From: Methylotenera sp.
GTDB taxonomy: Bacteria > Pseudomonadota > Gammaproteobacteria > Burkholderiales > Methylophilaceae
Length of the DNA stretch: 32,368 bases
NCBI GenBank assembly: GCA_014378845.1
Contig: JACMNB010000061.1
Span: forward strand, 1 to 32,368
Reading direction: 5' to 3'
Below, one piece after another: positions 1 through 32,368 of the stretch. The position numbers and the translations under genes are program-made. How positions within the stretch are numbered: position 1 is the stretch's first letter; each line of letters starts with the position of its first letter. Under the pieces are notes generated by a model. The model did no database searches. It had not been told where the DNA came from and saw nothing but the letters and a program-made list of their open reading frames with translations.

Positions 1-57
1 CGAAAAGTGGAAACAATTGGACGCCGATTAGTGGAAAGTCTTGGACGCCGATTGACA
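1..57. mobile_element. Terminal end of an IS21-like insertion sequence (partial)
   Basis: Positions 6-29 and 30-53 are a tandem direct repeat of 24 bp, differing at three or four bases around the middle; each copy starts AGTGGAAA and ends TTGGACGCCGATT. The element closes with TGACA at 53-57, which on the minus strand reads as a TGTCA terminus. Multiple direct sub-repeats inside a TG...CA end are characteristic of the IS21 family (known of the family). The integrase reading frame is intact up to position 58 and changes exactly at 57, which fixes the boundary. The transposase genes (istA/istB) lie outside the window. The other end and the target duplication cannot be seen, so the family call is an inference. 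Confidence 0.7.
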
Positions 58-741
58 CCAACGAAGACTCATTACTTCAGATTGCCTACCTCCGGTAGTG
101 AGTGCCAGCAATACAGCAAGATATAATTCAGGATTTTTGCGACATGTAATAAGCAAGCGAGGTAGTTCATCTGCATCAAGAAAACGGACTCTTCCTTTGC
201 TCTCGGAAAGTTTAGTAACTCTTTCAAGAGGATTTCTTTCCAACCAGCCAAGTTCTTTAACTCCATGAGAGCAGGCGCTAGACAGTGCTGCAAGAAATCG
301 ATTAGTTGTTGCTCCACTTCTTTTCTTTTCAAGATCAACTCTTGTAAGAACTCCATCAGCGCCACGTTTACGTACTGTAAGATTCTCACCTAACAATTTC
401 TCCCGTCCTTTTGCTATTAAGGCTGGGGTTACATCTTTAAGTAATTTGTCTCCATAAGATTGTCTCCACCAATCAAGTCGTGCTTTCATTTCATTTGCAG
501 ATTTGAGTTTAGTATGAGCGGGGCTTTTTTCGTACTCGTCCAGTAATTCGCATAATGTATGCATTTTGTTGGCACCAAAGTGACGACCAGCTTTAATGTC
601 TGCTTCTGTTTTGTGTGCCCATTCATTGGCATCAGTTTTACGAGTAAAAGTTGCACTTTCAGGAGGATGACCTTTTAGCCTTATTTTGACTCGGTAGCCC
701 ACGGTACCATCATCGTTTTTACGTTTTTCAATAGTTGCCAT
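28..741 (-). pseudogene. Tyrosine recombinase (phage/island integrase), interrupted by an IS
   Basis: The N-terminal about 228 residues are those of a phage-type tyrosine site-specific recombinase. An arm-type DNA-binding segment (residues 1-55) is followed by a SAM-like core-binding domain (about 60-170) and the beginning of the catalytic domain, with the motif TTGGRQSEVMSLRW carrying the first catalytic arginine. After that tryptophan the frame enters the IS end at position 57 and gains nine unrelated residues (CQSASKTFH) before a stop. The catalytic His-x-x-Arg and the nucleophilic Tyr are missing, so this product cannot recombine DNA. The gene reads away from the tRNA-Met, the usual layout of an integrase beside its attachment site. 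The rest of the gene may lie beyond the IS outside the window. The start ATG at 741 has only a weak SD (AGAG). Confidence 0.85.
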
Positions 742-940
742 GGTGTACTCTATGAATAAATCAACATACTAGGGAAACTCTAAAGTAATTAATAATAGAG
801 TACAAATAAGATTATCCTTAAACAGGATATTTATTATATTAACTAGAAAATCTATTTGAAGGGAGATTTTACTGGGTGAAATAAGAGGGGGGAGGTTGTA
901 GTTGGAAAGTGTCCCGCTAGTGTCCCATGACGAATAAATA
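742..940. other. Noncoding leader between the integrase and the tRNA-Met terminator
   Basis: About 200 bp of AT-rich sequence without a supported gene. It should hold the integrase promoter and the arm-type or core attachment sites, given its position between int and the tRNA 3' end. The heptamer GTGTCCC occurs twice, at 909-915 and 921-927, 12 bp apart on the plus strand. It may be part of an integrase binding site, but this cannot be shown from sequence. Confidence 0.35.
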
Positions 941-972
941 AAAACGCCCCAATCTCTCGAAAGGGGCGTTTT
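941..972 (-). terminator. Rho-independent terminator downstream of tRNA-Met
   Basis: AAAACGCCCC (941-950) and GGGGCGTTTT (963-972) form a perfect 10-bp stem around a 12-nt loop. A/T tracts on both sides allow it to work in either direction. It lies 3 bp beyond the tRNA 3' end, so it most likely ends the tRNA transcript and insulates it from the integrase. Confidence 0.8.
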
Positions 973-975
973 AAG

Positions 976-1052
976 TGGTGGTGAAAGAGGGACTTGAACC
1001 CTCGACCCCAGGATTATGAATCCTGTGCTCTAACCAGCTGAGCTACATCACC
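976..1052 (-). tRNA. tRNA-Met (CAT), probable attachment site of the integrated element
   Basis: A full cloverleaf can be folded: acceptor 5' strand GGTGATG, D arm GCTC...GAGC, anticodon stem CAGGA/TCCTG with loop TTCATAA (anticodon CAT), T arm GAGGG-TTCAAGT-CCCTC, and an encoded CCA. Elongator Met is favoured over lysidine-type Ile2 by resemblance to proteobacterial elongator tRNA-Met, but this is not certain. The 3' acceptor strand is TTTCACC, which gives a T-T mismatch at pair 6-67 and a G-T wobble at 7-66. The integrase gene starts about 235 bp from the 3' end in the same orientation, as expected if the tRNA 3' end served as attB. Confidence 0.93.
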
Positions 1053-1164
1053 GTGTAAACTTTTTAGCGTGAAATTTAATTACTTAAACTTTAGGCAAGG
1101 GCGCAATTCTAGTGGTTTAGCGGCTTGTTGTCAAAAATACTTTGTATTATTTGGCCTGCTTTAA

Positions 1165-1221
1165 CCGTTCGTCCTGAGCTTGTCGAAGGATTGTGGGGTT
1201 CGACAGGCTCACCACGAACGG
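1165..1221. repeat. Dispersed inverted repeat of the CCGTTCG/CGAACGG type, copy 1
   Basis: CCGTTCGTCCTGAGCTTGTC-type left arm and a right arm ending ACGAACGG form a long imperfect hairpin with the inner arms GTCGAA and TTCGAC around a short loop. A second member with the same arms lies at 28518-28596. It sits in the gap between ychF and the tRNA-Met and has no coding potential. Confidence 0.75.
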
Positions 1222-1277
1222 CTTACATTTTGTTAGCTATTGAATTTTGTGCATCTTAAACATTAAATCTCGCGCAT

Positions 1278-2363
1278 CTAGACATTAAACCTAAAATGCA
1301 TCACATCGCCATCTTGCACGATGTATTCTTTGCCTTCTAGGCGCATTTTGCCGGCTTCTTTGCTGCCTTGCTCGCCCTTGTTTTTCACGTACTCATCGTA
1401 TTGAATCACTTCTGCGCGAATAAAGCCGCGTTCAAAATCGGTGTGAATAACGCCTGCGGCTTGCGGGGCGGTGGCGCCTTTTTTAACGGTCCAAGCGCGT
1501 ACTTCTTGCACGCCAGCGGTAAAGTAGGTTTGTAGTCCAAGTAAATCGTAAGCAGCGCGAATCACGCGGTTTAAGCCTGGTTCATCTTGGCCTAGCTCTG
1601 ATAGAAACAATAACTTGTCTTCTTCATCTAGCTCAGAAATTTCGCCTTCAATTTTTGCGCAAATGCATACTACAGGCGCGTTTTCTAATTTGCCCAGCGC
1701 GATTACTTTGTCTAATAAAGGGTTGTTTTCAAAGCCTTTTTCATCCACATTGGCTAAATACATCACCGGTTTAACGGTAATTAAGCACAGCGGTTTTAAC
1801 AACTGCATTTCTTCTGCATCTAAATTAAGCGTGCGCACGGCTTTGGCTTGGTCTAAACACGGCACGACTTTTTCGAGCACTTTTATTAGCGCAATGGCGT
1901 CTTTATCGCCACTTTTGGCTTTTTTACCTTCGCGCTGCATGGTTTTTTCAACGGTTTCCATGTCGGCCAATGCCAGCTCAGTATTAATCACTTCAATGTC
2001 AGACATTGGGTCAATCTTGTTTGACACGTGAATCACGTTGCCGTCTTCAAAACAGCGCACCACATGCGCAATAGCGTCGGTCTCGCGGATGTTCGCCAGA
2101 AACTTATTGCCAAGCCCTTCGCCTTTAGATGCGCCCGCCACAAGGCCTGCAATATCTACAAACTCAACAATAGCAGGTTGCACTTTTTGCGGTTTAACAA
2201 TGTCAATGAGTGGTTGCAGGCGCGTATCTGGCACTTCTACAATGCCGACGTTGGGCTCAATGGTGCAAAAAGGGTAGTTTTCTGCCGCAATACCCGCTTT
2301 GGTAATGGCATTAAATAAGGTGGATTTTCCTACATTTGGTAATCCAACGATTCCACATTGCAT
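1278..2363 (-). CDS. ychF: Ribosome-associated P-loop ATPase/GTPase YchF (Obg/OLA1 family)
   Basis: 361 aa, the normal length of the YchF family (363 aa in E. coli). The G domain carries the P-loop GLPNVGKST at residues 7-15, the Walker B/G3 motif DIAGLV followed by the KGEGLGN loop, and the base-recognition motif NVDE in place of NKxD. That substitution is the family signature for binding ATP rather than GTP (known of the family). A helical insertion (about 120-190) and a C-terminal TGS domain follow, with [10 protein letters not shown] near the end. The protein is a cytoplasmic ribosome-binding factor linked to translation and oxidative stress. It is the last gene of the minus-strand run rplY-pth-ychF, separated from pth by a palindromic repeat. 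The ATG at 2363 is supported by the conserved N-terminus [15 protein letters not shown]. Confidence 0.97.
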
Positions 2364-2385
2364 ATTTTTTCCTTCACTTCTTTTT

Positions 2386-2477
2386 CGTCATTCCCGCGAA
2401 TGCGAGAGGATATTTTAAAAAACATTTTTTTGTATTTCTTAACTTCAACATGGATTCCCGCTTTCGCGGGAATGACG
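2386..2477. repeat. Palindromic repeat with GTCATTCC ends, copy 1
   Basis: Perfect 15-bp inverted arms at 2386-2400 (CGTCATTCCCGCGAA) and 2463-2477 (TTCGCGGGAATGACG) enclose about 62 bp. Related copies lie at 14270-14405, 26443-26470 and 27791-27859. It lies between pth and ychF, which read through it in the same direction. Confidence 0.85.
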
Positions 2478-2507
2478 TGTGAAAAATTGAGTATATTTAA
2501 AGCGTTG

Positions 2508-3071
2508 TTATTTAGTATGCAGTTTTAACATAGCATTTTCAAACTCACCTGCTATCAACTGCGGCAACACTCTACAAGCCCCATCAATACTGGCTTGCAG
2601 GGCATCATCTTCTGCTATTGTTGGTGGTTTAAGCACGTAATTCACGACTTCATTTTTGTCACCCGGGTGTCCAATACCCAATCGCAAGCGCCAATAATCC
2701 GCCGTGCCAAGTGCTGCGTGAATATCGCGCAAGCCATTGTGGCCGCCATGACCGCCGCCAAACTTAAGCTTTGCACTGCCTGTGGGCAAGTCAAGTTCAT
2801 CGTGAGCGACTAAAATCTCACTCGGCAAAATTTTGTAATAATTAGCCAGTGCCGCAACAGCTTTGCCACTATTATTCATAAACGTGGTGGGTTTTAGCAA
2901 CCAATTGTCTTGGTTAAATTTGCCCACTACACCCAACATTTTTGCATCTAAAGCAAGCTTGCTATTAATCTGCCTTGCGATGGCATCAATAAACCAAAAG
3001 CCCGCGTTATGCCGTGTGGCTGCATATTTATCGCCTGGGTTGCCAAGGCCTACAAAAAGTTTAATGGGCAT
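2508..3071 (-). CDS. pth: Peptidyl-tRNA hydrolase
   Basis: 187 aa, slightly shorter than the E. coli enzyme (194 aa). It cleaves the ester bond of peptidyl-tRNA released by stalled ribosomes and so recycles tRNA in the cytoplasm. All active-site residues are visible: N11 and H21 in [19 protein letters not shown]66 in TTFMN, D91 in [11 protein letters not shown] and N112 in [11 protein letters not shown]. It lies immediately downstream of rplY, the usual proteobacterial arrangement. A terminator-like hairpin sits in its leader (3090-3120), so some rplY transcripts probably stop before pth. Confidence 0.97.
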
Positions 3072-3087
3072 TTTAATTGGTTAAAAT

Positions 3088-3124
3088 AAAAAACGCGCAC
3101 TTAACATTAAGCACGCGTTTTAAA
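3088..3124 (-). terminator. Terminator or attenuator hairpin between rplY and pth
   Basis: AAACGCG...CTTAA and TTAAG...CGCGTTT form an imperfect stem with a 2-nt internal mismatch, flanked on the minus-strand 3' side by a T-rich run. It begins 14 nt after the rplY stop and overlaps the leader of pth. Partial termination would give more rplY than pth product; this is an inference. Confidence 0.6.
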
Positions 3125-3138
3125 TTTTGCGTTAATAC

Positions 3139-3792
3139 TTACTCAGCTGCTTTGTCTGCAGCAGATACGGCCGCTGCATCTGCTGCAACGGTAGCATCTG
3201 CCGCTTCATCTGAAGATACCCCGCCGCGCGTTTTAGCAATCGCAGCAACCGCTGCATCATTATCGTGTCCTAATGCTACGAACTCAACACCTTTAGGTAG
3301 TGTAATTTGTGATAAATGAACCGATTGACCGATTTCTAACGCAGCCAAATCAACTTCGATAAATTCTGGCAAATCTTTTGGCAAGCAGCTTACTTCAGCC
3401 TCAGTCAGAATATGCGCGACAATCCCGCCGCCAACTTTAACGCCTGGCGCAGTATCTTCATGCAAAAAGTGGAAAGGCACTTTAACGTGAATTTTCTCGT
3501 TGGCAGAAACACGTTGAAAATCAATGTGTTGAATTGTATTGCGCACAGGGTGCATTTGATAATCGCGTAGCAAAACGCTTTCTTTTTTTCCATCTAAAAT
3601 CAAATCTAAAATAGACGCATGAAACGCTTCATGGCGGAACTGTAAAAACAATTCTTTATGATTCATTTCTAAGTTAACGGCATCTTTGCCGCCACCATAC
3701 ACCACACCCGGCACATTGCCAGCGCGACGTGCACGGCGGCTCGCACCCGTACCTTTAACGTCACGCTTGACTGCATTAATTGAAATACTCAT
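3139..3792 (-). CDS. rplY: Large ribosomal subunit protein bL25, CTC form
   Basis: 217 aa. This is the long two-domain form of bL25, a 5S rRNA-binding protein of the 50S subunit. Residues 1-92 are the L25 beta-barrel domain that binds 5S rRNA, beginning MSISINAVKRDVKGTGASRRARRAGNVPGVVYGG. Residues about 100-185 form the CTC/TL5 beta domain, with LPEFIEVDLAALEIGQSVHLS. The tail (about 195-217) is a low-complexity Ala/Asp run, common in this family. A good ribosome-binding site (AGGAGC) lies 7 nt before the ATG at 3792. It is located between prs and pth, as in many beta- and gammaproteobacteria. Confidence 0.96.
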   Translation of the reverse strand: MSISINAVKRDVKGTGASRRARRAGNVPGVVYGGGKDAVNLEMNHKELFLQFRHEAFHASILDLILDGKKESVLLRDYQMHPVRNTIQHIDFQRVSANEKIHVKVPFHFLHEDTAPGVKVGGGIVAHILTEAEVSCLPKDLPEFIEVDLAALEIGQSVHLSQITLPKGVEFVALGHDNDAAVAAIAKTRGGVSSDEAADATVAADAAAVSAADKAAE

Positions 3793-3891
3793 TTTATTGC
3801 TCCTAAAATTACTGCGGGCTTTTGACGGCCTTACTACACAAAAACTGCTTTCCGCGACCAGAAAACAGACAAAAAATCGTTAATTGGATGT

Positions 3892-4842
3892 TTAATCCAT
3901 AAATAGCGAAGAAACGGATTCTTCTTGGCTAATGCGTTTAATGGTTTCTGCCAATAAACCGCCAACGCTTAATTGGCGAATTTTTTTGCAGGCGGCTGAT
4001 GAAGCGCTTAATGGGATCGTATTGGTCACCACTAATTCATCCAATGCTGAGTTGGCAATACGTTCTGCCGCGTTGCCCGATAATATAGGGTGCGTGGCAT
4101 AGGCCAAAACTTTTTTAGCGCCTTGCGCTTTTAACGCAGCTGCGGCTTCGCACAGTGTATTAGCGGTGTCCACCATGTCATCCATAATTACGCAGTTGCG
4201 GCCAGATACTTCACCAATAATATTCATTACTTTTGCTACGTTGGCTTTTGGACGGCGTTTGTCGATAATTGCTAACTCAGCATTTAATTGTTTTGCCGCA
4301 GCGCGGGCGCGAACCACACCGCCTACATCGGGCGAAACGACGACTAAATCATCGTAGTTTTTAAGTAACAAATCATCTAGTAAAATCGGCGTTGCGTAAA
4401 TATTGTCGACAGGAATATCAAAGAAACCTTGAATTTGATCTGAGTGCAAATCCATCGTTAGCAAGCGATTAACGCCAACGCTGGTGAGCATGTTGGCCAC
4501 TACTTTTGCAGTAATTGCCACGCGCGCGCTACGCGGACGACGATCTTGGCGCGAATAACCTAGGTATGGGATTGCAGCGGTAATGCGGCCGGCGCTAGAG
4601 CGGCGCAGCGCATCTACCATTACCATAACTTCCATCAGCGTGTCATTGGTTGGGTGGCTGGTAGATTGCAACACAAATACGTCTTTACCACGCACGTTTT
4701 CAAGCAGCTCTAGCATCACTTCGCCATCAGAAAAGCGGCCAACATCCGCTTGGCCAAGCTCAATGCCAAGGTGCGTTGCAACCTCTTGCGCAAGCACAGG
4801 GTTAGCGTTGCCAGTAAAAACCATCATGCGACCGTTACTCAA
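3892..4842 (-). CDS. prs: Ribose-phosphate pyrophosphokinase (PRPP synthase)
   Basis: About 316 aa from the chosen start. It makes 5-phosphoribosyl-1-pyrophosphate from ribose-5-phosphate and ATP for nucleotide, His, Trp and NAD synthesis. Visible motifs are VGRFSDGEV, the ATP-site [17 protein letters not shown], the metal-site [32 protein letters not shown] and the PRPP loop [12 protein letters not shown]. The start is uncertain. The open frame extends to a TTG at 4854, a second TTG at 4842 gives an N-terminus ([15 protein letters not shown]) of about the length known for beta homologues, and the first ATG is at 4827. None has a strong SD. It lies downstream of tRNA-Gln behind a terminator hairpin. 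Confidence 0.95.
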
Positions 4843-4887
4843 AATGCTACCCAATCAACACATTTAAAAACAAAAAGTATAAAAATA

Positions 4888-4920
4888 AAAAGCGCGTAAA
4901 TCCAGTATCTACACGCTTTT
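4888..4920 (-). terminator. Terminator-like hairpin between tRNA-Gln and prs
   Basis: AAAAGCG (4888-4894) and CGCTTTT (4914-4920) form a stem extended by GTA/TAC pairing after a one-base bulge, followed on the minus strand by a run of T and A. It starts 16 bp after the tRNA 3' end, so it can end the tRNA transcript while some read-through reaches prs. Confidence 0.55.
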
Positions 4921-4935
4921 GACTTTTAAAAAAAC

Positions 4936-5012
4936 TGGCTGAGGAGGAAGGACTCGAACCTTCGGATGCTGGGATCAAAACCCAGTGCCTTAACCAACTT
5001 GGCGACTCCCCA
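4936..5012 (-). tRNA. tRNA-Gln (TTG)
   Basis: A cloverleaf with acceptor TGGGGAG/CTCCTCA (U1-A72, one G-T wobble) as is typical of bacterial tRNA-Gln, anticodon stem CTGGG/CCCAG and loop TTTTGAT (anticodon TTG), T arm GAAGG-TTCGAGT-CCTTC, and an encoded CCA. It lies 36 bp after the ispE stop and before prs in the same orientation. The ispE-tRNA-Gln-prs order is widespread in betaproteobacteria and supports the taxonomic guess. Confidence 0.96.
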
Positions 5013-5048
5013 ATAAAACTTTTGTACTTTAGCTGTAACGTTAGCTTT

Positions 5049-5927
5049 TTATAGTGCTAACTCAACATGCGGATGCTTGACGATTCCTTTTGCAACAAAA
5101 CCCGTTGTATAGTCAGGTTTTAATGCTAAAAGTTCATCCGCACGCTGTTTTGAATTAACCGCTAAAAAAACAGATGAGCCCGAGCCACTCATGCGCGCCG
5201 AACCAAACCCAACTTGCGAATATTGGCTGAGCCATTCTAAAGTTGTTGCAACTGCCGGAAATTCTTTACAAACTACCGCTTCAAGATCGTTTCTAAAAAT
5301 CACAGAACTTAAGTTTAGACTTTCGTCTCTCGAAAAGTCCGCCATTTTCAATGGTTTCGTGTCTTTTGTCAACGTAGAATTGGCAAAAATATTACGTGTT
5401 GACACATGAACGTTTGGCGTTAACACCAGATAATAGCGCGTTGGTAGCGTAATCGGCGTTAATTGCTCGCCAATGCCCTCAGCCCAAGCGTTTTGACCGA
5501 AGATAAAAATAGGCACATCGGCGCCTAGTGTTAAGCCAATTTGCATCAATTCTGCACGACTTAAGTTGAGATTCCACAAATGATTCAGCGCTAATAAAAC
5601 GGTTGCAGCGTCCGAGCTGCCGCCGCCCAAGCCGCCGCCGATTGGGATGCGTTTTTCAAGCGCAATCTCAACACCTTGGGCGCAGCCAGTTGCCTGCTTA
5701 AGCGCCAGCGCCGCACGCACACATAAATCGCTGCTTGCAGGCACGTTGCTAATATCGTTAACGCGCTTAATTTCACCCGTTTGTGTAGGCTTAAGGTAAA
5801 CCGTATCGTAAAAATCCAGCTGCTGAAACACACTCTGTAGCGTGTGGTAGCCATCAGCGCGCTGGCCTGTAATGTGCAAAAAAAGGTTAATTTTTGCGGG
5901 AGCTAAAAAAGATTGAAAATCTTGCAT
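5049..5927 (-). CDS. ispE: 4-diphosphocytidyl-2-C-methyl-D-erythritol kinase
   Basis: 292 aa, a normal length for IspE. It phosphorylates the 2-hydroxyl of CDP-ME with ATP, the fourth step of the MEP isoprenoid pathway, in the cytoplasm. GHMP-kinase features are K12 in LAPAKINLFLHI, the glycine-rich ATP loop PIGGGLGGGSSDA at about 95-107, the catalytic D137 in LGADVPIF, and the C-terminal GSGSSVF motif. It starts only 4 nt after lolB ends, so translation is probably coupled. The C-terminal PHVELAL is short and ordinary. Confidence 0.96.
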   Translation of the reverse strand: MQDFQSFLAPAKINLFLHITGQRADGYHTLQSVFQQLDFYDTVYLKPTQTGEIKRVNDISNVPASSDLCVRAALALKQATGCAQGVEIALEKRIPIGGGLGGGSSDAATVLLALNHLWNLNLSRAELMQIGLTLGADVPIFIFGQNAWAEGIGEQLTPITLPTRYYLVLTPNVHVSTRNIFANSTLTKDTKPLKMADFSRDESLNLSSVIFRNDLEAVVCKEFPAVATTLEWLSQYSQVGFGSARMSGSGSSVFLAVNSKQRADELLALKPDYTTGFVAKGIVKHPHVELAL

Positions 5928-5931
5928 GATG

Positions 5932-6564
5932 TTAATTACTTGTGTTCTGCCATTTTTCTACTAGTAACTTCAAATTCACTTTTTCGCTTTTTAGCACAAT
6001 TTTATTCGGCAAATCAACGCCATTGGTTGAAGTATAATCATCGTAAACAATTTCCCAGCCGTCTTGTTTTAAAGTTGAAAGGCGGCCTTTTTCGTCCCAA
6101 GTAGAAGCGTCTATTTTGCTTGCGGTTGGCTTACCCAGCGCCCAGTCTGCCAGCCCAGTCAGCGGCAATCTAAAGCCCAGCGTCATTTCGGTTAAGCTTT
6201 CTGCATCTTGCGCGCTAATGCTGCGGCCTTTTTGGTCGGTTAAGGTTACGCCGTTGGTTGCTTTGGCGATGTTGGCAACTTTGCCGCCAACGGGTGAGTA
6301 GACATCGATGTTGTCTGTAGATAGTTGATGTTGCCAATCAATACTGCCAGAAAAGCCTTGTTTTTGTGTAACAACGCCCATCCGACCTTTTAGCGCAAAG
6401 CTTTTAATGGTTGCAAGTGTCGCAAGGTGTTGTTGATTGATAATGGCGTTGGTAGCGGTGGGCGGTGCAGATGATGGCGCGGTCGGTTGCGAAGCACAAG
6501 CCGCTAATAAGACGGTTAAGAATAAAGCAAGCTGATAACGATAAAAACGCAAATTGTTTCCCAT
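5932..6564 (-). CDS. lolB: Outer-membrane lipoprotein receptor LolB
   Basis: 210 aa (E. coli 207). A signal peptide of about 21 residues ends in the lipobox LLAAC with Cys at about 22, so this is a lipoprotein. Its Lol partners place it in the outer membrane, where it accepts lipoproteins from periplasmic LolA and inserts them. The mature part shows the family pattern: ALKGRMGVVTQKQGFSGSIDWQ, then VYSPVGGKVANI and the exposed LPLTGLADWALGKP region, ending LPNKIVLKSEKVNLKLLVEKWQ. The lolB-ispE-(tRNA-Gln)-prs linkage is conserved in proteobacteria. Upstream is the TPR gene, about 120 bp away. Confidence 0.95.
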   Translation of the reverse strand: MGNNLRFYRYQLALFLTVLLAACASQPTAPSSAPPTATNAIINQQHLATLATIKSFALKGRMGVVTQKQGFSGSIDWQHQLSTDNIDVYSPVGGKVANIAKATNGVTLTDQKGRSISAQDAESLTEMTLGFRLPLTGLADWALGKPTASKIDASTWDEKGRLSTLKQDGWEIVYDDYTSTNGVDLPNKIVLKSEKVNLKLLVEKWQNTSN

Positions 6565-6683
6565 ATTATTAGCGTTGATTGCCGCTTGCGCACCAACAAA
6601 ATGCTGCGATTATGCAAGCACTTTTTTACTTGCATAATCGTACGCGGTTTTAGCGACTAGTCGTAAAGGTTTTGAATTTAATA

Positions 6684-8366
6684 TTATGACTTGAATTTTT
6701 TTGCAGTGGCTAGCAGTACGTCATTTTCAGGAAAGTCTTTGAGTGCGCTCGCCCATAGTTTTTTGGCTTCTTCAAGCTTGCCTTGCTTCCACAACACTTC
6801 GCCCAAATGGGCGGCAATTTCAGGATCAGCCTGCACGGCGTAGGCTTTTTTCAAAAACTCCGCCGCTTTATCTAGGTTGCCCAAACGATAATGTACCCAG
6901 CCTAAGCTATCCAACATGTAATGGTCATCTGGCGCTAATTTTACGGCAGTTTCAAGCAAGTTTTGTGCTTCTGGTAGCTTAACGTTACGATCGGCAAACG
7001 AGTAACCAAGCGCATTGTAAGCGGCTGCAAACTCAGGTTTGCCTTTAATTAATTTGCGCAACTGGGTTTCCATAATATCGTATTTACCAACCCGCTCGGC
7101 CGCCATGGCGTGATCGTATGTAATTTCAGCCGATGCAGGCCAAGTGCTGGCCGCTTTATTTAGCATTTCAAATGATTCTTGATTGCGCTTGGCTTGGCTT
7201 AATAAGTTGGCTTCATTTTGAATCACTAAAATTTGTTGGTCTGGCGTTAAATCATCCACTTCATCCAACATTTTAATGGCAACATCCACATTTTTGGTGC
7301 GCGCAAGTACGCCAGCTGCCGACAGGCGGCCTTCTAAATAATGCTCGCCAGGTTTAATTTTGGCATACCAATCAAGCGCTTTTGCGTCCTCTTTTTGGCG
7401 CTCTGCACTGCGGCCTAAATACCCATATAATTGCTCTGGGTCTTTAAAGCCGCTACTGATGGATTGTTGAAAATATTTATCAGCCATTGGGTAATCACTT
7501 GATTCTAATGACAATAAACCCACAACAGCGCTTATTTCTGGGCTACCTTTACTGCTTTCAACCAATTTTACAAACTCAGGTTTCGCTTCGTCAAATCGTT
7601 TTTGACTCACCAAAGTTTTAGCGTAAGCCATGCGCACATCGCCCGCTTTTGGGTATTGTTTTAAAAACCCTTGAAAGTAAGCAATGGCTTTATCGGGCGA
7701 TTCTTTTAACAGCATTTGGCCTTGCATTTGTGCGGCTAATTCCCAGCCTGGGCGCAGTTTATTGGCGGTTTCAAGCTCAATTTTTGCAAGGTCAAACTTG
7801 TTTGCAATAAGCGCGGCCTGCGCCACGGCTAAATGCGCCTCGGGCAATTTAGGGTAGGGCGCGGCTAGCTCGCTAATGGTGTTTAACACTTCAGCTTTAT
7901 CTTTTTGATTGGCCAATAGCGCATTTAAAAACAAAAAGCCATTGGCGCGTTTATCTTCTTGCGACAATAGTTTTTGCATGTGCGGTTTTGCTTCTTTCAT
8001 ATTGCCGCTTGCAATTAATAATTGGCTTGACGCTTGCTGCGCTTCTTGCGAGGCCGGATCAAGCTCTGCCCATAAGGTAGAAGCCTGCAATGCAAGCCCG
8101 GGTTGATTGGCAAATACAGCCGCGCGCGCCGCGCGCTCTGCCAAACGCGCATCACGCGTTTGCTTGGCTAAATCTAAAAACAATTGGCTACCAAGCGTTG
8201 CCTCACCGCGTTGCAGCGCAACTTCGCCTAATAAATACTTATAAACAAACTCAGCATTGGCGCTGGTGATGGTGGGCGCAGTTTTGGTTTCTGCGCCTGC
8301 TTGCAAGCTGGTCAGCCCAGCAAACCCCATCAATAGGGCAACAGCAATTTTTTTAATGTGTGGCAT
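6684..8366 (-). CDS. Exported tetratricopeptide-repeat protein
   Basis: 560 aa. A Sec signal peptide (MPHIKKIAVALLMGFAGLTSLQAGAE) predicts periplasmic export; no lipobox is seen. The rest is alpha-helical TPR-like repeats over residues about 35-555, the clearest in the last 130 residues (AAYNALGYSFADR, YMLDSLGWVHYRLGNLDKAAEFLKKAY, AHLGEVLWKQGKLEEAKKLW). Proteins of this kind lie next to lolB in many betaproteobacteria and probably act as scaffolds at the cell envelope. No catalytic motif is visible, and its partners are unknown. The ATG at 8366 is supported by the signal peptide. Confidence 0.85.
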   Translation of the reverse strand: MPHIKKIAVALLMGFAGLTSLQAGAETKTAPTITSANAEFVYKYLLGEVALQRGEATLGSQLFLDLAKQTRDARLAERAARAAVFANQPGLALQASTLWAELDPASQEAQQASSQLLIASGNMKEAKPHMQKLLSQEDKRANGFLFLNALLANQKDKAEVLNTISELAAPYPKLPEAHLAVAQAALIANKFDLAKIELETANKLRPGWELAAQMQGQMLLKESPDKAIAYFQGFLKQYPKAGDVRMAYAKTLVSQKRFDEAKPEFVKLVESSKGSPEISAVVGLLSLESSDYPMADKYFQQSISSGFKDPEQLYGYLGRSAERQKEDAKALDWYAKIKPGEHYLEGRLSAAGVLARTKNVDVAIKMLDEVDDLTPDQQILVIQNEANLLSQAKRNQESFEMLNKAASTWPASAEITYDHAMAAERVGKYDIMETQLRKLIKGKPEFAAAYNALGYSFADRNVKLPEAQNLLETAVKLAPDDHYMLDSLGWVHYRLGNLDKAAEFLKKAYAVQADPEIAAHLGEVLWKQGKLEEAKKLWASALKDFPENDVLLATAKKFKS

Positions 8367-8726
8367 TCAATAATATCCGTGATTGAAATTAGGTAGATTA
8401 AGCTTGATTGATAGAAAAGTTTTTAAACTAGCGTGAGTTCTGCCTGTTTAGTCCGTGACAGTTAGCGCAAGTTCATCCATAATTAAAGGTTAAGCTATAA
8501 TACAAGTATGACTATAACTATTTGCATGAAACTAATCTAGCGTTTTTGTTTCATATCCCTCGAGTTTTAGCCTAGTACTTAACTTGCACTTACCAAAAAT
8601 TAGCCAATATTACCTATTAAAACAGTGCATTTAAAACATGGCATTAACCCAATCAACAAACGGCAATTGCCAATAACACTGCCGCTGTCCAATCAAACTA
8701 TATTCAAACTTTATAATCCATCATCT
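8367..8726. promoter_or_regulatory. Divergent noncoding region between the TPR gene and the Gld-like operon
   Basis: About 360 bp of AT-rich sequence without a convincing gene. It must hold promoters for both directions. On the plus strand a perfect TATAAT occurs at 8496-8501 and another at 8712-8717, the latter only 9 bp before the proposed ATG at 8727. Neither has a good -35. An open frame continues upstream from the ATG to a GTG at 8625, but the extra residues do not resemble an ABC ATPase N-terminus. Confidence 0.4.
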
Positions 8727-9683
8727 ATGACTAATTTAACTGTAGAAGCATTTGAGCTAACGCGCCTTTATGGCGGCCGCGAGGCGGTCAGCAATGTGAG
8801 CTTTAGCGTGATGCAAGGCCAAGTATTAGGCTTTTTGGGGCCAAACGGCGCGGGTAAATCTACCACCATGAAAATGCTGACCGGCAACTTAGCGCCAAGC
8901 GCAGGCTCTGTCAAAATCTGCGGTATTGACATGATAGAAAACCCGAAAGAAGCCAAAGCGCTGATTGGTTATTTGCCAGAAATGCGTCCCTTATATAAAG
9001 AGTTTACGGTTGATGAGTATTTAACCATCGCCGCGCGTTTGCACCGAGTTAGCAGCAAACACATTAAAAGCGCTGTTGAAAACGCCAAAGAGCGCTGCGG
9101 TTTAGGCCACATGAGTAAGCGCTTAATTGAGAATTTATCGAACGGTTATCAACAGCGCGTAGGTATTGCGCAAGCGATTTTACACAAGCCAATGGTGGTG
9201 ATTTTAGATGAACCAACCGTGGGACTAGACCCTAACCAAATACGGCCGATTCGAGAGCTGATTAAAGAAATTGGCAAAGACCATAGCGTGATTTTATCTA
9301 CCCACATTTTGCCCGAAGTAGAGCTAATGTGTAACCATGTGCAGATTATTGACAAAGGCAAAATGGTCTTTAACGGCGATATTGACGTGTTAAAACGACA
9401 CCGAGTGGGCAATAAGTTATTGATTGGATTCAATAATACCCCGAGTATAGAAGCCTTGATGAACATTAATGGCGTGACTGAAGCTGAGCTAGCAGATAAC
9501 AATATGATGCGGGTACGTTTTGCAGATGGCAGCGCACCGCACGAAGCTATTGTGCAGGCGGCCGTTAGAAATAGCTGGGGTTTATACCAAATTGCGCCCG
9601 ACCAAACGAGCCTAGAAGATGTGTTTACCCAATTAACGCATCAAGATGCCGCTGCCGAATTAGCGGTAGAATCAACTCAATAG
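8727..9683 (+). CDS. ABC transporter ATPase, GldA-like (ABC-2 exporter type)
   Basis: 318 aa from the ATG at 8727. It is the nucleotide-binding subunit of an inner-membrane ABC exporter. Motifs are Walker A GPNGAGKST (38-46), a degenerate signature LSNGYQQR (137-144), Walker B VVILDEP (D161, E162) with the D-loop GLD, and the switch H193 in STHIL. The C-terminal about 100 residues form the extra domain typical of CcmA/GldA-type ATPases. It begins a same-strand cluster with a permease (10-nt gap), a GldG-type protein and a DUF4340 protein, so it powers that complex. The start was chosen because MTNLTVEAFELTRLYGG matches the family; no SD precedes it. The substrate is unknown. Confidence 0.9.
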   Translation: MTNLTVEAFELTRLYGGREAVSNVSFSVMQGQVLGFLGPNGAGKSTTMKMLTGNLAPSAGSVKICGIDMIENPKEAKALIGYLPEMRPLYKEFTVDEYLTIAARLHRVSSKHIKSAVENAKERCGLGHMSKRLIENLSNGYQQRVGIAQAILHKPMVVILDEPTVGLDPNQIRPIRELIKEIGKDHSVILSTHILPEVELMCNHVQIIDKGKMVFNGDIDVLKRHRVGNKLLIGFNNTPSIEALMNINGVTEAELADNNMMRVRFADGSAPHEAIVQAAVRNSWGLYQIAPDQTSLEDVFTQLTHQDAAAELAVESTQ

Positions 9684-9693
9684 GCCGCGCAAA

Positions 9694-10440
9694 ATGATCA
9701 TTAATATACTCAGAAAAGAACTCAAAAGCATGTTTGCAAGCCCGATGGGCTGGGTGATTTTGGCGCTGCTCATGCTGGCCTTTGGCATGAATTTTTTAAA
9801 CGGCATCGATAGCTATTTTTCTGTGATGCAAGGCTCTATGCGCCCAGCAGAACGTATTGGCGTAACTCAATTTGTTGGGCAAAAGCTGTTTAGTTTTGCG
9901 GCCTTTTTAGCCTTATTTGCAGTGCCATTGTTATCGATGCGCTTAATTGCAGAAGAGCGCCGCAGCTTAACATTGCCATTTTTGTTTAGTGCGCCAGTAT
10001 CAATTACCGATATTGTATTGGGTAAATTTTTGAGTTTAGTCCTGTTCTTAGGCCTAATTGTGGTGTACATCGCATTGATGCTGTTTGCACTTAGCCCGTG
10101 GGCAGAGATTGATGTTGGTTATATTTTGGCCAATTCGTTTGGCTTATTGCTGTTGATTGCCAGTTTTTCGGCTGCAGGATTATATTTTTCAAGCATGACG
10201 CAGCAGCCCGTTGTGGCAGCAATTTTAACGTTTATCGTGTTGTTTGCGTTGTCATTTTTAGATTTGGTGCTGCCAGGCGACCCAAGTGGCGTCTTGCCAA
10301 ATTTATCTATTATGCACCGTTTTCAATCGTTTACTGGTGGCTTAATTGATACAGGTGATATTGCTTATTTTGTGTTGCTGATTATCACTTTTTTAACATT
10401 AACCATTCGCCGCTTAGATGCTGACCGGCTGCGGGGATAA
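9694..10440 (+). CDS. ABC-2 type permease, GldF-like
   Basis: 248 aa with six predicted membrane segments (about 17-35, 62-80, 106-130, 140-160, 170-190 and 222-240), the normal build of an ABC-2 permease. The N-terminus begins IINILRKELKSMFASPMGWVILALLML, and LRKELKSxFxSPxG is typical of the GldF/NosY-like group. The cytoplasmic loop RLIAEERRSLTLPFLFSAPVSITDIVLGKF is the coupling region common to these permeases. It lies between the ATPase and the GldG-like protein, so it probably forms the channel. The stop codon lies within a degenerate 14-bp repeat array that fills the following gap. Confidence 0.9.
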   Translation: MIINILRKELKSMFASPMGWVILALLMLAFGMNFLNGIDSYFSVMQGSMRPAERIGVTQFVGQKLFSFAAFLALFAVPLLSMRLIAEERRSLTLPFLFSAPVSITDIVLGKFLSLVLFLGLIVVYIALMLFALSPWAEIDVGYILANSFGLLLLIASFSAAGLYFSSMTQQPVVAAILTFIVLFALSFLDLVLPGDPSGVLPNLSIMHRFQSFTGGLIDTGDIAYFVLLIITFLTLTIRRLDADRLRG

Positions 10441-10517
10441 TTCTGTAGAATAATTCTAAGCGAATAATGACAAAAGAATAATTTCAAGAGAATGATTTTT
10501 AAGAAAATAATTAGGTT
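10435..10517. repeat. 14-bp degenerate tandem repeat, five to six units
   Basis: Units begin at 10448, 10462, 10476, 10490 and 10504, exactly 14 bp apart, with the common core GAATAAT followed by TT/GA and A-rich bases. A sixth, 13-bp unit starts at about 10435 and overlaps the permease stop codon. The array fills almost the whole gap between the permease and the GldG-like gene, ending near its ribosome-binding region. Because 14 is not a multiple of 3 and all units are noncoding, it is not a protein repeat. Confidence 0.8.
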
Positions 10518-10523
10518 AAGTTT

Positions 10524-11963
10524 ATGAATATTAACAAAAAATTACGTTTTCAAATGTTGGCACAAAGCTGGCTTTTTGTACTATTGTTTGTTTGTTTAAT
10601 TGTGCTGCTTGGCTATTTGGCCACACAATATCGCATCACCAAAGACATTACGCAGGCTAATCGCAATATCCTTACGCAGGGCAGCGTGAATGTGCTTAAG
10701 CAAATGAAAGAGGCCATAAATGTAACGGTGTACGCGACTAAAGATGATGCGTCGGGCGGCGATAATTTTAGAAAAGGCATGATTGATTTTATTGCGCGTT
10801 ATCAGCGCGACAAAAAAAACGTTACTCTAAAATTTATTAACCCGTCAGAAGAGCCAAAACTCGCGCAGGCTGCCAATATTAAAGAAGATGGCGAAGTGGT
10901 GGTGGAATATAACAAACGTAGCGAGCATATTAGCCCGCCGATTGCCGAGCAAGAAATGACCAACCTATTGGTGCGTTTGTCTCGCACCAATAATCAGCCC
11001 ATCATGTATTTAGATGGCCACGGCGAACGTCTATTGCAAGGCAAAAAAAATCAAGATTTGGGCGAGTTCGGTAAGGTGCTAGAAACCAAAGGCTTTAAAT
11101 TTATTAACCTTAATTTAATGCTGGCACAAGGCGTACCTAGCAACGGCGCGTTGTTGGTGATTTCGGCACCACAGGTTGATTTAAACGCCATTGAGACCAA
11201 AAAAATAAAAGCTTACATTGAAGCTGGCGGCAATGTATTGTGGTTGCTAGATGATGATAATTTGCATGGCATGCAAGATATTGCCAGCTATTTAGGCGTC
11301 AGTATTTCGCCTGGTGTGGTGGTGGATTTATCTGCAAAAGATTACAAACAAGACGCGAAAAATGCCTTTAGTACCGCCTATGGCGACCACGCGATTACGC
11401 GTACTTTTCAGTATTTAACGGTTTATCCAGAGGCGCACCAAGTGGATGCGCATGCCTCAGAAGAGTTTGGTTGGAAGGTTTCGCGCTTGGTGGATGTGGC
11501 GCAAAATGGTTGGCTTGAGTCAGACAAAGTAGCGCCTGGCGTTAAAAACTTGACCGTCACGTTTGATGAGAAAAAAGATAAACGCGGTCCCATTAATGTG
11601 GGCGTGGCGTTAGAGCGCATTTACGGCAAAAAAGGCCAGCGCGTGGTGGTAATGGGCAACGCAAACTTTTTATCTAACACTTTTATTACCAGCCAAAGTA
11701 ATCTCGACTTTGGCGTTAATATGATTAACTGGCTAGCGGGTGACGATAATTTGATTACCATTCAACCAATGCCGTTAAAAGATGTCAACATCACGATTCC
11801 GGAATCGGGCTGGGGACACATTTGGGCGATGATTATTTATAATCCTATTCAGTTAGGATCCGATCAAAAAAGCACTTATCCGTTTGGTTTATTTAATTTT
11901 ATTCTACCGTTTGCCATGATTTTGGCAGGATTTTTCTTTTGGCGTAAACGTAAAAAAGCGTAA
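10524..11963 (+). CDS. GldG-family ABC transporter auxiliary protein
   Basis: 479 aa. An N-terminal membrane anchor (about residues 14-34, SWLFVLLFVCLIVLLGYLA) is followed by a large extracytoplasmic domain of the GldG/ABC_transp_aux type and a second anchor at the C-terminus (about 454-474, before WRKRKKA). Family features include the early segment ITQANRNILTQGSVNVLKQMKEAINVTVYAT and PIMYLDGHGER and the thiamine-binding-like fold segment GALLVISAPQVDLNAIETKKIKAYIEAGGNVLWLLDDD. GldG is required for gliding in Flavobacteria, but homologues occur widely in non-gliders with no known cargo (established). It probably forms the periplasmic part of the transporter encoded by the two upstream genes. 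Start ATG at 10524; weak SD (TAGG). Confidence 0.88.
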   Translation: MNINKKLRFQMLAQSWLFVLLFVCLIVLLGYLATQYRITKDITQANRNILTQGSVNVLKQMKEAINVTVYATKDDASGGDNFRKGMIDFIARYQRDKKNVTLKFINPSEEPKLAQAANIKEDGEVVVEYNKRSEHISPPIAEQEMTNLLVRLSRTNNQPIMYLDGHGERLLQGKKNQDLGEFGKVLETKGFKFINLNLMLAQGVPSNGALLVISAPQVDLNAIETKKIKAYIEAGGNVLWLLDDDNLHGMQDIASYLGVSISPGVVVDLSAKDYKQDAKNAFSTAYGDHAITRTFQYLTVYPEAHQVDAHASEEFGWKVSRLVDVAQNGWLESDKVAPGVKNLTVTFDEKKDKRGPINVGVALERIYGKKGQRVVVMGNANFLSNTFITSQSNLDFGVNMINWLAGDDNLITIQPMPLKDVNITIPESGWGHIWAMIIYNPIQLGSDQKSTYPFGLFNFILPFAMILAGFFFWRKRKKA

Positions 11964-11972
11964 TTATCAATT

Positions 11973-12866
11973 ATGAAAAAAAGATGGTTATTAAATTTAG
12001 TCATGTTGGCGTTGGTTGCTGGATTAGTTGCTTTTCTATATTTACGGCCTAAAGCCATTAGCGAAGCACCCTTGCAGCATGAGGTTTCAAACTTAAAACT
12101 GGCCGACTTTACGCAAGTTAAGGTGGAGTTTCCCGCCCAAGTGCCCACCAGCTTCGATAAAATTGACGGCCTTTGGCGCATGACATCGCCTTACAAAACG
12201 CGCGCCGATCAAATATCCGTGCAACGCATACTGGCGATTATCGCCGCCAAAAGTCTGGAAAAATTCCCAAATACCGATTTAGCTAAGTTTGGCTTAGATA
12301 AGCCGCAGTTAAAACTCAAACTTACTAAAGCAGCGGGCGATGAAGTGTTTAGTTTTGGCACGTTTAACTCGGTGACAGAAGAGCAATATGTGGGTTATAA
12401 AGATGCGGTTTATTTATTGCCAGGTAGCTATGCCGAGGCTGCTACTACGCAAGCAATTGAATTTATTGACAAAACGCCGCTTACTAAAAACGAAACCAAG
12501 CAAATTGCAGGTTTTGATTTTTCCAAACTTGAGCAATGGCAAGCTAACGCTCTTAATGTAGATTTACATGACGGCAATTGGAAAACCAACGATACAAAGG
12601 CCAAAATCACGCAAAATGACATGAATGAATGGCTCGATTTTAGCTGGAAACAAGCGCAAGCCAAACAAGTTGAGCTTTATTTGCCCAATCATAAAATTGC
12701 CTATCCGTCGTTTGATGTCAAATTAAAAGATGGCAAACATGTCCATTTTGATAAAATTTCGGAAGCGCCCGATTTGCTGCTAGGCCGCCCTGACGAAGGT
12801 ATCATGTATCATTTTAGTAACGACGTTGGGTTTAATATGCTCAATCCGCCGCTGAATCTAAAATAA
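11973..12866 (+). CDS. DUF4340 domain protein of the Gld-like transporter cluster
   Basis: 297 aa. One N-terminal membrane segment (residues 7-23, NLVMLALVAGLVAFLYL) precedes an extracytoplasmic domain that matches the DUF4340 pattern: GLWRMTSPYKTRADQISVQRILAIIAA, then FGLDKPQLKLKL and EQYVGYKDAVYLLPGSY. DUF4340 proteins commonly follow GldA-F-G genes and are thought to be part of the same complex (family knowledge), but no biochemical role is assigned. The gap after the GldG-like gene is 9 bp, which supports one operon. The C-terminus is complete. Confidence 0.85.
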   Translation: MKKRWLLNLVMLALVAGLVAFLYLRPKAISEAPLQHEVSNLKLADFTQVKVEFPAQVPTSFDKIDGLWRMTSPYKTRADQISVQRILAIIAAKSLEKFPNTDLAKFGLDKPQLKLKLTKAAGDEVFSFGTFNSVTEEQYVGYKDAVYLLPGSYAEAATTQAIEFIDKTPLTKNETKQIAGFDFSKLEQWQANALNVDLHDGNWKTNDTKAKITQNDMNEWLDFSWKQAQAKQVELYLPNHKIAYPSFDVKLKDGKHVHFDKISEAPDLLLGRPDEGIMYHFSNDVGFNMLNPPLNLK

Positions 12867-12900
12867 GCGACCTTATTACCCAATACGATGCCTCACAATT

Positions 12901-13749
12901 ATGCCTGAGCTGCCAGAGGTTGAAATCACGCGCCGCGGGCTGCTGCCGCTACTCAATCAAACCGTCGCAAACGTTGTAATTCGCAACGCCAGCATGCGCT
13001 GGCCAATTCCTTCGTACTTGCCGCAAACACTGCAAAATCAACAACTTATTGGCTTAACTCGCCGCGCTAAATATATTTTAGCCGAGTTCTGTGATTCCAA
13101 AAATACCGCCAATAGTGGCACGCTTTTGCTGCATTTGGGCATGTCTGGCCGCATTAGTTTGCTCGATAGAAATTATCCACCTGAAAAGCACGATCACTTT
13201 GATATTGCATTTAAGGGTTTTGATGGCAAAGAGGGCTGTATGCTGCGCCTGCGCGATCCGCGCCGTTTTGGGGCTGTGCTGTGGGCTGGCGCAAACCCCA
13301 GTGAGCATAAGCTAATTGCAGCGCTGGGCCCAGAGCCGCTTGACGACGCTTTTAATGCTAAGTACTTGCAAGCGCAACTTAAGATACGATCAGCCGCCAT
13401 TAAAGTCGCGATTATGGATAGTCATTTGGTTGTTGGCGTCGGCAATATTTATGCCTCAGAATCCTTATTCCGCGCGCGCATTCACCCCGAAACGCCAGCA
13501 AGAAATTTGAGCTTAAAACAATGCAAGCAATTGGTGACAGAAATCAAAGATACGCTGAATGCCGCGCTGGATGCAGGTGGCAGCAGTATTAGTGATTTTT
13601 TTGGTGTCGATGGCAACCCTGGCTATTTTCAGCAAGAATACTTTGCCTATGGCCGCACCGACGAGCCGTGCAGAGTGTGTAGCAAGCCAATTAAATGTAT
13701 TCGACTTGGGCAGCGCTCTACGTTTTTTTGTAGCCATTGCCAACAATAA
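12901..13749 (+). CDS. mutM: Formamidopyrimidine-DNA glycosylase (Fpg)
   Basis: 282 aa (E. coli 269). It excises 8-oxoguanine and formamidopyrimidines and nicks the abasic site by beta,delta-elimination. The catalytic N-terminus MPELPEVE supplies P1 (nucleophile after Met removal), E2 and E5. The conserved Lys follows in RRAKYIL, and VGVGNIYASESLFRARIHP is the helix-two-turn-helix region. The C-terminal zinc finger is complete: C-x2-C (CRVC) and C-x2-C (CSHC) 16 residues apart. It is 34 bp from the DUF4340 gene, so it may be cotranscribed with that cluster, and it converges on the DUF2147 gene. Confidence 0.97.
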   Translation: MPELPEVEITRRGLLPLLNQTVANVVIRNASMRWPIPSYLPQTLQNQQLIGLTRRAKYILAEFCDSKNTANSGTLLLHLGMSGRISLLDRNYPPEKHDHFDIAFKGFDGKEGCMLRLRDPRRFGAVLWAGANPSEHKLIAALGPEPLDDAFNAKYLQAQLKIRSAAIKVAIMDSHLVVGVGNIYASESLFRARIHPETPARNLSLKQCKQLVTEIKDTLNAALDAGGSSISDFFGVDGNPGYFQQEYFAYGRTDEPCRVCSKPIKCIRLGQRSTFFCSHCQQ

Positions 13750-13770
13750 ATTTTGACATAAGAGTTAACA

Positions 13771-14217
13771 TTACTCTTCACGCGTCCATATCTGGCTTCG
13801 GCCAAATAGCGAAACCCCAACAAATCCGCGCACTTCCAGCTTATTGCCGCTTGCGTCTAATTTGATTTTGCATTGGTAGGTTTCGCCGTTGTCGGGGTCT
13901 AAAATGTGGCCGCCTTCAAACGCATCGCCTTTTGCTTTCATGCCGTCCATAATAACCATGCCGATAAGTGGTTTGGCTTTGCGTGCGCCTTCGCATTTGT
14001 CACACACGTCTTCTGGCGAGTCGCTTGGCAAAAGGCCTTTTTCGACAGTGGCGATAAGTTCGCCATTTTTGTCTGAAATGCGAATGAGTGAGCGCGGTTT
14101 TCCAGTGCTGTCGTCAATGGTTTTCCATAAGCCGACTGGGCTATTTTCTGCATAAGAAAGCGCAGAAAAAAGTGTTAATAAACAGATTATTAACAATAAA
14201 TAAGTTCTTTTTGGCAT
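13771..14217 (-). CDS. Exported DUF2147 protein
   Basis: 148 aa. A signal peptide of about 23 residues ends LSYAEN, predicting periplasmic export. The mature part begins SPVGLWKTIDDSTGKPRSLIRI, the hallmark of DUF2147, and includes two Cys in DVCDKCEGARK, GGHILDPDNGETYQCKIKLD and the closing LEVRGFVGVSLFGRSQIWTR. Family members are small lipocalin-like beta proteins of unknown ligand, common in proteobacteria. It is a single gene, 21 bp from the end of mutM on the opposite strand, with no separate terminator visible. It is preceded by a repeat-bearing gap. Confidence 0.88.
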   Translation of the reverse strand: MPKRTYLLLIICLLTLFSALSYAENSPVGLWKTIDDSTGKPRSLIRISDKNGELIATVEKGLLPSDSPEDVCDKCEGARKAKPLIGMVIMDGMKAKGDAFEGGHILDPDNGETYQCKIKLDASGNKLEVRGFVGVSLFGRSQIWTREE

Positions 14218-14269
14218 CTTTGAATCAACTCCAAATTACGCAAGAATTAACCTTGTAAATTTATCTTTT

Positions 14270-14405
14270 CGTCATCCTCGCGAAGGCGGGGATCCATTTT
14301 TATTGTCACTTCGTGCTTGACACGAACCCTAGTTAAAAAAAGTCTTTTTGAATGAAAAGTACAAAATCAAAAGCCACTGGATTCCCGCCTTCGCTGCAAT
14401 GACGG
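14270..14405. repeat. Palindromic repeat with GTCATTCC-type ends, copy 2 (decayed)
   Basis: Left end GTCATCCTCGCGAAGGCGGG and right end CCCGCCTTCGCTGCAATGAC are imperfect inverted copies of the same ends seen at 2386-2477. The middle holds a nested CACTTCGTG/CTTGACACGAA segment similar to the one at 27791-27859. It occupies the gap between ubiB and the DUF2147 gene. Confidence 0.6.
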
Positions 14406-14430
14406 TAGTGAGTTTTGTGAAGTCTATCAA

Positions 14431-15999
14431 TTAAAACCTAATGGTAAACCCAATTATTACCAAACCCGCCAATTGTAACAATAGCAGTAAGCCAATCATA
14501 ATTGTAAGACGTTTTTGCCAGCGCGCTTGTTTGTGCTGTGCTTGAATAAGCGCGTCTATGCTGGCTTGCAGCGGTACCTGCTGTTCTGCAGTAGTTTGTT
14601 GGCTGAGAAATTGGTGTATTAAGCGTGGCATTTGTGGCGTATTTTTTAAAATAAAAGGTAGCTCTTTTTTAAGGGTATTTGCCACGCTACGCCAGCCAAT
14701 TTGCTCGCTCATCCAACGTTTTAAAAACGGTTTGGCAGATTGCCATAAATCAATATTCGGGTCTAAATCGCGGCCTAAGCCTTCAATATTCAGCAAGGTT
14801 TTTTGCAACATCACCAGTTGCGGCTGAATCACCACGCCAAATCTGCGCGACATTTGAAACAGGCTTAACAGCGTGCGGCCAAATGAAATATCTTTTAATG
14901 GTTTGTTAAAAATTGGCTCACAAATGGCGCGGATATTGATTTCTAGCTCTTCTACATTGGTGTCGGCTGGCACCCAGCCCGATTCAATGTGCGCCACCGC
15001 GACATCGCGGTAATCGCGATTAAAAAACGCTAAAAAATTGCGCGCAAGATAATATTTATCGGTGTCATTCAGTGTGCCCATAATGCCGAAATCCAGTGCA
15101 ATAAAACGCCCATCATCTGCTACTTGAATGTTGCCAGGGTGCATGTCGGCATGAAAAAAGCCATCGCGAAATACTTGCGTAAAAAATATTTCTACGCCGT
15201 CGTGCGCAAGCTGGCTTAAGCTTAAGCCCTTGTTTTTTAGCACTTCTACTTGACTAACAGGCGTGCCATGCATGCGTTGCATGGTCATTACCTCACGGCG
15301 GCAAAAATCCCAATACACTTCGGGGATTAATAAAGTAGATTTGTCATTATTTTTCGGTTTAAAATTACGCGACAACTGGCTACAGTTGGCAGCTTCCAGC
15401 GTTAAATCTAATTCGTGCTGCGTATGGCGCGCAAACTCCTCCACTACTTCCATCGGTTTTAGGCGCTTGCCTTCGGTGGAGACGGTTTGTAGCAACCACG
15501 CCAGCGATTTTAACAAAGCTAAATCTTGCGAAATAACCTTAGCAATGCCGGGTCGCAGCACTTTTACCGCGACTTCTTGCCCATCCATTAAATGCGCAAA
15601 ATGCACTTGCGCGACTGATGCGCTGGCCACAGCAACCGTGTCAAACTGGCTATAGACTTGGTTAAGCGGTAAGCAAAACGCGGCTTCTATACTTTTTTGT
15701 ACGTCCGCAAACGCAAATGGCGGCACTTTATCTTGCAATTTAGCGAGTTCTTCGGCCACGTCGGGCGGCAATAAATCGCGACGGGTAGACAGCATTTGGC
15801 CAAACTTTACAAACAGTGGGCCTAATTTTTCTAAAGCTAAACGTAACCTTACGCCACGCGGCTCTTCCGTATTTCTCCAAAAAAACAAGCACTTAAGTAA
15901 AAAATATAATGGTTTAAAATTAAAATGATTGGCTATAAATTCATCTAAGCCAAATTTGAAAATGACAAAAATAATGGTGAGCAAGCGAAAGTAATGCAT
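14431..15999 (-). CDS. ubiB: Ubiquinone biosynthesis atypical kinase/ATPase UbiB
   Basis: 522 aa (E. coli 546). It is an ABC1/ADCK-family atypical kinase with ATPase activity that supports ubiquinone assembly at the inner membrane. Visible motifs are the family KxGQ motif as VKFGQMLSTRRDLLPPDVAEELAKLQDKVPP, the ASVAQVH replacement of the P-loop, the invariant Lys in VAVKVLRPG, the catalytic-loop HADMHPGNI and the metal-binding DFGIMG. The C-terminus carries a membrane segment (about 498-519, TIMIGLLLLLQLAGLVIIGFTI). Its ATG directly follows the ubiJ stop (TAAATG), so the two are translationally coupled. It is the last gene of ubiE-ubiJ-ubiB. Confidence 0.97.
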   Translation of the reverse strand: MHYFRLLTIIFVIFKFGLDEFIANHFNFKPLYFLLKCLFFWRNTEEPRGVRLRLALEKLGPLFVKFGQMLSTRRDLLPPDVAEELAKLQDKVPPFAFADVQKSIEAAFCLPLNQVYSQFDTVAVASASVAQVHFAHLMDGQEVAVKVLRPGIAKVISQDLALLKSLAWLLQTVSTEGKRLKPMEVVEEFARHTQHELDLTLEAANCSQLSRNFKPKNNDKSTLLIPEVYWDFCRREVMTMQRMHGTPVSQVEVLKNKGLSLSQLAHDGVEIFFTQVFRDGFFHADMHPGNIQVADDGRFIALDFGIMGTLNDTDKYYLARNFLAFFNRDYRDVAVAHIESGWVPADTNVEELEINIRAICEPIFNKPLKDISFGRTLLSLFQMSRRFGVVIQPQLVMLQKTLLNIEGLGRDLDPNIDLWQSAKPFLKRWMSEQIGWRSVANTLKKELPFILKNTPQMPRLIHQFLSQQTTAEQQVPLQASIDALIQAQHKQARWQKRLTIMIGLLLLLQLAGLVIIGFTIRF

Positions 16000-16596
16000 T
16001 TATTGGCTTGCACTTTCTGCTAACTTTTTGTTTAATTTGGCAAACCGTTTTTCAAAGCGCGCCACATCACTTTTAAGCGTGTCAACATCGGCGTTAAACT
16101 GTTCTACATGGCGTTTTTTGGCCAAAATTGGCTTCTCTTCTTGCCAAAACTCGCTTAACATTTCAGCGGCGTTTTGGCTTTGTTGACGCATTTCAGTAAA
16201 GGCTTTTTGTGTGAATTCACCAATTTTAAACGCTGCAATATCGCCCGTCACATGGCTTAAATCTTCTTCAATATCCCAGCGCATATTTTGCAGCACTTTG
16301 CTGAACTCAGTGGCAAGGTGCGTATCGCCATCAATTTTAATACACATTTTTGCCGACTCATCTTTAGCCAGCAAGCGTAGCGCAAGACTGGGCGGGATGT
16401 GTACAGTCGCATCTGCTTGCGCGGTCTCACCCGCAAGGCTTAAGCTACCATCCTCTAAAATTAGCAAATTGGCTTTTAACAGCACAAAATCAAACTGTAC
16501 TGTTTTGCCTGAAAACGGCATTAAATAAGGTCGCGACCAATCGTTTTGACTGGTAAGGTGTTGCAAAAATTTTGTTACTAGTGGTTTTAACATCAT
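16000..16596 (-). CDS. ubiJ: Ubiquinone biosynthesis accessory factor UbiJ (SCP2 domain)
   Basis: 198 aa (E. coli 201). The N-terminal about 110 residues form an SCP2-like lipid-binding domain, which in UbiJ binds ubiquinone intermediates within the soluble Ubi metabolon (known of the family). The pattern GKTVQFDFVLLKANLLILEDGSLSLAGETAQADATVHIPPSLALRLLA fits. The C-terminal third is a charged helix likely to form a coiled coil (DVDTLKSDVARFEKRFAKLNKKLAE), as in UbiJ. Its place between ubiE and ubiB, with a 10-nt gap to ubiE and none to ubiB, settles the identity. Confidence 0.94.
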   Translation of the reverse strand: MMLKPLVTKFLQHLTSQNDWSRPYLMPFSGKTVQFDFVLLKANLLILEDGSLSLAGETAQADATVHIPPSLALRLLAKDESAKMCIKIDGDTHLATEFSKVLQNMRWDIEEDLSHVTGDIAAFKIGEFTQKAFTEMRQQSQNAAEMLSEFWQEEKPILAKKRHVEQFNADVDTLKSDVARFEKRFAKLNKKLAESASQ

Positions 16597-16606
16597 GGCG
16601 CTAACA

Positions 16607-17344
16607 TTACAGCTTATAACCTTTGTGTATAGCCACCACGCCCGCGCTTAAGTTGTAGTAATCCACCTTACCTAAACCCGCATCAATCATCATTTGTTTG
16701 AGTGTTTCTTGGTCGGGGTGCATGCGGATACTTTCAGCCAAATATTGGTAGCTGGTCGCATCTTTGGCAAGCAATTTTCCCATTAGCGGCAATAACTTAA
16801 AGGAATATGCATCGTATAGTTTTTCAAGGGGCTGCCATACTTTCGAGAACTCCAATACCAGCAAGCGCCCACCCACTTTTAGTACGCGCTGCATTTCTTT
16901 TAGGGCAACATCCTTGTGCGTCATATTGCGCAAACCAAATGCCACAATCACGCAATCAAACTGTTCATCAGCAAACGGCAAGGCTTCAGCATTGCACTGC
17001 ATGGCTGGCACATTCAAGCCCGCGTCTATCATGCGGTCGCGACCCACGGAGAGCATGCTGGCGTTAATGTCGGTTAAAATAACTTCTCCATCAGAACCCA
17101 CTTTTTTGGCGAATAATTTACTTAAATCGCCGCTGCCGCCCGCAATATCTAATACGCTGTCGCCCGTTTTTACGCCGCTAATATCCACTGCAAAGCGCTT
17201 CCAGCCACGGTGCATGCCGGCCGACATCACATCGTTCATCAAATCATATTTGCTGGCGACCGAGTGAAAAACCTCGCCAACTTTTTGCTGTTTTTCGGCC
17301 TCGATAACATTTTTAAAGCCAAAATGTGTGGTTTTGTCTGTCAT
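16607..17344 (-). CDS. ubiE: Ubiquinone/menaquinone C-methyltransferase UbiE
   Basis: 245 aa (E. coli 251). It is a SAM-dependent C-methyltransferase of the quinone ring. The SAM motif I is [16 protein letters not shown] (about 63-78), preceded by the family signature [66 protein letters not shown] covers motifs II-III. The C-terminal [15 protein letters not shown] is the family end. It is the first ubi gene and lies 10 nt after the DUF971 gene. Whether menaquinone is also made cannot be told from this window. Confidence 0.97.
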
Positions 17345-17354
17345 GCTAACATCC

Positions 17355-17741
17355 TTAAATCATGTCCATTCTTTTATGCCCAGCCATTTCAAGTTTGGCA
17401 ATGTAATCTTGCCACATCGCTTCATAATGTTGGCCCAAATAATACAAATAATCCCATGAAAAAAGCCCCGTGTCGTGGCCGTCATCAAACACTAACTTGA
17501 CCGCGTAATTGCCGATGGGTTCGATTGCGGTGATATTCACAAGCTCTTTACCAAGTTGCAGTGTTTCTTGTCCTGCGCCGTGGCCGCGCACCTCGGCACT
17601 GGGCGAATGCACGCGCAAAAACTCGCAACTCAACATACATTCGGTGTTGTTATCGAACTTAATTTCCAATAGTTTAGACGCTTGATGTAAGCGAATATCA
17701 ATTGGGCGTGGTGAATCTGGACTTAAACCGCTCATATACAA
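17355..17741 (-). CDS. DUF971 protein (gamma-butyrobetaine hydroxylase-like N-terminal domain)
   Basis: 128 aa. A single domain of the DUF971 / GBBH-like N-terminal family, with [39 protein letters not shown] and [26 protein letters not shown]. The domain is linked to metal or Fe-S handling in related eukaryotic proteins, but its bacterial role is unknown. The DUF971-ubiE order is common in betaproteobacteria, and the 10-nt spacing implies one transcript with ubiE-ubiJ-ubiB. Two in-frame ATGs (17741, 17735) are both possible starts. Confidence 0.88.
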
Positions 17742-17938
17742 GACAAAATAAACAAAATAAGATGATAGCAGATGCCGACTAGTCGCTCGTCAATTAGCGA
17801 TTTTTGTCACAACTTTTTTATTCGGGCCCCGTTTGTCGTTAAAAAACCACCACTCATCAGAAACTAGATTAAATATTGAAGGAGAGGTTGCTGATTTATT
17901 GGAATATTTTTTATAAACTGATACAGTGTAGCTAGTAA

Positions 17939-17970
17939 AAAAGTAGTCATATTGCAACTACTTTTGGGGA
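17939..17970 (+). promoter_or_regulatory. Hairpin touching the ribosome-binding site of the dynamin-like gene
   Basis: AAAAGTAG (17939-17946) and CTACTTTT (17958-17965) form a perfect 8-bp stem with an 11-nt loop. The SD sequence GGGGA (17966-17970) begins at the very next base, 5 nt before the ATG at 17976. A leader hairpin that abuts the SD could modulate translation, but the stem is AT-rich and weak, so this is only suggestive. The SD is what decides the start against the upstream TTG at 17952, which lies in the loop. Confidence 0.5.
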
Positions 17971-17975
17971 AACAT

Positions 17976-19934
17976 ATGGCAGAAAATAAATTAGCACATC
18001 AATTTGCAGCTTACTCTGAATGGCGTAAAGCATTGGTGGACAGTATTTGCGATTATCGCAGCTGGCTCAACGAGCAAGAGCTGAACGACGCGCAGATAGA
18101 CCAACGCATCACCAATTTGCTTGAACGCTTGCGCGAAGATAAGCTAAACGTGGCTTTTGTGGCAGAGTTTTCACGCGGTAAATCGGAGCTCATTAACGCG
18201 ATTTTCTTTGCCGATTATGGTCAACGTTTGCTGCCATCATCTGCAGGTCGCACCACCATGTGTCCAACCGAATTATTGTACGACCCAGCCAAGCCAACGG
18301 CCATCTCGATGTTGCCGATTGACACGCGCTCGTCTGATGCCACCACCACCGAATACAAGCGCTATCCTGACGAGTGGCATACCGTGCCTTTTAACGTAGA
18401 CAACAATGAAAGCATGATTGCGGCGTTTAAAGAAGTGAGTAGCACCAAGCGCGTAACTACCGAAGAAGCTGAAAAATACGGTTTGTATGATCCTAACAAC
18501 TCAGACGATGCGATGAGCTTAAACAAAGACGGCAGTATTGATATTCCTTGTTGGCGTTATGCCATGATTAACTTTCCACATCCTTTGTTAGAACAAGGCT
18601 TGGTGATTTTAGATACGCCAGGCTTAAATGCGATTGGTACCGAGCCTGAATTAACGCTGAACATGCTGCCAAACGCGCATGCAGTGCTGTTTATTTTGGC
18701 GGCCGATACGGGCGTAACTAAATCTGAAATTGATGTATGGCGCCAATATATTAGCGGCACGCGTTGGAAGCAAAAAGGTCGCTTGGCGGTACTCAATAAA
18801 ATTGACGGCCTGTGGGACGAGCTGAAAAACGAAGCAGAAATTGAAAAAGAGATTAACAAGCAAATTAAAACCAGTGCAGAGTTGTTGGGTTTAGAAACCA
18901 ATCAAATCTTCCCAACATCTGCGCAAAAAGGCTTGTTAGCTAAAATTAATGGCGATGATGCATTATTAGCGCAAAGCCGTTTGCCAGAGCTTGAAAAAGC
19001 GCTGTCTGATGAGCTAATTCCATCCAAAAAAGAAATCGTCCGCGATAACACTAAAAACGAGATTGAAGACTTAATCGGCAACTCAAACATGATTTTGGAT
19101 TCTCGCGTGGCTGGCGTGGTTGAGCAGCTTGAAGAGCTGAAAGGCCTGCGCGGCAAAAACGAAGACGTGGTTGAACACATGATGAACAAAGTGAAGGTAG
19201 ATAAAGAAAACTTTGAAAAAGGTTTACAACGCTTTCAAGCGCTACGCAGCGTTTTCTCGCAGCAAACCAATAAATTGTTTACTTTATTGGGCATGGAGGC
19301 GCTAAAAATGCAAGTGCATAACACGCGTGAAGCCATGTTAAAAGCCAATTTTACCAAAACGATTCGTGATGCAATGGATCACTTTTTTGCAGAGCAAAAA
19401 GGTCGTTTAGTGCAATCAGATGCACAAATCGACGAAATTAAAAAAATGATGGACGTGATGTACGATAAGTTCAGTAAAGAGCACGGCTTGCGTAAATCGG
19501 AGCCGCCTGCGTTTTCAACTTTGCGGTATCAAAAAGAGTTAGCCAAGCTTGAGCGTGCGTATAAAGAGCAATTTAACACCGCATTTAATATGATTGCTAA
19601 CGAGAAAATGACGTTAACCACCAAGTTTTTTGAGACATTGGCCAGCCGCGTGATTCATGTGTATGAAGTGGCAAACCGTGATGTAGAAAATTGGTTAAAA
19701 GCGGTAATCGCCCCTATGGAATCGCAAGTGCGCGAGCACCAATTGCAATTACGCCGCCGTTTAGAGAGCATTAAACGCATCTACAAAGCAACGGACACGC
19801 TGGAAGACCGTATTTTAGAACTGGAAAATATCGAGAAAAGCATTCGTGCACAAATGGCCGATTTGCAAATTTTGCGTCAACACATGGGAAATGCTTTGGA
19901 TTTTGAAAGCGAACCAATTGAAATGGCCGCCTAA
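17976..19934 (+). CDS. Bacterial dynamin-like GTPase
   Basis: 652 aa. GTPase-domain motifs are visible: P-loop AEFSRGKS (63-70, with Ala where Gly is usual), switch-I threonines T93/T94 in GRTTMCPTE, G3 DTPG (213-216) and G4 NKID (274-277). About 110 residues separate G2 and G3, a long insertion. After the G domain come long charged helices (about 350-640) with coiled-coil character, the stalk-like region of dynamin-family proteins. No membrane-spanning segment is seen, so membrane contact, if any, would be peripheral. Bacterial dynamin-like proteins remodel or protect membranes (family knowledge); the role of this one is unknown. The start is supported by the SD GGGGA. It is a single gene, convergent with rpoH, with a terminator between. 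Confidence 0.85.
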   Translation: MAENKLAHQFAAYSEWRKALVDSICDYRSWLNEQELNDAQIDQRITNLLERLREDKLNVAFVAEFSRGKSELINAIFFADYGQRLLPSSAGRTTMCPTELLYDPAKPTAISMLPIDTRSSDATTTEYKRYPDEWHTVPFNVDNNESMIAAFKEVSSTKRVTTEEAEKYGLYDPNNSDDAMSLNKDGSIDIPCWRYAMINFPHPLLEQGLVILDTPGLNAIGTEPELTLNMLPNAHAVLFILAADTGVTKSEIDVWRQYISGTRWKQKGRLAVLNKIDGLWDELKNEAEIEKEINKQIKTSAELLGLETNQIFPTSAQKGLLAKINGDDALLAQSRLPELEKALSDELIPSKKEIVRDNTKNEIEDLIGNSNMILDSRVAGVVEQLEELKGLRGKNEDVVEHMMNKVKVDKENFEKGLQRFQALRSVFSQQTNKLFTLLGMEALKMQVHNTREAMLKANFTKTIRDAMDHFFAEQKGRLVQSDAQIDEIKKMMDVMYDKFSKEHGLRKSEPPAFSTLRYQKELAKLERAYKEQFNTAFNMIANEKMTLTTKFFETLASRVIHVYEVANRDVENWLKAVIAPMESQVREHQLQLRRRLESIKRIYKATDTLEDRILELENIEKSIRAQMADLQILRQHMGNALDFESEPIEMAA

Positions 19935-19967
19935 AATTTAATCTGCAAAGCGTCAATTTTAAGTATG

Positions 19968-19997
19968 AAAAAGCCGACGTTTAGTCGGCTTTTTTTA
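19968..19997. terminator. Bidirectional terminator between the dynamin-like gene and rpoH
   Basis: AAAAAGCCGAC and GTCGGCTTTTTTT form an 11-bp GC-cored stem with a 5-nt loop (GTTTA). It has a T tract on the plus strand and the complementary A tract giving a T tract on the minus strand. It lies 34 nt after the plus-strand stop and about 16 nt after the rpoH stop. Confidence 0.9.
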
Positions 19998-20012
19998 ACA
20001 CTACATTTTAAA

Positions 20013-20870
20013 TTATGCAGTTGCCAGCATTAAACCTTTAATCTTTTGCATGGCTTTTTGCTCAATTTGGCGAATGCGCTCGGCAGAAACGCTAAATTCT
20101 GCGGCTAAATCGTGTAGCGTTAACGTTGCATTTTCAGTTAACCAACGCGCTTCCAGCACACGGCGGCTGCGTTCGTCTAAACTTTCCAGCGCTTTACTTA
20201 AACCAAGCGCTTGTGCTTTACCTGCTTGTTTCATTTCCAAATGTGTTGATGGCTCAGGACTTTCATCTTCTAAATAAGCAATTGGGCTAAAACTTTCATC
20301 GCCGTCATCGTCAATATGCGCGTCCAGCGAGATTTCATGACCGTTTAAGCGATATTCCATCTCCATAACTTCTTCTGGTTTTACATTGAGTTCGCGCGCG
20401 ATGCGTTTTACTTCATCGGGATGCAACGTTTCGTGGCCATTTTTCATGCTACGCAAATTAAAGAAAAGCTTACGCTGCGCTTTAGTAGTCGCGGTTTTGA
20501 CTAAACGCCAATTGCGCACAATATATTCGTTCATCTCGGCCTTAATCCAATGCATTGCGAATGAAACTAAACGCACACCGCGATCTGGGTCAAAGCGTTT
20601 GACTGCTTTCATTAGCCCAATATTACCTTCTTGAATTAAATCTGATTGTGGTAAACCGTAGCCCAAGTAGCCACGCGCGATGCTCACAACCAGCCTTAAA
20701 TGCGAAACTATCAGTTGTTGCGCGGCTTCTAAGTCATTATCATTTTTTAGGCGCGTGCCTAAATCGCGCTCTTCCTCTGCCGTTAGCAGCGGGAAAGCCT
20801 TAATGGCGCGCATGTATTGATCAAAACTATCTAATGAGCCAATTGACGGTATTGTTAAAGCGTTTATGAT
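20013..20870 (-). CDS. rpoH: Heat-shock sigma factor RpoH (sigma-32) with a non-canonical start
   Basis: 285 aa if started at ATC 20870 (E. coli 284). It directs RNA polymerase to heat-shock promoters. Regions are visible: 2.1-2.2 with HLRLVVSIARGYLGYGLPQSDLIQEGNIGLMKAVKRFDP, 2.3-2.4 with RLVSFAMHWIKAEMNEYIVRNWRLVKTATTKAQRKLFFNLR (including the RpoH box) and 4.2 with TLHDLAAEFSVSAERIRQIEQKAMQKIKGL. The first ATG is at 20813, but the 19 codons before it encode SIGSLDSFDQ, which aligns with VGNLDSYI of E. coli sigma-32. An AGGAG SD at 20875-20879 precedes ATC ATA AAC. An in-frame TAA at 20886-20888 and the lack of any ATG/GTG/TTG/CTG until 20813 leave ATC or ATA as the start. A CIRCE operator lies just upstream. 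Confidence 0.95.
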   Translation of the reverse strand: MINALTIPSIGSLDSFDQYMRAIKAFPLLTAEEERDLGTRLKNDNDLEAAQQLIVSHLRLVVSIARGYLGYGLPQSDLIQEGNIGLMKAVKRFDPDRGVRLVSFAMHWIKAEMNEYIVRNWRLVKTATTKAQRKLFFNLRSMKNGHETLHPDEVKRIARELNVKPEEVMEMEYRLNGHEISLDAHIDDDGDESFSPIAYLEDESPEPSTHLEMKQAGKAQALGLSKALESLDERSRRVLEARWLTENATLTLHDLAAEFSVSAERIRQIEQKAMQKIKGLMLATA

Positions 20871-20903
20871 GAAGCTCCTAAAAAATTATCAGCGAATCTT
20901 ATT

Positions 20904-20930
20904 TTAGCACTCTCAGTTGGAGAGTGCTAG
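20904..20930 (-). promoter_or_regulatory. CIRCE element (HrcA operator) upstream of rpoH
   Basis: TTAGCACTC (20904-20912), a spacer of exactly 9 bp and GAGTGCTAG (20922-20930) match the CIRCE consensus TTAGCACTC-N9-GAGTGCTAA at 17 of 18 positions. On the minus strand its right arm runs into TGCTAAAAT, an extended -10-like sequence, so bound HrcA would cover the rpoH promoter. HrcA is the CIRCE-binding heat-shock repressor (established); the hrcA gene itself is not in the window. Confidence 0.92.
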
Positions 20931-20988
20931 ATGCAAAAAGTTTCAAACCAGTAAATGTTTGTAACAGTGTATTGCAATCTGAGCTAAT

Positions 20989-21888
20989 TTAGGTTTGAGA
21001 GGAAGACTTAGAAACAGCAAAATAGGCAGCGATTACCCCCAGCAATAAAGCCAGTGCGCAGATGATTAAACTAACTGAAAAGTTAGGCAATCGCAGTGCA
21101 AAATTGGTTTGATAGTCCGCCACCAACGGTGCAAGCGCTTGATTAAGCTGAGTGATTACAGCCGCTGTAATCGCAAGTGCAAATAACCCGCCCAGCAAAC
21201 CATACAATGCGCCCGCATACAAAAATGGCCGCCGAATAAAGCTTTTAGTTGCGCCAATCAGTTGACTTAAGTTAATCTCGGCTTGCTGCGTTAAAATCTG
21301 CATGCGAATGGTATTGCCAATCACCGCTACAATCGCAAAAGCCAACAAAGCCGCCACAATCGTTAGCGCGCTTTGGCCAAGTGCTAGCAGCGCATTTAAG
21401 CGTTTTAACCACGCGCCATTCACAATGACTTCATCTACGCCGTCCAGCTTGCTTAATATGCTTTTTAGGGTTGCAATCGATGCGTTATCTAATTGTTTTG
21501 GTTCAATTAAAAAAGCATCTGGTAGCGGATTTTTTTCTAGTGAATTCAATATGTCTTTATTGGTATCGGCGGCTTGCAAATCCTTTAACGCATCATCTTT
21601 GCTGATAAATTTAAAGCGTTTGATTTGGTCTTCTTTATTTAGAGCGCTGGAAATGTTGGCAACCAAGCCGTCATCATGGTTTAAAGCCAAAAAAACACTG
21701 ATTTGCGATTCACTTTTTACATTGCTGACCAGACCATTTGCGCTATCAAGCACCGCATATAATAGGCTTGGCAGGGCAACTGTCACGCCAATTGCAAGGC
21801 AAATAAGTAGCGTACTTAGCATATTTGTTTTAAAGCGGCTCAGCACCAGTTTCAGCGTCTGCGCATGCTGATATAGCCAAGCGTTCAA
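20989..21888 (-). CDS. ftsX: Cell-division ABC transporter-like permease FtsX
   Basis: 299 aa. Four membrane segments are visible: about 21-45 (NMLSTLLICLAIGVTVALPSLLYAV), 170-192, 219-245 and 268-290, with a large periplasmic loop between the first and second. That loop (about 50-165) has the FtsX ECD pattern QISVFLALNHDDGLVANISSALNKEDQIKRFKFISKDDALKDL and the repeated LSKLDGVDEVIVNGAWLKRLNALL. FtsEX in the inner membrane controls septal peptidoglycan hydrolases through periplasmic partners (established). It overlaps ftsE by 4 nt, so they are coupled. The rpoH gene follows. Confidence 0.96.
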   Translation of the reverse strand: MNAWLYQHAQTLKLVLSRFKTNMLSTLLICLAIGVTVALPSLLYAVLDSANGLVSNVKSESQISVFLALNHDDGLVANISSALNKEDQIKRFKFISKDDALKDLQAADTNKDILNSLEKNPLPDAFLIEPKQLDNASIATLKSILSKLDGVDEVIVNGAWLKRLNALLALGQSALTIVAALLAFAIVAVIGNTIRMQILTQQAEINLSQLIGATKSFIRRPFLYAGALYGLLGGLFALAITAAVITQLNQALAPLVADYQTNFALRLPNFSVSLIICALALLLGVIAAYFAVSKSSSQT

Positions 21889-22583
21889 GTGACTGCTCCT
21901 GTACTTTGCGGGGCAGCATTTTCTGCCATCGCCATTTCAAGCTTGCCATGATTCAGATGCAATACTTTGTTGGTTGTGCCTGCACTGCCAAGCGCGTCGT
22001 GCGTGGCAATAATCACCGTCACGCCCACTTGTTGAAACGCCTTAAACAGGCTAATAATATCCGCCGCATAGTTGCGGTCTAAATTACCTGTTGGCTCATC
22101 GGCGATTAAAATAGAAGGCCGCGAAACCACTGCACGGGCGATTGCCAGCCGTTGTTGCTCGCCGCCCGATAGGGTAATTGGCATAACTTTTTCTTTGGCC
22201 AAAAGCCCAACTTTATCGAGCGCCGCGCGAATGCGTTTGCCCGCCTCATGCCCGGTAATGCCGTTAATCGCCAGCGGCAGCGCGACGTTGTGATAACAAT
22301 TGCGGTCGTACAACAATTTGTGGTCTTGAAACACCATGCCAAATTGGCGGCGCATAAATGGCAGCGTGGCTTCTTTTAGCTTGCTTACATTTTGGTTGTT
22401 GATTAATACGATGCCAGAAGTAGGGCGCTCAATCGTCGCAATCAGCTTTAGCAGCGTGCTTTTGCCAGCGCCAGAATGCCCCGTGACGTACACCATATCG
22501 CCGCGCGCAATGCTAAAACTCACGCCAGTCAGTGCCTCGTGGCTGCCAGGGTAGCGTTTGGTGACATTGTCGAAAGTAATCAT
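21885..22583 (-). CDS. ftsE: Cell-division ATP-binding protein FtsE
   Basis: 232 aa. It is the ATPase partner of FtsX. Motifs are Walker A GHSGAGKST (35-43), Q-loop Q86 in VFQDHKLL, signature LSGGEQQR (138-145), Walker B ILIADEP (D162, E163) with GNLD, and switch H195 in IATHD. The tail after about 218 (AENAAPQSTGAVT) is short, polar and unlike the core. In E. coli ftsE follows ftsY directly; here about 1.1 kb of insert separates them. No SD precedes the ATG. A -10 like TATAAT lies only 7 bp upstream, suggesting a very short leader. Confidence 0.97.
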   Translation of the reverse strand: MITFDNVTKRYPGSHEALTGVSFSIARGDMVYVTGHSGAGKSTLLKLIATIERPTSGIVLINNQNVSKLKEATLPFMRRQFGMVFQDHKLLYDRNCYHNVALPLAINGITGHEAGKRIRAALDKVGLLAKEKVMPITLSGGEQQRLAIARAVVSRPSILIADEPTGNLDRNYAADIISLFKAFQQVGVTVIIATHDALGSAGTTNKVLHLNHGKLEMAMAENAAPQSTGAVT

Positions 22584-23172
22584 GGTTTAGATTATAACGT
22601 TAAACACTTACACAGTCATTCTGAGCACAGCGAAGAATCCAGCTTTTATTCCCTCGCCTTTTAAGGGAGAGGGCTAGGGTGAGGGTAAAGTGGTGGAATT
22701 TGAAACAAGTCGGGGTTGCCCGACGGCAAGTTACTTTCTTTTGCTTAGTCCTTGCAGAAAGTAACCAAAGTAAACGACACCCCCTGCCATGGCCTGCGGC
22801 TTCCCTGCGCTACTCGACCAATCAGGCGGCTGCGGAACTCGCTGCGCTCTTAAGACCGGAAGGGTCTTCCCCAACCTCACTAAGTGCTAAAGCACTAAGT
22901 CGGTTGTGACACTAATCGCTGAAAACTCCTGATTCGTCTGCGTTGTACCCGCAAGGGGCATGTCCGCCAAGTGCCCGCACCTATGTGGCGATCTTGACGC
23001 CATCGGCATGGCAGCAGGGAATTGAAAGTCAAAACCAAGTACCACCGTAATTCTGAGCGTAGCGAAGAATCCAGCATTTATAAGACGTCAGTAAGCCATG
23101 CGGATTGCAGCGAATGCAAGAATTTTCAAAAGGCGGATTAGGCTGCGTTAATCGGCCTACGAGCTAAGGTTT
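22584..23172. repeat. Repeat-rich noncoding insert between ftsE and a 161-aa membrane-protein gene
   Basis: Two direct copies of a 27-29-bp repeat (ATTCTGAGC, then AGCGAAGAATCCAGC) lie at 22615-22643 and 23047-23075, about 430 bp apart. The segment between is GC-richer than the flanks and has a perfect 9-bp inverted repeat GTTACTTTC/GAAAGTAAC (22730-22738, 22757-22765). It also has a hairpin-like CTAAGTGC..GCACTAAG just after 22877. Short open frames exist (for example 22679-22909 plus and 22895-23077 minus), but they are repeat-derived, lack SDs and look spurious. The segment resembles a dispersed sequence found in many proteobacterial genomes; this is from memory and needs a search. Confidence 0.6.
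22591..22619 (-). promoter_or_regulatory. ftsEp: Putative ftsE promoter, nearly leaderless
   Basis: On the minus strand ATGACT (22619-22614) and TATAAT (22596-22591) are spaced by 17 bp. The -10 is perfect and the -35 keeps the TGAC core. Transcription would begin at about 22583-22585, at or next to the ftsE ATG. The -35 overlaps the end of a dispersed repeat at 22615-22643. The call rests on consensus match alone. Confidence 0.55.
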
Positions 23173-23658
23173 CTACTTAAGAACGCCATTCGAAATTAAA
23201 CTTTTGTGATGTTCGTTGATTTCAGAAACGACGTGGTGTCCTTTATTAATGTGTGTAAGAAATATTTCACTTGTTTTAGTGTATCTATGGCCAATACGAA
23301 CAGAGTAGGATTTAAAAAGCCAACTAAAAAAAGTTTGAAACATTACTGCACCATCTAGGTCTCTCCATAAAACTCCGTTTACACCTTTAGACCATGGAAA
23401 AATACCAGAATATACCCAAACACCAGTATCGTCATAATAAAGACTATAACTACGATTAAGTAAAGTTTGATACAAAACATAACTAAATGCCAATAATGTG
23501 GCAACTAAACCTAGTTTCCAGGAGTAGCCCCAGATGGCCACACATATAGGTAAAAATACAATTGTCGAAAGTAAAATGAGGCCAATATATGCAGTCCATG
23601 ATTTACCGCTTAAATTTTTAACTTCAGAAGGATTGCCAGCTAGAATTTTTTGTTCCAT
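23173..23658 (-). CDS. Unknown membrane protein with PH-like C-terminal domain
   Basis: 161 aa, not recognised as a named family. Two membrane segments (about 22-43 and 49-65) are followed by a beta-rich cytoplasmic part starting SYSLYYDDTGVWVYSGIFPWSKGVNGVLWRDLDGAV, then SYSVRIGHRYTKTSEIFLTHINKGHHVVSEINEHHKSL. That layout (two TMs, then strands with GVWVYSG, W/I-R-D-L and a final helix after INKGHHVVSEI) is like bacterial PH (bPH2/DUF304-type) proteins. This is an inference. The gene is AT-rich compared with ftsY and ftsE on either side and stands alone in what should be the ftsY-ftsE junction, so it was probably acquired. ATG at 23658; SD weak. Confidence 0.7.
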   Translation of the reverse strand: MEQKILAGNPSEVKNLSGKSWTAYIGLILLSTIVFLPICVAIWGYSWKLGLVATLLAFSYVLYQTLLNRSYSLYYDDTGVWVYSGIFPWSKGVNGVLWRDLDGAVMFQTFFSWLFKSYSVRIGHRYTKTSEIFLTHINKGHHVVSEINEHHKSLISNGVLK

Positions 23659-23730
23659 TTATTTATTTCTTTCTTTTATAGTTAAACTTCTGATTTGAAT
23701 TCCAGCTCTTAAAATTATATCTTAAGTTAC

Positions 23731-24744
23731 TCAATCAATCATCGCATCCACAAAAGCTTGCGCGCTAAATGGCCGCAAATCATCTATCGCTTCGCCGATG
23801 CCAATAAAGCGAATCGGAATAGGGCGTTGCCTTTCATTTGTTAAATGGGCAATCGCAGCAATGACGCCGCCTTTAGCGGTACCGTCTAGTTTGCTTAACA
23901 CCAAACCCGTAACGCCTAGTGCGTCGTCGAAGGCTTTGACTTGGCTGACTGCGTTTTGCCCAGTGTTGGCGTCAATTACGAGCAAGATTTCGTGCGGGGC
24001 GCCAGGGTAGGCTTTGTTGATGACGCGTTGCACTTTTTTTATTTCGTCCATCAAGTTATTTTGTGTGGGCAAGCGGCCTGCGGTGTCGGCAATCACAATG
24101 TCGATTTTTTTGGCGATGGCAGAATTGACCGCATCAAAAATCACCGCGGCTGGGTCGCCACCTTCTGATGCAATTACGGTTACTTCGTTGCGCTCGCCCC
24201 ATACTTGCAATTGCTCGCGCGCGGCGGCGCGAAATGTGTCTCCGGCGGCGATTAACACGGTGTTGCCTTCTGCCTGAAAACGCTTGGCTAGCTTGCCTAT
24301 TGTTGTGGTTTTGCCCGCGCCATTAACGCCCACCATCATAATAACAAAGGGCAAATGGTTTTCGGTATCTAGGCGGATTTCTAAGGGCTTTAATACGGTT
24401 AATAGCTCGGCTTTCAAGGCTTGTTTTAAGGCCGTTGTATCTTCTAAATTCTCGCGTTTAACGCGTTTTTTAAGATTGTCTAGCAGCTTTTGCGTGGCTG
24501 CAACACCAATATCAGACGTGAGTAAAATCGTCTCTAATTCTTCATACGTTTCGGCATCAATTTTGCCGCCGCCAAACAGTGCATTTAGCTGTCCGCCTAA
24601 TAAATTGCGGGTTTTGGCCAAACTTTGTTTTAAGCGCTGGGCAAACCCAATTTCGTCTGCACCTATACGTTCTGAGAATGCGGGCTCGATTGGCGTATCA
24701 ATTTTTGCAGACTCATCGGGGTTTTTTTTAAAAATATTAAACAT
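23731..24744 (-). CDS. ftsY: Signal recognition particle receptor FtsY
   Basis: 337 aa. It is the SRP GTPase receptor that delivers ribosome-nascent chains to the Sec translocon. The acidic A domain is short (about 1-30), the N domain is helical (about 30-125) and the G domain has the P-loop GVNGAGKT (139-146), DTAGR (220-224), SKLD (284-287) and the closing GIGEAIDDLRPFSAQAFVDAM. E. coli FtsY is longer because of its A domain; the short form is common in betaproteobacteria. The gene is the first of the ancestral ftsY-ftsE-ftsX-rpoH cluster and diverges from the M16 peptidase genes. Confidence 0.97.
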   Translation of the reverse strand: MFNIFKKNPDESAKIDTPIEPAFSERIGADEIGFAQRLKQSLAKTRNLLGGQLNALFGGGKIDAETYEELETILLTSDIGVAATQKLLDNLKKRVKRENLEDTTALKQALKAELLTVLKPLEIRLDTENHLPFVIMMVGVNGAGKTTTIGKLAKRFQAEGNTVLIAAGDTFRAAAREQLQVWGERNEVTVIASEGGDPAAVIFDAVNSAIAKKIDIVIADTAGRLPTQNNLMDEIKKVQRVINKAYPGAPHEILLVIDANTGQNAVSQVKAFDDALGVTGLVLSKLDGTAKGGVIAAIAHLTNERQRPIPIRFIGIGEAIDDLRPFSAQAFVDAMID

Positions 24745-24892
24745 GGCGCACTTATAAAAATTACTTGAAAAAATTGACGTGAAAGTTTTATTTATTGCGT
24801 ATTTTAATCGTAAACTAACGCCTACGCACGAACTAAACTAATTTCTGCTGTGTCTTTAGTAAGTTGTTAAATGCATTTTTAGAAAGATAATT

Positions 24893-26287
24893 GTGATTAC
24901 AAAAAAAATTAAAGTGTTAACATTTATTTTAAGTTGCTTTCCGGCTTTTGCCTTCGCAGCCGATATTAAAGAATTTAGCTTAAAAAACGGCCTAAAATTA
25001 ATCGTACAAGAAGATCATCGCTCGCCAGTAGTGGTATCGCAAGTGTGGTATCGCGCGGGCAGCCTTGATGAAGTCAATGGCAAAACTGGCGTGGCACATT
25101 TACTAGAACACATGATGTTTAAAGGCACAAAAAAAGTTCCTGCAGGCCAGTTTTCACGATTAATAGCGGCAGCCGGCGGTAAAGAAAATGCCTTTACTGG
25201 CAACGATTACACCTGTTATTTTCAACAATTAGAAAAATCACATCTGCCCCTATCGTTTAAATTAGAATCTGACCGTATGGCGAATTTGAATATTACGGAT
25301 GAAGAATTTTCAAAAGAAATTAAAGTGGTGATGGAAGAGCGCCGCTGGCGCACCGAAGATAAACCGCAATCAAAAGTCAATGAGCAGTTTCAAGCCACCA
25401 CTTACCGCGCGCACCCTTATGCAAGGCCAGTGGTGGGCTTTATGAATGATCTTGAAAATATGACTGCCGCCGATGCGCGTGAATGGTACAACAATTGGTA
25501 TGCCCCCAATAATGCAACTATTGTTGTGGTGGGCGATGTTAAGGCGCAAGACGTTTATAAGCTGGCAGCCCAATATTTTGGCGGCATAAAACCGCATGCC
25601 TTGCCTGAACGCAAGCCACAAGTTGAGCCCGCGCAAATTGGCGAGCGTCGCGCGGTGGTTAAGGCGCCAGGCAAGCTGCCCTATTTGATGATGGGATTTC
25701 ATGCGCCAACTTTACTGGGTTTAGAATCAACCAATGCAACTAAAACACCAGAGCAAGAGTGGGAGCCCTATGCGCTAGAAGTGCTGGGCGGCGTGTTAAG
25801 CGGCAATGACTCAGCTAGATTGAATCAAAAATTGGTGCGTGAGACTTCAATTGCCGTGGATGTCGGTGCAGGATTTGACGCAACTGCAAGAGGTCGCGAG
25901 GCTTTGTTTGAGTTAAGCGGTACGCCAAGTGAAGGCAAAACGGTGGCTGAGCTTGAGGCTGCATTAATTACTCAAATTGAACTAATTAAAACGGGCGGCG
26001 TGACCCAGCAAGAGCTAGACCGCGTGAAAGCGGCGGTGATTGCAACCGATGTGTATCAGCGTGACAGTATGTTCTACCAAGGCATGCAAATTGGCCAACT
26101 GGTGACCATGGGCTATGATTGGCACATGCTGAAGACTTATCCTGATAAGTTAAAGGCGATTACCAGCGAGCAAGTGCAAGCGGTAGCCAAGAAATATTTG
26201 GTGAAAGATAATATGACGATTGCCACGCTAGACCCGCAGCCGATAGATCCGAATGCGAAGCCGGTCGGCAAACCCCACGTGCACTAA
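24893..26287 (+). CDS. M16B zinc metallopeptidase, catalytic subunit
   Basis: 464 aa from a GTG start (SD AGAAAGA). A signal peptide ends at about AFAFAAD, so the protein is exported to the periplasm. The inverted zinc motif HxxEH is present as HLLEH in GVAHLLEHMMFKG, with the downstream glutamate in VVMEERRWRTEDKP. The partner-type R/Y pair near the C-terminal half is missing its Tyr (VRETSIAVDVGAGF), as in catalytic subunits of heterodimeric M16B enzymes. Followed 197 bp later by a second M16 gene without the zinc motif, so the two probably form one enzyme. In Sphingomonas such a pair is known to form a heterodimer. Confidence 0.93.
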   Translation: MITKKIKVLTFILSCFPAFAFAADIKEFSLKNGLKLIVQEDHRSPVVVSQVWYRAGSLDEVNGKTGVAHLLEHMMFKGTKKVPAGQFSRLIAAAGGKENAFTGNDYTCYFQQLEKSHLPLSFKLESDRMANLNITDEEFSKEIKVVMEERRWRTEDKPQSKVNEQFQATTYRAHPYARPVVGFMNDLENMTAADAREWYNNWYAPNNATIVVVGDVKAQDVYKLAAQYFGGIKPHALPERKPQVEPAQIGERRAVVKAPGKLPYLMMGFHAPTLLGLESTNATKTPEQEWEPYALEVLGGVLSGNDSARLNQKLVRETSIAVDVGAGFDATARGREALFELSGTPSEGKTVAELEAALITQIELIKTGGVTQQELDRVKAAVIATDVYQRDSMFYQGMQIGQLVTMGYDWHMLKTYPDKLKAITSEQVQAVAKKYLVKDNMTIATLDPQPIDPNAKPVGKPHVH

Positions 26288-26290
26288 AAT

Positions 26291-26394
26291 AAAAATGCAA
26301 ACCTTGTCGTCATACGTCGTTACGCAAAACCTCATGTACACAAACGTACATGTCGGTATTTCGTGCCTAGTCTGACTTAAAGCTTTGCATTTTT
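26291..26394. repeat. Long palindromic repeat between the two M16 genes
   Basis: Outer arms AAAAATGCAAA (26291-26301) and TTTGCATTTTT (26384-26394) are perfect 11-bp inverted repeats. Inner arms CATGTAC (26333-26339) and GTACATG (26346-26352) close a 6-nt loop. The sequence between pairs only imperfectly. The T run of the outer right arm makes it terminator-like on the plus strand, so it may lower expression of the second M16 gene. The function is inferred. Confidence 0.75.
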
Positions 26395-26442
26395 AGTTGT
26401 AAAACTTTGCTAGTTAATATTAGAAACTGATTTTTATATTTC

Positions 26443-26470
26443 CGTCATTCCCGCGCAGGCGGGAATCCAT
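26443..26470. repeat. Palindromic repeat with GTCATTCC end, half copy
   Basis: CGTCATTCCCGC and GCGGGAATCCA form a compact hairpin (TTCCCGC/GCGGGAA, 4-nt loop) at 26448-26465. It is the left half of the repeat seen in full at 2386-2477. It lies 15 nt before the start of the second M16 gene, next to its AAGG ribosome-binding site. Confidence 0.7.
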
Positions 26471-26484
26471 TTTAAGGTTTTAGA

Positions 26485-27783
26485 ATGAAAAAATTGCAAT
26501 TTATTATTGTTTTAGTCGCGAGTCTATTTGTATTAAATGCCAACGCTGCTGTCAAAATAAACCATTGGCAAACTTCGGCTGGTTCAGATGTCTATTTTGT
26601 CGAGAATCACGACTTGCCAATTATCGATATGGCGGTGAATTTCCCCGCGGGTAGCGCACGTGATACGGTTGCCACATCGGGCGTGGCTGGCGTGACGCGT
26701 TATATGATGACGCTAGGCGCAGCAGGCATGAGCGAGGAAGTGATTACTAACAAGTTTGCTGATATTGGCGCTATTTCAAGTGGCGAGTTGGATGTTGACC
26801 GTGCCGCATTTAAGTTGCGTACTCTCACATCGGAAAGCACAAAAGCACTGGAAACATTTAATGCAATTTTGCACAAACCAGACTTTCCAGATAGCGTTTT
26901 AACCCGCGAAAAAGTACGTATTATCGCTGGTATTAACGAAGCCGCAACCATGCCAGAGAGCATTTCTAGCAAAGCATTTATGAAAGCGTTGTACGGCGCG
27001 CACCCTTACAGTTTGGATGAAAGCGGTGAAGTGGACACGATTACGGCAATGAAACGTGATGACTTAATCGCGTTTTATAATCAATATTACAGCGCAAAAA
27101 GTGCGGTAATCGCCCTCATTGGCGACATGACAGAGGCACAAGCGCGCACTATTGCAGAAACGACTTCTAGTGGTTTGCCGCAAGGCGCAGCAGTCACAAA
27201 AATTGTAGAAGTGACTCTTCCAAGCGCGGCAAATAATCAAAGCATCAGCCACCCCGCTACACAAGCACATATTTTACTGGGCTACCCAGGCATTAAACGC
27301 GGCGATGCGGATTACTTTCCGCTGTATGTGGGCAACTATATTTTGGGCGGCGGCGGCTTTGTGTCGCGCTTAACGGAAGAAGTGCGTGAAAAACGCGGCT
27401 TAGTTTACAGCGTTTACAGCTATTTTATGCCGATGGCCGAGCTTGGCCCGTTTCAAATTGGCTTGCAAACTAAAAAAGACCAAGCGGGTGAGGCGCTGAA
27501 AGTGGTTAACGAAACGGTGGCAAAATACATACAAGGTGGCCCGACTGAAAAAGAGCTAAAAGCTGCAAAAGATAACATTATCGGCGGCTTTCCCATGCGC
27601 ATTGATAGCAATGGCAAAATTTTAGATTACTTAAGCGTGATTGGCTTTTATAAATTGCCAATGACCTATTTGGATGATTTTAATAAGTCGGTCGCAAAAG
27701 TGACGACCAAACAAATTAAAGAAGCGTTTCAACGCCGTATTAAACCAGAGAACTTTGTCAGCGTGACAGTTGGCGCACAGTAA
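26485..27783 (+). CDS. M16B peptidase-family protein, non-catalytic R/Y subunit
   Basis: 432 aa with a signal peptide ending NANAAV. It has the M16 fold but no HxxEH: the place is taken by GVTRYMMTLGAAG. It keeps the substrate-binding R/Y pair in the segment RLTEEVREKRGLVYSVYSYF, following LGGGGFVSRL. This is the pattern of the partner subunit in heterodimeric M16B peptidases. SD AAGG lies 8 nt before the ATG. It follows the catalytic subunit gene and the two repeats at 26291-26470. Confidence 0.9.
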   Translation: MKKLQFIIVLVASLFVLNANAAVKINHWQTSAGSDVYFVENHDLPIIDMAVNFPAGSARDTVATSGVAGVTRYMMTLGAAGMSEEVITNKFADIGAISSGELDVDRAAFKLRTLTSESTKALETFNAILHKPDFPDSVLTREKVRIIAGINEAATMPESISSKAFMKALYGAHPYSLDESGEVDTITAMKRDDLIAFYNQYYSAKSAVIALIGDMTEAQARTIAETTSSGLPQGAAVTKIVEVTLPSAANNQSISHPATQAHILLGYPGIKRGDADYFPLYVGNYILGGGGFVSRLTEEVREKRGLVYSVYSYFMPMAELGPFQIGLQTKKDQAGEALKVVNETVAKYIQGGPTEKELKAAKDNIIGGFPMRIDSNGKILDYLSVIGFYKLPMTYLDDFNKSVAKVTTKQIKEAFQRRIKPENFVSVTVGAQ

Positions 27784-27790
27784 AAAGTTT

Positions 27791-27859
27791 GTCATTCCGT
27801 GCTTGACACGGAATCCAGCTTAGTTAAATTCAATAGATTCCGACTTCCGTCGGAATGAC
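27791..27859. repeat. Palindromic repeat with GTCATTCC ends, copy 4
   Basis: GTCATTCCG (27791-27799) and CGGAATGAC (27851-27859) are perfect inverted arms, with inner palindromes CCGTGCTTGACACGG and CCGACTTCCGTCGG. It begins 8 bp after the stop of the second M16 gene, so it may serve as its transcript end. Confidence 0.8.
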
Positions 27860-27910
27860 AATTAGCTTGCTTTTGGTTAAGCTACTGCTTTTAGCTAAAC
27901 CGAATTAATT

Positions 27911-28498
27911 TTGCCACCTTTAAAACCCACAAAAAAATTCAGCACCACTAACCAAGTCCGCATCAATGCAGGGGTTTGGCGCAGTCGCTTGCTTAAATTC
28001 CCCAATGCTGAAGGCTTGCGCCCAACACCAGAGCGGGTGCGCATTACCGTGTTTAATTGGCTCGGGCAAGATTTAACGGGCAAAACCTGCCTTGATTTAT
28101 TTGCAGGCACGGGTGCTTTTGGGTTTGAAGCGCTTTCACGCAACGCCAAACAGGTGACGATGGTAGAAAATTCGCGCCCAGCCTACAACGCGCTTCTGCA
28201 AAACCAAACGCAGCTTTACAATCAAACAAGTTTAAAAGCCGAAAATTGCCAAATTTTGAATCAAGATGCGCTATTATTTTTAAGTGATCACACACAAAAA
28301 TTTGACGTGATTTTTTGTGATCCGCCATACCATAAAAGCTGGCTAGATAAGCTATTCCCGATTTTAAATCAACATCTTAATGCAGATGGCATGCTGTATG
28401 TGGAAGTAGAATTTGAAATAAAATCGGATGAAAATTGGCAAGTAATTAAGCAAAATAAAGCAGGCAGTGTTTACTATCATTTGCTAAAATCGGCTTAG
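27911..28498 (+). CDS. rsmD: 16S rRNA (guanine-966-N2)-methyltransferase RsmD
   Basis: 195 aa, a normal length for RsmD (E. coli 198). It methylates G966 of 16S rRNA in the assembling 30S subunit. The N-terminal VRINAGVWRSRLLKFPNAEGLRPTPERVRITVFNWLG is characteristic, the SAM motif is CLDLFAGTGAFGFEALSR and the catalytic N6/N2-MTase motif DPPY is in FCDPPYHKSWLD. The start is a TTG at 27911 without SD; no ATG lies in the N-terminal region. In E. coli rsmD lies just upstream of ftsY on the opposite strand, and here it is separated from ftsY by the M16 pair. It is followed by coaD, another common neighbour. Confidence 0.94.
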   Translation: MPPLKPTKKFSTTNQVRINAGVWRSRLLKFPNAEGLRPTPERVRITVFNWLGQDLTGKTCLDLFAGTGAFGFEALSRNAKQVTMVENSRPAYNALLQNQTQLYNQTSLKAENCQILNQDALLFLSDHTQKFDVIFCDPPYHKSWLDKLFPILNQHLNADGMLYVEVEFEIKSDENWQVIKQNKAGSVYYHLLKSA

Positions 28499-28517
28499 TA
28501 CAGTTTATAGCGTTTCA

Positions 28518-28596
28518 CCGTTCGTGGTGAGCTTGTCGAACAACCATGCACAGATTTTTAATTTAAAACACCCTTCGACATGCTCAGGGCGAACGG
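28518..28596. repeat. Dispersed inverted repeat of the CCGTTCG/CGAACGG type, copy 2
   Basis: The left end CCGTTCGTGGTGAGCTTGTC and a right end with TTCGACATGCTCAGGGCGAACGG-type sequence form a long hairpin with an AT-rich centre. The same ends occur at 1165-1221. It lies between rsmD and coaD. Confidence 0.75.
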
Positions 28597-28644
28597 TAAT
28601 GGTCGTTAACAATAAATAACAAAGTTATTAATAAGGTTATTAAT

Positions 28645-29449
<805 letters not shown>

Positions 29450-29468
29450 ACAACATTAAGGATTCAAA

Positions 29469-29870
29469 ATGAGAGTATTACACACCATGTTACGCGTGGG
29501 CGATTTAGATCGCTCTGTTAAATTTTACACCGACGTGCTGGGCATGAAATTGCTACGCACTAGCGATTACCCGGACGGCGAATTTACGCTGGCATTTGTG
29601 GGTTATGGCAATGAATATGACAACACCGTGCTGGAGCTGACTTACAATTACGGCAAAACGTCATATGAGATGGGCGGCGCCTACGGCCACCTGGCGATTG
29701 AGGTCGATGATGCTTACAAAGCTTGCGATGCAGTTAAACTGGCGGGCGGTAATGTGATTCGCGAAGCAGGACCAATGAAACACGGTACGATTATTATTGC
29801 GTTTATCGAAGACCCAGATGGCTACAAAATTGAGTTTATTCAAAAAGGTAGCATCGAATATCCACGTTAA
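29469..29870 (+). CDS. gloA: Lactoylglutathione lyase (glyoxalase I)
   Basis: 133 aa (E. coli 135). It isomerises the hemithioacetal of methylglyoxal and glutathione to S-lactoylglutathione. The four metal ligands are at the same numbers as in the E. coli Ni enzyme: H5, E56, H74 and E122. The length is that of the Ni/Co class, without the insertions of the Zn class. SD AAGGA lies 6 nt before the ATG. It is followed 26 nt later by a GST-like gene, which suggests a glutathione-linked detoxification pair. Confidence 0.97.
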
Positions 29871-29896
29871 TCATTTGATTTTAGAGGAAGCAATTA

Positions 29897-30598
29897 ATGT
29901 CAGCAAAGCTTAAAGTTTTTACATCGCCATCTGCCTTCCCCAATCCGCAACGTTTGCGCTTATTTCAGTTTGAAAAAGGCATTAATCAGCACATTGAAGA
30001 AGTAGTTTACGATATGGCGCCAGGCGGCGACCAGCGACAATGGCCGCATCTTAAAATGAACCTGTGGGGCGAGACCCCCACCATGCGGCTAGCAGATGGT
30101 AGCTTTATGAGTGAATCAGTCGCCATTAGCCTATATTTAGATAACCTGTTTGAAGGTCGCAAATTATTTGGCGAAACACCCAAAGAACAAGGCTTAATTA
30201 GCATGTGGGATAGTCGTATTTGGGTGCAAATTTTGTATCGAATTACCACCGATTTTCACGTGAGGCTACAAGGTTTAGGGCCAAAAATTGAGCTCACCAG
30301 CAACCCGCAATGGGGCGAACATTGCCGTAAAGAGGCGTTAAGCCACGCCAGTTTGGTGAATCAGCATTTATCTGATGGCCGCGAATGGCTAATTGGCGGA
30401 AAAGAACCCACTTTTGCCGATATTACTTTGTGTACGTCCATCGCGTTTTCAAAATTTGGCCCTGTGCAAACGCCACTCGATGAGCGTTTTGAACATTTGC
30501 ACCACTTTTGGCAACGCTGGCAAACGCGTGAGAGTTTTAAACACGCTTATGCCGATGGCGCTGGGCTAGACGAACTTGCTCATCTAATTACAAAATAA
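29897..30598 (+). CDS. Glutathione S-transferase family protein
   Basis: 233 aa. An N-terminal thioredoxin-like domain (1-80) with TSPSAFPNPQRLRLFQFEKG at the active-site start and WGETPTMRLADGSFMSESVAISLYLD containing the cis-Pro and the glutathione-binding ES motif. The C-terminal helical domain (about 95-225) has the EWLIGGKEPTFADITLCTSIAFSK N-cap/hydrophobic-staple pattern. The catalytic Ser/Cys is not obvious, so the exact class and substrate are open. SD AGAGGAAG precedes the ATG. Likely cotranscribed with gloA. Confidence 0.88.
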   Translation: MSAKLKVFTSPSAFPNPQRLRLFQFEKGINQHIEEVVYDMAPGGDQRQWPHLKMNLWGETPTMRLADGSFMSESVAISLYLDNLFEGRKLFGETPKEQGLISMWDSRIWVQILYRITTDFHVRLQGLGPKIELTSNPQWGEHCRKEALSHASLVNQHLSDGREWLIGGKEPTFADITLCTSIAFSKFGPVQTPLDERFEHLHHFWQRWQTRESFKHAYADGAGLDELAHLITK

Positions 30599-30634
30599 CC
30601 TAGAGTGAGTGCATTTAATTAAAAAGTAAAAAAC

Positions 30635-30886
30635 GTGCATAACAAAGTGGCACTTCTAAAAGCTTGCGAACTCGCTCTGGCTGGCCATTGGGAGGGTGCA
30701 CACAATATTGCGCAAGATTATTCTGATGACACCGCCAACTGGATTCATGCGGTATTGCACAAAATTGAAGGTGATTCGTCTAACAGCAGGTATTGGTATG
30801 CCAAAACTAAAGGCAAAAAATATGAAGACTTTAGTGAGGCAAATACCGAACTAATAGTGATTCAAAATAGCTTAAATCCACCGTAA
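30635..30886 (+). CDS. Small protein of unknown function
   Basis: 83 aa from GTG 30635; no strong SD. Not recognised with certainty. The sequence ACELALAGHWEGAHNIAQDYSDDTANWIHAVLHKIEGDSSNSRYWYAKTKGKKYEDFSEANTELIVIQNSL is soluble, helical and has conserved-looking Trp, His and RYWYAK residues. I recall similar short proteins in other proteobacteria, without a function. The end lies just before a terminator-like hairpin, which supports a real gene. Confidence 0.7.
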   Translation: MHNKVALLKACELALAGHWEGAHNIAQDYSDDTANWIHAVLHKIEGDSSNSRYWYAKTKGKKYEDFSEANTELIVIQNSLNPP

Positions 30887-30910
30887 AACGCATCATAGAA
30901 TTGCATGGCG

Positions 30911-30939
30911 GTGTAAGCCTTAGGAATACCGGCTTACAC
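30911..30939. terminator. Hairpin between convergent genes
   Basis: GTGTAAGCC (30911-30919) and GGCTTACAC (30931-30939) form a perfect 9-bp stem with an 11-nt loop. There is no T tract on either side, so termination would be weak or Rho-assisted. It lies between the plus-strand 83-aa gene and the minus-strand M23 gene. Confidence 0.5.
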
Positions 30940-30955
30940 AGACATGTCAGTACAG

Positions 30956-31459
30956 TTAACCATTAAATGCTTCAGACGGGTTTATGAAAAACATCTTCTT
31001 CCAGCCTTGCGTGCCAGTCGAAAATTGCCAAGGGTAGGGCACAAGTGAAAGCACGCTGTAGTGCAAATGTGGCGGCTTGCCTTTGGCATTGCCGCTATCG
31101 CCCACGCTGCCAATCACATCGCCTTTATTAGCCATGCCACCACTTTTGGTGTAAATGTTTTGCAAATGCGCGTAATAATAGATGCGCCATTTTGGGCCAA
31201 GCACCGCGATTACATTGCCGCCCATTGCGATGTTGCCTGTAAACAGCACCAAACCGCTGGTACTGGCTAACACTGGTGTGCCTTTTTTAGCGAAAATATC
31301 AATGCCTTTATGCACGCCCGATTTGCCCCACGGCGCAAACCAAAAACTGTTCACGTTCCAGTCTTTAGCTGTGGCATTTTGTACCGGAATCACCCTGCGC
31401 TGGGGGATGCATAAGCCCAGCGCGAGGATGATTGCCATTATTTTTAATAGCTTAGCCAC
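30956..31459 (-). CDS. M23-family (LytM-type) peptidoglycan endopeptidase
   Basis: 167 aa from GTG 31459, which has AAGG 9 nt upstream and overlaps the upstream gene by 8 nt; the frame is open back to TTG 31480. A membrane anchor or signal segment (MAIILALGLCIPQ) is followed by the M23 domain. Zinc ligands and catalytic His are present: H-x3-D in GVHKGID (H50, D54), H98 in YYYAHL and the HLH motif (H131, H133). The protein is predicted to cut peptide cross-links in the periplasm. It is a short enzyme, without LysM or coiled-coil domains, so it is not EnvC/NlpD-like. It may belong to the operon with the 97-aa gene and CreD. Confidence 0.88.
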   Translation of the reverse strand: MAKLLKIMAIILALGLCIPQRRVIPVQNATAKDWNVNSFWFAPWGKSGVHKGIDIFAKKGTPVLASTSGLVLFTGNIAMGGNVIAVLGPKWRIYYYAHLQNIYTKSGGMANKGDVIGSVGDSGNAKGKPPHLHYSVLSLVPYPWQFSTGTQGWKKMFFINPSEAFNG

Positions 31460-31745
31460 ATTGACCAACCTTACATTCAATTACTTCAATGTCACTAATA
31501 AAATCAGAAAAACCAAATTCAGACCATTTTTCACCGTCGCGAGTAAAGCTAAACTCGGTAGAGCAAAATAAATTTTCTGGTTCAAGTGACGCATATTCAA
31601 TGTAAGTTAACCTACCACTAAGTATGTTTTTAATATCATATGAAAGGACACAATTTAATGCTGATGAGCATATAAAGTAAATTATAAATAAACTCATTAC
31701 TATAATTAAAATTATTCGAGCATAAAATTCGTCAGTTTTCTGCAT
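31452..31745 (-). CDS. Small unknown membrane protein
   Basis: 97 aa, not recognised. One membrane segment (about 11-33, IILIIVMSLFIIYFICSSALNCV) is followed by an extracytoplasmic part with four further Cys after residue about 55 (FCSTEF, ECKVGQCG), which may form disulfides. The gene is markedly AT-rich compared with CreD. It starts 10 nt after the creD stop and overlaps the M23 gene at its end, so it is likely to be expressed with them. Confidence 0.65.
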   Translation of the reverse strand: MQKTDEFYARIILIIVMSLFIIYFICSSALNCVLSYDIKNILSGRLTYIEYASLEPENLFCSTEFSFTRDGEKWSEFGFSDFISDIEVIECKVGQCG

Positions 31746-31754
31746 GATTAATCT

Positions 31755-32368
31755 TTAAACCACGTCGTAAGCAGAATGTTGTTGAGGCACATCTTTACTG
31801 CTAATTTGATACCAATCGACTTTGCGCGTAATAATCATCACCAAAGCCAGTAAGCCGAATACCAGTAAAGAGCCCATAAGCAGCGCATTATCCTCACTTG
31901 CCAAAATGCCGTACAGCGCGCTATATAAAGCTGTGAGCATGCTGGCGAATATGAAGCCATTAGCCCTACTTTTTAATACATAGCTTAAGTAATAACCAAG
32001 CAACAATACGCACGCGGCACTGGCCGATAAGTAGGCGTAGGCAAAGCCAATGCGCTCTGCAAGAGAGATGAGTAGCAAGTAGAACATTGCCATCGCCAAA
32101 CCCACAAATGTGTATTGCGCAGGGTGAATGCGTAGGCGTTTTAAAATCTCAAAAATGAAAAAGCCTGCGAAGGTTAAGCCGATGAATAATAAGCCATATT
32201 TTGTTGCGCGATCGGATTGGCTATACACGTTGATGGGTACTATAAAGCCCACAGATAGGGATTCTAAGTTTTCTGCTTTGCCACCGCTTGTTAGCATGCT
32301 CATTAAAGCTGCTTGATTGTTGCTAGAAAGTGACGACACGGCCCACTTTGCGCTAAAGCCATCTTGAC
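31755..32368 (-). CDS. creD: Inner-membrane protein CreD, C-terminal part
   Basis: The frame runs off the right edge of the window without a start, so about 204 aa of a protein of about 450 aa are present. The first residues seen, QDGFSAKWAVSSLS, match the family pattern. The following region has LESLSVGFIVPINVYSQSDRATKYGLLFIGLTFAGFFIFEIL and RIHPAQYTFVGLAMAMFYLLLISLAE, a CreD signature, then several membrane segments. CreD is an inner-membrane protein regulated by the CreBC two-component system, with an effect on envelope and beta-lactamase phenotypes in some bacteria. CreBC genes are not seen here. An internal GTG at 32339 is not the true start. Confidence 0.88.
   Translation of the reverse strand, partial: QDGFSAKWAVSSLSSNNQAALMSMLTSGGKAENLESLSVGFIVPINVYSQSDRATKYGLLFIGLTFAGFFIFEILKRLRIHPAQYTFVGLAMAMFYLLLISLAERIGFAYAYLSASAACVLLLGYYLSYVLKSRANGFIFASMLTALYSALYGILASEDNALLMGSLLVFGLLALVMIITRKVDWYQISSKDVPQQHSAYDVV

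Follow-up and report, generated by a model that had tools for sequence, protein, structure and literature searches.

The rpoH gene of Methylotenera sp., which encodes the heat-shock sigma factor sigma-32, is closely preceded by a CIRCE element, the predicted binding site of the repressor HrcA. The site lies in a stretch of 32,368 nucleotides (referred to here as the window) and its position upstream of rpoH is confirmed. It overlaps two predicted promoters, one of sigma-E (ECF) type and one sigma-70-like with an extended -10 element. We consider it probable, at a little under 80%, that HrcA bound at CIRCE represses both sigma-E- and sigma-70-driven transcription of rpoH, and that HrcA and RpoH thereby form a feed-forward loop with groESL.

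The CIRCE site and the rpoH gene of the window

The operator occupies positions 20904..20930 and, being a palindrome, is given no strand. Its sequence, TTAGCACTC-N9-GAGTGCTAG, matches the consensus TTAGCACTC-N9-GAGTGCTAA at 17 of 18 positions with a spacer of exactly 9 bp; read on the minus strand from 20930 to 20904 it is CTAGCACTC-TCCAACTGA-GAGTGCTAA, one letter from the CIRCE consensus. This is the only match with three or fewer mismatches in the window, and none was found in 100 dinucleotide shuffles of the window. A sequence-only reading of the same DNA had proposed a CIRCE with this score and spacer ahead of rpoH, and the pattern scan bears it out.

The gene downstream (20013..20867, minus strand, 284 aa) is identified as rpoH by profile matches to TIGR02392 (E 2.3e-117, 391.5 bits against a cut-off of 323.1) and NF005143 (E 4.1e-122, 407.1 bits against a cut-off of 241). 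Inspection of the sequence places a Shine-Dalgarno motif, AGGAG, at 20875..20879 (minus), and 7 nt past it stands ATA (20865..20867, minus), which from the sequence and a comparison within the genus is the predicted, non-AUG, initiator. The window rpoH has no in-frame ATG, GTG or TTG upstream of the ATG at residue 19; a start at this ATG, at 20813, was rejected, as the conserved coding sequence reaches 20867. Because the initiator at the proper spacing from the Shine-Dalgarno motif is the ATA at 20865-20867, the gap between CIRCE and rpoH is 36 bp. The close spacing noted in the sequence-only reading therefore stands, with its figure of 34 bp to the coding region corrected. Upstream of rpoH are ftsX (20989..21888, minus, assigned by profile search), ftsE and ftsY, and the order ftsE-ftsX-rpoH is common to the window and E. 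coli K-12. An open reading frame of 660 aa on the plus strand (17952-19934) gave a weak dynamin-like match to LeoA/HP0731 (E 2e-4), far under the cut-off.

The repressor is encoded in the same genome (2.26 Mb), where an intact open reading frame of 364 aa matches the HrcA family PF01628 with 228 bits (E 1e-67); the absence of hrcA, which the sequence-only reading had said would count against HrcA control, is thus not what was found. CIRCE matches with up to three mismatches occur in three places in the genome, at rpoH, at groES (contig C55, 76 bp ahead of the groES start) and at the end of contig C16. The last is identical to the groES site over its 27 bases and is taken as an assembly copy of it. 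A reversed-pattern control gave one match in this genome. No CIRCE was found at hrcA itself with the same three-mismatch pattern. The hrcA gene (L117 3870-4739, contig C65) stands alone and does not head a grpE-dnaK-dnaJ cluster; the gene divergent from it is presumably nadK-like. The genome also encodes RpoE (TIGR02939, E 2.4e-90, over the cut-off).

Conservation of CIRCE at rpoH and its loss with hrcA

CIRCE is present in 149 of 150 family genomes, with two sites in 122 of them, three in 8 and one in 19. We further took the best 80 of 590 candidate stretches coding for RpoH relatives in named genomes, a set whose titles include Methylophilus, Aromatoleum, Cupriavidus, Achromobacter, Variovorax, Janthinobacterium and Nitrosomonas. 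All of these 80 rpoH loci have a CIRCE matching at 14-18 of 18 positions, 25-204 bp ahead of the match, and in 78 of the best 80 (of 590) it matches at 16 or more; the spacer letters and the distance to the gene vary from locus to locus. The conservation in relatives for which the sequence-only reading had called is therefore found both at these best-matching loci and throughout the family.

When the downstream genes were assigned for 67 distinct sites from the window's own genome, its family and its order (73 rows less 6 fetched twice), 38 lay ahead of groES, 27 ahead of rpoH and 2 ahead of neither. In the wider class, 70 sites from 33 genomes comprised 30 at groES, 28 at rpoH, 10 at hrcA and 2 at neither; 27 of the 33 genomes had a site at rpoH and 6 gave none, these 33 having been drawn from the top of a list of the 209 genomes that gave a match, with part of their sites fetched and two of the genomes belonging to the window's order. 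An oddity of the window's own genome or family was rejected on the basis of this class sample and of the 351 of 399 order genomes that carry CIRCE. By these sequence comparisons CIRCE at rpoH is the usual state of those order genomes examined that bear hrcA, and it occurs commonly across the class. One class locus (L281, G787:C27) has tandem CIRCE elements, matching at 17 and 16 of 18 positions and 34 bp apart, before a single rpoH, and genome G280 has three sites (L175, L176, L177), one at each of two groES copies and one at rpoH.

The presence of CIRCE follows that of its repressor. Among 399 order genomes, 344 have both hrcA and CIRCE, 8 have hrcA only, 7 have CIRCE only and 40 have neither, an association with a Fisher p of 1e-39 when kinship is ignored. 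The corresponding numbers for 274 class genomes are 196, 3, 13 and 62. For both tables the genome handles were sorted by hand from the listings, with genomes not listed with a match taken as the remainder, and, as in all our counts across genomes, relatives are treated as independent. CIRCE without a detected hrcA accordingly occurs in 7 of 47 order genomes and 13 of 75 class genomes, and 14 of these 20 assemblies are less than 90% complete. Six of the seven in the order are 78-86% complete, and the seventh, G343, is a complete genome whose single site lies elsewhere than at rpoH. In the class 8 of the 13 are less than 90% complete, and G551, G629, G662, G669 and G756 are 97-99% complete; G756 (98% complete, no hrcA detected) has CIRCE at rpoH. 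The converse state, hrcA only, is found in five order genomes that are less than 90% complete and in three others: G232, with merely a weak hrcA match (1.5e-10), G341, with a 15/18 site at rpoH slightly under the threshold, and G178, an unexplained exception that gave no rpoH match. Its class examples, G631, G668 and G793, are 96-99% complete and have no CIRCE.

The rpoH upstream regions of 56 genomes were then read directly; G178 and the hrcA-negative G272, G273, G356, G458 and G510, which gave no rpoH match, were excluded, and for G484 the upstream comprised only about 90 bases. CIRCE is lacking (at most 13 of 18 positions) in 38 of 42 upstreams from hrcA-negative order genomes and present in 13 of 14 from hrcA-positive kin, the exception being G232. 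The four hrcA-negative genomes that retain it (G200, G290, G389 and G496) are assemblies 83-86% complete, and their hrcA may simply be missing from the incomplete assembly. In f25/g98 and in f34/g57, two sets each drawn from a single genus, the rpoH CIRCE is lost in both hrcA-less genomes of the set and retained in the four hrcA-bearing ones that were read. CIRCE and hrcA thus tend to be lost together, which, with the conservation of the site, supports the prediction of the sequence-only reading that the sigma-32 gene is itself an HrcA target.

This behaviour also bears on whether the palindrome is a chance occurrence or a relic with no function at rpoH. The few complete genomes that retain CIRCE without a detected hrcA count in favour of this explanation. 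A chance palindrome was nevertheless rejected, given its absence from the shuffles and its conservation in relatives, and since all of the best 80 loci preserve the arms despite varying spacer letters and distance, and the site is mostly lost where hrcA is lost, we give either form of this explanation a negligible probability.

In sampled genomes of families f41, f44 and f20 (genera g43, g113, g139 and g169) rpoH is mostly kept and neither hrcA nor a CIRCE at rpoH was detected; RpoE was likewise not detected in the sampled genomes of f41 and of these f20 genera. Control of sigma-32 in those groups must differ. One rpoH match from f41 (G484:C192:18899-19684) contains three in-frame TAA codons.

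Promoter-like elements overlapping the operator

An alignment of rpoH upstream regions showed GGAACTT shortly upstream of CIRCE. The window has a predicted -35 element of sigma-E type, GAAACTT (20938..20944, minus, 6/7 to GGAACTT), and, 16 bp from it and within the CIRCE spacer, a predicted -10 of the same type, TCCAA (20917..20921, minus), assigned by motif. A second, sigma-70-like promoter is suggested by the extended -10-like TGCTAAAAT (20901..20909, minus), which consists of the CIRCE right arm followed by AAT and is assigned from the conservation of the letters NAT. The sequence-only reading had pointed out an extended -10-like element overlapping the right half-site, and it is indeed present; the sigma-E-type element over CIRCE had escaped that reading. 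A housekeeping -35 to accompany TGCTAAAAT was rejected on inspection, the hexamer at a spacing of 17 bp, TAGCAC, being a poor match, and TGCTAAAAT is therefore called no more than an extended -10.

We scanned for the ECF-type element as GGAACTT-N15..17-TCTAA, scoring 12 letters and counting scores of at least 10. The only check on the sigma-E consensus used, a GGAACTT -35 and a TCTAA-like -10 separated by N15-17, was that the scan found the element of E. coli. The window element, GAAACTT-N16-TCCAA, scores 10/12, its own -35 departing from the consensus. Scores of at least 10/12 were obtained for 59 of 81 rpoH upstreams (window included) against 31 of 1620 shuffles, a ratio that overstates the independent ECF signal, as the TC of the -10 is partly supplied by the CTC of CIRCE. 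In 62 of the 81 a spacer of 16 scores best. The -10 starts 7 bp inside CIRCE in 40 upstreams, 9 bp inside in 10, 11 bp inside in 5 and 5 bp before it in 6; these last six are of the Cupriavidus/Achromobacter type, and their -10, although it falls outside CIRCE, is likewise TCCAA, TCTAA, TCGAA or TCTTA. The score is below 10 in 22 of the 81 upstreams, in 9 of 27 class rpoH sites and in 6 of 14 hrcA-positive kin.

The -35 taken alone avoids the overlap of TC with CIRCE. We compared 105 rpoH and 37 groES sites, with the window's own site (L002), unclassified sites and sequence repeats omitted. GGAACTT, at 6/7 or better and 5-30 bp upstream of CIRCE, accompanies 74 of the 105 rpoH sites and 2 of the 37 groES sites, a contrast that is weak at 5/7 or better (94/105 against 28/37). 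The letters NAT directly 3' of CIRCE, which give TGCTAANAT, are found at 96 of 105 rpoH sites and at 2 of 37 groES sites. Among the class rpoH sites, counted without shuffles and with 2 of the 27 from the window's order, the ECF score reaches 10 in 18 of 27 and NAT is present in 22 of 27. GGAACTT and NAT as a general property of CIRCE sites was rejected, both being rare at groES (GGAACTT at 6/7 or better). Most groES sites instead follow CTTGAA...CCCTAT-like letters, seen by eye and unscored, which we take from the consensus to be sigma-32-like; the groES site of the window's own genome (L003) shows these letters only poorly.

Genomes that have lost hrcA offer a view of the promoter elements apart from the operator. 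In G182 and G398 CIRCE has decayed to 13/18 and 12/18, respectively, and GGAACTT-N16-TCATA and TGATAAAAT are retained; G437 has a perfect GGAACTT-N16-TCTAA together with TGTTAAAAT and no CIRCE. The ECF element is kept in G262 and G335 at scores of 10 and 9. Scores of at least 10 occur in 7 of the 42 hrcA-negative upstreams, two of which (G200 and G389) still have CIRCE. The comparison suggests that without hrcA the CIRCE decays while the promoter elements can persist, in a few lineages only. E. coli K-12 served as a control: the best match of the scan, TGAACTT-N16-TCTGA, lies 121 bp ahead of rpoH and is the element known as the sigma-E promoter P3. There is no CIRCE at E. coli K-12 rpoH (best 11/18), and hrcA was not detected in E. 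coli, a control genome positive for rpoH and rpoE.

These data were weighed against a scheme in which HrcA represses rpoH and transcription comes solely from a housekeeping promoter with the extended -10 TGCTAANAT, GGAACTT being an upstream contact or the site of another factor. In favour of such a scheme, TGCTAANAT is the more constant element at rpoH sites, and the ECF element scores low in many genomes, including hrcA-less ones with RpoE. Against it, GGAACTT holds a distance of 16-17 bp to TCNNA, the -10 of the Cupriavidus/Achromobacter type remains TCNNA-like even outside CIRCE, and the scan recovers the E. coli element known as P3. The ECF element also outlives HrcA in a few lineages. Its score reaches 10 in 13 of the 28 genomes whose RpoE match exceeds the cut-off and in 0 of the 22 in which none does (one of the 22, G201, lies just under the cut-off); this relation holds in one direction only, and the lineages are not independent. 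We therefore regard a housekeeping promoter acting alone as unlikely, and favour HrcA control of two overlapping promoters.

The promoter positions bear equally on a role for CIRCE in RNA, in which a 5' hairpin would govern how stable the rpoH mRNA is, in place of an operator. CIRCE is an inverted repeat close to the 5' end, and it affects mRNA stability in Bacillus groESL. The predicted starts of both promoters, however, lie inside or after CIRCE, so that the whole hairpin would be absent from the mRNA; CIRCE is mostly absent where hrcA is absent; and inspection of the alignment showed that common changes in one arm (CTAGCACTC or TTGGCACTC with GAGTGCTAA) are unbalanced in the other. We judge this explanation highly improbable, and the operator reading is retained in what follows.

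Proposed control of sigma-32 and related systems

From the operator, its pairing at groESL and rpoH, and the promoter-like elements, we infer HrcA binding, repression, the assignment of sigma factors to elements and the following dynamics. A sigma-E-type factor with RNA polymerase would use GAAACTT-N16-TCCAA (20944-20917); the extended -10 (20909-20901) would serve polymerase that carries the housekeeping sigma factor. HrcA on CIRCE (20930-20904) would cover the first -10 and overlap the second, blocking both. Unfolded protein occupying GroEL, or heat acting on HrcA, would release HrcA from CIRCE at groESL and rpoH alike. New RpoH would then switch on its regulon, including groESL through the sigma-32-like promoter beside its CIRCE, and the rise in GroE would restore HrcA and shut both groESL and rpoH. 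Envelope stress, acting through sigma-E, would raise rpoH only up to the limit set by HrcA. The titration step is proposed by analogy: an HrcA activity that depends on GroE and is lost with unfolded protein or heat has been described in other bacteria (PMC6032397).

HrcA would thus act above RpoH in a feed-forward loop that negative feedback closes. The sequence-only reading had placed the two circuits in series. Its placing of HrcA upstream of sigma-32 is supported, but not a purely serial wiring: groESL retains a CIRCE of its own beside a sigma-32-like promoter (recognised by eye), and the arrangement would therefore be a feed-forward loop.

The operator consensus, the spacer, the repressor family and the groESL member are shared with the HrcA/CIRCE regulon of Bacillus and others, which comprises groESL and hrcA-grpE-dnaK-dnaJ. 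The Methylotenera system differs in that a target is the gene for a heat-shock sigma factor, and in that the own-genome CIRCE loci are only rpoH and groES, with hrcA having none; in the wider class, by contrast with the window's genome, hrcA can carry CIRCE, as the 10 of 70 sites show. CIRCE upstream of rpoH is itself partly in print for another group. In the sections available of Rodionov et al. 2004 (PMC545781), a CIRCE is predicted in silico at -51 from the rpoH start of Geobacter sulfurreducens, with groESL described as the only constant member of the regulon, so that the same wiring, rpoH and groESL each with CIRCE, is indicated there. Those sections list G. sulfurreducens as the sole species with CIRCE at rpoH, and name neither an overlapped promoter element nor loss together with hrcA at rpoH. 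PMC545781 was the only report of CIRCE at rpoH found in the literature searched, and nothing in that literature described an HrcA operator that overlaps a sigma-E promoter of rpoH; the search covered mostly non-subscription papers, in part. Permina and Gelfand 2003 (cited in PMC545781 and PMC1978210), which by its title deals with beta-, gamma- and epsilon-proteobacteria, may include beta and gamma cases of CIRCE ahead of rpoH. Leyn et al. 2016 (PMC5343134) was considered as prior art and set aside, its main text containing neither HrcA nor rpoH. We would call new the composite of CIRCE with putative sigma-E-type and extended -10 elements, and its apparent fate without hrcA.

The textbook account of Gram-negative heat shock derives from E. 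coli, a species without HrcA. E. coli P3 shares with the window its position in ftsE-ftsX-rpoH and a sigma-E-type element; it differs in having no CIRCE and no hrcA, whereas in the window the predicted -10 is within the HrcA operator. As CIRCE stands at rpoH, apparently over an envelope-stress promoter, in most of the beta- and gammaproteobacterial relatives examined that still have HrcA, the E. coli circuit without HrcA looks like a later simplification. A wider proposal, for and against which we see even odds, is that the ancestral control of rpoH in the Gammaproteobacteria in the GTDB sense (beta and gamma) consisted of a sigma-E promoter whose -10 is covered by an HrcA operator, plus an extended -10, and gated rpoH so that envelope stress could raise it only during a shortage of cytoplasmic GroE; P3 of E. 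coli would be the remnant after loss of hrcA and CIRCE, and the non-AUG initiator of the window's genus would be a third brake on sigma-32 synthesis. If the proposed control is correct, HrcA would set the level of sigma-32 in many hrcA-bearing beta- and gammaproteobacteria, a GroE-sensing repressor would stand above a sigma factor controlled by DnaK and FtsH, and stress in the envelope would converge with folding stress in the cytoplasm on one stretch of 50 bp. The natural absences of hrcA, two of them beside hrcA-bearing genomes of the same genus, make the proposal testable without first making mutants.

The gene infC has a non-AUG start, which the rpoH start of the window's genus resembles, and by analogy the synthesis of sigma-32 could conceivably be under an IF3-type control. 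Among the 13 genus genomes whose rpoH 5' end could be read, the window's included, the initiator is AUA in 11 and AUU in 2, and one of the 13 (L307) additionally has an upstream in-frame TTG; G077, in which the match is truncated, and G101, which has none, gave no reading. Five loci of the survey (L285, L286, L294, L297 and L307) were read by eye, and L290 was not correctly read. ATG is the initiator in 20 of 23 genera read, and g24 has GTG. In genus g20 all three fetched genomes have AUC, two of them (L309 and L310) also with in-frame upstream starts, and the named loci L035-L039, three of which are Methylophilus, have AUA, AUU or AUC.
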